Assembly (NCBI GenBank): GCA_951394045.1
Contig: OX595996.1
Span: 1,240,001 to 1,304,000 of the forward strand
DNA from: Nitzschia sp. DOCU1
Taxonomy: Eukaryota; Bacillariophyta; Bacillariophyceae; Bacillariales; Bacillariaceae
Reading direction: 5' to 3'
Length of the DNA stretch: 64,000 nucleotides
Position 1 is the first letter of the stretch; the number at the start of each line of letters is the position of its first letter. Below the pieces are notes generated by a model. That model did not search any database and was not told the DNA's origin. It saw nothing but the letters and a program-made list of their open reading frames with translations. Positions 1-64,000 of this stretch are shown piece after piece. Made by a program: the position numbers and the translations under genes.

Positions 1-313
1 TGGGAGAGTGTGGCGTACAACGTCTCCTTTTCCGAGATTCTTCTAACGTTAAGGAAAATAGGTTTCGTTTCCGAATCCCATTTGATCCACTATCTTCGTC
101 GAATCGGTTGTCGTAGCCAGCAAGAGGCAAGAGGAGCATTCGTAATAGCGCTGGAGTGCCTGCCGCGCTGAGTTGGACCGGGTCAACGAAAAGAAAGCTG
201 TTTCGTGGCACTGGGGAAAGACCAACTTATCCATACCTTTTTAGTGCTCCAGATTGGCGTACACACGAGTCCTGTCTTTTGGAATTAGCCGAAGGAATCG
301 TAATCGCCCCTCC
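1..313. other. Unassigned edge sequence
   Basis: I see no supported gene here. The short open frames are not protein-like. This stretch is the 3' flank of the IMPACT gene, which is read leftward and stops at 314. Confidence 0.5.
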
Positions 314-1231
314 TCACTTCTTGATGAAACCAGCTTCTTGTAGAGCGTCACGAGCCGTGCTCGCAAAGTATTTGAATCGGCTTGAACCCAGATGAACGCC
401 ACCGTACCATCTTGAGACGACTACAATCACATTTTGCACATTTGCCATCTCCAACAATGCCGCCAATTTGGCCCCAGCGCCTTTCTCGCCGTCGTCGTCA
501 TTATCGCTCACCATGCATTGTCGGTCCTTATCCCAAAAGCGATAGGCGATCATGTTGTGTGAAGCTTTGGCAACTTTCTTGTCGTTGAACAATAATTCTG
601 CCAGCACCCAGTTAACATGATTCATACTTTCGACTGAGGCCACATGAGCAATCATTGTCTCGGAGGCGCCTGATTTTGGCGGATGATACGGCTGTCCCCG
701 ATGAATGCTACGCCGATTGGACTCATCCAGAATCACCGTTTCGTCAAACTGCCGAGTCGGTTGACCAAATTTGTTCGTAGAGGGGTGAAAAACTCGGGCG
801 CCTTCCAGATTGTCGTCAGACGGAGTCGTTTTCTCGTCGTGGTCGCCTGCACCATTGTCGTCATCCGTTTCGGGTGGCACAAGAAGATCCTCGTCACCAA
901 GAGAGGCGCGTACATGTTCCGCCCACATAATAGCAACTTCGGTATCCTCCTGATACATTTCGATCATTTCTGCCTCCAACTCTTTCCGCCGACCGTCGTC
1001 GACAACATACGACGGAGCCTGGATTCGGGGAATTGGCGCTTCCTTGGATGGATAACCTGGAGGCAACTGGAGCTCCAAATCAATACCAGGTGCGATCTTT
1101 AATGTCCAAGGCCCCAACCCAGGATTCTCCTCGTCACGTACTCTCACGTCGTCACCGTAAAACGCTTTCAATGCGTCGAGTTCCTCCATACGACGCGCCA
1201 CGTCCACGTCATCCTGGGCTGCCTCCGCCAT
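314..1231 (-). CDS. RWD and IMPACT domain protein
   Basis: A 305-aa single-exon protein. An N-terminal RWD-like domain (roughly residues 10-120, with the conserved LELQLPPGYPSKEAP segment) is followed by an acidic linker and a C-terminal IMPACT/UPF0029 domain (roughly 165-300), shown by FNDKKVAKASHNMIAYR and VVVSRWYGGVHLGSSRFKY. Proteins of this family (yeast YIH1, mammalian IMPACT) bind GCN1 through the RWD domain and restrain the eIF2alpha kinase GCN2, tuning translation under amino-acid stress in the cytosol. The frame stays open to 1315, but that codon is GTG, so the ATG at 1231 is taken as the start. The 3' LTR of the copia element begins only 143 bp upstream in the same orientation, so the native promoter has probably been displaced and LTR-driven transcription is possible (inference). 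Confidence 0.9.
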   Translation of the reverse strand: MAEAAQDDVDVARRMEELDALKAFYGDDVRVRDEENPGLGPWTLKIAPGIDLELQLPPGYPSKEAPIPRIQAPSYVVDDGRRKELEAEMIEMYQEDTEVAIMWAEHVRASLGDEDLLVPPETDDDNGAGDHDEKTTPSDDNLEGARVFHPSTNKFGQPTRQFDETVILDESNRRSIHRGQPYHPPKSGASETMIAHVASVESMNHVNWVLAELLFNDKKVAKASHNMIAYRFWDKDRQCMVSDNDDDGEKGAGAKLAALLEMANVQNVIVVVSRWYGGVHLGSSRFKYFASTARDALQEAGFIKK

Positions 1232-1368
1232 GACGGCCAAAGGAATATCCAAGGAAGCTTCGACCGAGTCTAAATAAACATGGAGAGCAGAGGTCAAGTA
1301 AGAAATGGGGACCACGTCTGTTGTAGTTGTAGTGAAAGTTGATCTGCACGGGGAGGGGGTTTATCATG

Positions 1369-1374
1369 GATGGA
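1369..1374. repeat. Target-site duplication, left copy
   Basis: The six bases GATGGA directly before the left LTR are repeated exactly at 7774-7779 directly after the right LTR. This marks both ends of the insertion. Confidence 0.85.
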
Positions 1375-1860
1375 TGTTGAAATCTCTCGAGTCTGTACCT
1401 CGTCAGCTGAACTCTTGACTAGATTGACCACACTTGCCAATCGTCGTCAATGATACTGCTCGTGTCCTTTGCAACTTGCCAATGCAAAGGTCTCTACTTT
1501 TAGATAGTTTCTTTCACACACTTCGCTCCTTAGAGTTGTGACTACAATACTAAACTCTCTCCATCCATCGCTGCTTCCGACATTATCGCAAACGATCGCT
1601 CTTTGCTTTATTCTAGTCTTCCAACATGAAGACTTTTCTTATCGCTTGTCCCCTTGTAGTTGTTTAGCTAAATTAGCTTCACGTCAAGCTATTCAGCGTC
1701 CGTTCCAAGATCCCAAATAATGAATCTTTCCGTTGCCACTCCAAATGTTTTCTTCCTCTCTAGTAATCCGAAATTGATAGTCGGGGACTCGGAGCGCAGA
1801 CGACTAAACGGACTGCCGACTCGATGGACTCCGATGACGTCGGCACCTCATTTTCCAACA
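1375..1860 (-). repeat. 3' LTR of the copia element
   Basis: A 486-bp direct repeat matching 7288-7773 with one mismatch. In element orientation it starts TGTTGG and ends TCAACA. The last codons and TGA stop of Gag-Pol (1848-1850) lie inside its first 13 bases. It faces the IMPACT start codon 143 bp away. Confidence 0.97.
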
Positions 1861-4800
1861 TCCTCCCTCTGCGCTTCGACTGGGTGATCGACTTCGAACA
1901 CAATTTTCTCCCAATCTTCTCTGATACGCAAATTCCCATTTCGCACTCTCTCTGCAAATTTAGAGTGTAACTTCTCTGGAAGATTCTTCGTCATCAAGTC
2001 GCTTTCGTTTTCATCTGTTCTCACATAGGCAGGGACAATCTCTTTCCTGTTGTAGAGTGTTCGTATGAAATGGTGTCTGACCTCAATGTGCTTGGTCCGG
2101 CTACCGACCGATGGATTCTTGATGAGGAAGATGCATCCTGTGTTGTCCTCCATCAAGATTCCTGGTTTCTCCACATAGAAAATTTCGTCCAACAGCATCA
2201 TCAAGAATCTTGCTTCGCATGCCGCCAAAGCCGCACTGACATATTCGGCCTCGGTGCTGGACAGCGTGACGATGTGTTGTGTCTTGCATAGCCAGCTCAC
2301 AAGCATCCCTCCGAGAGTATGTAGGTTCCCAGATACGCTTTTTCGATCGTCTTTGTTCGTCGCGTAGTTTGAATCGGCGTTCGATCCGCATCGCATTGCC
2401 TTTGGCTTCCGAAAAATCAGTTTCAACTTGTCCTTGTGTTTCCATATGAAACCAACGAATCTTTCCAACTCTTTCCAATGATCTTCGTTCGGATTTCCGA
2501 ATTGTCTTGCCAATTCACGCGCCGCGTTTGCACCTTCCGGCAACAACTTGCAGACCAAATAATTGATCTTCCCGACGATCGTTCTGTAGTCTGTCGCATT
2601 AAGTGGCTTGTCTTCCTTGTTTTTCTCCAACGAAATGCCTGGCGTTCCGGGTGTATCGTAGCCTTTGGGTTTCTTCCCGGTCAATCGTTCGTAGGTGTCG
2701 ATGATTCCATCCACAAAGTCGTGCATGTCGGCCTCTAAATAACGCTCTCCGTTTTCGTCGTGCTTTTCCTTGTACCAAACACCTAAGTGTTTTGTGAAGC
2801 CGTCTTGGTTCGTGAATCCAAATCGCTTCTTAATTCCGCTTTTGAATTGCGCAATCGCGTCCTTTGTGCCGCACAATAGCGTGTCGTCGACATGAATCAC
2901 CGCGATAATAATTGTTTCTCCCTCGTCGTCTCGTCGGAAGAACACGCACGGGTCCACGTTGCTTTGTTGCATGCCCATCTCTTCCGTTAAATGTTTGGAA
3001 TACGTCTTGAAAAATATAAGCGCAGCGTCGACATCCCCGTACATTGATTTTAACCTTTCAATGCACATCGTGTTGGCTTCTTCTTCAGTGATGAACCCCA
3101 ACTCGAGTAGTCCTTCGGGGAACTCCATGAAGCTTCGATCCTCTTTATCACCTTCCAGGAATGCCGCTTCCACGTCGATTGAGTCGAGATAAAAACGCTT
3201 CTTTTCGTCTGGATCGTCGGCCTTGAATAAATAAATTCCGAACACAACATGTGTCGACGTATCCGTGCCGACCGGGGAGTGTGACTGTTGAAAGTCGATT
3301 CCAGGGATCATTGTGAATCCCTTCGAACAGATCCTGACCTTGTATCTGATTGAGCCGTCTGGTTCCACTTTCTTCTTGAAGACCGGCTTTGATCTCATCA
3401 ACTTTTTGTTTAATTGTCGCGGTATGGACTTCGGCACTTTCTTCCAACAACCTCGTTTGATAAAGTTGTTGATCTCGTTTGCCGTTCCATTTCTCCATTG
3501 TTCCGCTTCCGGTCCATTCAGGGCTTCTTTCATCGTCGTCGGTGTCCCATAATCTGACTCCATCATCATCACGTTTTCATAACAAAAGTTGACTTCCTTC
3601 GTAGATTTTGTGCCGTCTTCTTCTGTGAATTCCGTCACTTCCGAACGATTCTCGACCATGGGGTTGTAAGAGGTGTCGAGGCGACGTAGTTCTTGATCGA
3701 TTCTTTCTCGTTTTCGTTCCGCAGCAGTCTTAATCGGCTTCGGAGGTGGCGCGATTTCTTCCTCCCCACTGTCATTTTCTGTAGCGTTTTGTTCCTCCCC
3801 AATTTTATTCCCATCGTCTTCTTTTTCTTCTTCTTCATCCTGGATCGACTCTTCTTCGATAGTTGGAGTGGGGGTTGTCGACTTAGGCGCTGGATCGTCG
3901 TCGTCGTCGTCAGAATCTGACAAAACAGCCGCTGTGGGATTTCGATATCGCAAAATACTGGCTGGTTGTTTATTCCTCCCTGCTGGCGGCGGCGGCGATG
4001 AAGCGCGATTGGAGTGTGTAGGGGGAACATCCTCGTCTTGAGGAATAATGTGGGGGCGGGGTGCATCCGTATCAGGTGGTGGTGTGTCATCGATGCCGGG
4101 TGGCAGTTCCTTGATTTCCGCGTCTTGCTCAAAAATTGAAATGCCATTTCGCGGGTCGAGGCGCGAAAATGTGAGCCATTCGACGTCGCGGCTCTCGATG
4201 ACGTGCTGAGTTTGCGGGTTGTACATACGGTACGTGTCCGGCGGGCGGCCTTGGGCATATCCAACCATTAGCATTTTTATGCCTTTTTGTTTCCATTTGC
4301 CCGTGATTTGAGCACGGTTTGTGACGATCGCGGGACGGCCAAACTCAATTAGATGTGCGGCGAGTTTCGTCACGTCTTGATAAACCACGGCGTTCGCCGG
4401 CTCGGACCGCACTGATGATAGGGTCACATTCTCCGTAGTATTGTGGTAATTGATGGCTTCGCCCCATAAACGTTGTCGACCTTCCTCGTTAATTCCAGCT
4501 GCGAGCATCGATGCGTTTGCTCGTGTTATCAGGACAGGAATTCTTCGTTCCACCACACCGTTCATTTGTGGGGTATGTGGTGCTGTTCTTTCCAGCGTAA
4601 CTCCCAGTTCGAGGCATAACTTGGATAGTGGGGCAACGTTTTCTCCCGCGTTGTCACATCGTAGATAGGTGACATTGAATCCCAAACCTCGTAGTTCCAT
4701 GATTATGTCGCGTGCAAAGTCCACCATGGGTCGTTTTCGCGCGTTGAATCTTACCCATGATTTCCTCGAAAATTCGTCGACAGCGCAGAAGAGATATTTC

Positions 4801-7211
4801 GATCCGCCCAGGGTTTCGGTGAATGGACCTGCTGCGTCCAGATAGATTCGTTCGCCCACTCTCTTAGCCTTGGCCAAGGAGACCTTGCTTACGGCCTTCT
4901 GTTTTGCTTTTGCCAGACCGCATCCCTCGCATGGTGGCAAGGTTCCTTCGAGCTTGACGCCATAGTAGCGCGCGGTCTTGTGCAATAATTGGGGACTCTT
5001 ATGCCCCCACTTGTCGTGCGCTTCGGAAATGTCCATTGTGGCCGGCATCTTGTTTCCCTTTCCGTATGGCTGTCTTGGCTTGGGTGTTCCGTCGGGGCCA
5101 AGCTGATCGTCCGGCACGTCTTTCCAAATATCGCGATCATCCGCATTTTCCGTTGCAACGTTGTTTACAGTTGGGTAAACTTTGCATCGCCTGGCGCGCA
5201 GATACCACATCCCATTTTCCTTCTTGATGAAATTAACACGTTCGTTGTTTCGTGTCATGTAGCCTTCGTCCTCGCTCATAATAAGTTTCCATCCTTGCTT
5301 TTGCAGCGGCTTTATCCCCATCACGTTCGTCGCGAAGGTTCGGCAATGCAAGACTGGGTCGAGACATAGTCTCACTGGTGGGTTGTCATAGGTCACAAGT
5401 CCCAGCATCCCTTCATCTTCACAAGCCACTAACTCGTTGCTTCCCACTCTGACTTCGGTGGTGGATGGTCTTCGGTTGGTCAGGGCTTTGTCTTCGTTGA
5501 TGATGTGCAGCGACGCACCGGTGTCGACGAGTAGATCGATGTCCGTCTTGTTGTTGCTGTCTTCGTTGTGAAGCTTCCACCTGATTTTCTTCCCTCCAGA
5601 CGTCTTGAGAGACATCACAATCGGTGAGAGGGTTTGGCCTTCGTCGTCCTCCCCAATGGTGAACACGGTTTCTTGGTTGTCTTCGTTTTGCGCCGGCTGT
5701 TGTGGATTGAACCACTCGTTCCAGTAGTAATTTTCGTAGTCCAATGAGTCATCTGAGTCGCTTCTCGTGATCAATGGCGGTAGATCTGACTCAATGCTTC
5801 GTTCGTCCTCTTCGACAGCGTCCCACATGTCTTCATCGTCGGCGTAACGAATAATCTCGCCTGCATCGTAACTCCATCCTTTGTCCCAGAAGTCGTCGCT
5901 TTCTTCGTTGTTGTACCAGTCGGATGGGTCGTGGTCGTCATCCATTTCGTGTTCGATCAAATCGGGGAGCGAGTCATCTTCCTCGTCATTCTCGGCGGTG
6001 CTGCTTTGATTCTTGCCTTCGTCGTCGTTCTTGGCACTGCCAGAGTCGCTTTTTGCATCTTCTTGGGTATCTTCGTCGACGTCTTCATCATCGTCTTCCA
6101 ATATGTCGAAGTAATTTCGCGTCGAGACTTTGTCAACGGGTTCACTCGTCCTCTTCTTCGGAGTTCCGGCCACGGTCACCCAATCGACTTCACGATCGCA
6201 TTTCTCGAACTTGTTAGCATCGAAAGCGGTTTCTTTTTCGTTTTGGGCCTTAACTCCGTCTTCATCATGGACTTGGGTTCCATTTTCGTGATTTTTATCT
6301 TTTGTTACCGCTTCGACACAAAACGCTGCAACAAATCCAGTCTCAGAGTCCTTGGACGGGCAATTGGCGGCCAGATGCCCTTGCTTCTTGCACTTGTAGC
6401 ACACACGATGCTCCATCACGGGCTTTCCGTCGCCTTTCTTGCTTTTCTCCTCGTCGGCTCTTTTTCCTTTGCAGTCTTGGACTCGGTGCCCTTGCTTTCC
6501 ACAATATTTGCAAAGGCCCTTGAATTTCTTCTGAAACTTCTTCTTCTTTTTGTCAACCTTTTCAGTGGTCATTGCAACGTTCTCGGAAGACTTCTTTCCT
6601 TTTCCATTTCCGCCGTCATACATTTCTTTCCAGCGACGTTCGAGGTCTCGCGTGATCTCGCCCAGTTCTTTCTTCGCGATGCCATGTACGATTAGCGCCG
6701 TCTTTACCGCATCGTACTCACTCGTCAGCTTCGTCAAAAGATGGGTCTTGACTTGCAATTCATCCATCACGTACTTCTTATCGATCTTTGCGAGTCTCTC
6801 ATTAATGAGAAAGATTCGGTTTTTGAAGTCTGTTGGCTTTTCTCCTTTCTTCATCATCATTTTTACCAAATCTTCTTGCACCGACTGCAAATCTTCTTGA
6901 TCATGCTGTTCGTATGACGCGACTAGAATATCCCATGCCTTCTTCGGGTCATCTTCCGTCTCAGTCGTTATCATTGTGAACGCGGTTCCTTCTGTTGCAC
7001 AAATGATGTAGTCCATCGCCATCTCCCTGATCGCGATCTCGTCGTCGTCCGTAGTTTTGGATAAGTCGTCCGTGAATCCCTTGTAGAACTTCTTGCGTCT
7101 CGCGTATGCCATAGACTTGATCTTCCATTCTCTGAACTTAGATGGTTCCGATCCATCAAACTTGAACACCTTGAAGGTGTGCGAATCGGTAGTGTCCTCC
7201 TTGCTCGTCAT
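1848..7211 (-). CDS. Copia Gag-Pol polyprotein
   Basis: One continuous frame of 1,787 codons from the ATG at 7211; the frame opens at a GTG at 7274, and residue numbers here count from that GTG. Gag occupies about 30-240. Two CCHC knuckles follow, C255-C268 and C292-C305. A long acidic stretch (about 385-530) precedes the protease (DTGA at 584). Integrase has an HHCC zinc site (H753/H758/H765 region, C782, C785) and catalytic D813, D874, E909 with DD35E spacing. Reverse transcriptase has D1367 (DVEAAFL) and the HVDD box (D1463, D1464). RNase H has D1634, E1675/E1677 and D1710. No frameshift or stop separates gag from pol, so the Gag:Pol ratio must be set some other way. The stop lies in the 3' LTR. 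All catalytic residues are present. Confidence 0.96.
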   Translation of the reverse strand: MTSKEDTTDSHTFKVFKFDGSEPSKFREWKIKSMAYARRKKFYKGFTDDLSKTTDDDEIAIREMAMDYIICATEGTAFTMITTETEDDPKKAWDILVASYEQHDQEDLQSVQEDLVKMMMKKGEKPTDFKNRIFLINERLAKIDKKYVMDELQVKTHLLTKLTSEYDAVKTALIVHGIAKKELGEITRDLERRWKEMYDGGNGKGKKSSENVAMTTEKVDKKKKKFQKKFKGLCKYCGKQGHRVQDCKGKRADEEKSKKGDGKPVMEHRVCYKCKKQGHLAANCPSKDSETGFVAAFCVEAVTKDKNHENGTQVHDEDGVKAQNEKETAFDANKFEKCDREVDWVTVAGTPKKRTSEPVDKVSTRNYFDILEDDDEDVDEDTQEDAKSDSGSAKNDDEGKNQSSTAENDEEDDSLPDLIEHEMDDDHDPSDWYNNEESDDFWDKGWSYDAGEIIRYADDEDMWDAVEEDERSIESDLPPLITRSDSDDSLDYENYYWNEWFNPQQPAQNEDNQETVFTIGEDDEGQTLSPIVMSLKTSGGKKIRWKLHNEDSNNKTDIDLLVDTGASLHIINEDKALTNRRPSTTEVRVGSNELVACEDEGMLGLVTYDNPPVRLCLDPVLHCRTFATNVMGIKPLQKQGWKLIMSEDEGYMTRNNERVNFIKKENGMWYLRARRCKVYPTVNNVATENADDRDIWKDVPDDQLGPDGTPKPRQPYGKGNKMPATMDISEAHDKWGHKSPQLLHKTARYYGVKLEGTLPPCEGCGLAKAKQKAVSKVSLAKAKRVGERIYLDAAGPFTETLGGSKYLFCAVDEFSRKSWVRFNARKRPMVDFARDIIMELRGLGFNVTYLRCDNAGENVAPLSKLCLELGVTLERTAPHTPQMNGVVERRIPVLITRANASMLAAGINEEGRQRLWGEAINYHNTTENVTLSSVRSEPANAVVYQDVTKLAAHLIEFGRPAIVTNRAQITGKWKQKGIKMLMVGYAQGRPPDTYRMYNPQTQHVIESRDVEWLTFSRLDPRNGISIFEQDAEIKELPPGIDDTPPPDTDAPRPHIIPQDEDVPPTHSNRASSPPPPAGRNKQPASILRYRNPTAAVLSDSDDDDDDPAPKSTTPTPTIEEESIQDEEEEKEDDGNKIGEEQNATENDSGEEEIAPPPKPIKTAAERKRERIDQELRRLDTSYNPMVENRSEVTEFTEEDGTKSTKEVNFCYENVMMMESDYGTPTTMKEALNGPEAEQWRNGTANEINNFIKRGCWKKVPKSIPRQLNKKLMRSKPVFKKKVEPDGSIRYKVRICSKGFTMIPGIDFQQSHSPVGTDTSTHVVFGIYLFKADDPDEKKRFYLDSIDVEAAFLEGDKEDRSFMEFPEGLLELGFITEEEANTMCIERLKSMYGDVDAALIFFKTYSKHLTEEMGMQQSNVDPCVFFRRDDEGETIIIAVIHVDDTLLCGTKDAIAQFKSGIKKRFGFTNQDGFTKHLGVWYKEKHDENGERYLEADMHDFVDGIIDTYERLTGKKPKGYDTPGTPGISLEKNKEDKPLNATDYRTIVGKINYLVCKLLPEGANAARELARQFGNPNEDHWKELERFVGFIWKHKDKLKLIFRKPKAMRCGSNADSNYATNKDDRKSVSGNLHTLGGMLVSWLCKTQHIVTLSSTEAEYVSAALAACEARFLMMLLDEIFYVEKPGILMEDNTGCIFLIKNPSVGSRTKHIEVRHHFIRTLYNRKEIVPAYVRTDENESDLMTKNLPEKLHSKFAERVRNGNLRIREDWEKIVFEVDHPVEAQREDVGK
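1861..1870 (-). other. Polypurine tract
   Basis: On the minus strand AGAGGGAGGA directly precedes the 3' LTR, the expected place and composition for the primer of plus-strand DNA synthesis. It is also translated as part of the Gag-Pol C-terminus. Confidence 0.8.
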
Positions 7212-7261
7212 CTTTCGTGTTGCGCTTTTTCGCAAATTCGTCGCTCGACCAATTTCTCCGT

Positions 7262-7299
7262 GAGATTTCAACACGCTTGATCAAGCGTGTTGAAATCTC
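7262..7299. repeat. Perfect 38-bp palindrome at LTR/PBS junction
   Basis: Bases 7262-7280 are the exact reverse complement of 7281-7299; the centre reads CTTGATCAAG. The right arm contains the last 12 bases of the 5' LTR (7288-7299), and the rest covers the internal sequence where the primer-binding site belongs. In RNA this would fold as a 17-bp stem with a GAUC loop. No TGG match to a tRNA 3' end follows the LTR. Confidence 0.9.
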
Positions 7300-7773
7300 T
7301 CGAGTCTGTACCTTGTCAGCTGAACTCTTGACTAGATTGACCACACTTGCCAATCGTCGTCAATGATACTGCTCGTGTCCTTTGCAACTTGCCAATGCAA
7401 AGGTCTCTACTTTTAGATAGTTTCTTTCACACACTTCGCTCCTTAGAGTTGTGACTACAATACTAAACTCTCTCCATCCATCGCTGCTTCCGACATTATC
7501 GCAAACGATCGCTCTTTGCTTTATTCTAGTCTTCCAACATGAAGACTTTTCTTATCGCTTGTCCCCTTGTAGTTGTTTAGCTAAATTAGCTTCACGTCAA
7601 GCTATTCAGCGTCCGTTCCAAGATCCCAAATAATGAATCTTTCCGTTGCCACTCCAAATGTTTTCTTCCTCTCTAGTAATCCGAAATTGATAGTCGGGGA
7701 CTCGGAGCGCAGACGACTAAACGGACTGCCGACTCGATGGACTCCGATGACGTCGGCACCTCATTTTCCAACA
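7288..7773 (-). repeat. 5' LTR of the copia element
   Basis: The partner of 1375-1860 at a constant offset of 5,913 bases, 485 of 486 positions identical. By position it should carry the element's promoter. I could not assign U3, R and U5 boundaries from sequence alone. Confidence 0.97.
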
Positions 7774-7779
7774 GATGGA
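7774..7779. repeat. Target-site duplication, right copy
   Basis: GATGGA, identical to 1369-1374. Confidence 0.85.
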
Positions 7780-8655
7780 TATGGCAATGGCGTCGATGAG
7801 TTTGTATTTTTGATGCCATCGGCTGACATTCGGACGCCTACCGCCATACCGTATCCACATATAGTACCTACATACCTAATCATGTCACCACCACTACGAG
7901 TAGACATACTGTCTGTACGACCCAACTATCGGTAACTGACTGTCTGTGCTGACCTCGAATTTATTAATAATGCCTCCATTCTCTGAGCCGGAAAAGCCCA
8001 TAAATAATAATCAACTACCGGAAACAACGGTTGTCATGTCGCTATTTCTTGAGTGCATGTGTACTTTGGCTCAGTGGTACAAACTGTCTGCAGTATGTAG
8101 CTACGGGAAGGTTGCTCGGGCAGGAATGCGATGTAAAGTAGCTTGCCTCTCCCGTTCTTTTGATTCTTCTAAAGGAGTAAGTCACACGGAACTTTACACA
8201 CTACTGGGACTTTTTGTTGGTTAAATACAGTCAATACATAAGCCAAGGGGGCTGGCCCACAGCAAATGCCCAGAATGACCTTGCAAGAAGACCACAGCAT
8301 TTTGGGCCTTTCGATCTGTGTATGGTATGCTGGACAAAAAAGCTCAAACAAAAACAGAGGAGGATCAGGCGACTACTATCAGCATTCCCTACGCCGTGGA
8401 CGAGTGAATTTCAAGAACACAACAACCCATCTCCCTTCTAGTATTTTCTATATCGGCAGTCCATCGGCTGGCTGAGGAGGTGACCATCTTCTTCACTCTA
8501 AGAAAGCTCCTGTTACACCACCTAGCAAGAACGACGGGAAGGAGCCATTGTATATTGAAATTGTCAATCGACTCTTGGCGGTATACAAGAAAAGTATACC
8601 AGCAGCAGAAAACCACCTCACTCATCATCGTCCTCAATTGCGTCGCAGCAGTGCG
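7780..8655. other. Intergenic, upstream of surface-protein gene
   Basis: No convincing coding frame. Before the copia insertion this was continuous with the sequence at 1368 and leftward. It should hold the promoter of the surface-protein gene starting at 8656, but I see no definite promoter motif. Confidence 0.5.
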
Positions 8656-11600
8656 ATGTCATCCAGAAAGAGCGACAGCGAAGAATCAACTACCCATCTC
8701 CTCTTCGGTGATAATGTTATTGTTGATGATAACAAGGATGACTTTGGAATGTACTACCGACAACAAACACAAAAGACTCAACATGACGAACAAGCAGACT
8801 GCTGGGCAAGCAGGTCGAAGCTTTCAGTGACGTGGGGAGACCCCAGCACCACAGGCGAAGATTCAGCAATGGATCCTCAAGAAAACTCGTCAGGTCATCA
8901 TACGGCCATGACCAGCAGTGGAAGGCTATCGTCCTCCCATGATGCCACTAGTAGTACGAGCACCAGCTCGAGATCCTTTGCCTCGTCACCGTCATCATCC
9001 TTTCGGGACGCTGGTACTCGCGGCGTTGGAAAGAATAGTATTTTGAAGAACAAGAACAACAAGAAGATCTCCGGTGGTGGCATCGCTAGTACTAGTAGTA
9101 GCCAGCACCAGCTAAGCTTGTCGAGTGGTGCTGGATCGTCGCCCTCCTCCTCCTCCTCAGTTCCTCGGGTGATGTCGATTGAGGCGATCCAATTTCAAGG
9201 CCGCGTCGAAGAGGCAGCGAGAACAATTCAAGCAACCTTTCGAGGACGTGCCGCTGATCCGGGCAAGGGGAGGGGTACTAGTAGTACTTCGGTGGAAGGC
9301 GGCTTTGTCCACGGCGACGAAGAAAGGATTCGTGCCACCGAAAATGACAATAACAAGGCGGACGAGGAAGCGCGTGACAACGAGGCCGAAAAGCAGGAGA
9401 ACCAGCAAGCTGATCGATCTCATCTCTACACGCTTATTTTTGTGGGCTTGTTTGGAATTGCCACATTCTTGTGGAAAATGGTTTCCAAGTGTATCCAAAT
9501 GAGTTCAGACGGACCTGATGCCACAAACCTTATAAATCATGACCCTGGTGTCAACGTGATTGGACAAAATGCTGGAGGCCCGGGACCTGCTGCTGCTGGT
9601 GGTGGTGGTGGTGGTGGAGGGGGAGGTGCCGTGCCCGCCGTACAGCAGCCGCCGCCGTGAGTATACTAGTACACCAACAGCCATCATGGAGAACTGATCA
9701 CTCGACTTGTATCCTCAATCATTATCTTTTTTCTCCTCTGTTGCTTAATCACAGCATTCAAGAAGGAATGGCTACACAGGCTGCCTCATCGGCGGCTTCG
9801 GGAGCTGCATCCGGTGTAGCGGCAGGAGCAGCGGCAGCTGCAGCTGGAGCTGCGGCACAAGCTGGAATATTAGCAGCTGTTGCAAGTTCGGCTCCGGCTG
9901 CAGCGGCAAGTGCTACGGTAGCAACTGCGGTCGTGGCTGCCACGGCCGCCGCTGCGGCTGTCTATGGGGGAGAACTGAAGGTTGTGTCGTCAACCAACTC
10001 TACAGCAGCGGCTACTTCGCCGCCCGTCTTTCAATCCCCATGTGGTCTGGCCCTGGCCGACGACAAGAATGCTCAACATCAAAAAGGATCATTTTCATTG
10101 TACTTGGAAGGATTCTATAGGCCGTTCACGGAACGAGAAAAGATATTGGTGGAGTCTTTGATTGTAGACGCCTACAACAACGTGACGGGTGGTGGTAGTG
10201 TAGGCAGCGATGAATGCGTTGACGTCTTCTTTCGAGAGATGCAAAACTCTACGATTGTGGAGCAGACATTTGAGTTATATGACTTTGAGGGTGCATCGAA
10301 CGGTACTCTGATTACCGATTTTGATGCTTGGGTAGTCTGTGATGGATGTCCTGTGAACGAGCCTTTGTTCGCTTTGGAAGAGGCGACGAGGAGGCTGCTT
10401 CGATCGTTGGGAGCATCAAGACGCGACCAGCAAAAAGAAGTCTCAGCGTACTTCAGTTCCAGTGAGATGTTTCGCTTGTTTTTGGAATCGGTCAATGAAC
10501 TCATCATTCAAAGTGTGAGTTCTGAGGATCTACCGCTCGGTTTCACAACTCTGACGGTCGCCTACATTTCAGACACTACTGACGGCGAGCAGGTTGTGGT
10601 TGTAAACTTGGCTGTACCAATAACGAATGCTCCGAGCAACCCACCGTCGACTCTAGCGGACTACTTTAATCCGTTGCTGAATCTTATTTATCCCTCGAAC
10701 CCAAACAACCCAAACAACCCTGCGAGTCCAACACAGCTCTCATTGCTGGATCCAAACCTCCCGACGAGCCCGAACAATCCAGTCAATCCTAACAACCCGA
10801 ACAATCCTGGAAGCTCAGTCCAGCTAGCCTTGTTACCACCGGGAAATCCGAATAGCCCAAGCAATCCCGCCAACCCGTCAAGCCCCGGAAATCCCGTCAA
10901 TCCGAACAACCCTGCAAGCAACCCTTCGAATCCGACCGCTCCAGGAAGTCCTTCGAATCCACTGAGCCCAACCAACCCGGCAAGTAATCCGAGCAATCCA
11001 GCTGCTCCAGGGAACCCTTTGAACCCACTGAGCCCAACCAACCCGGCCAGTAGTTCGAGCAATCCAGCTGCTCCGGGGAACCCTTCGAACCCGCTCAATC
11101 CGGCAAACAACCCAAATAATCCGGCAGCTCCAGGAAGTCCCTCGAACCCTTTGAGCCCGACGAATCCGGCAAGCAATCCATCTAATCCGGCAGCTCCAGG
11201 AAGTCCCTGGAACCCCTTGAGCCCGACGAATCCCGCTAGTAACCCGAATAATCCAGCAGCTCCCGGAAGTCCTTCGAACCCACTCAGCCCAACGAATCCG
11301 GCAAGCAACCCATCTAACCCGGCAGCTCCAGGAAGTCCTTCGAACCCGTTGAGCCCGACGAATCCAGCAAGCAATCCAAATAATCCGGCAGCTCCAGGAA
11401 GTCCTTTGAACCCGTTGAGCCCAACAAATCCGGCAAGCAACCCGATCAATCCAGCTGCTCCAGGAAGTCCTTCGAACCCACTCAGCCCAACGAATCCGGC
11501 AAGCAACCCCAATAATCCGGCAGCTCCAGGAAATCCTTCGAACCCGTTAAGCCCCTCGAATCCGGCAAGCAATCCAAATAATCCGGGAGCTCCAGGAAGT

Positions 11601-13090
11601 CCTTCGAACCCTTTGAGCCCAACAAATCCGGCAAGCAACCCGATCAATCCAGCTGCTCCAGGTAGCCCGTCGAATCCATTGAACCCAAACAACCCTGCAA
11701 GCAACCCGAGTAATCCCAGAGCCCCTGGAAGCCCGTCGAATCCAGCCAATCCTAGCAATCCCAACAACCCGGCAAGCAACCCGAGCAATCCGAGTGCTCC
11801 GGGAAATCCTAAGTCGCCAGGAAGTCCTGCCAACCCTGCCAACCCGAACAATCCCAACAATCCTGCAAGTAGTCCGAGCAACCCAATTTCGCCAAACAGC
11901 CCGTCCAATCCAAACAATCCTTTGAACCCGGCCAATCCGAGCTCGCCGCGAAACCCTGCCAACCCAAGTAATCCAAATAATCCAAGCTCGCCGCGAAACC
12001 CTGCCAACCCACGCAATCCGAACAACCCCAGTAACCCGTCATGGCCTGTTAATCCCAATAATCCAGCCAGTCCAGGCAGCCCTGCCAACCCGAGCAGTCC
12101 ATCCAGCCCACGAAATCCGCTGAGCCCTACGAATCCTGCAAACCCAGCCAATCCTCGGAACCCAAACAACCCACGGAACCCTGCCAACCCCGTTCAGTTG
12201 GCACGTTGGCCGAGTTCGTTTCCCAGCCAGTTTCCTTCTGAATTTCCAAGCAACTTTCCCTCTGATTTCCCGTCGCTTCAGCCGAGCTCAGAACCGAGCA
12301 AGCAGCCCTCGGATGAACCTAGTCGTCGCCCATCGGACATACCTTCCGACAAGCCAAGTATGAAGCCTTCGCAAGTCCCAAGTTTGATGCCAAGCAAACA
12401 ACCGTCGGATGAGCCAAGTATGAAGCCTTCGCAATTTCCATCGGACAAGCCAAGTGTGATGCCTTCAGAATCCCCATCGGACAAGCCAACTATGACGCCT
12501 TCACAAGCGCCGAGCATGATACCTTCGAGTTATCCTTCTCTTTTCCCTTCGTCGGAACCGTCGTCGAGCCCCACATTATTCTATGAGTAAGTGTTGTTGA
12601 TTCACTCAATGCCGATGCGATCCTGTTTTGACCTCATATTTTCTTCTTCGCTTCTTGGTTCATGTCTGCCGGCGCTCTCGTCAGTCAATGGAATCTTCCA
12701 GTCCTGGACATGGTAGCAACCGCGGGGTACCCTTTATACGACTGTGATTCGCCACCAGGCGCCAGATGGTCCAATCAGGGTTGCTCCAATCTGTTTGGGA
12801 ATACAGTAAATGTCGAGCAAACCTTTTCTCTCTCAGGATATCATTTATCCAGCGTGAAAGTTACAATCGAGTGGTCTCAAGATAATACTGCGGACCTTTA
12901 CATGAATGACAACCAAGTCGGGAGTGCTCCAGATAATCGCGATCTCAATACCATCACCATCACCCAGTACTTTAATCAAGGAGACAACACGATCAAGCTG
13001 TCCGTAAGAAACAGTTCTGGGCCTGGTTACTTCCTAGTGCAGAGTATCCTCGTTGAGGCCCGCCCCTGCGCCAGCGGATGCATTGGGTGA
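8656..13090 (+). CDS. Membrane protein with NP and PSxx repeats
   Basis: Three exons: 8656-9656, 9755-12586 and 12685-13090, giving 1,412 aa. Both introns are 98 nt, with GTGAGT and GTAAGT donors and CAG acceptors, and both splices keep the frame. No signal peptide is visible. A Ser-rich N-terminus, an IQ-like motif (TIQATFRGR, about 185-200), one membrane span (LYTLIFVGLFGIATFLW, about 257-279), a Gly run, an Ala-rich segment (about 343-403) and a folded region (about 410-630) precede Asn-Pro repeats (645-1149), Pro-Ser-x-x repeats (to about 1277) and a C-terminal beta-rich domain of 135 aa (ADLYMNDNQVGS, NTIKLSVRN) resembling carbohydrate-binding jelly-rolls. I infer a type II protein with a cytosolic IQ tail, possibly calmodulin-binding, and an extended extracellular stalk carrying the terminal domain, perhaps in the cell wall. 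The family is not recognised beyond the diatom-type PSxx repeats. The first ATG of the frame is used. Confidence 0.82.
10920..11702 (+). repeat. 66-bp coding tandem repeat, about 12 copies
   Basis: Twelve consecutive units, ten of 22 aa plus one of 18 and one of 23, with the pattern NPxNPAAPGSPSNPLSPTNP followed by AS. Less regular Asn-Pro repeats continue on both sides (about 10690-12200). Third positions vary between units, so the array is not freshly amplified, but its copy number may still vary between alleles. Confidence 0.93.
12217..12575 (+). repeat. Pro-Ser-x-x tetrapeptide repeat region
   Basis: Within exon 2, more than 25 tandem PSxx units (PSDEPSMKPSQFPSDKPS and similar) follow the Asn-Pro block. 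Such repeats are frequent in predicted extracellular diatom proteins and probably act as rigid, glycosylatable stalks. Confidence 0.88.
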
Positions 13091-13655
13091 TCGTGCGGCA
13101 AGTAATTCTTCGTGACTATCCAAAATAAAAGAACAGTTCCATTCCATTTATTTGTCCTGCAAGCAAATGATCATAGTAGGAGGCTTTTGCATTTCATAGC
13201 TCGCCTTGTGTATAAACGCATCATCGTGAGGATAGAGATGCCTAGTAGACGACAGCATAGTTGCGTTCGAGAGCTTTTCTTCCGATATTCCTTCTTTGGC
13301 CTTCGGGAGAAAATGAGAAAAGCTATGCATTATGCGCGCGCGCCAGACGTCAAATAAAATGGTTCGCTGGAATTCTTTCAGAGCATTGAGGGGACTGCCA
13401 TAGTAAAGGCATATGCAAAAATGAAGTGTCACCCAAACCGAGATGGCTCATGCAGGATGAAAGCATCGGAACGATTTGGAAGCATGGTGGGGTTTCAAAA
13501 TACAATTTCTTCCTTCGTTTGAAGATCCAAGTCTACTTGGGCAGGAAAAAAGGAAAGAAGGAATCGATCTACATTTCTCATAAATTCTACCTGTTACAGT
13601 CGAGCCCTCGCCTATAACAAACGATCATAATTTTCCAAATACACAGAATATCATC
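13091..13655. other. Intergenic
   Basis: The 3' flank of the surface-protein gene and 5' flank of the peroxiredoxin-like gene. It contains a short alternating GC run (gcgcgcgcg near 13335). No gene is supported. Confidence 0.5.
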
Positions 13656-15074
13656 ATGTCGACCACAGATATCATTCAAAGTCAAGTCGAAGATGATATT
13701 ACCAAGATTGGCTCACTGGGTGATGAGCTCCAAGCTTTGTCTGACAAATTTCTGAATGCGGCCCCCGAAGACGTACAAGAAATCCTAATGGATCACCTGA
13801 AGCAATGGAAGTCCACCGAAATTTTGCAAGAGGCGCTGAAAGAAGGAGATGTGGCTCCCGACTTTTTGCTGCCCGATGAAACTGGCCATATTGTAAGCTC
13901 TGTGGATCTTCGTGCAAAGGGTCCAATAGTCGTCGTATTTTTTCGAGGAAACTGGTGTGGTTTTTGCAACGCCACTCTTCGAATGATACGCAAGTATACG
14001 CCACACTTCAAAGCGCGGGGAGCATCGGTGGTAGCCATTTCTCCCCAAACTATGGAACAGTCCCGCGTCGCCAAGAAGAATGCTGGTTTGACCTTTCCTG
14101 TACTTTCCGACGTTGGAAGCGAGTACGCTCAACTCTTAAACATTGCATACGTCTTGGATGACCAACTCAAAACAATTGTTGAATCCAGCAGTGGAAAGAC
14201 CTTTGTGGAAATCAATGGGGAAAATGAGTATGGTGCTGCCGTCCTTCCGATTCCGGCCACCTATGTCATTGAGACCGATGGTAGGGTGACGTACTCGTTT
14301 CTCGATACGGATTATACAAAACGTGCCGAGCCCGTGGATGTTCTGAATGCTCTTCCACCTCTCTCGAAACGAAGACTCTCCTTGTCCTCTCGAATCGACA
14401 TGGAGATGAGTCGACTTCGGGAAAGTTATCCGGAACATCGCATGCGCGACTTGTTTGACGCCGTCGAACGACTCAAGGCCCAAGGTGTGGAGCAAAAGGC
14501 ACTCCAAGTCGGCCAAAAGGCTCCAGACTTTTCCTTTCGAGGCAAAGATGGAGAATGGATCGACTCCAAGAAACTTCGCCGCAATGGTCCTCTGATTATT
14601 ACCTTTCACTATGGACATCAATCTCCACTGTGCACTATACAAATGGAAGCTTTGCAACGATACTTGCCCAAATTTGAAGCCAAGGGTGCCAGTTTGATAG
14701 CCATTGCTGCTTCTGGGACAAAACACTTTTACAGCGCCTCCTCCAAGTTTCCCATGCTACAAGATCATTCCCAACAACAACAAGATTCGGTGGCCTCCAA
14801 GTTTGGCCTCTTGTACAAGTTACCCCACACGGGACAATTGTTGGGTCTTGAGGATGCAGAATTGCCCATGGCAGCAACCTATGTGATGGATCGTACCGGC
14901 ACCATTCTGTATGCGCATGTCGATGCGGATCCAACCAAACGAGCCGAGCCCTCGCATATTCTCAAGGCCATTCCCGCCAAATATCAACGTCAAGCTCCCC
15001 CCAAGCGAGGTCCATTTTCCTTGTTGTTTGGAGGGCGATTGGCCCCGCGGGCCAAGCGGATTCGTCGAGCCTAG
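13656..15074 (+). CDS. Tandem AhpC/TSA peroxiredoxin-like protein
   Basis: A 472-aa single-exon protein with two thioredoxin-fold AhpC/TSA domains. The first (about 64-230) has a thioredoxin-like C101-x-x-C104 in FRGNWCGFCNATLRM. The second (about 284-445) repeats the opening GQKAPDF...DGEWIDSKKLR motif but has HQSPLCTIQ, with a single C326 at the equivalent place. Each half ends with a similar ATYVxxxxGxxxY...DPTKRAEP-type segment, which points to an internal duplication. Peroxiredoxins of the AhpC/TSA and PrxQ type reduce peroxides through a peroxidatic cysteine. Here the first half resembles a CxxC reductase and the second a one-Cys site, so the halves may have divided the work (inference). 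No targeting peptide is evident; the protein ends KRIRRA. Confidence 0.87.
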   Translation: MSTTDIIQSQVEDDITKIGSLGDELQALSDKFLNAAPEDVQEILMDHLKQWKSTEILQEALKEGDVAPDFLLPDETGHIVSSVDLRAKGPIVVVFFRGNWCGFCNATLRMIRKYTPHFKARGASVVAISPQTMEQSRVAKKNAGLTFPVLSDVGSEYAQLLNIAYVLDDQLKTIVESSSGKTFVEINGENEYGAAVLPIPATYVIETDGRVTYSFLDTDYTKRAEPVDVLNALPPLSKRRLSLSSRIDMEMSRLRESYPEHRMRDLFDAVERLKAQGVEQKALQVGQKAPDFSFRGKDGEWIDSKKLRRNGPLIITFHYGHQSPLCTIQMEALQRYLPKFEAKGASLIAIAASGTKHFYSASSKFPMLQDHSQQQQDSVASKFGLLYKLPHTGQLLGLEDAELPMAATYVMDRTGTILYAHVDADPTKRAEPSHILKAIPAKYQRQAPPKRGPFSLLFGGRLAPRAKRIRRA

Positions 15075-15161
15075 GTAGTTGATGCTCCATTTTGGAGGAT
15101 GTCCACTAATGCATAAATAGCAAACATCTTATTGTATCCCCATTTTCTCTACAGTACTGAT

Positions 15162-16841
15162 TTACGGGGGACTTGGCGAAAAGCTGGAAGTACTGGAAGT
15201 TGTCGTCCCAGTCGAAGGGGGAAGCGTCAGACGTCCCGACGGATCCACTTGAGGCACATTGCTGTTGAGCGGAGGCGGCCGCTGCCGTTTGTAGTTTTGA
15301 GTCTTGTCTTGAAAGAGTTGACTGGGCCGAAATCCATCTTGTGGAATTTCCAAAGCCAAGACGCGCTGCAACGCTTGATACAAGGGCAAGGCTGCTTTTG
15401 GTTGTGGCAAATCCAAAATTTGAGATGCGGGGAGATGTTGTCCATAAAATTTGGCATTGACATCGGATCGTGTCGTCAATATACTTCCTTCCAAACTCAT
15501 TCCCACAAAGAATCCTTGTGAGTGAGCATAGGAATAAGCGGGGTGAATACTCCAGTCCCCTGCCGCGACTTGGGACGTCGCACCTCGTCCAACGGGCCCG
15601 ACAGCCACACCGAGCTCTGCACCCAGTTGCACCGTACCTGCCAACAAGGCATCGACTGCTTCTGTCGTTGTCAGTATGACCAGATAGTGCGTAATATCTC
15701 CCCCGGCTAGCATTCCCCAACCCATTCCAACCGTTCCCAGTGCACATGGAGCACTCCATTGATCGCGGTCCACACGAGCAATCAAAAGACCTGTTCCCAC
15801 ACGTCCACTAACGACCAAACCCGCTTTCAAGACGGTCAAAAAGCAAAGACCTTTGGCATGATGAAGCAAATCCAATGGAATGGATTGGTCGGATTCTTTC
15901 CAGACACTACTACTCGTAGAAGCCGGTGACGATTCGACAGGAAACATGTGTTCCAACGTGGACGTTGCTTGTCGAATGGTACTGCCCAATGTAAAACTCA
16001 ATGGATTATTCCATCGTGTCCAAGATTCCGATGCAGATTCGGTGGTACGAATCCCATTTTCTTGATCGCATGGGGCTCGATCGGAATTGGTCAAGAATTC
16101 ATAGACAAATTGATGCAACCGATGTGGCAAGGCTCCCAAATTATATTGTTCCACCACATGTACAAGCCATACATCTAATTGGACCTTGCGATATTGTACC
16201 AAATCTTCGTGTTGCGTCGGTGCCCATTTGAGACTGGGTGTCCATTGTCCCAAACGACCGGCCCAGTGTTTTTCCGGAAAGGCACATGGCATTTGAATCG
16301 AATGCGCCGCTAAAGTATCGCGGAGTTTGGCAAATTCACTGTAGCGATGTTCCAACTCCAAGACTTGTCCATTGACTAATTGGACCTTCAAGATGTACGC
16401 CGTATACTTGGCACCTGACACGTCGCGACGTGTTTCGGCGGACAAGACCCGTACTTGGAGAGTACCAGGCTGGGATTGGCGCTTTTCTTCCAAGGTTTGT
16501 GTCTTGCCTTGACCATGGCGTTGCCATTCTTTACGAGCCGAATTTGCCAAAGATTCAGGGGTGGATTGTAAGAAGGAATTCGACAGGGGATGCGATGGTG
16601 GTGGTTGATGTGGCGTACTGGGGCTGGTTCCAAATCCAAACGACTCGTGTGTCATGCCAGGAGTGGTGACATTCGTAAACATGGGAGACGAAGAATGTTG
16701 AGAAAGTTGACTGCTTGTCAAATCTTCATGGCTGTTTGGAGATGCTGCTCTCATGGCCGCCTGTTCACGAAGCGTCGGAATCGATGGACTTTGCATGGTC
16801 GGACTTCCTTCTCCTGATTGAGAAGGATCTTGGGGCGGCAT
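15162..16841 (-). CDS. PX and SYLF domain lipid-binding protein
   Basis: A 559-aa single-exon protein. A disordered Ser/Pro/Gln-rich N-terminus (1-125) precedes a PX domain (about 127-260), with beta strands LQVRVLSAETRRD and the phosphoinositide-binding RYSEF motif (R176), and a SYLF/DUF500 (Ysc84-like) domain (about 340-525), recognisable from LLHHAKGLCFLTVLKAGLV, GTGLLIAR, GWGMLAGGDITHYLVIL and FFVGMSLEGS. SYLF domains bind phosphoinositides and, in Ysc84/SH3YL1, actin at endocytic sites. PX domains target PtdIns3P endosomes. The pairing suggests an endosomal or endocytic membrane adaptor. Unlike fungal Ysc84, no SH3 domain is seen. The C-terminal tail is Ser/Thr/Pro-rich. Confidence 0.88.
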   Translation of the reverse strand: MPPQDPSQSGEGSPTMQSPSIPTLREQAAMRAASPNSHEDLTSSQLSQHSSSPMFTNVTTPGMTHESFGFGTSPSTPHQPPPSHPLSNSFLQSTPESLANSARKEWQRHGQGKTQTLEEKRQSQPGTLQVRVLSAETRRDVSGAKYTAYILKVQLVNGQVLELEHRYSEFAKLRDTLAAHSIQMPCAFPEKHWAGRLGQWTPSLKWAPTQHEDLVQYRKVQLDVWLVHVVEQYNLGALPHRLHQFVYEFLTNSDRAPCDQENGIRTTESASESWTRWNNPLSFTLGSTIRQATSTLEHMFPVESSPASTSSSVWKESDQSIPLDLLHHAKGLCFLTVLKAGLVVSGRVGTGLLIARVDRDQWSAPCALGTVGMGWGMLAGGDITHYLVILTTTEAVDALLAGTVQLGAELGVAVGPVGRGATSQVAAGDWSIHPAYSYAHSQGFFVGMSLEGSILTTRSDVNAKFYGQHLPASQILDLPQPKAALPLYQALQRVLALEIPQDGFRPSQLFQDKTQNYKRQRPPPLNSNVPQVDPSGRLTLPPSTGTTTSSTSSFSPSPP

Positions 16842-17390
16842 AAACTTGCTAGCAGAAACGAACGAAAAACTTGAATGTCCACAACAGCGACTTGCTTGCT
16901 TGCCACAAGAATAATAACCGAATCAATGGATAAAAAGTAAAGCTGTATATATCTCTGGAAGCTGGAACGGAGGTTGCAAAAGAAGCAGCAAGTCGAAAGA
17001 GTGTCTTCGTCATTGTAACACCGACACGATTTAGTTTTTCTTCTTTTTGGCAACGGTCGACCAAAACGAGGAATTCTCGGGAGTCAAAAAGTGTGGCTGG
17101 CGCTCATCTCGCTACGGGCTCGAAAAAAAGGCCGACTTGCGCGCGCGCGTGCCAACCATGGCATACCAGGTACATACCAGGTATCGCATGAAGGTAACGC
17201 CGTGCTTCCCGCCAAAATGATTCATTCGGTGCAGTCGAATAGATGAGAACACTCTTCTTAGTCGTTCCTTCCGACAATGACTTTCTGCAGCTGTTGATAT
17301 GATGCTACAAAGTTCTGCCGCTGCTTTCGTTGCTATTACATCCCATTCGAACCACTTGAGGAAACATTACAGAAACACACGAACACTACC
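16842..17390. other. Divergent intergenic region
   Basis: A shared upstream region of the PX-SYLF gene (leftward) and the parvulin gene (rightward), where a bidirectional promoter would have to lie. It includes the short direct repeat accaggta (about 17164-17181). No transcription-factor site can be named with confidence. Confidence 0.45.
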
Positions 17391-18065
17391 ATGAAACAAG
17401 TTTTCCTCGTTGCCATGGCCTTGCGATTTCTTCTTGTGCTTTTGCTGTTGCCAACGACCACACCGGCAGCACCATCCTCGCATCTTTCTTCTGCTGCTTT
17501 TATTGACACGGCCTGGAACAAGGTTCAAAAAGACTTGGCGGCATTGACACGTCGTGTGACGGCCCGTCATATTTTAGTCGCCAATGAAGAGGTCGCCACA
17601 GCACTCAAACGAAAAATTCGCGAATCCAGCATTGCCCAGCAAGAATTTGTCGTTGACGTGTTTGAACAAGCCGCCCAAAAGTATTCTCAAGATGAGACGA
17701 CTCGTCCACAAGGCGGTTTGTTGGGAACTTTGGTTCCACAAGGATATTGTAAAAGTGCTATATTGGATCAAGCGTGTTTTCAAGTACCCTTGGGATCGGT
17801 GGAAGGACCTCTCCAGAGTGAATATGGATATCATTTACTGATGGTAACGGAACGGACCAATTGTCCCAAATTGGATGGTGAACGAACCAAATTGATTCAA
17901 ACGAGTTCCAAGGATGTGTTTGGGACATTGGTACCCTCCCAACAAGTGGGGCAGGTCAATGTGGGGGAACTTTTGGTGAATCAAGTAGGATTTTGGTGTC
18001 TCATGCTGATCGCTGGTGGTATTCTAGCCGAACTGGCAGAAAAGTTAGCGACGCCAATTCTGTAG
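17391..18065 (+). CDS. Parvulin-type prolyl isomerase, membrane-tailed
   Basis: A 224-aa single-exon protein. It has an N-terminal signal peptide (hydrophobic MALRFLLVLLLLP) with a possible plastid-type junction at SSAAFIDTA, then a rotamase/parvulin domain (about 57-162): TARHILV, AAQKYSQDETTRPQGGLLGTL, GPLQSEYGYHLLMV. These match the His, substrate-pocket and YGYHL elements of SurA/PrsA/Pin4-type PPIases, which isomerise peptidyl-prolyl bonds. After about residue 195 a second hydrophobic segment (VGFWCLMLIAGGILAELAEKL) suggests a C-terminal membrane anchor. Location in a plastid or other secretory-derived compartment is inferred from the leader only. Confidence 0.88.
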   Translation: MKQVFLVAMALRFLLVLLLLPTTTPAAPSSHLSSAAFIDTAWNKVQKDLAALTRRVTARHILVANEEVATALKRKIRESSIAQQEFVVDVFEQAAQKYSQDETTRPQGGLLGTLVPQGYCKSAILDQACFQVPLGSVEGPLQSEYGYHLLMVTERTNCPKLDGERTKLIQTSSKDVFGTLVPSQQVGQVNVGELLVNQVGFWCLMLIAGGILAELAEKLATPIL

Positions 18066-18206
18066 TCATGGTTCCACCAGGCGGGCCACCATAAACTACT
18101 ACCTAGTAATAAATGTACAATTTTGCACGTGAGGATCTCCCTAAACAACTTGGCCAATGTAAACGCCTACTAGGAGATCACTTGCACAGAGTAAATCTTG
18201 CTGCTA

Positions 18207-19420
18207 TTAATATTCCAAAAGGAGATTCAATTCATCAATACTGACTTCGACATCTCCCATGTTACCAATCAAACTCCCTTGTGTTTCTGTATTATACTCC
18301 AATTCTGGTTCAGGCAACGCCACATTGGCCTTGACTTCTAATTTGACATTCCCCCGACTCCCATCCAGTGGCAATCGCTTCACAATGGTAAATCCTTCCA
18401 TGATATTGATTGGACTCAGCCGTTCCGTCCGAAATCCGACGCGAGCATAGGCTTGAAAGGTCTGCAAATTAATGGCAGCACGAAATCGTAGCCGTGTCAC
18501 TAAATCTTCCACGGCTCCTACGGACAATTGCCACGATTTGGTCAATTGCAATTCCTTGCCCGCCAAGGTTAATTTGCCACCAATAATGGCATCTTCCCAA
18601 CTGGATTGAAATTGCCAAACTCCTAGTTGGGTATTGAAATCCGCGCCCAATCGAATAATCGTCTTGAGTGGTCGAAAGGTTTTGCGAAGTTTCAAAGTAG
18701 TGGTGGGTTCTAATAAGAGCCAAAAAAACGTCAGGCGTTGGTACAATGAGGAAAGCATACGACCAAGAATGCTCTGGGGTGACATTATCACTTGTTCTCG
18801 TACGTACCTACTCGACAAACAATCTTTGGCATTTTTTCCAGAGTAGGAATCACATTGGCGGACCACCACGTTTGAACCGTGTCCAAAAACTCGAGTCGAT
18901 TATTGCTGCTACTGCCATTATCAAACGGGGAAGCACGATTTCCATACAATCCACCACCCGTCGACCATCGAAAACGGTTCCGACTTGTGGTGGTGGGCGA
19001 CGATGCCAGGCGTGATCTTCGAAATCGCGTCAAGAGTTCCTTGGCTCGACGATCCTTGGTAGTGTCGTCATCATCGTCACCATCACTATCATCATCTTGG
19101 TGTTTTTTGCGAGAACTTCCACCACGAGAATCAAATAACATGTATTCTCGTCCCGATCCACCCATCCAATAACCACGATCATCTTGACTCCAATCCGACT
19201 CGAGCAGTTCGTATCGATTTCCTGGAATGCGAATAAACAGCGACGGCGATGTGGTAGCTTTGGACGAAGAATAGTCACCGCCATTGGGCAATGACGCTGT
19301 TACTCCTTGGAATTGCGCCGCCATGAAAAGAGTCAGCCAAGCACATATCATCAGCATCCATTGTAATATCCGGTTCCGCCTTTTATTAAATGCCAATACT
19401 CGTGGCGTTGTTCGTAACAT
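18207..19420 (-). CDS. Unknown membrane-anchored beta-rich protein
   Basis: Two exons, 19420-18808 and 18709-18207, give 371 aa. The 98-nt intron has a GTACGT donor and a T-rich TTATTAG acceptor, and joins the frames in phase 1. The frame extends to 19588 only through a GTG, so the ATG at 19420 is used. The N-terminus has basic residues and a hydrophobic span (WMLMICAWLTLFMAAQF, about 20-37) that may be a signal peptide or anchor. A low-complexity Asp/Ser/Arg-rich middle follows. The C-terminal 170 aa alternate polar and hydrophobic residues (TLKLRKTF, IIRLGADFN, LTLAGKELQL, RFRAAINLQTFQAYARVGF), as in antiparallel beta sheet. I do not recognise the family. A beta-barrel or lipocalin-like fold of plastid or secretory membranes is one possibility. 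Confidence 0.75.
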
Positions 19421-20048
19421 GGTGTTGTTTGGAGCAGCGCGGGCAATCAAGGACGGAAAGCTCAATAAGATTTCAGGGCAGAAAGATTCCACAAGCTTTC
19501 GAAAGTCTTGATGGATGCAGAGTCGACGTGTTTGCAATGACTTTGGATGATCGACCGAAAGACGATGAGAAGTGTAATACACGAACACTACGGACGAATG
19601 GGAGCCAAACGAAATCCTCGGAAGGATGCATCCATCAACTCGAAAAAATTGGCGATGTGATTGATTGGCGCGACGACACTCATGTCCACGGAAACGCTAC
19701 GTGGCTATCGTACCTGGTACATTTCCGGCGTCCTTCCAAAAGTATTGTAACATCTACAGTAGTCCTTAGAGTTGAGTGACGTCATTGAAATGACTGATTT
19801 AGTCAAAGGGGTCGTATTTCAATCACTGGTGCCAGTTTGTCTTCCACCTGGAAGCGCGCCATCCGATCATTTTTTAACGGTTCCTGCCTGCATGCCCGAT
19901 CCTTTCCAAGGCACATACGATCTTCGTTGGCTTCATTTGGATCCTGACCATGAAAACACCCAGCAGCTGTCTCACATATTCGGACCAGCTGGCGCTTTTT
20001 CTTTCTCGCTATTGTCAATAGACTAACACATCCATCAACCATTACGCA
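19421..20048. other. Divergent intergenic region
   Basis: Lies between the leftward unknown membrane protein and the rightward FKBP gene and should carry both promoters. No coding frame is supported; the short open frames across it are not protein-like. Confidence 0.45.
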
Positions 20049-20831
20049 ATGCAAATTCGCTCATTGACTGCTACTACTACCATGAGCGCTGTTGTTGCCG
20101 CCCTTTGTACTCGTTCCGTGGGTGCCTTTACGGCCAGCACCTTGGCCCGCCATTCAACTCCCTTTCTCTCTAGCACGGCCCGAGCCATGAGTTCCAAGGG
20201 GCCCATGCCCTACGATGATGCCAAAATGCCATTTTATGCATTGGGTACCAACTTGGCGTTGCAAGTGGGCGGGCAAGGGAATTTCAAGACCTTGTTGGAC
20301 GACGATGAATTGGACATTGTTTTGGAGGCCTTTTGCGAAAATTTGCGGGGTACCAACACACAAGATGCTCGTGTCGTTTTGACGACCTATGGACAACAAC
20401 TCAACAAGATTCTGATGGAACGTACAGAAGGAATTGTAGAACGTGTCAAGAAGGACGGTGAGAACTTTGTGACCAACTTTTTGGATTGCAATGAAGAAGC
20501 CATCAAGACTGATTCGGGTTTGGTGTACTACAGTATGAAGGAAGGAGATGGCAAGCAACCTACCTTGTCGAATACTGTGGAAGTTCACTATCATGGAACT
20601 TTGACGGATGGAACTGTCTTTGACTCTTCGGTTGATCGGGGACAAACAATCTCGTTCCCGCTGGGCGGTGTCATCAAGGGATGGCAAGAGGGATTGGCCT
20701 TGATGAAGGAGGGAGGAAAGGCGACTCTTGTCATTCCCTCAGATCTTGCCTACGGCGATGGTGGCAGTGGGGACACTATCCCACCGGGTGCTACTCTCAA
20801 GTTCGAAGTCGAGCTTTTCAAGGTAATGTAA
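20049..20831 (+). CDS. Plastid-type FKBP prolyl isomerase
   Basis: A 260-aa single-exon protein. The leader (MSAVVAALCTRSVGAFTAS) has a signal-peptide core ending at A26/F27, the Ala-Phe junction of diatom plastid imports, followed by a Ser/Thr/Arg-rich transit stretch. An FKBP N-terminal dimerisation-like helix region (about 60-150, ALGTNLALQVGGQGNFKTLLDDDELDIV) precedes an FKBP domain (about 165-260), with VEVHYHGTLTDGTVFDSS, FPLGGVIKGWQEGLALMKEGG and IPSDLAYGDGGSGDTIPPGATLKFEVEL. This is the Mip/FkpA-type layout. FKBPs catalyse cis-trans isomerisation of Xaa-Pro bonds during protein folding. The core pocket residues (Y, F, D, V/I, W, Y, F) are present, so activity is likely. Confidence 0.94.
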   Translation: MQIRSLTATTTMSAVVAALCTRSVGAFTASTLARHSTPFLSSTARAMSSKGPMPYDDAKMPFYALGTNLALQVGGQGNFKTLLDDDELDIVLEAFCENLRGTNTQDARVVLTTYGQQLNKILMERTEGIVERVKKDGENFVTNFLDCNEEAIKTDSGLVYYSMKEGDGKQPTLSNTVEVHYHGTLTDGTVFDSSVDRGQTISFPLGGVIKGWQEGLALMKEGGKATLVIPSDLAYGDGGSGDTIPPGATLKFEVELFKVM

Positions 20832-21209
20832 GCTATAAAATATTATGACACACACAAGTCGCTTGTAGGTAGGAAACGGGCTTGCTGCTTTCGCCTGCAC
20901 CACCTTTCGCCACGATGCTTCCAAATCAGCCGGTTGTAGCTCTAGGCACTATTTTCAATCCAATCCATTTTGAGGTGTTGGTAGTACCAACGTCACGACC
21001 TGTTGACGCACTGTCTAAAGGACCGTTCCGCTTCGGCCTACTAGCTGTGGCTGCTAGAGAGGCTCAAACGCCTGCTAGGTCTGAATTGTGCAAGAAGCCA
21101 CGAACAAAATCGCTACTTTACATGGACCTACTACCGTTGTGTCCCTGACATTTTATGATAGAGAAAAGTTGACTGACTAATTCGTCATCTATCAGTAGCC
21201 GCAAATTTG
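20832..21209. other. Convergent 3' flank
   Basis: Lies between the ends of the FKBP and RPB7 genes. It begins with an AT-rich stretch (ctataaaatatta) suited to polyadenylation. No gene is seen. Confidence 0.45.
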
Positions 21210-21755
21210 TTAAGACTCCGCTTGTTCCCCATCGTCTATTAACCCAAGATAGTTGTCCTTGATGGTCCCAATCGCCGTAATATTCCCTTGCTCCACCGTT
21301 CGTCCCTTGATCCGAAGCCTCACACCACATCCCGACGATATCACCACTTCCTTATCATCACTGATCCACGCATCCTTTTCTCCATCAAATCCATTGAACA
21401 TGTCTTCGGGCATGCTATGTTTCGAGACAAAAATACGCAAAGGACCACAATAGGCAAAGAATCCAAGAGGATTGCATTGACTCACGACGGCATCCAGTAC
21501 TTCATTGATAAACGGTCGAAGCAAGAGTGCCGTGTACTTGACGGTAAATACCACGTCGCCACTGTCGTATTCAATAATACCGGATTTGATTTGGTCTTCC
21601 GGGACCTCAATGACGTTGACGACGTATCCATAATTTGCCAACGCGAGGCCTTCTACTTCTTCCTTGAGGAGTCTGACGATTGTGGCCTTGAGTTTGGGAC
21701 CAAAATGGACCGGTTGTAGGACAATTTCATGTTCCAAGGTTTTGACGTAAAACAT
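21210..21755 (-). CDS. RPB7: RNA polymerase II subunit RPB7
   Basis: A 181-aa single-exon protein, full length for RPB7 (about 170 aa). The N-terminal RNP/SHS2-like domain (about 1-80) has FYVKTLEHEIVLQPVHFGPKL, followed by the S1/OB domain (about 81-170) with RPFINEVLDAVVSQCNPLGFFAYCGPLRIFVS. RPB7 pairs with RPB4 to form the stalk of RNA polymerase II in the nucleus, contacts nascent RNA and helps initiation. Similarity to RPB7 rather than to RPC8 or RPA43 rests on length and on the LEGPLRIFVS-type segment. It is transcribed away from the 1,283-aa gene at 22,358. Confidence 0.93.
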   Translation of the reverse strand: MFYVKTLEHEIVLQPVHFGPKLKATIVRLLKEEVEGLALANYGYVVNVIEVPEDQIKSGIIEYDSGDVVFTVKYTALLLRPFINEVLDAVVSQCNPLGFFAYCGPLRIFVSKHSMPEDMFNGFDGEKDAWISDDKEVVISSGCGVRLRIKGRTVEQGNITAIGTIKDNYLGLIDDGEQAES

Positions 21756-22357
21756 ATTGACAGTGTGAAGGATTTTCGAGTTGATATCGGAGGGAGCTTG
21801 CGCACAAAATTATAATCGTCACTTTTCGATCAACCTAGTAGTGGCTCTCTGGTAAATGCAGTGTGTCTTTGGAGAAGGTGCGGGGGGAAGGTAGAGGACT
21901 AATAGAGCGGAAGTGGAAAGTAACTGCCGATACGTGCGGCTGCTGCAGTGAAAGTTGTGCCCGTCGGATCGGCTCGCGCCATTGTCGTTTTCGCGTCGTG
22001 TGTGCGGTTGGCAACGTAACAACATCCAGTGATCGGAGAAGTCAAAACAGTGCGTGTGATAGGCAGACAGACCATCTCTCGCGGAGAACAACGAGAACTT
22101 ACGACTCAGTGGACTCTAAACCTCCTGACCTCTCGCATCTTTTTCGTGGCGATGACGATGATGATCCACAACGGCACATCTTCCGCTTCCTTCCGTCTTT
22201 CATGTACTCGTAGATCGATTCTCTCTGCCATTTTGTGAATCTACAACAATAGAGAACTGCCTCATTGTCTCTGTGAGAAAAGACTTTTCCTGGCTGTTGG
22301 ATTATCGTTTGTTCGGGCGCACGATTTTTCCTCTGTTGCTGGATCTGGTGAGCAAAA
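21756..22357. other. Divergent intergenic region
   Basis: Separates RPB7 (leftward) from the gene at 22,358 (rightward) by 602 bp and presumably holds both promoters. No coding frame or RNA gene is supported. Confidence 0.45.
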
Positions 22358-25300
22358 ATGGGAAACGACAACGAGAACATCTCCTCTTTTTCTTCTTCTA
22401 CTACTACGATACCATGGACACTTCATGACTACATGTCACTAGGAGAAGTCGAGCAAGGTCTATGCATGTCCAACACGGTGGCTAGCGAAACCCAAGACGA
22501 TGGCGAATCCACACGAACGAAACATCAACTAGAAGAAATCCAACGACTCCCCATGTTGTTGCGCTTGCTTTCGACGACACGGAATTTAGTGTCGTGTTCG
22601 ATTCTGAATACTAATGATGAAACAAAGGGAGGAGGAGATGATCCTCTTGTCAGTCGAACGGTGGAACGTTTGGAGCATGTGGCGGCGATTCATTCCGTCG
22701 CAGAAGGAATCGAAGTGGTTACTTGCTACTTGGCGCCGAGTATGACACGCCGATTGTCGCGAGTCCCGCCACTTGAAAAGCGACGAAATGGCATGTTGGA
22801 TACCACAGAACTTGAACAAGTGGCAAGGGACCCAAAGGGACCAGTAGTAGTGACTAGTAGTGGTGGTGGGAAACATTCTCGAAAGAGGGCAAAGGGGATG
22901 GAGGGAGAAGATGTTGCAAAAGGAGAGTCGGACGACAATAATGAAGGAGACTTTTCAGACGACGACGAAGAAGATGACGATGCCGATATGGATGATGCCG
23001 AAGAGTCTGTTGAAGCAGGAAAAAAGAGAAAACGACCTGGTGCTGCCCGATCCAATGTCATACCTCGCCGCACATCCTTGGAAGTGGCGGCAGAAGATTC
23101 GCAAGAAGCCATGGTTGTGAAAACTCTATCGGAATTGGCGTCTTTGGTCGCCACGTCTCTGGAACCGATTGTCACCCACCACGATGATCACGGCGATCAT
23201 CACCATCATGACGATCATCCGGATGGAGGGCAAACGGATGGTCGTGGTGATGCATCGCATCAACCGGCTCTTGGTCGATGCGGACTCAAGGGACAGTTGG
23301 CACTAACAATTGATGACTCTATTTTGGCTGAAACGGGGCGAGATGGTACAGGTGGAGCCATGGAGTTGAGCGATCTGGGATCAACAGTCGTGGCGATTCT
23401 GCATCATGCTCCAGTCCTACGGTCTCGACACGTTGCGGTAAGTAGCGGTAGATGTGCATGTTGATTCGTTCTGAAATGGCTGCTGATCTTATGTTCCATT
23501 TTATTGCAGAATGCTCTTTGCCGGGCTTCTATTCCTCAAGTTGCCAATTTGATGACTAGAATGGGTGCCAACTGCCCTGCGTCTGTGGCCTCCCTCTTGC
23601 TGGGCTGCATTCAAGCATACCAAATGGCCACTCTGCATCAAAATACGCCCATTGCCAACGTAGCCAAACAAGGTGTCTTGGCCCTGGCTAAATTGTCGCC
23701 ACGTGAGACTGGAAGAGTCATCCACAAGCTCCAATCATCAGGCATCATGTACGATGTACAACTAGAACTGGCCATTCAAGAACCCGTGCTGAATCCCATG
23801 GCGGCGGCCAATTTATTGGTGAAGCAAATCATTCTTTCGACGTGCAATACAGCAGCATCTTCTATCGATCCGTCAGTCAAATCTCTCCGATTGGAACGCC
23901 AACAGTCGGCAGGCGAGGAAGCCGTGGACGATTTTCGAAAATTGGGGCCGGACGATGATGGTCCCGGCGCGGCCAGTCTTGAACCAACCCTACCATCTTT
24001 CCTCCTGAAACGACCAGTCCTCTATCAAAAGGCATTGGACTTTTTGGTCACACAATTTCAACGAATGTCACAAATGAAGCGCTTACCTCGAGGGCAGTTG
24101 GTGCTATTCCTCAAGGCATATTGCTGTCTTCTGTTTGTGGCGTGCCCTCCCAAAACCGCAAAATTCAATCGCTCCAAATGTGTATACGAGACGGCGCTTC
24201 CATCGCTCCAGACATTGACAGATAAGATCTTGGAGATGATCTTACAAATGGGAGAGAAAGATGAGCTGCCGCCTACTTCCTCTATGGATTCGCTGGTGGA
24301 GCATTTATATTGTGCCTTTCTGCTGTCATCGGCCCGTATCTTTCAAGGCCTTGGAGAGGATGAGAAAGCTGTTGAAACGTGTCAAGAGTTGAACATTTTG
24401 TTGGGTGAACTCCCTTGCCAATCCCGGCGGCTCCAAGGGTTTCGTCAATGCATTGATGCTGCCATTGCCGAAGAATTGCCAGCTGTCGTGCATGCGCAGG
24501 TTGCCGTGGTCGTGGCTTCTCATATTGTTGGCTCCGAAGTTGTCCCACTGATCGAAACGTTTGATGACATGGAATCTGGGCTCCAACAAGTGTGCACGTT
24601 GCTCAAGCCATTGAGTCCTGTGGAGCCTTTGGAGGATGGGACGGTGCGAGACCTTGCCAGCGCTGTCTCCAGTCTCATGATCCGTATGGATCACCCTGGG
24701 AACGATGACGTCAAGAGCATCCTCACTACGACGTTACAAACACTGCTCGTCAGTGACAAAGTTCTCATCTTGCCGAATTTGGAAAGTGATTTAATGGCTC
24801 GTTTCGTTTCCAAAGCGTCTCAACGACTGTTCTGTGGTGCGGCCGAAGAATCATTGATGGTCCCATTGGTTCTTTCGCCGTCGTTGGAGCGACATGGTTC
24901 AATGCTGCTTGCAGCAACGGCAGATTTGAAGGAAGGGGGCGCGAAATTTCTCTTGCAGCTGCTCCATGTCTTTGAGTATTTGGATGCAAAGCCCAAGTCC
25001 CCATTTGCTCTTGATCCTCGATCTGTTCCTTTGAAGGAAGCTTTGAAGGCCTCTCTTCTATTGCATGACCAGCACTTTTTGTCGACGAGATTGTACGAAC
25101 TCGCCCACAAACACTGTATCGACGTGATTCTGCAGCTCGAAAGAGCGCAAATTTTGGGAATTGGTTCCGACGGAGGATCTGTTTTTCACGCGATGTCACG
25201 GCAGAAGGCCGTCGAATCTTTTTACTCGATTCTGCGATCCTACGTTCTCAGAATCGACAAGGACGCTGAAGCATGTGGGTCCGAAAACCTGTTTATTCAG

Positions 25301-26281
25301 GCCAAGGCTTCGCTCTGTGATTCCGATCTATGTACTACTGTCTGCAGTGCATTCCTGGCTTCTCCGCACAAACCAAAGCCTATTTTCACTTATCATGTTA
25401 TTTGCCGAGACCCCCTTGTGCTTTTCAAATGTTCACTGAAAATCTGGAAATGTCGGGGACTCCGAAGGATTGCAATGTCAGTACTATCATCGCTTTTGGA
25501 GTCCAATGCAATCCTCGTACGCGAAACATCTCCTTTGGAGAGCGCCGCGGAGGAATTCCTTTCCGCACGAAATGTCATGGTCGTCCGCTGTTTGTTGATG
25601 TGCATTTCCGGCCTCGAGTCCGACGTTGGCCCTTCCGATTGCACCATGGTGTCAAGCTTTATTCGTTCCGTAATTTCGGGGCAGGAAGGAATGGTGGCGA
25701 CGCTAATCAAACAAGGGCTGTCGGAACGCGCTGTAGATTGGCTGGTAGAGTATGTACCTGAATGCATGAATGACTCAAGGGAAATGCTACAGCTACTGTC
25801 GGACCGCAGCCCTTTGACTGCGGCCGAGCGTCTTGTGGCAGCGGACACTGTTCTACGGATTGCCATTGTACACGGGCAGAGCCAAGACGAGGAAGCCGCG
25901 AGTTTGGTACATGCCGCCTTGGCTCAACTTATCGACTCGTTCTTCTTGGTAGTGGGACCTGTCGGAGTTCCGGTGAATGCACTCATTGTGGACGATTCTG
26001 GCCTAGATGTGACGCAAATATCGAGAAAGGCGGCATTTCGAATATTGAAGTCATTGACACGAGTCCGGGGCCGCCGGACAGCTGTTCGCAAGGAGTGCGG
26101 AATAGCGCTGCAGAAGTTGGCGAGTTTGTGCAAGAGTGAAAGTGCCGTGGCGGGCGTCGCGGGCGCTGTCGCTGGTCGACGGAAGACATTGCTCAAAGAG
26201 ATGTTCGATTTGATCACGAAGGCCGCCACAACGATGGAAAGTTCGTTTGGCAATCAGCCCAACACAACTTCGTCCCAATAG
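22358..26281 (+). CDS. Large helical-repeat protein, function unknown
   Basis: Two exons, 22358-23437 and 23510-26281, give 1,283 aa. The 72-nt intron has a GTAAGT donor and a TTATTGCAG acceptor and joins in phase 0. The N-terminal third carries a nuclear-type basic/acidic low-complexity region (about 170-230, with KHSRKRAKG, an Asp/Glu run and KKRKRPG) and a His/Asp cluster (about 271-290, DDHGDHHHHDDH) that could bind metal. The rest is almost entirely amphipathic alpha helix (ASVASLLLGCIQAYQMATLH, AKQGVLALAKLSPRE, QLVLFLKAYCCLLFVACPP), as in HEAT or ARM scaffolds. Size and helical design resemble large scaffold subunits such as those of Integrator, but I could not match a named family and do not assign one. 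Confidence 0.8.
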
Positions 26282-26445
26282 GTTAAGCAAGAAGTTAGAA
26301 CCGACCGACTCTATCATAGTGTGGGACTCATTCCACAAGTTCGTCCCAACAGGTCAAGCTACTGTAAGAGATATGGAATGGATTTACACGAGCCTAGTAG
26401 AGATAGTTAATGTCAAATCTTATGTCTGTTGACAGCAGAAGCCGT

Positions 26446-29400
26446 CTACTTTTTGGTCTTGGTCGACTTGTATCGCTTCTTGTCCACATTGTTGTACATG
26501 ATTCCCCGGTCAAGCAAAAATATTCTCATGGCAAGCGCAGACGCGCAAGCTTCGTCCAGAGCTTTCCAGCGGCTCGGGAGGCAGGATCGAAGGTGACCAA
26601 TTTGCTCTTTCATCCATTCTTCCGATATGGTGTCCTCAAGGAGAATGACACATCTCATGAGATTCCAAGGTCCTTCTGCCTGCTGAACCATCAACCGCCA
26701 CTGATTTGCAAACTCTGGCGCCCATTCGCCATCTTCGGTATTGTTTACGGAACCGATTGGAAGAGCAGCCTCAATCGCCAGCAGAGCAGCTTTCATCGTT
26801 GCAAATATTCTGTCGTCTTCCGTGGCATTTGGGGCGACGTGTGCAATCTTGCCAAAGTCGGGCAGAGGAGAATCTCCTCTGGCTCGATCCTTTGCCTGCA
26901 AATATGTGCTGGCTTCCATGCTGGCCAAAGCAGCCGGCAGGCCGTCCTTAGAGAGAGCGGCATCGTTCAACATCTCTTGTTGGACTTCCCTGTTGTTTTC
27001 GTTGGCCTCAACCACACGGTCCTCGGACACCCACTCGTCAAATCGAGTGCTCCAACCCTCATAGTGCACACGATATCCAGTCACCTTCCCTTCCGCATTC
27101 CTTGCAACGGCCATTACCGTAGCATCCCATAAATGTGTTCCATCTTTAGATTCAACCAATACTGCTTCCTTTTCTTCGTAAATATCGTCCTTTTCACTAT
27201 CACTGTTAATGGCCATGGCAGCAGAAGAGTTGTCGTCCGCCTCATGCTTCACAGCTTTCAACTTGAACCGACGTTTGAGCAAGAGATCGGTCCAGGTTCC
27301 ATTCTTCACATACTCAAATGCCTTCGGAAACGAACGCTTCAGATCGCGCAATACCGGATCCTTTCCGAGACTTATCATGACGCTTGCAATCGTTTCTGGC
27401 TCAGAGTACTTGTACCACGTTGATGAGCCCAGGCACACAAACAACGACTCGGGTTCGGTGTTGAAGTACCAATACGACCGCCCTGCGGCGTCCCTGCCAA
27501 TCTCAAGTGTCCGACCGCATTTGTTCCCCTCTTCGAGTTCAGCCAGCGAGGCTTGTTTTTCCTTGTAGTTTTGGACAAGTTTGACTTTTCGGGCATTGTG
27601 CGCTGCGACTGCACAGCATTCATGCCCCTTCAAAGAACCACTAACAAAAGGGAGACCGGCTTCGTAGCGAAACTGAAGTTCTGCTTGAAAGCCCTCGGGA
27701 TTCTGCGGGACGAATTCAAGCATACCACCGTCGGCTATTTGGTCGAAGTATAAGTCAGATTTGTCGTCTGCCACAAGTTCATCACCAATGCGGAGTGAGA
27801 CCTTCATTAGCTTCGTCCCTTTCCGTGCCTTCGCACTGGTGCCGTTCGCCATGGAAGCCTCGCTTAAGTCGGCAATCAAATTCGTCCGCCGAGACTTGGC
27901 GCCGTACTTGATGAGCTCGTCCCATTCCTCTGCGTCTGGAACTCGGACAAAGTTTGTCCCTAGGGAGGTATCGGCCAAATTACAGAAATCGCAGACCTCA
28001 CTGCGGCATCGCGACGCAGGAAATGCAAGACCGGGCTCTTTAGTGGTGAGGGTGCTTTCGACTACTTGAGACACGTAGTCTCGTTCAAATGACGCGACTG
28101 TTGAACGAAGCTGGTTTTTGATACAAAAAGCAGCAAAGCAGTCATCTCGGGCTTTTTGTCGCTTGTTCTTTTCCGCAAGAGCATCAGCCCGTTTCGCTCT
28201 GTATTCGTCTTCTTCCGATAGTCCCGCTTCGGCTTCAACATACTCGACATTAGGCTGGGAGGGAACACCGTCGACTTGCATAGCAGTTACTTCTACTGCA
28301 TTGGCCTCCACAACTGTGCCCGATTGATCGTTCTTAACGCCTGACGGAATTTCCAACGGCTCAACGACACCCGATAATTGTTTGGCGGGAGTTATTGCTG
28401 CTGCTACTGCCTCAACGGACTCAACACGTGGTACTTCGACCTCCATGTCGGAAGGGGTGTCGACGGGAATCTCGTCCCCTTCGTCGCTCAACTTGGGAAT
28501 TACCTCCGTAACGTCCGAAACTTTGGCAATCGCTTCCAATCTCTTTGTAAGGCGTTCAGCAGCCTCTTCCTCCATGGCGCTCGCTACATTTTGCATCACG
28601 TCGCTTGAGGAACACTTCATGATCAACAACGCTAAGAGTCGTAGCCATTCGTTGGCTGTCATCTCTCGTGGGTCGTTGATAAGAAGTGTGCTTGCCGCAG
28701 CGATGGAGTCCCTGAAAACGGAACTTGAAAGCGCCACTTGAGAAGCGGCGTCTGAGACCTTCGGGTTCAGCAGAACTGGCACCAAGTCGTGCCGCAAGCC
28801 ATGATCTATCCCGGTGCCGTGTCCCTGGCTCTCTGCCACCGCCTCGAGACATCGGATCTTCTCAACTGGGGTACCAGCGTCGAGAAGAGCTTCATCGATT
28901 TCTTCAAGTGTTGCTCTCTCTGTGCCTCCTGAGTCCAGTTGCACCTCATACATAAAAGAAGGACCTCCTAATCCTTCGCAGTGTACAAACAGACATCTAG
29001 TGACGCGGCCAGTGGCCCCGCCAAACCCTTTCAGCTTGATTTCCTTGCCCACTCGGGGGTCGAGATCCCCCCACCACCTTCCATTCAAACACCGTGGGCA
29101 GTGCCAGTCTCCCTTGGGAATGTCGAACAAAGGAGGATCAAGTCTGCTCACGTTGAAGTTCCCTTCGCAGCCATCACATAATAAAACGGTGGCATCAACA
29201 TCGGAAGGGTGCGGATCTACACAAAGATCGTCGTCGAGTAAATTTAGCGGTGTAAGGTGCTCCGTGGGCGCCAAAACCCAGTCGAGGAGAAGGCGCTCAA
29301 AAATTCTAAGCATTTCTCCGCCGGCACTTATAATCATTGGGCCGGCATTGGCATAGGACAAGCAATTCCTCCCAATCAGCCGAATGTTCCTAGCGAATTC

Positions 29401-32400
29401 AGCCACAGTCTTTTCCAAAAAGCTTTCTTTGTCTGCCTCCAGAACTGCATCGTAATCCTTGACGGCCTTTTGAAGCTGCAGTCCGACCTCTCTCATGCAC
29501 ATTGGACGCAAGAGCATATCGTAGTATCCAGGGTTTGTTTGGGGATCGACAGGAAAGATAAAAGGCTCCGCAGGACCGGATTGAGAAAGAGTTCTCAAGA
29601 CTGCAAGGCACCGACGAATGAGCTCGGGAGCTTCGGGAATGTCACCACAGAAATCGTCGTGTGGGGTTTCCTTCCCGATCTTTTGTGGGCCCTGCTGGGT
29701 CGTCTCAGGTGCGGGTACGTCCCCGTCAACTTTGGCACCGTTTGTCTTGGTGCTGTCGGCACCTGAAGCTTTGGGGGAGTCGGACTCTGCGGCATCTCCG
29801 CCTTCTTCCTTAGGCGGTGCCTCGTCACCAACGACCTCTGCCTTTGCAGGCTTCCCTCCTTTGTCGGACTTCACGCCACCCTGGTCTTCGTCCTCCTCCT
29901 CGTCGTCGTCCTCATCATCGTCGTCTCCTTCCCCAGCTTCCTTTAATTCCTGGCGTTTCATTTCTTCCTTGAGCCGCAAGGCCTCGGACATGTACTCCTC
30001 GCGAATTCTCGTGAGTTCCTTCAGCTCCTTGGACGATAGATCCAGATTTCGTAGCTCGCCCATGCGCGAACGGTATAACTTGGAGTTGAGGAGTTTTTCC
30101 AGAGCAAGTAAATCGGCTTTATCGGCGAAGTCGGTTTCTTCTTTTCGAACACTTTTCCCATACCCCTCTCGGTCAAAATTTTCTCCCGTTGCTTGCTCGA
30201 GGATCTTTATAACAGCCTTCTTGGTTGCCGTCAAAGTATCGGTATCGGACTTTTCAGGCATCGATGTCAAAATCTTTTCCAAGCTCAAAACCACGTTTTC
30301 TATTGCGCCGCTGCCTTCTGATTTAGCGTCATCAATAGCCTTTTGGAGATTGCTCGAAACGAGGGTGGCGGAGTCTTCCTGTGATGACATGGAGATGATA
30401 TTGTGGAGATAGAAAATCCACTCGCTCTTCCCACAGGCGTTGGCTCCCGGTACGTCCAAACGAACACAATTTGTGGTCATGGAGGCGGCAGAGCCTTCCA
30501 GGCGTTTCTCGTTGAGAAATTGCCGCAACAGCGCAATGGAGAAGTCCTCGACCCGACGAAGACGACGGGCTTCCTTCGAGTTTGGATGCCCTGCACTGCG
30601 ATAACCACGAAGTAAGTGTGCAGCATCTTGCCTCGAGTATCCAAGCTCACCGAGAGCGTCTGATTGAAAGGCGATTCTTGCAATCTCTTTCCACGTGAAG
30701 GAATCCACAGGCAACAAAACATCGGTTTGTGAGGACTTTTCTTCCTCCTCTTTCGTCTTGGTGGCGTTGACTTCGTTGAAAAAGGCCGCCCCAAACTCCT
30801 TTTGAAGGGCGGGGTTGAGAGCGATGAGACTTGCGAAGAGCATTCGAGTCAGGCCAGCCGAAAGGGGCTTGCACAAAGAGACGGCCAGCTCGGTCACAAA
30901 AGTTGTGGCCTCAGCCTTGTTTATTGAGGTTTTCGTCCCTCGAAGAGTATCAATTGCCGTTTGCAACTCGTCTAGCGTTGGCAGTTTTGTCATGTACTCT
31001 CGATTCAGAAAGAAGGCACCAAAGGTGTTGATAAAATCCCAAATCCGGACAATGTCCTCATCATATTGCTTGGCAAGTGGTGGTAGATCCTGAAGTTCGA
31101 TCGGCTGAGTGCCCTTCTTTTTGCGGTCATGAATGTCCGCAAACGTAAGGCTGCCAGCAACAAGCTCCGCAGCTTTTTTCCGTCGGAGGAATTCTTTGTT
31201 CAAGTTCTTTGCCATGAGTAACACCACCTTCTCGCGCTGGAAGCTTGCTTCCTTGTACAACCGTTCCTCAACTTGGACCTTCAGCCTCGACAGCCTCTCA
31301 TCAATGCGGGCCTTCTTCTTTTCTTCCTCTTCCTCCAGCTTCTGGCGTTTGCGGGCGTCCCGTTGGTCTTCACGATGCCTTTTCTTTTCCTCTTTCTCCT
31401 TGACAAGTGAGGCCTTAAGCTTGGCTTCCTTGCTCATCTTCTCTTGTCGCTTAGCTTCTCGTTCCTGAATCAACTTTTGCTCTGCAAGCCATTGTTTGCT
31501 GGCGGATACGTTACCTCGATTGGCTTGGTATTGATATGCCGTGCAGTATTCACTGCCAGGATGGCCTTCCAGAAGAGTTTCTACTTCCGGATTGAAGAAG
31601 GTGTTGTTGCGCTCCAACAAGTCCGTGGCAGTAACAACCTTGCGCTTGTTTCCAGTACTACCCATTTTGGTTTTTTCTTTGCGTACAGCAGCAGCCATCC
31701 AGGATGCTTGATGGGCTTTGGCCGCTTCTGAAGCACCGAAAGGGTTGACCAGCAGGCGTCCCAAGAGTTCAATCCGAGTATCGGCCAACTCTACGGTGGC
31801 ATTCTCGTCGGCCTCCTTCACAATCGCCATTTCAGCTCGCAACGCCGCAACACGATCTCTCAAAGCCTGCTCTTCTTCAGAAATAGGTTCTTTGTCGTCT
31901 TCCGGAGGAGCCACAGCAGCATCGGCGACAGAGGCGCCGTCCCCACCATCTTCTGCCTTGGAATCAGCATCATCCTTGTTTTCAATGGAGCCTCGCTTTT
32001 TCGCTCTCGAGCTTTCCGCGGCGTCTTCTTCCCTCGATACTTTTGCGGCTTCCGTCGCAACGTCGAGAATGACTTCATCCACAAGACCCAACTTGAGAAG
32101 GCAATTGCTCCAGGCTTCCAGAGGAGTGCGTCCGATGGTGCACATGACTGGTTTTCCGTTCAAAAAGGATAGTTGGGCATTCCCATTGGCATCCATTTCG
32201 TCATCATTTCCTGCAGCATGACAAAGAGTGTTAATATCGACTCGGTTGATGATAGTCCGACAAGAGCCCCCCGAATGATAACTTTCACCTACCTGGCATG
32301 ACGAGACTAATATCCGGATCCGGAAAGACGGCTTCTTCCGAGGATCCGTCATCGTATCGAATGACAATCTTGGAATTCTTTTTTCGCTTCTTACTCTTCT

Positions 32401-33412
32401 TGTCACCAGAATCCGGTGCAGGCTTGGTGATATCGACTTTTTCAATGGTTCCATAGTAGTACTGATCCATATCAAATCGAACCTTGACTCGCATTCCGAG
32501 AGAAGGTACACCCTGCCGCACATGATCCGTGCCGTTGCCTTTTGTTGTTGGCACCGCCACTACATCGTCGTCCCCATCGGTAATCGGAGCCGAGTTTGCA
32601 TACGGATTGTATGGGTATTCTACCTTGTCGACATCTTCATCCACTCCCTGGCCCCACATGACTCGAAAGATGGGGCCATTGTAATTCAGATTCGTCCGCT
32701 GTCCATCCAAAATAGCACATCTCAGCTTGATTACCCTTCCATGGACCGGCGAAAAGTCATAGCGATCACAGCAAAAGCCGACGGGGTACAATGCCGTGGG
32801 AGTGGAAAAGGCATTCAGACTGCCCTGAGTAATGTGCAGCTGCCCAAAATTTCGAACGGTATAGGATTCATTCATCGGAACAGGCAAACGAGGGACGGTT
32901 TGAAGAAGCATCTCACGAGCAGTATTGGCAGCTGCCAAGCGATCTCCGGAAATCCCACCTTGCAGGTAGTCCCCAGCCGAATGGCGACGAGCCTTTTTCC
33001 TCTTTTTCTTGGTTGTGCTATCATCCTTCTTCCCCTTTTGCTTTCCTTTACCCGTAGAAGCCGCTTTCTTTCCAGTCTTTTTCGACTTGCTCTTGGGAGT
33101 CCGGGGTAGAATAGGAGGATCGTCGTCATCCTCGTCCTCGTCTTCTTGAGCTACCGGGACCACCACTGCTTCCACCTCCTCTGGCTCGTCTTCGTCATCC
33201 TCTTCTTCCGCCGGCATTACTGCAACTTCGGCGGCGGCAGGAACTCCCTCCGAGCCATCGTCGTCTTCAATGGCAACGACAACTTCTTCTTCTTCGTCTT
33301 CATCATCTTCTTCAATATCATGTTCGTATTGCTGCTGCTCACTGTGCGAATCACTGTCCGAATCGTCGGCAGCTGCGGCAGCCACCACAACTTCGTCCTC
33401 ACTGTCGCTCAT
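26446..33412 (-). CDS. FYRN-DDT-bromodomain-PHD chromatin factor
   Basis: Two exons, 33412-32293 and 32210-26446, give 2,294 aa. The 82-nt intron (GTAGGTG donor, GCTGCAG acceptor) joins in phase 1. In order: an acidic N-terminus with Lys-rich tracts; an FYRN domain (about 185-250, TALYPVGFCCDRYDFS, GPIFRVMWG); a Tudor-like strand region (about 300-370); Glu/Lys coiled coil (about 640-720); a DDT-like segment (about 745-810, VRIWDFINTFGAFF); a bromodomain (about 1237-1357, PVDPQTNPGYYDMLLRPMCM, NCLSYANAG); a PHD-like finger (about 1377-1423); a WHIM-like GRDAAGRSYWYF segment; and a chromo-barrel or Tudor-knot domain (about 2053-2117, YRVHYEGWSTRFDEWV). DDT with bromodomain and PHD is the BAZ/ACF1 subunit layout of ISWI remodellers; bromodomains read acetyl-lysine. 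The PHD-like finger lacks its His and one Cys. A nuclear chromatin-remodelling adaptor is the likely role. Confidence 0.88.
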
Positions 33413-34679
33413 GATAATGATGAATGAATGAATGAAACTACAACAATGCTATCCTGTCGTCCTTGAGCCTGACTGAATAATAATTGCAAGTCCACCAGAA
33501 ATAAATTGTTAGTTGGATGCCGTACAAGTAAACCACATCACATTGAAAACCCCACAATGATCGCAACCGTCAATGCAACAACAAACACATGACGGAAGAT
33601 TGTCATTGACAACAGTCGACGAGAAACCAAGCAAACTAGGTAGCATCGTGGAAACGTGGACCCGTCCGCTGCCACAAGAATCGACTGCGGCGTCTACGAA
33701 ATCGCTTCCCTACCGTACCTGAAAATGACACAACCGTTGTAGCAGCAGTAACCACAATAGGACTACTCTACTAGTGGTAACGACAAGATACAACAACAAC
33801 AACTATCGGTAGAGTGACTGAGCAATGTAGTAGTAGAATGAACTCATGCCACTCGATAGAAGAAGAATTATGTATGAATTAGGACTGGGAACCTTGCTTG
33901 CTGCTGGCTGGCCCTCCTTTGGAAAGGCATCCAGCATCCTCCGATCCAAAGCCTCTCAATGGCAACACACCACACCAAGGGGTCGGCGATGATGAGCGAA
34001 ATGGCGGTGGTGTGCCTCGATAGGTCGGCACGGGGAAACGCATTGTGGTCCCGCGATAGTAAATTTTCCCGTACAATTCCTACCAGGTTCTACGTAGAAG
34101 AAGGAAGAAGGCTGGAGACAGCCAATGAAAATGGTTCCAATCCGTGACTCAGGTAAGACTCCTCAACCGCCAGCGAAAGATATGGGGGTCAGGAGGACAG
34201 ACGAAAATAGGACCTGACGACGCATGGACGGCTGGGTCTTTTCGCCGTGTGGATTTCCCGCCAGTTTTCTCATTTTCCTTCTCAGTGCCTCCCTCGTACA
34301 AAATGTAAGTCATCACTACGTACTGCAACAACCCGAACATAAGATACAGACACTTCTTCGTCTCAAAGCTTCTCAAACTTTCGCCTCGCCCCCCACGCTG
34401 CAGCTGCTGCCTGCAAAGGAACGGAATCATGCAGCGTAGACAGGGTACTCGCCGCTACTTGGATTGGCCGTCGCAAGGTCATAATGTTCTCTTCCGACGA
34501 GAGAGTCGAAGAAGCAGCAACAGCAACAGGAGTCTTTCCAAGAAGAACAATATCTTCTTTCTTGATCAGTTGCTCGTTTACTCAACGAGCCTCTTTTGCT
34601 TTGACATTTGCAACCTATCTGGGAAATAATATCTGCAATCTTGCTTTGTTGTTGCCAAGACGACGACTCTACCAGAACT
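33413..34679. other. Long divergent intergenic region
   Basis: A 1.27-kb spacer between the chromatin factor and the LRR membrane protein. Next to the chromatin-factor ATG is a short tandem gaat run (about 33421-33434). The rest contains no coding frame, RNA gene or clear repeat that I can support. Confidence 0.45.
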
Positions 34680-36585
34680 ATGACTGCGAGCTCCAACATT
34701 CAACCTCCTGAGCGCCGCGTGAACGAGGAACCGAACCTCGTCATGACCTTTAGCGAGGACGATGATGAAGCAGGCAACCCTGGGGAATTCCCGATGCCTC
34801 TTTACAACAGCAACGAAGATCCCGATTCCGTTCCCACAGCATTGACAGTGCGAGTCAACTGTCGCGATGAGGAAGTGGCATCGGAACAAGCAAGGACCTC
34901 GACTTCTTCTGGACAACTACAAGAAGCGGCTCCCCCGAACGATCAACAACAAGAAGAGTCGCTCGATGAGGAATGCCCGGGACCTCTCAAATATCGCATG
35001 GTCCAGCGCTTGTTGTTGTTGTTGCTTGCGCTTGGGGCTGCCGGTGTTATGGCGGCGTTTGCCGCCGTCACCATCACCAACAGGAAGCAGGCGAGCAAGA
35101 ATGCTCCCCCCTCGAACAGTGGCAATTCTCTTCCGACAACAAGTACGGACAGTGATGGAGACCCCGAAGTTCGCTGGGAGAAAATCACGGATTTGTTGAT
35201 GAGACGGGGCCTGGCATCCCCGTCCACCTTTTTGGATGCCAGCAATCCTCGCGCACGCGCATTGGACTGGCTCGTCGTTCAAGATCAGACCTGGACGGGC
35301 CTTGCAACAGAGGCGGATGAGATGCACATGTTGCAGAGATATGTATTGATGGTCTTTGCCTATAGCACGGGAGTAGAGCTCTGGCGAACTTTGGGTCATT
35401 GGACCAAAGCCGTGCAACTTCACGAGTGTTCGTTCGCGGGGATCGATTGCGATGAGGCAGGACGCGTCGTCGCAATGCAGTTAGCGTTATTTCGTTTGAC
35501 AGGGACGATTCCGGAAGAACTCGGGATGGTCTTGACGTCATTGAGGACCTTGATACTGGATGAAAACAAGCTGGAGGGACCTATTCCCGACAGTTTGTAT
35601 GACCTGACAAACTTAGGTATGTAGTAGTTCTTGTTGTGCATTCTTGCCGTGAATACAAGTTGTCGACAGATCCTTTAATTCAACGTTCCTGTCATTTCGC
35701 AGAGACGATGGGTTTGCATGAGAATCGTCTTGGGTCCACTCTCAGCCCCAAAATCGAACAGCTTTCCAATCTCGAATACTTGTATTTAGGGAAGAATCTC
35801 TTCACTGGAGCTTTACCCATTTCTGCGCTGCAAACTCTCACCGGTCTTAAAGAGGTGCACTTGGGAGGGACTCAGTTCGCTGGACCTGTCTTTGATGCTC
35901 TTCTCTCGTGGCCTAATATCCGAGAAGTTGCATTCGATGATATGACCAACATCCGCGGGACCATACCCACCGAAATTGGGCTTTTGACGGACTTGGAGTT
36001 TCTTGAGATCACTGGGATCTATCCAAAGCTTCCTACTGAAATCGGGCTTTTGACGAACCTCGATACTTTCTACTTTTACAAGCCTAGAATCGCTCATGAT
36101 GAGGAATACCCGTTGCCGGCTACTATTCCGACGGAAATCGGACAACTAACGAATCTGGTAATTTTCGACATTGAAGGCGCCAACTACCTGACTGGAACGA
36201 TTCCTACTGAAGTGGGAAACTTGGTAAACATGCAACTGTTTTCAATTGTCAACAGCGATGTTGGTGGTGTTTTACCAAGCGAAATTGGAATGATGAAAAA
36301 ACTAGAAGAGCTTCACCTTTCGAACTTGGAAAACATGGGTGGCACGGTTCCTTCTGAGTTTGGCAACTTCACCAAGCATCTGTGTGAGTTTTGCTATCGT
36401 GTAATGATCCTCTACAGTTGCCGTCCTCTTGCCGTGCCCTCACTTCTATTATAGTTTTTTTCACGATTGCAGCTACTGCACTAACCGGAACATTGCCTGA
36501 AGAGTTTTGTTATTTGGATATTGAGATACGAATGGAGTGTCCAGAGGTCTCGTGCAGCTGTTGCTTGAAATTGAGATGTTATTAG
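34680..36585 (+). CDS. Leucine-rich repeat membrane protein
   Basis: Three exons, 34680-35616, 35703-36383 and 36473-36585, give 576 aa. The introns (86 and 89 nt) both join in phase 1 with consensus ends. An acidic, Gln/Ser-rich cytosolic N-terminus precedes one membrane span (about 108-132, RLLLLLLALGAAGVMAAFAAV), a Ser/Thr linker, an LRR cap region (WEKITDLLMRRG...ALDWLVVQD, CSFAGIDCDEAGRV), and 9-10 plant-type extracellular LRRs (LTGTIPEELGMVLTSLRTLILDENKL and repeats of GTIPTEIGLLTDLEFL). It ends with a short Cys-rich tail. No kinase domain is present. This type II LRR design is expanded in pennate diatoms and is thought to act in recognition or adhesion. The ATG at 34680 is the first in frame. 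Confidence 0.87.
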
Positions 36586-36712
36586 ACGACGGTGGGTTCG
36601 AGGATATGGGGGATAATATGCAAATCATGAAGAGACAATCTTAGTACATATTTATACGTCGTAGTTTATGTTTTACATGTTCTAGTCAGTCGCAACACTC
36701 TCCGTCACGGCT

Positions 36713-39342
36713 TCACTGCCACTGTTCATACGCAACGATCTTAAGCGATGGCACAAACAATTCCATCGACGGCGAGAGTCCCTTCTTGTTCAGGTCAATG
36801 CGCTGTCCACTGGTGGCGATTGAACGGAACCAATGACTCAAGGTGGCCAAGGCATCGCATCCCAGGTACTGCATCATTTCCGTAACGCTATCATCACCGG
36901 CATGTGCAATTTGCATCATTGTGGCGAAACATTCGGGGGTATTGGTCATCGGAATCAAGTTGGCAGGTTCGTCCGTCAAGTTCTTCAGAGCATGAATAGC
37001 CGCAAGGCGTTCCTCTGGATCACTGGCTTGTCGGATACGGACGCAAAGCGCCGTCAACAATTGATCGGTTACGGCCAGTTCCTGTCGACAAGGCTTGTCT
37101 TGGGCCAAGTTTTGCAAGGCAAAGCAGGCATATTTTCTTACTTCGTCGTTTTGTGAAAAGGAGGCCTTGACCAAGGCGGGGACAATCTTTCGTAATTTGA
37201 ACACCATATGTTTCGAGTTGCCACGATGGCGGGTCAAGTGGGCAATCAGCTTGACAGCGTATTCATGAGAGGGGCTGTCGTGCAGCTTGGAAATTTCCAC
37301 CAAAGTATCCATAAGGAACTTGTGCCTAGCAAGAATGTACTGTACACGTTTCAAATGAGAAATAAGAGTGAAATCCGTGAGTCGATCAAATATCTTTCTA
37401 GCGAGTGCAGATCCCGCATACAGTATTGACTTACAGCATTGTCTTTTTCCTTGACCAAGTGACTAAGAAGTGCAAAAATATTCACTCGGGCTCCGTGCAA
37501 GTGCTCATTCGAATCTTCGTCGTATCGTCGAGCTGCCTTGGCAGGATCTTGCGTGGGTACCGAAGTTACATCCACAGCATACTTTCCATCTTCTTTCTTT
37601 TCTTTTGGGGCTTCACCGGAAGTGTAAGACCCACTGCTAGCTGGGTCCGCACTGCTGCCACTACCACTGTGGTGTAAGTTGAATCCGCGATCCGGCGAGC
37701 GAGTTGATTCATCGTCTTCAGTTCCCACAGGCATGGGAGGAACAATAATCACCTTGGGCTCAATGGCAGCTGTAATGGCATCAATCAATCCTGGAACCTG
37801 AACCATCAAGAGTCGATTCTCCTTGCTTTTGGCTAATTGGGCAAGGATTGAACAACATCCCTTGCGAGCTTCGTATTGGTCCAACTTGATGACACGGACG
37901 ATGTTGGCTACCAAGCGGGGGGTATGAAAGACTGCAAGACGATTTTCTGGTGGCACGGACAAGTTCATCAACGCGCTGACAGCACGTTTTCGTGCGTCAA
38001 TGAATTCCTTTCGGGTAGGAACATCGGGGAATTCTACAGCCAAATCTCGTGTACCGCTATCTTCCAAGACAGACGAAAGAGCCGGAAGCACACCCAATGT
38101 CCAACAAATATTTACTCGATGGGCATTTTGGGATGTCATGACTTGGAGAGCGCCGCAAGCATTCTTTCGACGCACCATATCTCCACGTGAAAATGTGTGT
38201 CCGGGTTCTTGATTGTCAGGTGATGCAATGATAGAAATCAAATCACTCAAAGTCGAGTTAGGATCCCTCATGTGTTCTTTCATTTGGGCCACTCGTTGCT
38301 CGGCCTTTTTGCTCAAAAGTGGTTGTTCCAAAGGATTCTTTCCCTTGGCGTTGCTGCGTAGTTCTTCAGAGGGAACAGAATTAGGCTGTCTGGGACCCGT
38401 ACCACTGGATCCACTTGCAACACTGGATAGTTCATCCTTTCGAGGGGGCGCTTGGAAGACGCTGCGCGAAGTGACTTCCATAGCCGGCGTTTGTGTAAAA
38501 TCTTTAGGCGGGGGAGGCTGTTCTCGGCTGCGACTGCTTGAAATAGAAGGGATTCCATCGTGGCGCTTGCTGAAGCTGCTATTGTTGTGAGGAAGTTTAG
38601 GTACCTCATCACCGCCACCTAGCAAGGAAAGAACAGCAGCTGTAGGAGTCTCATGTAGAAGGTCCTTGCGATTTAGTGGACGGCTTCCGGTAGTAGTAGG
38701 TTGGGACTCGGGGCTTTCACCGGACACGTCAGCACTATAAAACTGGAAACGACGAGCTTCTTTGTTACCACTTTCAAACACTGCCTTGGTTTCGTCCCGG
38801 ATCTTGATAAATTCTTCCGTGGCAGGAGCAAGGTCAGCCGTTTCATCGTCTTCTTTGTCGTCTTTTGCGTCCTCGTCATCCTGGGTCTGAGCTTTTCCGA
38901 TCAACTTGGCCGCAGCACCACCAGGAACACGGTTCTTGCGTTTCTCTCGCAATTGACGAAACGATCGAAGGGCGGTCGGCGAGGCAGTGGAAATGGCCTT
39001 CTTAGTCACTACAGGATTCTCGGCTAGCGTCGTATCCAAGGGTTCCAGCTTGCAAACTTTGACATTATCCTCGCTACTCTTGGAATCGGATTCCTTCTCC
39101 TCTAAGGAATTGTTTTCGTCCACAGATTTTAACTTAGTTTCAGTCGTTGTTTGGGGAGTGACGTCTTCTTCTTCGTCGTCTTCGGGGGGACCCCCGTGTC
39201 GACGAGTCCGCATTCGTTCGTGCCTTCGTTTAAGGAAGTCGGGAGACGGTAGTCTGGTCCCAGATGTTTCGGGTGCCGAAGTATCGACCTCCATTTTTGT
39301 CGCTGCTTCTGGGGGTTCTCGGCTGGTTTCTATACCGTCCAT
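36713..39342 (-). CDS. Armadillo-repeat protein, copy 1
   Basis: Two exons, 39342-37435 and 37339-36713, give 844 aa. The 95-nt intron (GTAAGT donor, GTGTACAG acceptor) joins in phase 0. The N-terminal 450 residues are charged and disordered, with RRHERMRTRRHGG-like basic and Glu/Asp-rich tracts. The C-terminal 400 aa hold armadillo-like repeats (RRKNACGALQVMTSQNAHR, ARKRAVSALMNLS, YEARKGCCSILAQLAKSKENR, RKYACFALQNLAQD, RLAAIHALKNLTDEPAN, LGCDALATLSHWF). Such repeats form protein-binding superhelices. The C-terminal half is clearly paralogous to the protein encoded at 43,684-47,907, including the intron position. The frame reaches 39393 only through GTG, so the ATG at 39342 is used. Partner and function are unknown. 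Confidence 0.86.
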
Positions 39343-39808
39343 GGTCGCTGAAGGGTATCTTGTCACAACGAAGTTGCTCGGCAAAGCAAGCACGAGATGA
39401 CCGTAGAATTTCGTGAGGAGCGACGATTTTGGGCGAGGACCGACTGGCGCGAAAATGAATTATGTATTCAACTCTTAAGATAATAATAGAGAACGCCTTC
39501 TTCCTGGACATTCATTTTATTTAATTCTGTAGATCTAAAATGATCGGTCTCTGACTCTGGATCCGATGAGTCGCCTATTTTTGGCGCGCCACGCATCCCC
39601 CGCTGTGGCGATAGAAAGAATTCCCGTCCTCCCGACGAAAAAATTGCCTGCATCTACGACGGTTGAGGATGACGATGACGGATGGACAAAGAACGGTTTC
39701 GTATCCCTGAAGATCTTGAACAAAAAGAAAGCAGAGGGAGCGGTAAGGTTCTCGGAGAGCCTCCAGTTCCATACCACAAGTATATTTTATACTCTCGGCA
39801 ACACGAAA
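39343..39808. other. Divergent intergenic region, possible extended NADK 5' end
   Basis: Lies between armadillo copy 1 and the NAD kinase ATG at 39809. The NAD kinase frame stays open upstream to another ATG at 39566, so part of this may be coding or 5' UTR. The upstream extension has no recognisable domain. Confidence 0.45.
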
Positions 39809-41546
39809 ATGCGGTTCTCAAGATGCAAGCGAAAGAAGGCTCTTCAGTCGCTGGTGTGCCTTCTTCTCTCGCACGGTCGCCTTGGGGTCGCTTTCTGCCC
39901 CAAACCAATTACGCCACAACATTTCCGAGATTCACCAGCAATACAGGAATCTTTGATACGTCGACGGAGTGCTAATGTTCGGACGAATGGTGAATCTTCT
40001 GCTTCCTCCAACAACTCCACTGCCGCTTCCAGTCAAGTTGAAGAATCTTGGAAGGACAGGGAATCCGCTGCTAGTTTACCTCGGACACCTGGCATTACAG
40101 ACAGCGAAACCAATGAAAATAGTCGTCGAATCAGTCTCATGTGGTGTGATCGTGACAAGTGCAAAGATGTTGTACGAGAACGTGTGGTCGGACACAATCA
40201 AATTATTTTAAATGGACCTGCTACGGGTCAAGTGGCATATCGATGGAAAGACGCAGAGACCACATCTGGTTCTTCCACAAAGAAAGCGCTAACCAGCAAG
40301 GCTTCCATATTATTCTTGGTCAAACCCGACCATCGTCTCTTTCAGCAAGCCGCGGAAGTGGTGCCTCAATTAACACAAGCCGGAATTCAAGTGCTGCTTG
40401 TACCCGATCTTGCAGCGAAACTCAAATACAAATATGGCGTTCATGACGACACTGGTTGCATCAAATTATTTGAACCTCCTCCAGAAACAATTGTGATACG
40501 GGGGGATCGCCATGTTGACGACGATGAAGAGAAGTGGGTACAAGAAATGCCCAAGGACAATTTTCCTGATTTGATTTGTACTCTTGGAGGCGATGGACTC
40601 TTGATTTATGCTAGCATGTTGTTTCAAGGGCCCATTCCACCGATATTGTCCATTGCGGGTGGAAGCCTCGGATTCATGACTTGTTTTGAGATTGAAGAAA
40701 TGGTGGATGCCATCAAAATCGCTTTGGGTGTGAGCGAAGCCACCACCACCAAAACGAATGGCTCCGCCGACGTGGTCCGAAGAGAAGAAGACTTGGACGT
40801 CTTCCCTCCCAACATGCCATCCTATCCTTACGAGCCATTAACGATTCAACGTAGTCGACAGCCTTGGCAGGGTCCCAAAGCAAGGGCAACGTTTGGCATG
40901 GATGGAATTATTTGCATGACGGTTCGTATGCGCTTAGATTGTCGAGTTGTCAGCCCCTCAGGTCTCGTACGGGCGCGCTACAATGTCTTGAACGAAGTCG
41001 TTATTGATCGCGGGAGCAGTTCCTATTTAGTAGCTCTCGAATGCTTTTGTGACGATGTCCATCTTACCACCGTCCAAGCAGATGGAATCATCTTTGCCAC
41101 GTAAGTCAATGCGAGAGGACGCTAAGTGTGCATACCCCATAGGACCAACCTGACCAAGTCGACTGTCGTTGCCAACATTTTCTTCCCATAGTCCCACAGG
41201 ATCCACGGCATATAGTATGGCAGCCGGTGGATCTGTGGTGCATCCCGCTGTCCCATGCATTCTGGTCACGCCTATTTGCCCGCACGTGTTAAGTTTTCGA
41301 AGTATGGTGTTCCCAGATCATGTTGTACTCAGATGCTACGTTCCCGAGGATGCCCGAAGCCATGCATCGGTATCCTTTGATGGCAAGCATCGTCAAGAAT
41401 TGCAACGAGGGGACAGTGTACAGATTCAAATGAGTGCTTATCCCATGCCAACCATCAATCGCGGAGATCACTCGTCAGATTGGTTGGAGAGTCTCAAGCG
41501 AAGCTTCAATTTCAATACGCGTCCTCGGCAACAACCATTGCAATAA
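39809..41546 (+). CDS. Plastid-type NAD kinase
   Basis: Two exons, 39809-41100 and 41192-41546, give 548 aa. The 91-nt intron (GTAAGT/CCCATAG, phase 2) splits the diagnostic TPTGSTAYS motif, and joining it restores the motif exactly. Other family signatures are LGGDG (about 259-263), the adenosine-binding NE/D box in YNVLNEVVIDRGSS, and GRSLGFM-like GGSLGFMTCFEIEEM. NAD kinase phosphorylates NAD+ with ATP to make NADP+, the electron acceptor of photosynthesis. Translation from 39809 gives a signal peptide (RKKALQSLVCLLLSHGRLGVA) with A28/F29, a plastid-import junction. An in-frame ATG at 39566 would add 81 residues and bury this leader, so I prefer 39809. A tyrosine-phosphatase-like linker common in plant forms is not evident. 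Confidence 0.92.
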
Positions 41547-42430
41547 CACAAGTATGTCACTTTTCAAATCCTTTGCGAGCTGTTGAGCCCAAGAATACCC
41601 GACGCTCGTTAGCACCGGCTAGAAGTGCACAATCAAAGTCGGTGTTTCATTGAGATGGCAGCCCTATTTTGGCACCACAATTGATCAAAATGATGATGGT
41701 AAAGTGATGAAATAAAGCATTATTCAAACCTAATGTTGGTGGGGAAAAGGTACTGGCCAGGGACGCAACAATCACAATGCATAAAAGGCGAGGTGGTCCT
41801 GACGCCCCTGCCCCCGTCGTTCGACGATTCGTACTACAAGCACCAGTTGGTGGTCCACATTGACGATTAATACGGATACTTTAGTTAAAGCAGGGTAGAG
41901 TACGCACTACTACTAGCATGATGTGTTAGCAACTACCCTTGACGACCGATCGAATACATACTACTGGCGGTAGTATGCCATACGTTAGTAGCGGCAACCA
42001 TGCAAGGTTTGGCGCCCGCAACCACCGGTCGTCGGAGGGTGTGGTAACCACCTTGACAACCTGTATTGACGCTACTCGGGCTGGACACTACCGAAGTATG
42101 GTGGTGACCAAGTCGGTTCACTATGCAGGATACACAGTACGGCTCTGTTACTAAGTGACGTCCCAAATGCCCTCGCTTTATCATTGTGTTATCGCTCGAG
42201 TGAGTCGTGCGGTCGTTTCCAAAAACAATGAGGTACATATGTACATATGTTACTTACTTAACTTACTTTGGTAAAGTACTCATGCAGTCCTTTCTGATGA
42301 GGCAACAACCAATGACGTGTCGCCCGCGGATTCTCGTTCCGACTTTTCTGCCGCTTTTCTTTTGCAACGACGATGGCAAAGGTGGGACGCCGCGGCACGA
42401 TCATATCCCATAAAATACTCTTGTTTAACC
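41547..42430. other. Intergenic with degenerate repeats
   Basis: An 884-bp spacer without a supported gene. It contains an 8-bp inverted pair (CATACTAC/GTAGTATG, 41956-41977 region), the tandem word gtacatat (42234-42249) and a stretch resembling sequence near 63,660. The 3' end should hold the glutaredoxin promoter. Confidence 0.5.
42045..42113 (+). repeat. Degenerate dispersed repeat, copy A
   Basis: Shares ordered words with 63660-63730: ACCTTGAC-ACCT, GCTAC, GGGCTGGAC, GTGGTG and CCAAG with similar spacing. A shorter related stretch (gcaactacccttgacgacc) lies at 41929-41947. Confidence 0.5.
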
Positions 42431-43112
42431 ATGATGTTCCGAACATCCTTTGCTTTGGCAGCAGTTCTATCATGCCTCCTCGCCTTGTCGGGGGAGGCTT
42501 TTCAACGACCGACCTTCACTCGCTCTGTCGCCAGGAGTCCTCTAACGCAGCTTCATGTGTTTGGAATGTTGAACGACGGAAAGAAGGCTCTCGTCAAGTC
42601 GTTGGCGGGAAATTATGACCAAGCGGCGATTCAAGCTCGTATTCAGGGTCTCATTGATGACAATTCGGTGTTTATGTTTTCGTTCACCACGTAAGGAACA
42701 TACTCGTGTCCTATTTCATTTCCTTCGACGGGTAACTCGCTGACACGATGTTGTGTTCTGCATTCAATCCTTGTGTCAGCTGACCCTATTGTATTAAGGC
42801 CAAAGAGGTCTTGGATGCCATCGGTGCCAAGTACACTGTAGTGGAACTTGATAGCGATCCCGATGGTACGTATCGAGCAGCAGCTGCCACTCCCTGGCTT
42901 TGACGGCAACACTCGTACTCACGATTTCAATCGGTTCAGGAAAAGCCATCCGAGCCGAAATGGCCGATCTGGTTGGACGAACTAGTGTTCCCGCTATCTG
43001 GATTGGCGGAAAGTTTGTTGGTGGTTGCAATGACGGACCCATGGGTGGTATCGTCAAGCTCGACGCGTCGGGCGAACTCAAGGGAATGTTGGAAGCCGTC
43101 AGCGCTATCTAA
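42431..43112 (+). CDS. Selenocysteine glutaredoxin, plastid-type leader
   Basis: Three exons, 42431-42690, 42780-42865 and 42940-43112, give 172 codons before the TAA. Introns of 89 and 74 nt have GTAAGG/GTCAG and GTACGT/TTCAG ends. After splicing, exon 1 ends in SVFMFSFTT and exon 2 starts TGA CCC TAT TGT, so the CPYC active site reads U88-P-Y-C91 in an otherwise standard glutaredoxin: KAKEVLDAIGAKYTVVELD, cis-Pro TSVPAIWIGG, and the glutathione-binding GGCNDG. TGA lies exactly where the nucleophilic cysteine belongs. A SECIS-like hairpin lies 47 nt past the stop. The leader (MMFRTSFALAAVLSCLLALSGEAF) has an Ala23-Phe24 plastid junction. Glutaredoxins reduce disulfides and glutathionylated proteins with GSH. 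The alternative is a broken gene or base error, but the intact frame on both sides and the hairpin argue for recoding. Confidence 0.85.
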
Positions 43113-43159
43113 ACAGCACCTCTCCCAAATCAACCCCTCGAACTGCGTCGTGACTGTTG

Positions 43160-43243
43160 GTGGTGTTAAATACGAATGACGACTTTTGCAAGAGCAACTT
43201 CCTTTCCATGCTTTGTTAAAGTCTGAGATGTGATTTGAACCAC
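43160..43243 (+). promoter_or_regulatory. Candidate SECIS element
   Basis: A hairpin in the 3' UTR of the glutaredoxin. Helix I pairs 43160-43171 with 43233-43243 (11 bp, one bulged G). An internal loop follows, then the core ATGA (43176-43179) faces TGAG (43224-43227), giving the tandem G.A/A.G pairs that define eukaryotic SECIS. Helix II pairs 43181-43192 with 43212-43223 (12 positions, one T-T mismatch, two G-T). The apical loop (43193-43211) contains AA at 43196-43197. There is one imperfection, a C-T mismatch directly after the quartet. SECIS elements recruit SBP2 and EFSec to decode UGA as selenocysteine. Confidence 0.75.
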
Positions 43244-43683
43244 TGGGAGTCGCAAAATAAGCGATCGAGTCAAAAGTTTCCGATCATTCCATTAGCATAA
43301 CCCCAGAGGATTGTAGAAACGCATACCTCTGCAAGAATTTGGATTTTGTTTGATTATTATTGGTAGTAGTACTATCGATGAGTCCTCTCTAGTACTGGAT
43401 AACCGGTAGGACTGTGTGGCGCTCGCGTCGGCCCTCCCGATGCTTCCTAAGAGGGATTGTAGTAGTCCCGGCAGTCCACCCACTTTGTGTGAAGGTGACT
43501 TGTGATTAAGACAGCCACTCGTCGCCGTTCTTTACCTATTAGCATCCCTACTGTAGTAGTAATTCCAGCTAGCTTTAACAGCACCTATGTAGCAGTTTTC
43601 TCTGCAGTAGTCTGGTTCGTAGTAATAGTTATACATTAATAATAATACGGTTCAGAAGTGGTATCTTCCTTTGCACGCTACTT
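43244..43683. other. Convergent 3' flank
   Basis: Lies between the glutaredoxin UTR and the end of armadillo copy 2. It includes short AT-rich words and several tagtagta runs. No gene is supported. Confidence 0.45.
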
Positions 43684-46600
43684 TCAGTCCCATCGCTTCC
43701 ATCCAGTTGTAACGTACGATGGTAGGGTCAGATTCTCGTCGATCTCCTTGGGCACAACACCTGCACCTGCCAGAGTTTGTAGCCAAAGGCCGAGGGTGGC
43801 CAGGGCATCACAGGCCATGATACGTACTTCGGAAGCAGATTGTGGGTTATGAGCGACGTGGACCAGAGTAGCGACAACGTTTTTGGTGTTGGTCAAAGGT
43901 ACGACGGCGCCTGGTTCAGTGGAGAGATTGTACAGTGTAGCGGTGGCCGCCAATTGCTCTTCCAGAGTCTCTCGCATCACGCTAAAACTTAACAACTCAA
44001 GTACGACTCGATTGGCCAAAACGGTTTTGCCCGCTACGTCTGTGGAAAGGTTTTGTAGGACGCGCAACGACCACATGCGATCAAGTTGGTTCCTCATTGA
44101 ACCTCCGTTGACAACCAAACTGTCAATCAAGCCAGGGTATTTCGCCAAAGGCTCAACATTGGCGCGGAAACGCGACAGGTTGCAAATAATTTCTAAGCAC
44201 TTGGTGTGCATCGGGTCGTCTTTTTTCTGTGATACTTCCACCACCGCATCCATGAGTTTTTTGTTGTAACACATGAATGGCTATAGCGCGAGAATACAAA
44301 ATGTGTGAGTAAATGAGGATGTAGATAGAAAGTACGCGAAAAACTCTCAATATCATCAACTTACCGTAGCGCCACATTGTTTGGAAATATGAAGCAATGC
44401 AGCACAAGCGCTCATCTTCCCGCGTGCGACAGTTTCTTCTATCCTCTCGTTCTGTTGCTCGCGCATGGATCTAACAGTAGGAACAGTGACTTCTTCTTCG
44501 TCGTGGGACACGGATGAATCGTTGCCAAGGGACGATCTAGTTGATTCAGACTCTGATGAGTACGATTGCCGAGCCGACTCTTCGTCGTCTGCAGAGTAAC
44601 TGGGTTTCGGTTCATTAGGAAGCTTCTCCTTCTCGAATGTCCCTCCACACAGAATTGTGGCCAAAACGTTAATCAGATTTTGTGTTTGTGCCATGGGCTC
44701 ACGGTTCGATGGAGTCTTTGCCAGCATTGCTAGTGCGCCACAGGCATGCGCCCTAGCTTCATATTTAAGCTCCATTGCCGTTTTCACCAACGCCATAACC
44801 ATACCCGGATGGCAGAAGACAATTTCGCGGTTGTCCTTCGGCTCTGAGATGTTGCAGATGGTGGAGACTGCTCTCGTGCGTGCACTCATCGCCGATTCTC
44901 TGTCTTCGTTGGATATCTTTGCTGTTGATGCAAAGACCAATGCGTCGAGGAATCCAGCAGTACGGACAAGGGTAAGTTGATTCTTCTTCTGCGTAGAAAG
45001 AACCTTCAATGCGCCACAAGCATTGCTTCTTCGTGCCAACGACGAACAAACTGCCGCTTCCAACAAGTGCTGAAGGTCCGGCTTCGGTTTTGAAAGGAAT
45101 GGTACGCTAGCCCTCTGGGGAATACGGTGGTCTCTGGCAATCTCTTCGGCGGGTCTTGGCTTTTCGATCAATGGAGGGACAGGATATCGTTGCTTAAAAC
45201 GAACCTTGTTGGACCGAGGGCCACTCTGTCTTGTGGTTTCCCTCGATATAACTTTGTCTTGGACAGCGGCGGGAGCATCGCGATCCTTGATGACTACGGG
45301 CTCAGATTTTTGCTTGTCAACCTGGTCTTCTTTGGCTTTTTTCGCGACTCTTTCATTGAGTGTTGTTTCTGCTTGAGTTTCTGCTTCGGTCTCGTCTTTG
45401 GACGTCCACCAAAATCGGTTCGACGTCTTCGGAGGCGATTCGGCGCTCGGGTCAGAATCTAACTTGTCGCCGTTGTTGTCTTCCGTGTTGGCTGTCGTGT
45501 TGTCTACCTCAACGACCTCTTTGCCATCATCGTTCTCTTCCGGGTGGCTAGCTTCTAATTCTTCGTCGTCTTTTGTCCCGCTGTTGTTCGCCACAACTTC
45601 TGTGGCTGCGTCAGAATCGGTTTCTTCCACCTTGCAGTCGTTGATCCTAATGGTGTCATTTGAGGGTGCAGGCGCGACAATCACATCCTTTGTCTCTTCC
45701 ACATCAGACGTTGTAGTGTTCTCGAACAAATCAGAATCCGATGCCTCGACGTCTTTGTTGTTTCCCGTAGGAGAAGAAAGGGATTCACAGTGGCTCGCAC
45801 CAGCCTCCACTTCCAATGAATCTGATGGGGCGGCTTCAATCTCAGCAAATTCTGCATTTTCGATCTCTGGAACTACAATAGGAACAATATCCATCTGCTC
45901 GTTCTCATTCGGGGCATTGTCTGCTTCAGATGCTACGTCCGAAGGAGAGGCACCGTCCTCGTCTTCGATTTCGTACGATCGGTATTTGGAGGCCTGTGCA
46001 CTCGGTGAAAGCTCAAAGTCTTCACCTTCACCACTGCCCATATCCATGGAAATTGCAATTCCTTGTTCGTTGATACCGACAGTTATCTTGCGATCAGTGA
46101 CAGAGCTGGCGCTCTTTCCCAAAATATCTGGAGCATCATATTCCAAAGGAGCATCCTTGGAAGACGCCGCGGAGGCACTGTCGCCAGCGGAAGATCCAGC
46201 GGTGTCAAGCTCCTTCTCCTTGGGAGCACTATACAAGCCAAGCCCTTGACTTCCATCGGATTCGATAGCCGTCAAGTCGATAACTTCATGACACGAATCA
46301 TCAACGTGGATTGGCTTCTGGTAAGTCGCTTCCTCATTTGCGTGGGGGTTTAACACTGGCTCTTTGTCAGTTTCAGCCAGGATTCTCATGATAATGTTTC
46401 CTCGGGCAGAAAACTGTGAATGAAACTCTGAACGACTTTCTGGGTTGGCAGGCTTGGGCCTTTCATGAGTCTTTACGGGGCCCATTTCTACAAGGTGTTC
46501 ATTTGACTCTTTCATGGGCTCCAAATCTGTCGCAACATGGTAACGTTCCTTGTCAATGCTTTCGGACTCCAGCTGCAATAATTCTGCAGAAATGGACTGC

Positions 46601-47907
46601 TCAACTTTGCTTGCATTCATGTGACCCCAGTCACTGGAGGTAGAGGGCACCCCGTTTAGACTGTTGGCATTGCTTCCTTCTTCGTTTGGATTTTCCGCAC
46701 TGGAATTGGCAAGTACTTCATCAAGAAGGGCCTGGACCTTGGAAGCGTTCTCCGTCTCAGTCGTTCCAACAGAGTCTTGGTTTCTGACATCTAGTGACGG
46801 ATCGTCGTCTTCATCGTCCGACGGCACAATGGTACGAGAACGAGTTTGATAGCTCCCTTCTCTACTGCCATCCTCGAATTCATTGGCCATTGTATACGTT
46901 TCCGAGTCGTATTGGGATTGCAAGTTATCAATTTCGTGTCTGTTCATGGAAGGGCCTGATGATCCGTCCGATGCCTGTGGACGAAGGACATTCTCAACGG
47001 AAGGTTCCCCTCCCGATGGACCGCTTGGCACTTCCATCTCCTTTGATGGTGGGTCTGGTTTTAGAACATCATCGACGGGGGACATCCTGGTGAAAGATTC
47101 GGGTAGGTTATTCAATCGCAAGTTTGCACTCACTCCTGCCAAGCGTCGATTCGCTTCTTGAGCGGCCCTTCGGGCATTGGCAATTTCTTCCTCGACTCTG
47201 CGAATGATGGCTTCCGACGAATTGACGCTGGTCAGCCTACGATGGTCGCTCAACGAGTCTTCCGTGGGTGACTCAGAAATTGATGGGTTGAAGTCGGATG
47301 CATCCGCACTAATGTTGCTCACGTTGTGGTCAATACTTGAAGCTTTGAACACAACTGATTCTCCACCAACACCACCTAGCGATTCATCTCCTCTTCCGTA
47401 AGAAGTACGCCCGGCGTATCGAGGTTTTGGAAAGGAGCTTTGAGAGCCGAGCTCAGGCAAAAGAAGGGATAACTTGGATGGTGATGTGGGAGGTCTCGGA
47501 CTAGTCACAGTAGAGGAAACGGATGCAGTCGTCCTTGGCGACAAAGGGTTGGGACGAGTGCGATGCCGAGGACTGATCGAGCTTGAGCTTGTAGCTTGAC
47601 GGGCACGCCTCAGGGCATTGTGCACCAGCGAACTAACTTCCTCTTCCGACATGAGCTTCCTTCCATCCTTTTCTGTCGCCACTTCAAAGGTACGGGCAGT
47701 GTGAAAGGTGTCCACAGACGCACGGGTCGAAGTGGACGAGTTTTTAGAATCAGCTTCCAATGTTGCATCAATTTGTGATTGTTGCTGCTCTCGTGGAGAA
47801 TTAGCTCCAGTTGCAGATTGAGGCTTGCTGACACCATATCGATTAATGTCCCGCGTACCATTGGAGCTGCTCGCCATGGTAGCCCGTTTTCGCAAAATAT
47901 CAGACAT
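43684..47907 (-). CDS. Armadillo-repeat protein, copy 2
   Basis: Two exons, 47907-44365 and 44280-43684, give 1,379 aa. The 84-nt intron (GTAAGT donor, GCTATAG acceptor) joins in phase 0. About 900 N-terminal residues are disordered and rich in Ser, Glu and Asp, with SPRTTASVSSTVTSPRPPTSP and many acidic blocks. Armadillo-like repeats fill about 940-1370 (RRSNACGALKVLSTQKKNQ, ARTRAVSTICNISEPKDNRE, YEARAHACGALAMLAKTPSNR, LRVLQNLSTDVAGK, LAATATLYNLSTEPG, MACDALATLGLWL). It matches copy 1 (36,713-39,342) block by block, and its intron falls at the equivalent place before NKKLMDAVVEVSQ. The two copies are not adjacent: the NAD kinase and glutaredoxin lie between them. A scaffold role is likely; partners are unknown. 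Confidence 0.86.
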
Positions 47908-48500
47908 GATGTCGGCGGAGCAAAATCAACACTCGGTTTTCCACCACCACAACGATGCTCCTATTCCGTGCGATATAGTCTTGAGAAGAGATAACTCCAA
48001 CGTTGCCACTTCTTCTGTGGATTTGATGTTAATAATAAAGCAACTACTTGCTGTCACACTTGCTATTAGAGAGGCCGCTTGAATATCTTTTTTCGTCACG
48101 GTATCGTAGGCGGATGATGCATGTGCATGTTGTTGAGAGAAGATCGCAAAATAGAAGAACGTCGGCAAAAAATGAGCGATTGGCGATTATAAAATCTACG
48201 TGGACGAAGATACTTTTATTTCTTCTTTCATTGCGCATACTAACGCGCCAGCCAGCTTTTACCGAGTGAACCGCCCGACGCTTCCGAGATGTGTGTGACA
48301 TTGACGAACAAACTACAGACGAGTGACGTCATGGACATCAAAATCCATCCATCGCGCATCTCGGCAACCATTGCTTTGCTTTCCTTTTTCGTTCCGAGAC
48401 CATGGGACACACTCGTTGGATGCTTTTAGATCTCTCTTTCACTTGCTGGAGAATCAGGGCGGTGCTGCCTCTCATCAACAACCGACACGGGAACGAACGA
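47908..48500. other. Divergent intergenic region
   Basis: Upstream region of armadillo copy 2 and the zinc finger/TruA-like fusion gene. An in-frame ATG at 48402 would extend the fusion protein by 33 residues. No other feature is supported. Confidence 0.45.
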
Positions 48501-51011
48501 ATGAGAAACGTCCTGTCCTTGTTACACCGACTACTACTTGTACTTTGGATCCTCGTCCCGGTGTTTGTGCTGCCCCTCTGTCATGCCTTTGAGTCTTCGC
48601 TGAGAGGAGGAACGGGTCGACGACGAACGTTATCATCCCCCTGGAACTTGCAGCAGTGCTCAGCAGCAGCACATCCCAATGGTAATGATAGTGCTGTCAC
48701 TCCCACAACCAACGATGATACTCTCGAAAAATCTTCTGCAACCAACGTCTGTCAATTTTGTCAAGCACCATTTGCGTCGCGAAATGCTCTCTTTCGTCAT
48801 TTACAATCCAACGTCAAATGTTCTGTACAATTTACAACAACAGGTGGTAAGGCCTTGGAACAAGCCACCAAACCGTTTTCGTTGGTGTTGAAATTTTCCT
48901 ATTTCCGACAAATCCATAATGACGACTGCAGCAGTACTAGTGTTTCGTCCGAAGCACAAGTGGCTGGACACAAACTACAACAAGTCATTCCAAGAGCTAT
49001 TCAACAATATTTATCATCTCAACTAAACGAGGAGGAGTCTTCTACTATTCCAGTTGAATTGCTGGGAACCTCCCAGAGTAGTTTGGCTCGCCTTCGACAC
49101 CGGGCATTGGATCAAGAAGTCGGATGCGCCGCAGCCGGCGATACACTCGTGCTGCGGTTACTAGCTCCCCGTGCACTTCAATTTTTGACGATTCACAAAA
49201 AACGAAAACGAGACCACGACAACGATGATGATGATGACGACAACTACCAAGCGCTCGTGGAACAACAACAACGATTGTTTCTAACATTTGTATTGAATGC
49301 TGCGAACGAGTTACTCCAACGAGACAAGGACGATGACGCAATTCAAGTGCAATTACAAGCCATCAAACTATGGTCTGTATCATCATCATCATCGGATGCA
49401 TCGTCGTCATCCCAAAAGTTATTGCATGGTGAACAAAGTTGCACGCAACGCATCTACCACTATTTGATGCCCATGAGGTGGTTGCCCCATGGCGAAATTT
49501 TGGAACGGTGGTGGATCGAGACAGCCATATCCAAAGACGGATCTCATACCAATCGGTCATCAGTGCGTCCTCCATCCGACTCGTTGCGACAGATGAAGCA
49601 ACTTTTGCGTTCGGTCGAATCGGAACGCTTGGATCGTCGGCATGCCATCAATGACAAGGACCAGGACGAGGAAGAAGACTCGAACAAGAAGATTGCTGCA
49701 GGCCGATTTGGAGCCTTGGGAGAAAAGAGGCGTCAGCCGTGGCACAACTTTGCTGATCCACAGCTACAAGGAAGTGCCAGTCCTAATACAAAACCAGTTT
49801 GGAGAGTCCTGGACCGGGCACGGTTTGAAGTCTTGCTGACACATCATCAAAATGAAGTCGCGGCCGTGTTGGAATTTCGAGGCGATGATTTTTTGCCCCA
49901 ACAAATCCGTCGGTTGGTAGGAACGACGCTGGCCATGACGCATGGCTGGCTACCTCACGATACATTGCAAGTGGCGACGCGACCAGATTGTTTCTTGGAA
50001 ACGGCACTGGCACCTGCCGGAAGACTCTATTTGGTAGACAATCGATTTCATTGGGACGAAATGCGGACAGGTGGCAAGTCCATTTTTGAAAGTGACGTAG
50101 ATGGGATTGCCGTTCGTTGTGAGGACGACGATGAAAATGATGCGGCAACAAGCAAAATACAGCGCTGGATTTTGGACCAATGCGATAGTGACACCACGAG
50201 AGACCTTGAGCGTCAATGGTTGTCCGATCTAGAACATGAGGTTAGTCCCCGAATCCGGCGAGCGTTGGATGAATGGCAAGAAAAACCAATGCCTGAGAGC
50301 TTTTCTTCGGCTCCTGCCAACTTGGAGGACAGTCTCCCGCCTGCCCCAGAGCCATATGAACGCACCTTGCAATTACTCCGGGAGATTTTATTGTCTGGAA
50401 AGTGGCCCGAAACATCCGTGGCCCGGTCATCCGTGATTGGAAATGTAGATCGCAACAGCGACGAAACCGTGTATCAAAGAGGATCGTTTACAGTGATCAA
50501 TCCCAAGTTTCGGAACGGTATATACCGGGATGGTGTTGGGAACGATCCGTTGCCCTTGGGAAACGTGCTGTTCCCGGAATTGGTAGACGCCGTCTTTGCA
50601 TTGGAAGAAGCCTTGGCCAATGACGACCTAACGCACATTCCTCGAGCTCAGCAGCAGCAGAGGAGCCATGACCAATCTGGTGACTCGTCGTCACAACCAA
50701 CTCGTCCCGTTTCATCCCATTGTGCCATTAACTGCAATGCTCAATTCACTCCCCACGTCGATTCTGGACGAGGCGCAGGGCAATCCTTAAGCATGATTGT
50801 AGGTTTGGGAGACTATGTTGGAGGAGAATTGGGGGTGGAAGGAGAGGCCTACAATATTCGATATCAGCCCTTGGAATTCGATGGGTGGCGGCTGCGCCAT
50901 TGGACCAAAGTATTTAGGGGCGAGCGTTTTTCGTTAGTGTGGTTTACACCTGAATTGAAGGGAGACGAAAAAACAGCGTTAGTCGACGACTACAGCAATT
51001 ATGAACCTTGA
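48501..51011 (+). CDS. Zinc finger, TruA-like and 2OG-oxygenase fusion
   Basis: An 836-aa single-exon protein. It has a leader with a hydrophobic core (LLLVLWILVPVFVLPLCHAFES) whose Ala-Phe junction suggests plastid import. A C2HC-type finger (C84, C87, H100, C107, CQFCQAPFASRNALFRH) follows. A region related to tRNA pseudouridine synthase TruA spans about 130-560. It has the late TruA signature FRGDDFLPQQIRRLVGTTLAMTHG and ALAPAGRLYLV, but the place of the catalytic RTDxxVH loop reads TSQSSLARL without Asp, so it may not be an active synthase. The C-terminus (about 735-820) is a 2OG-Fe(II)-oxygenase-like domain: FTPHVDSG supplies the HxD pair, LRHWTKVF a distal His, and GERFSLVWF the 2-oxoglutarate Arg. 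The combination suggests an RNA-directed hydroxylase. I know of no standard family with this order. Confidence 0.78.
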   Translation: MRNVLSLLHRLLLVLWILVPVFVLPLCHAFESSLRGGTGRRRTLSSPWNLQQCSAAAHPNGNDSAVTPTTNDDTLEKSSATNVCQFCQAPFASRNALFRHLQSNVKCSVQFTTTGGKALEQATKPFSLVLKFSYFRQIHNDDCSSTSVSSEAQVAGHKLQQVIPRAIQQYLSSQLNEEESSTIPVELLGTSQSSLARLRHRALDQEVGCAAAGDTLVLRLLAPRALQFLTIHKKRKRDHDNDDDDDDNYQALVEQQQRLFLTFVLNAANELLQRDKDDDAIQVQLQAIKLWSVSSSSSDASSSSQKLLHGEQSCTQRIYHYLMPMRWLPHGEILERWWIETAISKDGSHTNRSSVRPPSDSLRQMKQLLRSVESERLDRRHAINDKDQDEEEDSNKKIAAGRFGALGEKRRQPWHNFADPQLQGSASPNTKPVWRVLDRARFEVLLTHHQNEVAAVLEFRGDDFLPQQIRRLVGTTLAMTHGWLPHDTLQVATRPDCFLETALAPAGRLYLVDNRFHWDEMRTGGKSIFESDVDGIAVRCEDDDENDAATSKIQRWILDQCDSDTTRDLERQWLSDLEHEVSPRIRRALDEWQEKPMPESFSSAPANLEDSLPPAPEPYERTLQLLREILLSGKWPETSVARSSVIGNVDRNSDETVYQRGSFTVINPKFRNGIYRDGVGNDPLPLGNVLFPELVDAVFALEEALANDDLTHIPRAQQQQRSHDQSGDSSSQPTRPVSSHCAINCNAQFTPHVDSGRGAGQSLSMIVGLGDYVGGELGVEGEAYNIRYQPLEFDGWRLRHWTKVFRGERFSLVWFTPELKGDEKTALVDDYSNYEP

Positions 51012-51200
51012 CGAAGATGCGACGAGACTTTGGTCTCATTCATTACATGATCAATAATCAAGTTTAAAATACTTTCTCCCAATGCATACGGCCGGTAAAA
51101 GGCACTTTTATTATTATTAGCCAGTCCCATAATCTCCGTCGTAGGGGGAATCGACGTCGACAGATATTGCTGCTGCTCGTCTCTGTTCAGTATTTGAAAT

Positions 51201-51220
51201 AGCTACTACTAGTAGTAGCT
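51201..51220. repeat. Perfect 20-bp palindrome
   Basis: AGCTACTACTAGTAGTAGCT equals its own reverse complement. The same half-site AGCTACTACT recurs at 51300-51309 and, inverted, at 51279-51288. Confidence 0.85.
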
Positions 51221-51275
51221 GTAATAATAGAAACTAAAAAGCGGATGAGTGGCGTTGCATGCATGTTAGAGCCCA

Positions 51276-51309
51276 AGTAGTAGTAGCTCAACTACCGGTA
51301 GCTACTACT
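51276..51309. repeat. Inverted repeat with 11-base loop
   Basis: AGTAGTAGCT (51279-51288) pairs with AGCTACTACT (51300-51309) around an 11-base loop. It could act as a hairpin terminator for the upstream gene or be a remnant of a small inverted-repeat element. Confidence 0.7.
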
Positions 51310-51601
51310 CTAGAAGATCCTCTCATCAGCCTTCACGAGACCGCCAGCAATGACATACCATCGGTCCAATAATCGCAATCCCGAGATTCCGGATTCCTTT
51401 CAAAAGATACGTTTGCCCTCGTGATTGTCAACGTCACTCGTAGGGTCTACGTAGGATTCAGTACTGGCTGGCAATCGGAACCCACGGCATGTCGACACAC
51501 ACTTCGAATTCTTTTGTTCTTTCCTTTTTTATTTTCTGATCATTTCTGACACAACCCATTTGTTCAATGACTTGGTTGCCTTGGACATTGACACTGGAAC
51601 C

Positions 51602-53668
51602 ATGACGTTCTCTCTGGCTCTTTCTAGTAGTAGTAGAAGCGGTTCTACTCCCTTGGATGACTTTCCGGACGATGTTCTTTGCAACGTCTTGTTGTATTGC
51701 CAGTTTCCGTCCGCCGTGGCCCTCACAGGAACCTGCCGGAATCTTCGACGACGTGTATTGGGGCATCCAATGATTTGGCGCAGCATTTATTATCGACATG
51801 GCTTTTGTCCTCCCGAACAACAACAACAACAACTTGAAGAGGAATCCTCTGCTGTGAATGATGCCGTTGATTATCGGTCACTTTGCTACGAAAAACGCCA
51901 GTTGCGATCGAATCTTTTCAGGCGAAAAAAGAAGAAGAAACATGGCATGTTGTCTCCTTTCAACCTGCCCCATAAGCATTTTTACTTTATGCCCATTGTA
52001 CCGACACTACAAGAAGATGATGACGATGATTACTACTACAACAATGGGGATCCTCCTCCTGTCTTTTGGGAATGCGACAGTTTTGTCTTGACATCGTGTG
52101 CGACGGGGAGTGAATTACTCTTGTTGGATCCTTTTGATTCGAGTTTACGAGTAGTGAATTGCTTGCAGCAGAGTGTGGCAAGTAACGATGATAATGATCA
52201 AGCCATGATGGAACTTGCATTGAGGAATGCCGCCAAGGCAATCATCAATGACAATGCTGCCAGGGACGACCAAGCTCCTGCGGCAGGAGTCGCCATTGAG
52301 GATGTGATTACCAGTCATTATTCACGACAGGAACAACAACCACCTGGACAGTGTCTTTTGCCTGCCCATACTGTATTTGAATTGGATGTTTCACAATACT
52401 TTCCTCAAATGCCCATGGAACAAATCGCAAATCAAGAGTTTGAAATCCATCACCTGGGAACGGACGCCAAGCCCATTTACAAGTTTGTGGGTGATGGCAT
52501 GCCACAATTACTACAAGGAACCATGGTGGCAGTAGGGCGTTGTGTGACTAGCAGCATTCACCACGAAGAAGGATTCTTGGAGTGTACAGAACTCATGACA
52601 TGGACACGTTGGAGCAGTGATACCAAGTTTGGTCAGGCACGACACTGTCGTCTTCCTTGGGCATTGAATGTCGTCGACCTGGATGCTCGTCATCAACGTA
52701 TCTTTTGTTCGTTTGACGAAGGACGAGGACCGGATGGAGATGCTCGTATCATTTCCGTGTATCCATTGGTGGAAGAACAACAACAATCACAAGAACGTTT
52801 GTGGACAATTTCATGTCGTCACGCAGTGTCCACGTTTTGCATTGACGCGACTGGTGAAACGTTACTGGTTGCTACAATGCGAGGAACGATAGAACTATGG
52901 AAGCTAACAAAGGAAGAGCCGCATTGCCAAGAACGCTGGAATCTTCCGAAAGAATTGCGGTCGAGTATTGAGAAAGAATTGACTCGGCGGACTCGAACGT
53001 GCGACGGCCAGAATGAGCGTATCCAAAACGATGATGCGGTAGACACCACACAAAGCGACGACGACAATGTTGTCACTAATCGTTTCTCAGTCCTCCGCCG
53101 TCAACCAGACCTTCCACAATTCCATGCTCCTATTCAATCCTTATTTGTACCAAAGCATTTGCCCCTTGAGCATTGCTTTGTGAGTTTGCATTACAGCCGC
53201 GAGGAAGGAAGCTCCTTGTTGGTGTGGAAATCATGTCAAATTGTGTCGTTGATTCATTTGCGATTGTCGACTCGACGTCGTCCTCGTATCCATTTCGATG
53301 GCAATCGTATCATTGTCTTTGGAGAAGATCATATTGGACCTATCATCTTGGTCTATCAAGTGCAGGGTCCTGAAGATAACGACGACCATGTAGCAATAGA
53401 CGACGCGGGAGAAGCCTCGGGTGGTGTCTATCACCTCTCGTATCCACCTCAAGTGTTATTCGCCAATCGGATCCGTCATGTGGCTTTGGGAGGACTAGAA
53501 AGTATGGATTCGTTGCACATGACGTGTAATGAACGATTTTTGATTGTCAATACTCGGACAGGAAATTTGCTGGGCTCCTCACCCTTCTCCGAAGGCTTGC
53601 TGGTCATTGATTTGCACGATCGTCATTACGACACAAGATTTGGCGAAACGAAATCAACGCAATGCTAA
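51602..53668 (+). CDS. F-box protein
   Basis: A 688-aa single-exon protein. An F-box lies near the N-terminus (about 18-60): LDDFPDDVLCNVLLYCQFPSAVALTGTCRNLRRRV, with MIWRSIYYRHGF after it. This is the Skp1-binding motif of SCF ubiquitin ligases. The remaining 600 residues have no short repeat that I can define, but strand-rich segments (FCIDATGETLLVATMRGTIELWKL) look like degenerate WD40 blades, so the substrate-binding part may be a beta propeller. A Gln/Asp/Tyr-rich low-complexity stretch lies at about 65-155. The open frame begins at a TTG at 51560; the first ATG in frame is 51602. Confidence 0.82.
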   Translation: MTFSLALSSSSRSGSTPLDDFPDDVLCNVLLYCQFPSAVALTGTCRNLRRRVLGHPMIWRSIYYRHGFCPPEQQQQQLEEESSAVNDAVDYRSLCYEKRQLRSNLFRRKKKKKHGMLSPFNLPHKHFYFMPIVPTLQEDDDDDYYYNNGDPPPVFWECDSFVLTSCATGSELLLLDPFDSSLRVVNCLQQSVASNDDNDQAMMELALRNAAKAIINDNAARDDQAPAAGVAIEDVITSHYSRQEQQPPGQCLLPAHTVFELDVSQYFPQMPMEQIANQEFEIHHLGTDAKPIYKFVGDGMPQLLQGTMVAVGRCVTSSIHHEEGFLECTELMTWTRWSSDTKFGQARHCRLPWALNVVDLDARHQRIFCSFDEGRGPDGDARIISVYPLVEEQQQSQERLWTISCRHAVSTFCIDATGETLLVATMRGTIELWKLTKEEPHCQERWNLPKELRSSIEKELTRRTRTCDGQNERIQNDDAVDTTQSDDDNVVTNRFSVLRRQPDLPQFHAPIQSLFVPKHLPLEHCFVSLHYSREEGSSLLVWKSCQIVSLIHLRLSTRRRPRIHFDGNRIIVFGEDHIGPIILVYQVQGPEDNDDHVAIDDAGEASGGVYHLSYPPQVLFANRIRHVALGGLESMDSLHMTCNERFLIVNTRTGNLLGSSPFSEGLLVIDLHDRHYDTRFGETKSTQC

Positions 53669-54651
53669 CAAATAAAAGGTGGGTACAATTGTGTTTGTGG
53701 CTTGCGGTCCTCGGTGCACGATATGCAAGGACACTTCCTTCCCAAGGATATACACTTTTTGAATCGAGAGGCTCCACAGGTTCCACTTTTTGCCGCTCTC
53801 TATAGGTTGAGAGTTGTAAAGAGTGGAATGGTGGGATGAGACATGTCTCGTGTTTCTTTTCGTGGTTGTTGCTTGGTGTATTTGTGGGTCGAAGAGTCGG
53901 CGTGACTCGCCACAAGTAGGCTTGACAGCAGCAGCGAAAAGAGACATGAGGCGTGTTTCATGGGGTGGTGAAACGAACGAGAAAGGTGTGCCACCTCGGT
54001 ATTATCCAACTCGTTGGTAGTAGCCACTGCGCTGATGTATTGTATGGATTATGAGATATGAGGGATACAGTGTTGTTGTAATGTCGTCGCGACTTTGGGA
54101 CGGGTCGTTTCAGGAATGCATGTACTTTTTAGTTCTGACATTGTTGTTGTTGTTCTTCTTCTATCCTCGTGCTCAGAAAAAGGTGCTACACCAACAATAC
54201 CAACAATATACATCCCGCTTTCTGTTACAAAACCGAGCTGCCACGAGGCACAAACACAATTTTACATTCCCAACAAAAGTACTTAGTTTTTCACCCGGGT
54301 CGGATCCATTGGAATTTTCACCGCTGCTATAGATATCAACCAGCTAGCTAGCTACCGTAGTTTTTGGCGTGATATACCCGTTAAAACAGGAAATCCATAT
54401 ATACGGTACACCAAAGAAAGATAAATTTAAATAAGCCGCGGATATAAGTTGGGGATGATTTGAATCGGGTTCCTACCAGAGAACATCGTACATAGGAATT
54501 TGCGTAGCTCGTTCAAATTATTTCGTTCGGCGATTCTGTTGGTCAGGATTCCCTCCCACCAACAATCAAAAGAAAGAATGAATCGAATCAAACTTGCGCC
54601 GCCCGACACAAAAATTTCACATCATTTTGTTCATCAACAAGTCAACAGAAA
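53669..54651. other. Intergenic, upstream of transposase
   Basis: A 983-bp region with no supported gene. The right half is AT-rich. I searched it against the sequence after the transposase (55867-56040) for inverted repeats and found only short ctagctag-type matches, too simple to call transposon ends. Confidence 0.5.
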
Positions 54652-55866
54652 ATGGCAAGAAAGCAATACACCAATGGCGCCAAACTCCAAATGGTGTTGG
54701 AGTTGAACAGGACTCTAGCTCTTGGAGGCTCCCTGCGGGCTACAGCTCGCCAATTTGGCGTGCAGCCGAAGCAATTGCGAGAATGGCGAGCCAATCTTCA
54801 GAAGCTTGTTGCCTCTGGTCGCAAGAAAAAAGCTCTTCACTCTGGTGGCAAAAGTTCTGTGGAGCATTTGAGACCCCAACTCAAGGCCTGGATTGATGAG
54901 CAACGTTCCCTGGGCTTACCAGTCTCCTACAACACGGTCATGGCGCGAGCTTCGCAAATTGATCCCATCTTTGCAACCAAAGAACTCTCCCAAAGGTATC
55001 AGATAATTCGGCGTCTCTGCAATAGCATGGGCATTGCAGTAAGGGTCTCTACGCACCAGGGCCAAGAAAAGCGTGAAGAAGCGGTGGAGCAAGCGGAAAA
55101 CTGGATGCTCCACATCAGGCCGATCGTTTCAGGCCCCAATGTGGACAAGAAGTATATAATCAACATGGATCAGACCCCTGTTTCCTTCAATTTGGCGCCC
55201 AAGAAGACTCTTGCAAGGGTAAACACGACAACAGTTGGTGTGAGACGGTCTGGGAACTCGACTGCCAGGGCTACAGCTGCTTTGAGTGTTTGTGCTGACG
55301 GCACAAAGCTGAAACCCTTCGTCATCTTCAAAGGGGTGCCCACTGGCAAGATCGCCACAGAAGAGCTCCATACCTACCCTTCAAGTGGTAGGATCGCCTT
55401 CAAATGTCAGAGGAGTGCTTGGATGGACGATGGACAGATGCTCAAGTGGATTCAGGAAGTTCTGGCGCCCCACCTTCAGCACAAGCCGCCAGAAACAGAC
55501 GTTGTTCTCATCTTGGACAAGTACAAAGTCCACATGTCTGAGAGGACTACAGAGGCTCTGGCGGCTCTAGGCGTCACAGCTCACATTATTCCTGGCGGTT
55601 GTGCCCCTTTGGTGCAGCCTGTTGATGTTGGCATAAACAAACCATTCAAGGACGGCCTTAGACAGCAGTGGTGCAGCTGGATTGTTGCGCAGGGGATTGA
55701 CGCGTCAATGATCAGGAATCCGGCCAGAGCAGAGGTGGCAGATTGGATTGACAGAGCCTGGCAGTCGATTCCTGACGACATAGTCAAGAATAGTTGGACC
55801 AGTAGTGATTTCAACTACTTTGAGGATGAGGATGAAGAGGTGGAAGAGGCGGAAGGTGTAGTTTAA
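54652..55866 (+). CDS. Pogo/Tigger-like DDE transposase
   Basis: A 404-aa uninterrupted frame. The N-terminal helix-turn-helix (about 5-50, GAKLQMVLELNRTLALGGSLRATARQFGVQPKQLREWR) binds DNA. The DDE_1 catalytic core carries D173 (NMDQTP), D289 (LILDKYKVH) and D325 (VQPVDVGINKPFK), a DD35D spacing typical of pogo-type Tc1/mariner relatives. An acidic tail ends the protein. The enzyme would cut and paste DNA at TA targets. All three acidic residues are intact and there are no stops, so the gene is either recent or under selection. Terminal inverted repeats were not identified, so a domesticated copy cannot be excluded. Confidence 0.92.
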   Translation: MARKQYTNGAKLQMVLELNRTLALGGSLRATARQFGVQPKQLREWRANLQKLVASGRKKKALHSGGKSSVEHLRPQLKAWIDEQRSLGLPVSYNTVMARASQIDPIFATKELSQRYQIIRRLCNSMGIAVRVSTHQGQEKREEAVEQAENWMLHIRPIVSGPNVDKKYIINMDQTPVSFNLAPKKTLARVNTTTVGVRRSGNSTARATAALSVCADGTKLKPFVIFKGVPTGKIATEELHTYPSSGRIAFKCQRSAWMDDGQMLKWIQEVLAPHLQHKPPETDVVLILDKYKVHMSERTTEALAALGVTAHIIPGGCAPLVQPVDVGINKPFKDGLRQQWCSWIVAQGIDASMIRNPARAEVADWIDRAWQSIPDDIVKNSWTSSDFNYFEDEDEEVEEAEGVV

Positions 55867-56054
55867 AAGAGTGTTTATAAATTATTCGTCCTATTTCTAT
55901 CTTATTCTCCTACACTACTATCTGTATAATATTAGCTAGCCTGGCGAACATGATAGCCTTTTTTGTTTTTCTTTCGTCTAGTTGTAAATATTGATATTAT
56001 GTTATGTAGTTTTGTTTTCTTTTTGTTTCGTCGTGTCATTCGTTTTGTTTCATT

Positions 56055-57932
56055 TTACATGACTTGATATTGAGGACCTCCACCACCTTCGGGTACCGTC
56101 CATTCAATATATTCGCCCGGCATTTTGATGCTACAGCATTTGCAATGGACGCAATTTTGAGCATTAATAACCAACTTTTTCTTTTCGGGGTCTTGTGCAT
56201 CAGCAGCCACGTATTCATATACACCCGCGGGACAAAAGCGTTGTTCGGGTCCACCAAAGGTTTGCAACGATGTCGATTTGGGTATATCTTCACATTCGGG
56301 TTTGATACGCAAATGAGCAGGTTGATCATCTGCATGATAGGTACCACTGCGTTGAAGATTGGTCAATAAATCAAAGGTCAATTTACCATCTGGCGCCGGA
56401 TACGTTTTGGGGGTGAATTGTGCGGCGGGTTTGGTAGCTTGCGAGTCGGTATGATCATGTTCCAAGGTCCATGGTTCCCGACCCTTGGTAATATGTGTGG
56501 CCAGTCCATTGTACAAGAGTCCACCAGCGACACCCCACTTACTAAAGGCTTGATGACAATTGCGGACTTGATAAAGTTCGTCATAAATCCACGACGATTC
56601 CAATTTGGATTGATAGTTTGGGAGAGACTTGGGGATATGGTCGTCGGACAATTCTCCCGTTTCCGACACGGGCGTTGTTTCCGTAGATGACAATTCTTCA
56701 AAGACGGCTTCGGCGGCCAACATGCCCGATTTCAAAGCGGTATGCGAGCCTTTGATTTTGACGGCATTTAAAAATCCCGCCGAACATCCCAAGAGAGCAC
56801 CTCCTGGAAAGGTTGTTTGAGGAATGGCATGGTAGCCGCCTTCATTCAAGACTCGGGCGCCATAACTAATACAAGTCCCACCCTCCAAATGCTTGCGAAC
56901 GTCGGGATGAGTCTTCCATTGTTGAAATTCCTGGTAAGGATTCAAATAGGGATTTTCATAGTCGAGTCCGACCACCATTCCCACCAATACTAAATTGGGT
57001 TCTTGATGATACAAAAAGGTTCCACCAAATACCTTGTCCATGGGAGACGATTGCAATGGAAATCCCAATGTATGTTGCACAAAACCCGATTGAAATTTTT
57101 CGGGAGGAACTTCCCATACCTCCTTGATGCCCAAACCATAGGATTGTGGTGGAATTGGCTTTCCGTCCTTTTTTCGGAGGTTAAATTCTTTCATGAGGAA
57201 TTCCGAACAACTTCCCCTGGCACCTTCCGCAAATAAGGTTTGACGTGCCTTTAATTCGACACCCCGTTCAAAGGTCGCTTTGGGACTTCCATCCTTGGCC
57301 AGGCCGACATCGCGCGTCGCGACACCAATGACTCCATTTTTGTCAAGCAAAACTTCACTGGCGGCAAATCCAGGATAAATTTCCACTCCCAATTCTTCTG
57401 CTTCTTGTGCCAACCAACGACATAATTGCGATAAACTCAAAATATAATTGCCATGATTGTGCAATTGTTTTGGCAATAACACATTGGGAATGGACAAGCT
57501 GCTAGTTTTCGTCAAGACTTTAAAGGCATCTTCTTTTACGGGCGTCGCAATGGAACCCGTCGCGTCTTGTAATTTGCTCGTCCAATGTTCTTCTTTGCCC
57601 TTGTATTGCGGCAATAATTCTTCCAAGGCCTTGGGATCAAAGACATTGCCTGACAAAATGTGAGCTCCAATTTCGGATCCCTTGTCAATCAAACACACAC
57701 TTAGATCGACATCTTGTTCTAAACATAATTGTTTGAGACGAATTCCAGCCGCTAATCCGGCAGGTCCACCCCCCACAATCAAGACATCAAAGGCCATTTG
57801 TTCACGAGGTTCTGCGGCGTCTGTCGAAAAATAGGCAGACGGTCGCATCCTCATCCAAGAACGGCTGCTGTTGCTGCCAATCCAACGACGAGTCGCAGTA
57901 CGAGCCGTAACATTCATCAACCAAGATACCAT
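56055..57932 (-). CDS. ETFDH: ETF-ubiquinone oxidoreductase
   Basis: A 625-aa single-exon protein counted from the ATG at 57932. This start gives a mitochondrial presequence rich in Arg and Ser (NVTARTATRRWIGSNSSRSWMRMR); the frame stays open to 58319 but the extension is not protein-like. The FAD-binding motif VGGGPAGLAAGIRL lies at about 53-66. Ubiquinone and FAD-domain segments such as GAHILSGNVFDP, FAEGARGS, ARVLNEGG, and PGGALLGCSAGFLN are all typical. The C-terminal 4Fe-4S cluster motif has RFCPAGVYEYV and NCVHCKCCSIK. The enzyme passes electrons from the electron-transfer flavoprotein, reduced by fatty-acid and amino-acid oxidation, to ubiquinone at the inner mitochondrial membrane. 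The protein is full length. Confidence 0.96.
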   Translation of the reverse strand: MVSWLMNVTARTATRRWIGSNSSRSWMRMRPSAYFSTDAAEPREQMAFDVLIVGGGPAGLAAGIRLKQLCLEQDVDLSVCLIDKGSEIGAHILSGNVFDPKALEELLPQYKGKEEHWTSKLQDATGSIATPVKEDAFKVLTKTSSLSIPNVLLPKQLHNHGNYILSLSQLCRWLAQEAEELGVEIYPGFAASEVLLDKNGVIGVATRDVGLAKDGSPKATFERGVELKARQTLFAEGARGSCSEFLMKEFNLRKKDGKPIPPQSYGLGIKEVWEVPPEKFQSGFVQHTLGFPLQSSPMDKVFGGTFLYHQEPNLVLVGMVVGLDYENPYLNPYQEFQQWKTHPDVRKHLEGGTCISYGARVLNEGGYHAIPQTTFPGGALLGCSAGFLNAVKIKGSHTALKSGMLAAEAVFEELSSTETTPVSETGELSDDHIPKSLPNYQSKLESSWIYDELYQVRNCHQAFSKWGVAGGLLYNGLATHITKGREPWTLEHDHTDSQATKPAAQFTPKTYPAPDGKLTFDLLTNLQRSGTYHADDQPAHLRIKPECEDIPKSTSLQTFGGPEQRFCPAGVYEYVAADAQDPEKKKLVINAQNCVHCKCCSIKMPGEYIEWTVPEGGGGPQYQVM

Positions 57933-58405
57933 GATAAGGACGACAATAATAATAGATATAAGAATGAACACAAGAGAGGTCTTTGATCTAATGAATAGTT
58001 GTGAAGCGTCAAGCACAACTGATGGATTCTGTGTGTCATGTGCGGCGTATCCAAAAAACAATATCTTGCGAGAAACAGAAAAACGGTGTCTCGCCATCAA
58101 TTTCGCGGGAAGGAGAAGGACAGTGACGAGTTCGGGATTGAACGACCAATCATTTTTCTCCAACCAATCACGAGTGGGTTGATTGGGCCAGCGCGTCCTT
58201 GCGTCACGCGTCGACGCGCCGACCCTTCCTACAATTTTTTGAAAGCCGCGGCGAGAAGAGAGGGGCGCGGCGATGATGGGGGGACGATGAAGATCATCAT
58301 GACAGTGCAGATTTAACAATCCTTGCCCTTCTTCTTCTCAACACTGCTCTGTTGCCACTACAATACAATCTCTGTTATTTTTTCATCTACAAACACTATT
58401 GAAAG
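57933..58405. other. Divergent intergenic region
   Basis: Lies between the ETF-QO and acyl-CoA-binding protein genes, both of fatty-acid metabolism, transcribed apart. It may serve as a shared promoter (inference). No motif is assigned. Confidence 0.45.
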
Positions 58406-59576
58406 ATGAATGGAAATAATGACAATGACTTGACGTCTGCCTTTCGAAACAAGGCCATTTTTATGAAAACGTGGAAGCCAGCGAGTGCCCCATCGGTACG
58501 TTTGGGGGTATTGTGTACATGCCATGCGCCATTATGGCATAAAGTCTTTCTGAACACAGTAGCTCATTTCATTAAACCCCTTGCCCCTTGCCCTTGCTTT
58601 TGTTCTTCAGAATCGTGATCGACTGGAATTGTATGCCTTGCACAAACAAGCCGTCAGTGGCGATGCTCCTTCTACGTTCTCGAGTCAAGCCAACGCGGCC
58701 GATCGTGCTAAGTATCAAGCGTGGCGGACCAAAGTGGGCTTGAGTGGAGCCGAAGCGATGCGGTTGTATTTGAGTGAAGCCGATCGACAAATTCGTGTCT
58801 ACGGCAATCTAACACCTCAAACACCACAAGCAACACCCAACACGACTAGCACAAACGGGGGTAATAGCACGAATAATGGAGGAACTTCCATGATGGATAC
58901 ACCCCGCGGATTAGCGGCCATTCCCTTGTTGTGCGCGGCCGCTGCCGAATCTCGGCAAGCCTACATAAGACGCTTGGCACAAACTCCATATGAAAATGCA
59001 TGGTGGAAACGTCAAGAAGCGTTGTGTGGGACACCAGGAACCTTTACTGCCCTACCAGAATTGTCCGTATTACAATTGGCACGCTTTGTCGAACACGTGA
59101 GTTTGGCAACGGCTGCTGACAATGCTGCTTTGCAAGCCTTTTTATGGCCACTCCATAACTGCTTGTTGAGTTTATGGATGTTGATGATTTTGGTATTGAC
59201 TTTAGGGGAAAGTTCAGGAAATATTTTGCAAATTGTCGTGTGGGGCGCACGACGGACCGGATTGTCCTTGGGAAAAGTATGGGATCATGATTTAGCATTA
59301 TGGCAGCAATGTGTGGTGGGAATGTGTGAATCGCATCAAGCCATGACGTGTCGATTGGTTGCTTTACTGGTATTGCCAGCCTCGTATACCTATGGCGCAA
59401 TCAAGCGGCTGATTGGTAGCCGGAGCATGACTTTGGCGAGTGCCATGTTTGTCGTCTTGTTGAGCATGGGATGGTGGTACTTTGTCTTTGTATTGCCATG
59501 GTTGGCAATCTGCATGTTGGGAATGGCATGTGCCAGTGGATCCTGTTTTGCCTTGATTCAAGTGGCAGGAGTTTGA
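58406..59576 (+). CDS. Membrane-anchored acyl-CoA-binding protein
   Basis: Two exons, 58406-58495 and 58611-59576, give 351 aa. The 115-nt intron (GTACGT/TTCTTCAG) joins in phase 0 and restores the start of the ACBP fold: FRNKAIFMKTWKPASAPS, then NRDRLELYALHKQAVSGD. The domain (about 10-95) has the YxxxKQA acyl-CoA-binding helix, KYQAWRTKVGLSGAEAMRLYL and a final helix. ACBPs carry long-chain acyl-CoA esters. Beyond the domain is an Asn/Thr/Gly-rich linker, then hydrophobic segments (LHNCLLSLWMLMILVLTLG; AMFVVLLSMGWWYFVFVLPWLAICMLGMA), suggesting two or three membrane passes at the C-terminus, possibly in the ER. Soluble ACBPs are about 90 aa, so this is a large membrane form. Confidence 0.88.
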
Positions 59577-59915
59577 AAACAGTACAAATACAACAACGTA
59601 GGTGCAACAACAACAACAAGGACGAACGACGAGCAAGCCAGATTCCACTACTGCCAGTAGTAGGCCGCAAGGGAATGACCGGGCTGTTCGACAAAGATTC
59701 TTCGTTACCTGCTACCGCCGCCGCGTCGCAACTACCACCGTGGCTGTTTGGAGAGAGTGGTGGATGGATGGAGTGGTGGTAACATTTTGAAAGGAGGAGG
59801 ATTGATTCACTTTTGGTTGTGCGTGCCCATCTCTAGTACAACCAACCATTTTAATACTAGCTAGCCGCTTCTACTTTTTTCTACTCCTACTAGTAGTAGA
59901 TACAGTGGTAGCTAG
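59577..59915. other. Convergent 3' flank
   Basis: Lies between the ends of the ACBP and LRR genes. It contains ctactagtagtag and tagctagctagc runs (about 59885-59922), similar in words to the 51.2-kb palindromes. No gene is supported. Confidence 0.45.
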
Positions 59916-61634
59916 CTAGCTTAATGCAAATCGTCCACCAAAGGCGGGTCCTTCCCGTAACAAGTGATAAATGACATTGGCCTGTCGTCGTGGTGGTGTG
60001 GGGCAAGGATGGGGAGGATAATACAATACCCGATTCGTTCGTTCCAAAACCAGAGACCATGCTGATAGAGGTAGCACCTTTCTATCATTGTCAACATGGT
60101 GGTGCAACAGAAACCCCCCGGCACGATTCATATCGAGTTGATGTTCCACTAAAGGTGGCATTGGCAAGGATGTTTCCAAAAAGGCTTTGAAATCATAATG
60201 ACCAAAGTGACTCAACTGAGGAAAGGCCTGCAGTAAGACGAGAAGAGCATGATAGATTTGTTCTCGTCGTCGTCGCTGATATTCGTCATTGTCATTATTA
60301 TCCATCTGCATGATATCATCATCATTATCATTATCTGCAGGAGGCTCTGCAAAATAATCTTGTTGTTGTCGTTGTTCTTGCTTGGTTCGTCGAATGGCAA
60401 AACAATCATTGTAATCCAAGTCAATGGTTTGGAGGCAGCTTGACCACCATGGCCCTAAAAGATCACCAACGTTCAAATCATGAATTTGGTTGAGTTGCAA
60501 ATCCAAATGTCGCAAATTTGGAAATGTACACGAAATATTCCGCAACAAGATTTGAACGGATTCATTGGTCAAGCCTTGTTTCGACAAGCACAGTGATTGA
60601 AGAGACGAACAAGTGAATGTCGAATGTAGTACTGATGGCATGACATGATCATCTTGATGCTCGACAAACAAGGCCTGAACATCAAATGGACGATTGGAAT
60701 AATGACCATGTTCTTCATTGTAAGACATGTCGACATGATTGGAAAGCTCGAGTTCTTGCCATTTACAATGGGGATGAGACAAGATACGTCGTATCGCCCC
60801 CAAAGTTTCTTTGGAGAAATCACAATAGGAGACTTGCAAGGCAGTTAGGCCGAGTAAATTTGTCTGTGAGAAAAAGGCTGCCGTGACAGGATCCGTCCAA
60901 TACGCCGATCGGATCACGAGTCGTTGTAATGTTTTAGTAGCCGCCTTGAGACCCTGAGCCAAATCTAGTACTGCGTGATGCTGATCATGATGCTGAATGC
61001 CGTTGCTTGTTGTCGCTTCGAATCGATTCCCATCCAACACTAGTTCACAAGGTCCTCGTCCACAAGCTGCTGCAGCTTGTAGTCCTTTCCCCAGGAGTGA
61101 TGCGGCTTGACTAGAAATATCAAAATCCCAAATCGTCAATCGTTCTAGCCCCTGCGCCAGGGGTAATGCCCGCATCAATGCCGTCGCGTACTCGACTTGC
61201 ATGCTAGAAGTAGGCTCGGCATGCATTCCGTGCGTTCCCGCAAATCGGAGCTTTCGAAACAATGGCATGGCAGCCTTTAGGATTTGGCCCATGTATTCTG
61301 TAAAGTTGGTATGAAATCGACCTTCATTCCAACGTGCGTGCTTTTGAATAGCATAGTAGTCAAACGTTTGGATCAATTCCAAGGCCAGTTCGGGGGTCCA
61401 TTCAATCTCGCCTACAAAAAAGTCGACAAGTTCCGTGGTATTCTCAAGTCGAAGCTGCCGTAGCTTGTCGATATTTTGTGCGGGAGTGTGAAAATGATAG
61501 AGTCCAAAGAAACTCGTTTTTGTATTGCCATGATAGACGGTGGGAGATTTGGATAGAAAGCAAGTCGTTTGTTTCACCATTGTTGTTAATAATGTTGTTA
61601 TTATCGTCATGGTTTTGTACGTGATGTTTCTCAT
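59916..61634 (-). CDS. RNI-type leucine-rich repeat protein
   Basis: A 572-aa single-exon protein with irregular 26-32-residue LRRs of the ribonuclease-inhibitor type (LERLTIWDFDISSQAASLLGKGL, CELVLDGNRFE, LQSLCLSKQGLTNESVQILLRN, LRHLDLQLNQIHDLNVGDLL, LQTIDLDYND). It carries an Asp/Asn-rich insert near residue 440. The N-terminus (TMTIITTLLTTMVKQTTCFL) could be a weak signal or targeting peptide. No catalytic domain is present. LRRs of this kind make a curved protein-binding surface; the partner is unknown. Its LRRs differ in type from the plant-like LRRs of the gene at 34,680, so they are not close paralogues. Confidence 0.82.
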   Translation of the reverse strand: MRNITYKTMTIITTLLTTMVKQTTCFLSKSPTVYHGNTKTSFFGLYHFHTPAQNIDKLRQLRLENTTELVDFFVGEIEWTPELALELIQTFDYYAIQKHARWNEGRFHTNFTEYMGQILKAAMPLFRKLRFAGTHGMHAEPTSSMQVEYATALMRALPLAQGLERLTIWDFDISSQAASLLGKGLQAAAACGRGPCELVLDGNRFEATTSNGIQHHDQHHAVLDLAQGLKAATKTLQRLVIRSAYWTDPVTAAFFSQTNLLGLTALQVSYCDFSKETLGAIRRILSHPHCKWQELELSNHVDMSYNEEHGHYSNRPFDVQALFVEHQDDHVMPSVLHSTFTCSSLQSLCLSKQGLTNESVQILLRNISCTFPNLRHLDLQLNQIHDLNVGDLLGPWWSSCLQTIDLDYNDCFAIRRTKQEQRQQQDYFAEPPADNDNDDDIMQMDNNDNDEYQRRRREQIYHALLVLLQAFPQLSHFGHYDFKAFLETSLPMPPLVEHQLDMNRAGGFLLHHHVDNDRKVLPLSAWSLVLERTNRVLYYPPHPCPTPPRRQANVIYHLLREGPAFGGRFALS

Positions 61635-61978
61635 TCGTAATGACGATCATGACAAGAAATTGCTGGTGACAGAAGATGGAGTCGCCACATGCATTCAATG
61701 ATGATGACATGATGGCAAAGAGTCACACATGCCTGCAATGCCTCGTTCAGTACTACTACTGTCATTGCTGCTGTTGATAATACACCAGCATTTTTGTCAT
61801 GTGGGAAAAGACGGACGACTTTTGGGTTCGGTTTGTTGCTAGTAGTAGCGGTAGCTAGCTTTGGTTGCTGTTCTCGTTTTTTGCGTGCTTGTCTGATGGG
61901 AGACGACCGACACGACCCAAGAAGATTTGTTCGGACGGGTCGAACACGACAAGATTTTGGTCTGTCTGGCCTTCGACG
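61635..61978. other. Divergent intergenic region
   Basis: Lies between the LRR gene and the sulfotransferase-like gene. The sulfotransferase frame runs open from 61865 but has no ATG before 61979. Confidence 0.45.
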
Positions 61979-63622
61979 ATGATTGATTCCGGGGAGGGGC
62001 AACTTTTGTGGGATTTGGCAAAAAAGTCTTCCCGCATTTTGGTCTCTCTCAGGCGTGCCAATGACAAGAGTGTGCCTGAGCGCAGAACAAGGGACGATGA
62101 CATTACTCTCTACACAAATAATGCTTTTGTGGTAGAAGAATATACGAGACTTTCAAGAATGTGGGCAGTCGCCAGGTCCAACCTTGCCTTTTTAGGGCTC
62201 GTGCTGGTGTCCCTGGTCGGTCACCTTATCCAGTGGTTAGGGACGAACTACAATAATGATCTACCAAAGTTTCGACAACCAATGCCGATTCGAAAATGGG
62301 GTTGTCATCGGAATGAAACGCCCACAATCTACGTGCACATTGGCAAGGCTGGTGGGGGTCAAGTCCGAGCCCGATTTGGAGCGGCCGCTGTGGATTTTGA
62401 CGGGAACGACGAGGACAAAATCACGAGGCGACGCAGACGACAAACTACAAAACCGGCCCCCGAGCATTATTATCCATTACCGGGTGGAAACAAGGCCAAA
62501 TTTTGCAATAGTCTGAATCGAAATCATCGATTTGCCGAGTCGGAATGGAACCGAAAAACCTTTGAAGGAGATTTGCCTTGCCATGCGAGTACGCCACTGG
62601 GCATGGCATTGGCATGTCCCAATGCTTATCGAGATGTCAATCATACGTGTCCGGGATGTGATCCCACGGGAGATACTTGTCATTCGGTATACGTGGGTCA
62701 CAATCGAATCGGGTCGGAATTGCATTGGTTGCCTGCGAAGTATCTACAGCAATGGTGGCGAGATACAGGGCGCAAACTAGTAGTCGCACAACAACAACAC
62801 GGCAACAGGGGCTATAAGACGGAAGATCAGGAGTCACCTTCTCTCATTCACATTCTAGATGAGGGATTTGAGGCTCTTGTCCCAGAAGCCGGACCTTTTT
62901 GGTGTCCATGGGCCCAACAGCATCGGCCGCTATGGGAAGTGGATATTGAATCCTTGTACGAAACATGCGGGGTTCCCCTAGCGAACAAGATGGATTCCGC
63001 CAGTGATCAACACCACGCCGACTATTCGTCACTGTATGCGTCATTGCCGGTACAACGTGTCGTTTTGCTTCGCGATCCATGGACTTGGATCGTTTCCAAG
63101 TTCTTTTGGCACAAGAGCCGAACCAATCGCATTCATTGTTATGACTTGTCCAAAGTGCGATATCCCAGATCATCCTCACAAGGTGGATGGGCAAATGAAT
63201 TCCTCTTGAGATATTTGTCGTATTTGTGCGGGATTGATTGTGACCAACGACTCGAACGTGGTCTCATGACGATTGAACAAGCCGAAGCCCAAGCCGCCAA
63301 CAACTTGCGACAGAGCTTTTCCGTAGTGGGTCTACTGGAAGAAACGCAAACCTTTTACGATATGGTCTCGACACGGATTGCCTATGTCAATATGAGTTTG
63401 AATCCACATGTACAAGGCAACCTACATTCGGCCAAGAAATCTTCCGATGCCTTTTTATGCGCCCGCATGTACCAAAATCCCAAATTTCAAGCAAGATTTC
63501 GTCGTGCGGTCCCTCTTATGAGTGTCGTGGAACGCTTGTACCAACTGGGCGTCCAAGTGAATCGGTTTCAACAACAAGAACTGAACGAATGTACTGGAAC
63601 TATGCTATTTCAGGGTAGATAA
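61979..63622 (+). CDS. Golgi-type sulfotransferase-like protein
   Basis: A 547-aa single-exon protein. A cytosolic tail of about 67 residues is followed by one membrane span (about 68-88, LAFLGLVLVSLVGHLIQWLG), which gives a type II topology like Golgi glycan sulfotransferases. The luminal part begins with IYVHIGKAGGGQVRARF, matching the 5'-phosphosulfate-binding loop for PAPS. VVLLRDPWTWIVSKFFWH matches the 3'-phosphate-binding Arg-Asp motif (LRDP...S). Several Cys pairs (CPNAYRDVNHTCPGCDPTGDTC) are typical of secreted enzymes. The likely reaction is transfer of sulfate from PAPS to a wall or secreted polysaccharide; the acceptor is unknown. The second loop residue is GGG instead of the usual GGT/S, a small departure. 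ATGs at 61979 and 62159 are both possible starts; the first is used. Confidence 0.83.
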   Translation: MIDSGEGQLLWDLAKKSSRILVSLRRANDKSVPERRTRDDDITLYTNNAFVVEEYTRLSRMWAVARSNLAFLGLVLVSLVGHLIQWLGTNYNNDLPKFRQPMPIRKWGCHRNETPTIYVHIGKAGGGQVRARFGAAAVDFDGNDEDKITRRRRRQTTKPAPEHYYPLPGGNKAKFCNSLNRNHRFAESEWNRKTFEGDLPCHASTPLGMALACPNAYRDVNHTCPGCDPTGDTCHSVYVGHNRIGSELHWLPAKYLQQWWRDTGRKLVVAQQQHGNRGYKTEDQESPSLIHILDEGFEALVPEAGPFWCPWAQQHRPLWEVDIESLYETCGVPLANKMDSASDQHHADYSSLYASLPVQRVVLLRDPWTWIVSKFFWHKSRTNRIHCYDLSKVRYPRSSSQGGWANEFLLRYLSYLCGIDCDQRLERGLMTIEQAEAQAANNLRQSFSVVGLLEETQTFYDMVSTRIAYVNMSLNPHVQGNLHSAKKSSDAFLCARMYQNPKFQARFRRAVPLMSVVERLYQLGVQVNRFQQQELNECTGTMLFQGR

Positions 63623-64000
63623 AACAGTGAAGTTTACGCAATATGGATATCCAGGTAGCAACTATTACCTTGACGACCTACTAGCTACTCTGAGCCGGGC
63701 TGGACTATCATAGCATCGTGGTGTGCCAAGGGTGGACCGCACACCATTAGGCTGGGTAACCGTACGGTACTATTATTATAAACTACATATACCAGGCTAG
63801 TAGTTTTAGACTCTATTACAAATATCCTCTTCCTACAGATGCCGGCCGCAAATCATTGCTAGACGCTGCCACTAGGAGGTGCAGCAGCAAATGCTAGGAG
63901 CATGGGCCAACAAGAACTGAGCGCACCGGTGGTATGCACTGGGAAAAAGCATTTCAAACTTGATTATGGATCATGTCATGAATTGGACCAGTACGATGGG
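63623..64000. other. Unassigned edge sequence
   Basis: Follows the sulfotransferase gene and contains the degenerate repeat at 63660-63730. No gene is supported up to the window end. Confidence 0.5.
63660..63730 (+). repeat. Degenerate dispersed repeat, copy B
   Basis: Related to 42045-42113 by shared ordered words (ACCTTGACGACCT, GCTAC, GGGCTGGAC, GTGGTG, CCAAG). It also matches 41929-41947 at gcaacta...ccttgacgacc. Confidence 0.5.

Follow-up and report, generated by a model that had tools for sequence, protein, structure and literature searches.

A putative selenoprotein glutaredoxin gene, with a SECIS-like hairpin in its 3' UTR, in the diatom Nitzschia sp. DOCU1

A gene of Nitzschia sp. 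DOCU1 very probably encodes a class I (CPYC-type) glutaredoxin in which selenocysteine (Sec) takes the place of the N-terminal active-site Cys (U88-P-Y-C91), with the UGA read via a SECIS-like hairpin and the product most likely sent to the plastid. The gene was found in a stretch of 64,000 nucleotides of contig OX595996.1 (positions 1,240,001 to 1,304,000, forward strand; hereafter the window), in a genome of 52 Mb in 63 contigs. On the letters of the gene and its relatives, the TGA is almost certainly read as Sec. Three findings back the earlier sequence-only reading of a glutaredoxin that is a selenoprotein: the 3' UTR hairpin, Sec machinery in the genome and a likely TGA signature in orthologues.

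Gene structure and targeting-like N-terminus

The coordinates of the gene are compiled in Table 1. The previously proposed splice from 42690 to 42780 was confirmed: a GTAAGG donor and a TGTCAG acceptor place the TGA directly before CCC TAT TGT, and the codons across the junction read ACC TGA CCC TAT TGT. Removal of intron 2 yields DPDGKAIRAEM, letters that P0001, P0002 and other orthologues share. The TGA at codon 88, within SFTT-U-PYC, is the sole internal stop of the 172-codon frame, which continues through a complete glutaredoxin up to its TAA, as had been claimed; PF00462 was matched on residues 80-142 (E 5.6e-19, above cut-off). The domain together with its C/U-P-[YF]-C motif is that of class I (dithiol) glutaredoxins, and the TSVP and GGCND stretches resemble those of this class. 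Judging by their names, the solved relatives (56 distinct chains, among them GrxC5 chloroplastic, 3rhb) are glutaredoxins or glutaredoxin-domain proteins.

Table 1. Features of the glutaredoxin locus, in positions of the window.
Feature	Position	Strand	Description
Putative Sec-glutaredoxin gene	42431-43112	+	three exons, 172 codons, 519-nt frame
Exon 1	42431..42690	+	MMFRTSFALAAVLSCLLALSGEA/FQRP signal/plastid-targeting-like N-terminus, then the first part of the glutaredoxin domain up to ...SFTT (AC/)
Intron 1	42691..42779	+	89 nt, GTAAGG...TGTCAG
Exon 2	42780..42865	+	carries the active site U-P-Y-C
In-frame TGA, taken as selenocysteine 88	42781-42783	+	from splice enumeration and orthologue column
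TGT, resolving cysteine 91 of UPYC	42790..42792	+	Cys in 120/121 rows, query included
Intron 2	42866..42939	+	74 nt, GTACGT...GGTTCAG
Exon 3	42940..43112	+	TSVPAIWIGG and GGCND region; TAA stop 43110-43112
SECIS-like element	43159..43244	+	3' UTR; helix I, quartet AUGAC (43176-43180)/UGAG

Exon 1 offers two in-frame ATGs, at 42431 and 42434, and encodes a hydrophobic N-terminus followed by EA/FQRP (read by eye). The Phe at position 24 is kept in 104 of the 107 rows covering that column. In diatoms, plastid proteins carry a signal peptide and, behind it, a transit peptide whose +1 residue is Phe (ASAFAP-type). The N-terminus fits this signal-plus-transit design, and a plastid location is likely; the plastid targeting asserted by the sequence-only reading is retained at that strength, as a prediction from the EA/F boundary and the conserved Phe.

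SECIS-like hairpin and selenocysteine machinery

The AUGAC core of the hairpin starts at the 64th base past the TAA, and the element sits between the glutaredoxin gene and a minus-strand open frame ending at 43684. Helix II pairs GACUUU with AAAGUC, and an AA starts 9 nt past AUGAC. Folding of 43155-43246 gave -22.9 kcal/mol (z -2.19), a value that 5 of 200 shuffled sequences reached. Candidate elements were sought with a home-made SECIS descriptor (NUGA...NGA quartet, one closed hairpin, helix I), which ranked site 43176 first in the glutaredoxin 3' UTR (AUGAC/UGAG, -22.1 kcal/mol). Over both strands of the whole window the descriptor returned 234 matches, four of them with AUGA at -22.1 kcal/mol or lower and seven with AUGAC/UGA at any energy; the glutaredoxin site was the only one of the 234 to combine AUGAC/UGA, an energy of at most -22.1 kcal/mol and two stable helices. 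Another AUGAC/UGAG hairpin (-19.4 kcal/mol) was observed at 7747 on the plus strand; no TGA-interrupted gene was seen in any of the three frames over the 900 nt that precede it.

The descriptor had been more restrictive in its first version, which required AA in the loop along with other filters and covered one GPx locus on the other strand; it listed the glutaredoxin and SELENOT-like sites, missed the site behind the second GPx, and was later loosened. The AUGAC/UGA criterion was set after five genes had been inspected, and the SPS2-like and SelM-like genes were examined afterwards. With these settings, the best downstream match was AUGAC/UGA in five of six other TGA-containing selenoprotein-type genes of the genome. 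These are three GPx genes with the motifs NVASK(TGA)G, NVACL(TGA)G and NVASM(TGA)G, the hairpin of the third being weak (-12.6), a SELENOT-like gene (CAS(TGA)GSK), and an SPS2-like, i.e. selD-like, gene whose top three downstream matches are all AUGAC/UGAU. The sixth, a SelM/Sep15-like gene (SCSG(TGA)QLK, with a long C-terminal extension), showed no AUGAC/UGA SECIS in the downstream scan. The selD-like TGA gene is followed by three SECIS-like hairpins in a row, at about 2731, 2954 and 3255 of its locus, with helix II sequences alike (AAGGCAAGC, GAGGCAAGC), as if duplicated.

As negative controls, 1500-nt stretches behind matches without TGA were scanned, and AUGAC/UGA was found in none of the 18 (selected loci, some overlapping). 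An equally or more stable hairpin with a different quartet was present in seven of the 18 (six different hairpins), so that hairpin energy alone is not discriminating. The Rfam model SECIS_1 matched neither the glutaredoxin region nor, at E 0.001 and with 134 of the 977 candidates from the first look scored, the genome as a whole, a result that says little because the model misses the control genes too. A SECIS-like element in the 3' UTR, as expected of a selenoprotein gene, was detected by the home-made descriptor with its positive and negative controls, SECIS_1 remaining silent.

The genome holds tRNA-Sec, SepSecS and selenophosphate synthetase, as a selenoprotein gene presupposes. Five tRNA-Sec genes scored above cut-off, all with a TCA anticodon, four in a row at C5:639526-640069 and one at C6:887673-887758 (loci L009-L013); four of the copies are identical and one differs by a single base. 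Several tRNA-Sec genes are likewise reported for the diatom Fragilariopsis cylindrus in a passage of PMC5330540. Selenophosphate synthetase is represented by two selD-like genes, one of them with TGA. For eEFSec, 32 selB-family matches were obtained in the genome, none above cut-off.

The nucleophile column in relatives and rival readings of the TGA

The homologue search returned 238 proteins, the best 120 of which were compared. Named homologues come from Nitzschia inconspicua, Cylindrotheca fusiformis, Fistulifera solaris and Mayamaea pseudoterrestris, and further from Cyclotella atomus, Skeletonema and Fragilaria crotonensis. The check suggested earlier, whether orthologues have Cys or TGA at the same column, gave Cys in 107 of these 120, Trp (taken as TGA) in 12 and Asp in one (P0091); P0001 and P0002, the closest orthologues, are among the Cys forms. 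The 12 Trp rows are P0003, P0017, P0018, P0020, P0055, P0056, P0060, P0065, P0071, P0087, P0102 and P0110. The Pro that follows is identical in 121 of 121 rows (query included). Coding is conserved on either side of the in-frame TGA, at a position where homologues have Cys. That a stop falls exactly on the redox cysteine column is, to judge from the alignment, more than chance.

Trp is unable to act as a nucleophile, and metagenome gene callers may translate TGA as Trp. As a control for such a signature, 50 relatives of the SELENOT-like protein of the same genome were examined, among them P0160, which is Selenoprotein T in UniRef naming. At the Sec column, nine have Trp, two Met (both within a non-aligning stretch), 39 a gap and none Cys. 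Eight of the nine Trp rows aligned cleanly (CASW or CVSW, then GS), P0144 being the exception. Trp at the SELENOT Sec column indicates that this is how TGA appears in the protein collection. For the 12 glutaredoxins with Trp, the codon in question is thus most likely TGA as well.

Some further relatives may be noted. P0091, from an MMETSP1443 transcript (organism name truncated to 'Entom'), has DPSA in place of the motif, letters that, as a guess, would suit a TGA skipped by frame correction. P0102, P0106, P0110, P0135, P0137 and P0139 have an added segment (DPTKxWY...NSPLN) preceding the glutaredoxin domain, and two of these, P0102 and P0110, have Trp at the Sec column. Five loci on viral contigs match at 33-35% identity. 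Among 19 fragments retrieved with an N-terminal query, 11 stop at SFTT and four at SFRT, exactly where the TGA would stand; since an unspliced donor (AC/GTAA, as in the window) gives the identical end, they were discounted as evidence of TGA. One of the 19, P0126, reads SFTTWPFC.

The alternative that survives best, though we consider it very improbable, is a sequencing or assembly error at a true TGT or TGC codon of an ordinary CPYC glutaredoxin. TGA is one base from either codon and the two nearest orthologues do have Cys; against this, the 3' UTR holds a SECIS-like hairpin of the genome's own type, and the residue taken as TGA recurs in 12 of the 120 orthologues. Less probable still, and to a similar degree very unlikely, are three further readings. 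A pseudogene with a nonsense mutation would account for a stop within the domain, but no other lesion is seen beside this one stop, the splice sites yield the orthologues' letters, identity to P0001 is 82% over 131 tree columns with the conserved motifs intact, and the hairpin is present. Alternative splicing that drops the TGA, or a non-canonical acceptor that restores cysteine, may be considered given that the TGA begins one base past the first base of exon 2. Yet only one AG ends within 42700-42784, at 42779, and of 216 enumerated GT/GC-AG splices the 62 that reach the PYCIKAKEV frame all keep the stop just before the Pro. The earlier statement that no other acceptor of this intron gives Cys in frame stands for the PYC frame and needs a small amendment outside it: an acceptor at 42883 puts Cys after FTT, with the glutaredoxin frame lost. 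Finally, UGA decoding in selenoproteins competes with termination, and UGA might mostly terminate or take another residue, leaving a truncated protein as the main product; however, the redox motif would be missing from a product of 87 residues, and of the 47 family columns conserved at >=95%, 35 are located after the TGA.

Returning to Sec at position 88, its distribution was followed on a quickly built tree (121 rows), for which the nucleophile site was masked and P0091 not counted. The gene clusters with P0001 and P0002, both Cys (SH-aLRT 94). The TGA/Trp label (13 rows) requires 12 changes, with a mean of 12.6 for shuffled labels, 187 of 500 shuffles being as low, and shows no clear departure from them. 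Resolution of the tree is poor: 12 of its 117 inner branches are starred, and the starred branches force two changes only. Repeated Sec/Cys exchange in the orthologous group is likely. The stronger proposal, that many switches between Sec and Cys have taken place in one orthologous plastid glutaredoxin of diatoms, such that relatives of about 80% identity differ at the nucleophile with the rest fixed, is tentative and, in our estimate, slightly on the doubtful side.

Proposed mechanism, known systems and implications

In the proposed sequence of events, ribosomes would reach the UGA and the hairpin at 43159-43244 would act as SECIS, recruiting the Sec elongation apparatus with tRNA-Sec(UCA); the UGA would then be decoded as Sec and translation would proceed to the TAA. 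The selenol of U88, replacing the thiolate of ordinary glutaredoxins, may attack mixed glutathione disulfides or protein disulfides as its substrates. A selenenylsulfide with glutathione or C91 would form, and glutathione would reset U88. Greater reactivity of the nucleophile, which the sequence-only reading had invoked, is general selenol chemistry, and U88 may confer a catalytic advantage. The dithiol class I glutaredoxins, including GrxC5 chloroplastic (3rhb), belong to the same family and have similar TSVP and GGCND stretches, but their nucleophile is Cys whereas that of the diatom protein would be Sec.

Bacterial Sec insertion employs SelB together with a SECIS that lies within the coding sequence. 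A bacterial selenoprotein Grx was reportedly the subject of Kim et al. 2011 in Mol Microbiol. Bacterial Sec-Grx is also described in a passage of PMC13188914, and what is shared with the diatom gene is a UxxC glutaredoxin of PF00462 (passages of PMC13188914 and PMC9312934); in contrast to the bacterial form, the diatom gene has a 3' UTR hairpin and a targeting-like N-terminus. Sec-containing algal GRX is already in print, and the present gene adds another member: the main text of Jiang et al. 2020 (PMC7539508) reports Sec-containing GRX in several selenoprotein-rich SAR algae and haptophytes, most of which share an ancestor, with a few Cys forms in the same subtree. The likeness to these proteins, as glutaredoxins with Sec, is by description and not by sequence alignment. 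The same text reports a recent Sec/Cys GRX pair in Fragilariopsis cylindrus, whereas in the present genome a single Sec copy was found and no Cys paralogue close to it, the best match, the gene itself aside, reaching 43% identity. Plastid targeting is not stated in the main text of PMC7539508, which uses neither 'plastid' nor 'chloroplast', and neither 'transit peptide' nor 'signal peptide'. In the selenoproteome of the pelagophyte Aureococcus anophagefferens (PMC5917014), glutaredoxin is among the legend abbreviations, so that this likeness comes from a legend and not from sequence. A literature search, partly of titles and abstract starts and mainly of non-subscription papers, found no other paper on a diatom Sec-glutaredoxin.

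Ordinary annotation is expected to end such a protein at codon 88 or to miss the gene, and looking through metagenome protein sets for Trp at Sec columns, a signature checked on SELENOT, offers a simple route to hidden selenoproteins. If the nucleophile of a plastid glutaredoxin is Sec, this would link plastid thiol redox control to selenium supply. The most interesting part of the finding is the Sec/Cys mosaic in one orthologous group. Sec and Cys forms within such a group provide matched pairs for measuring the benefit of selenium and, if true, their switching would amount to a replicated experiment of nature on the reasons for retaining or losing selenium.
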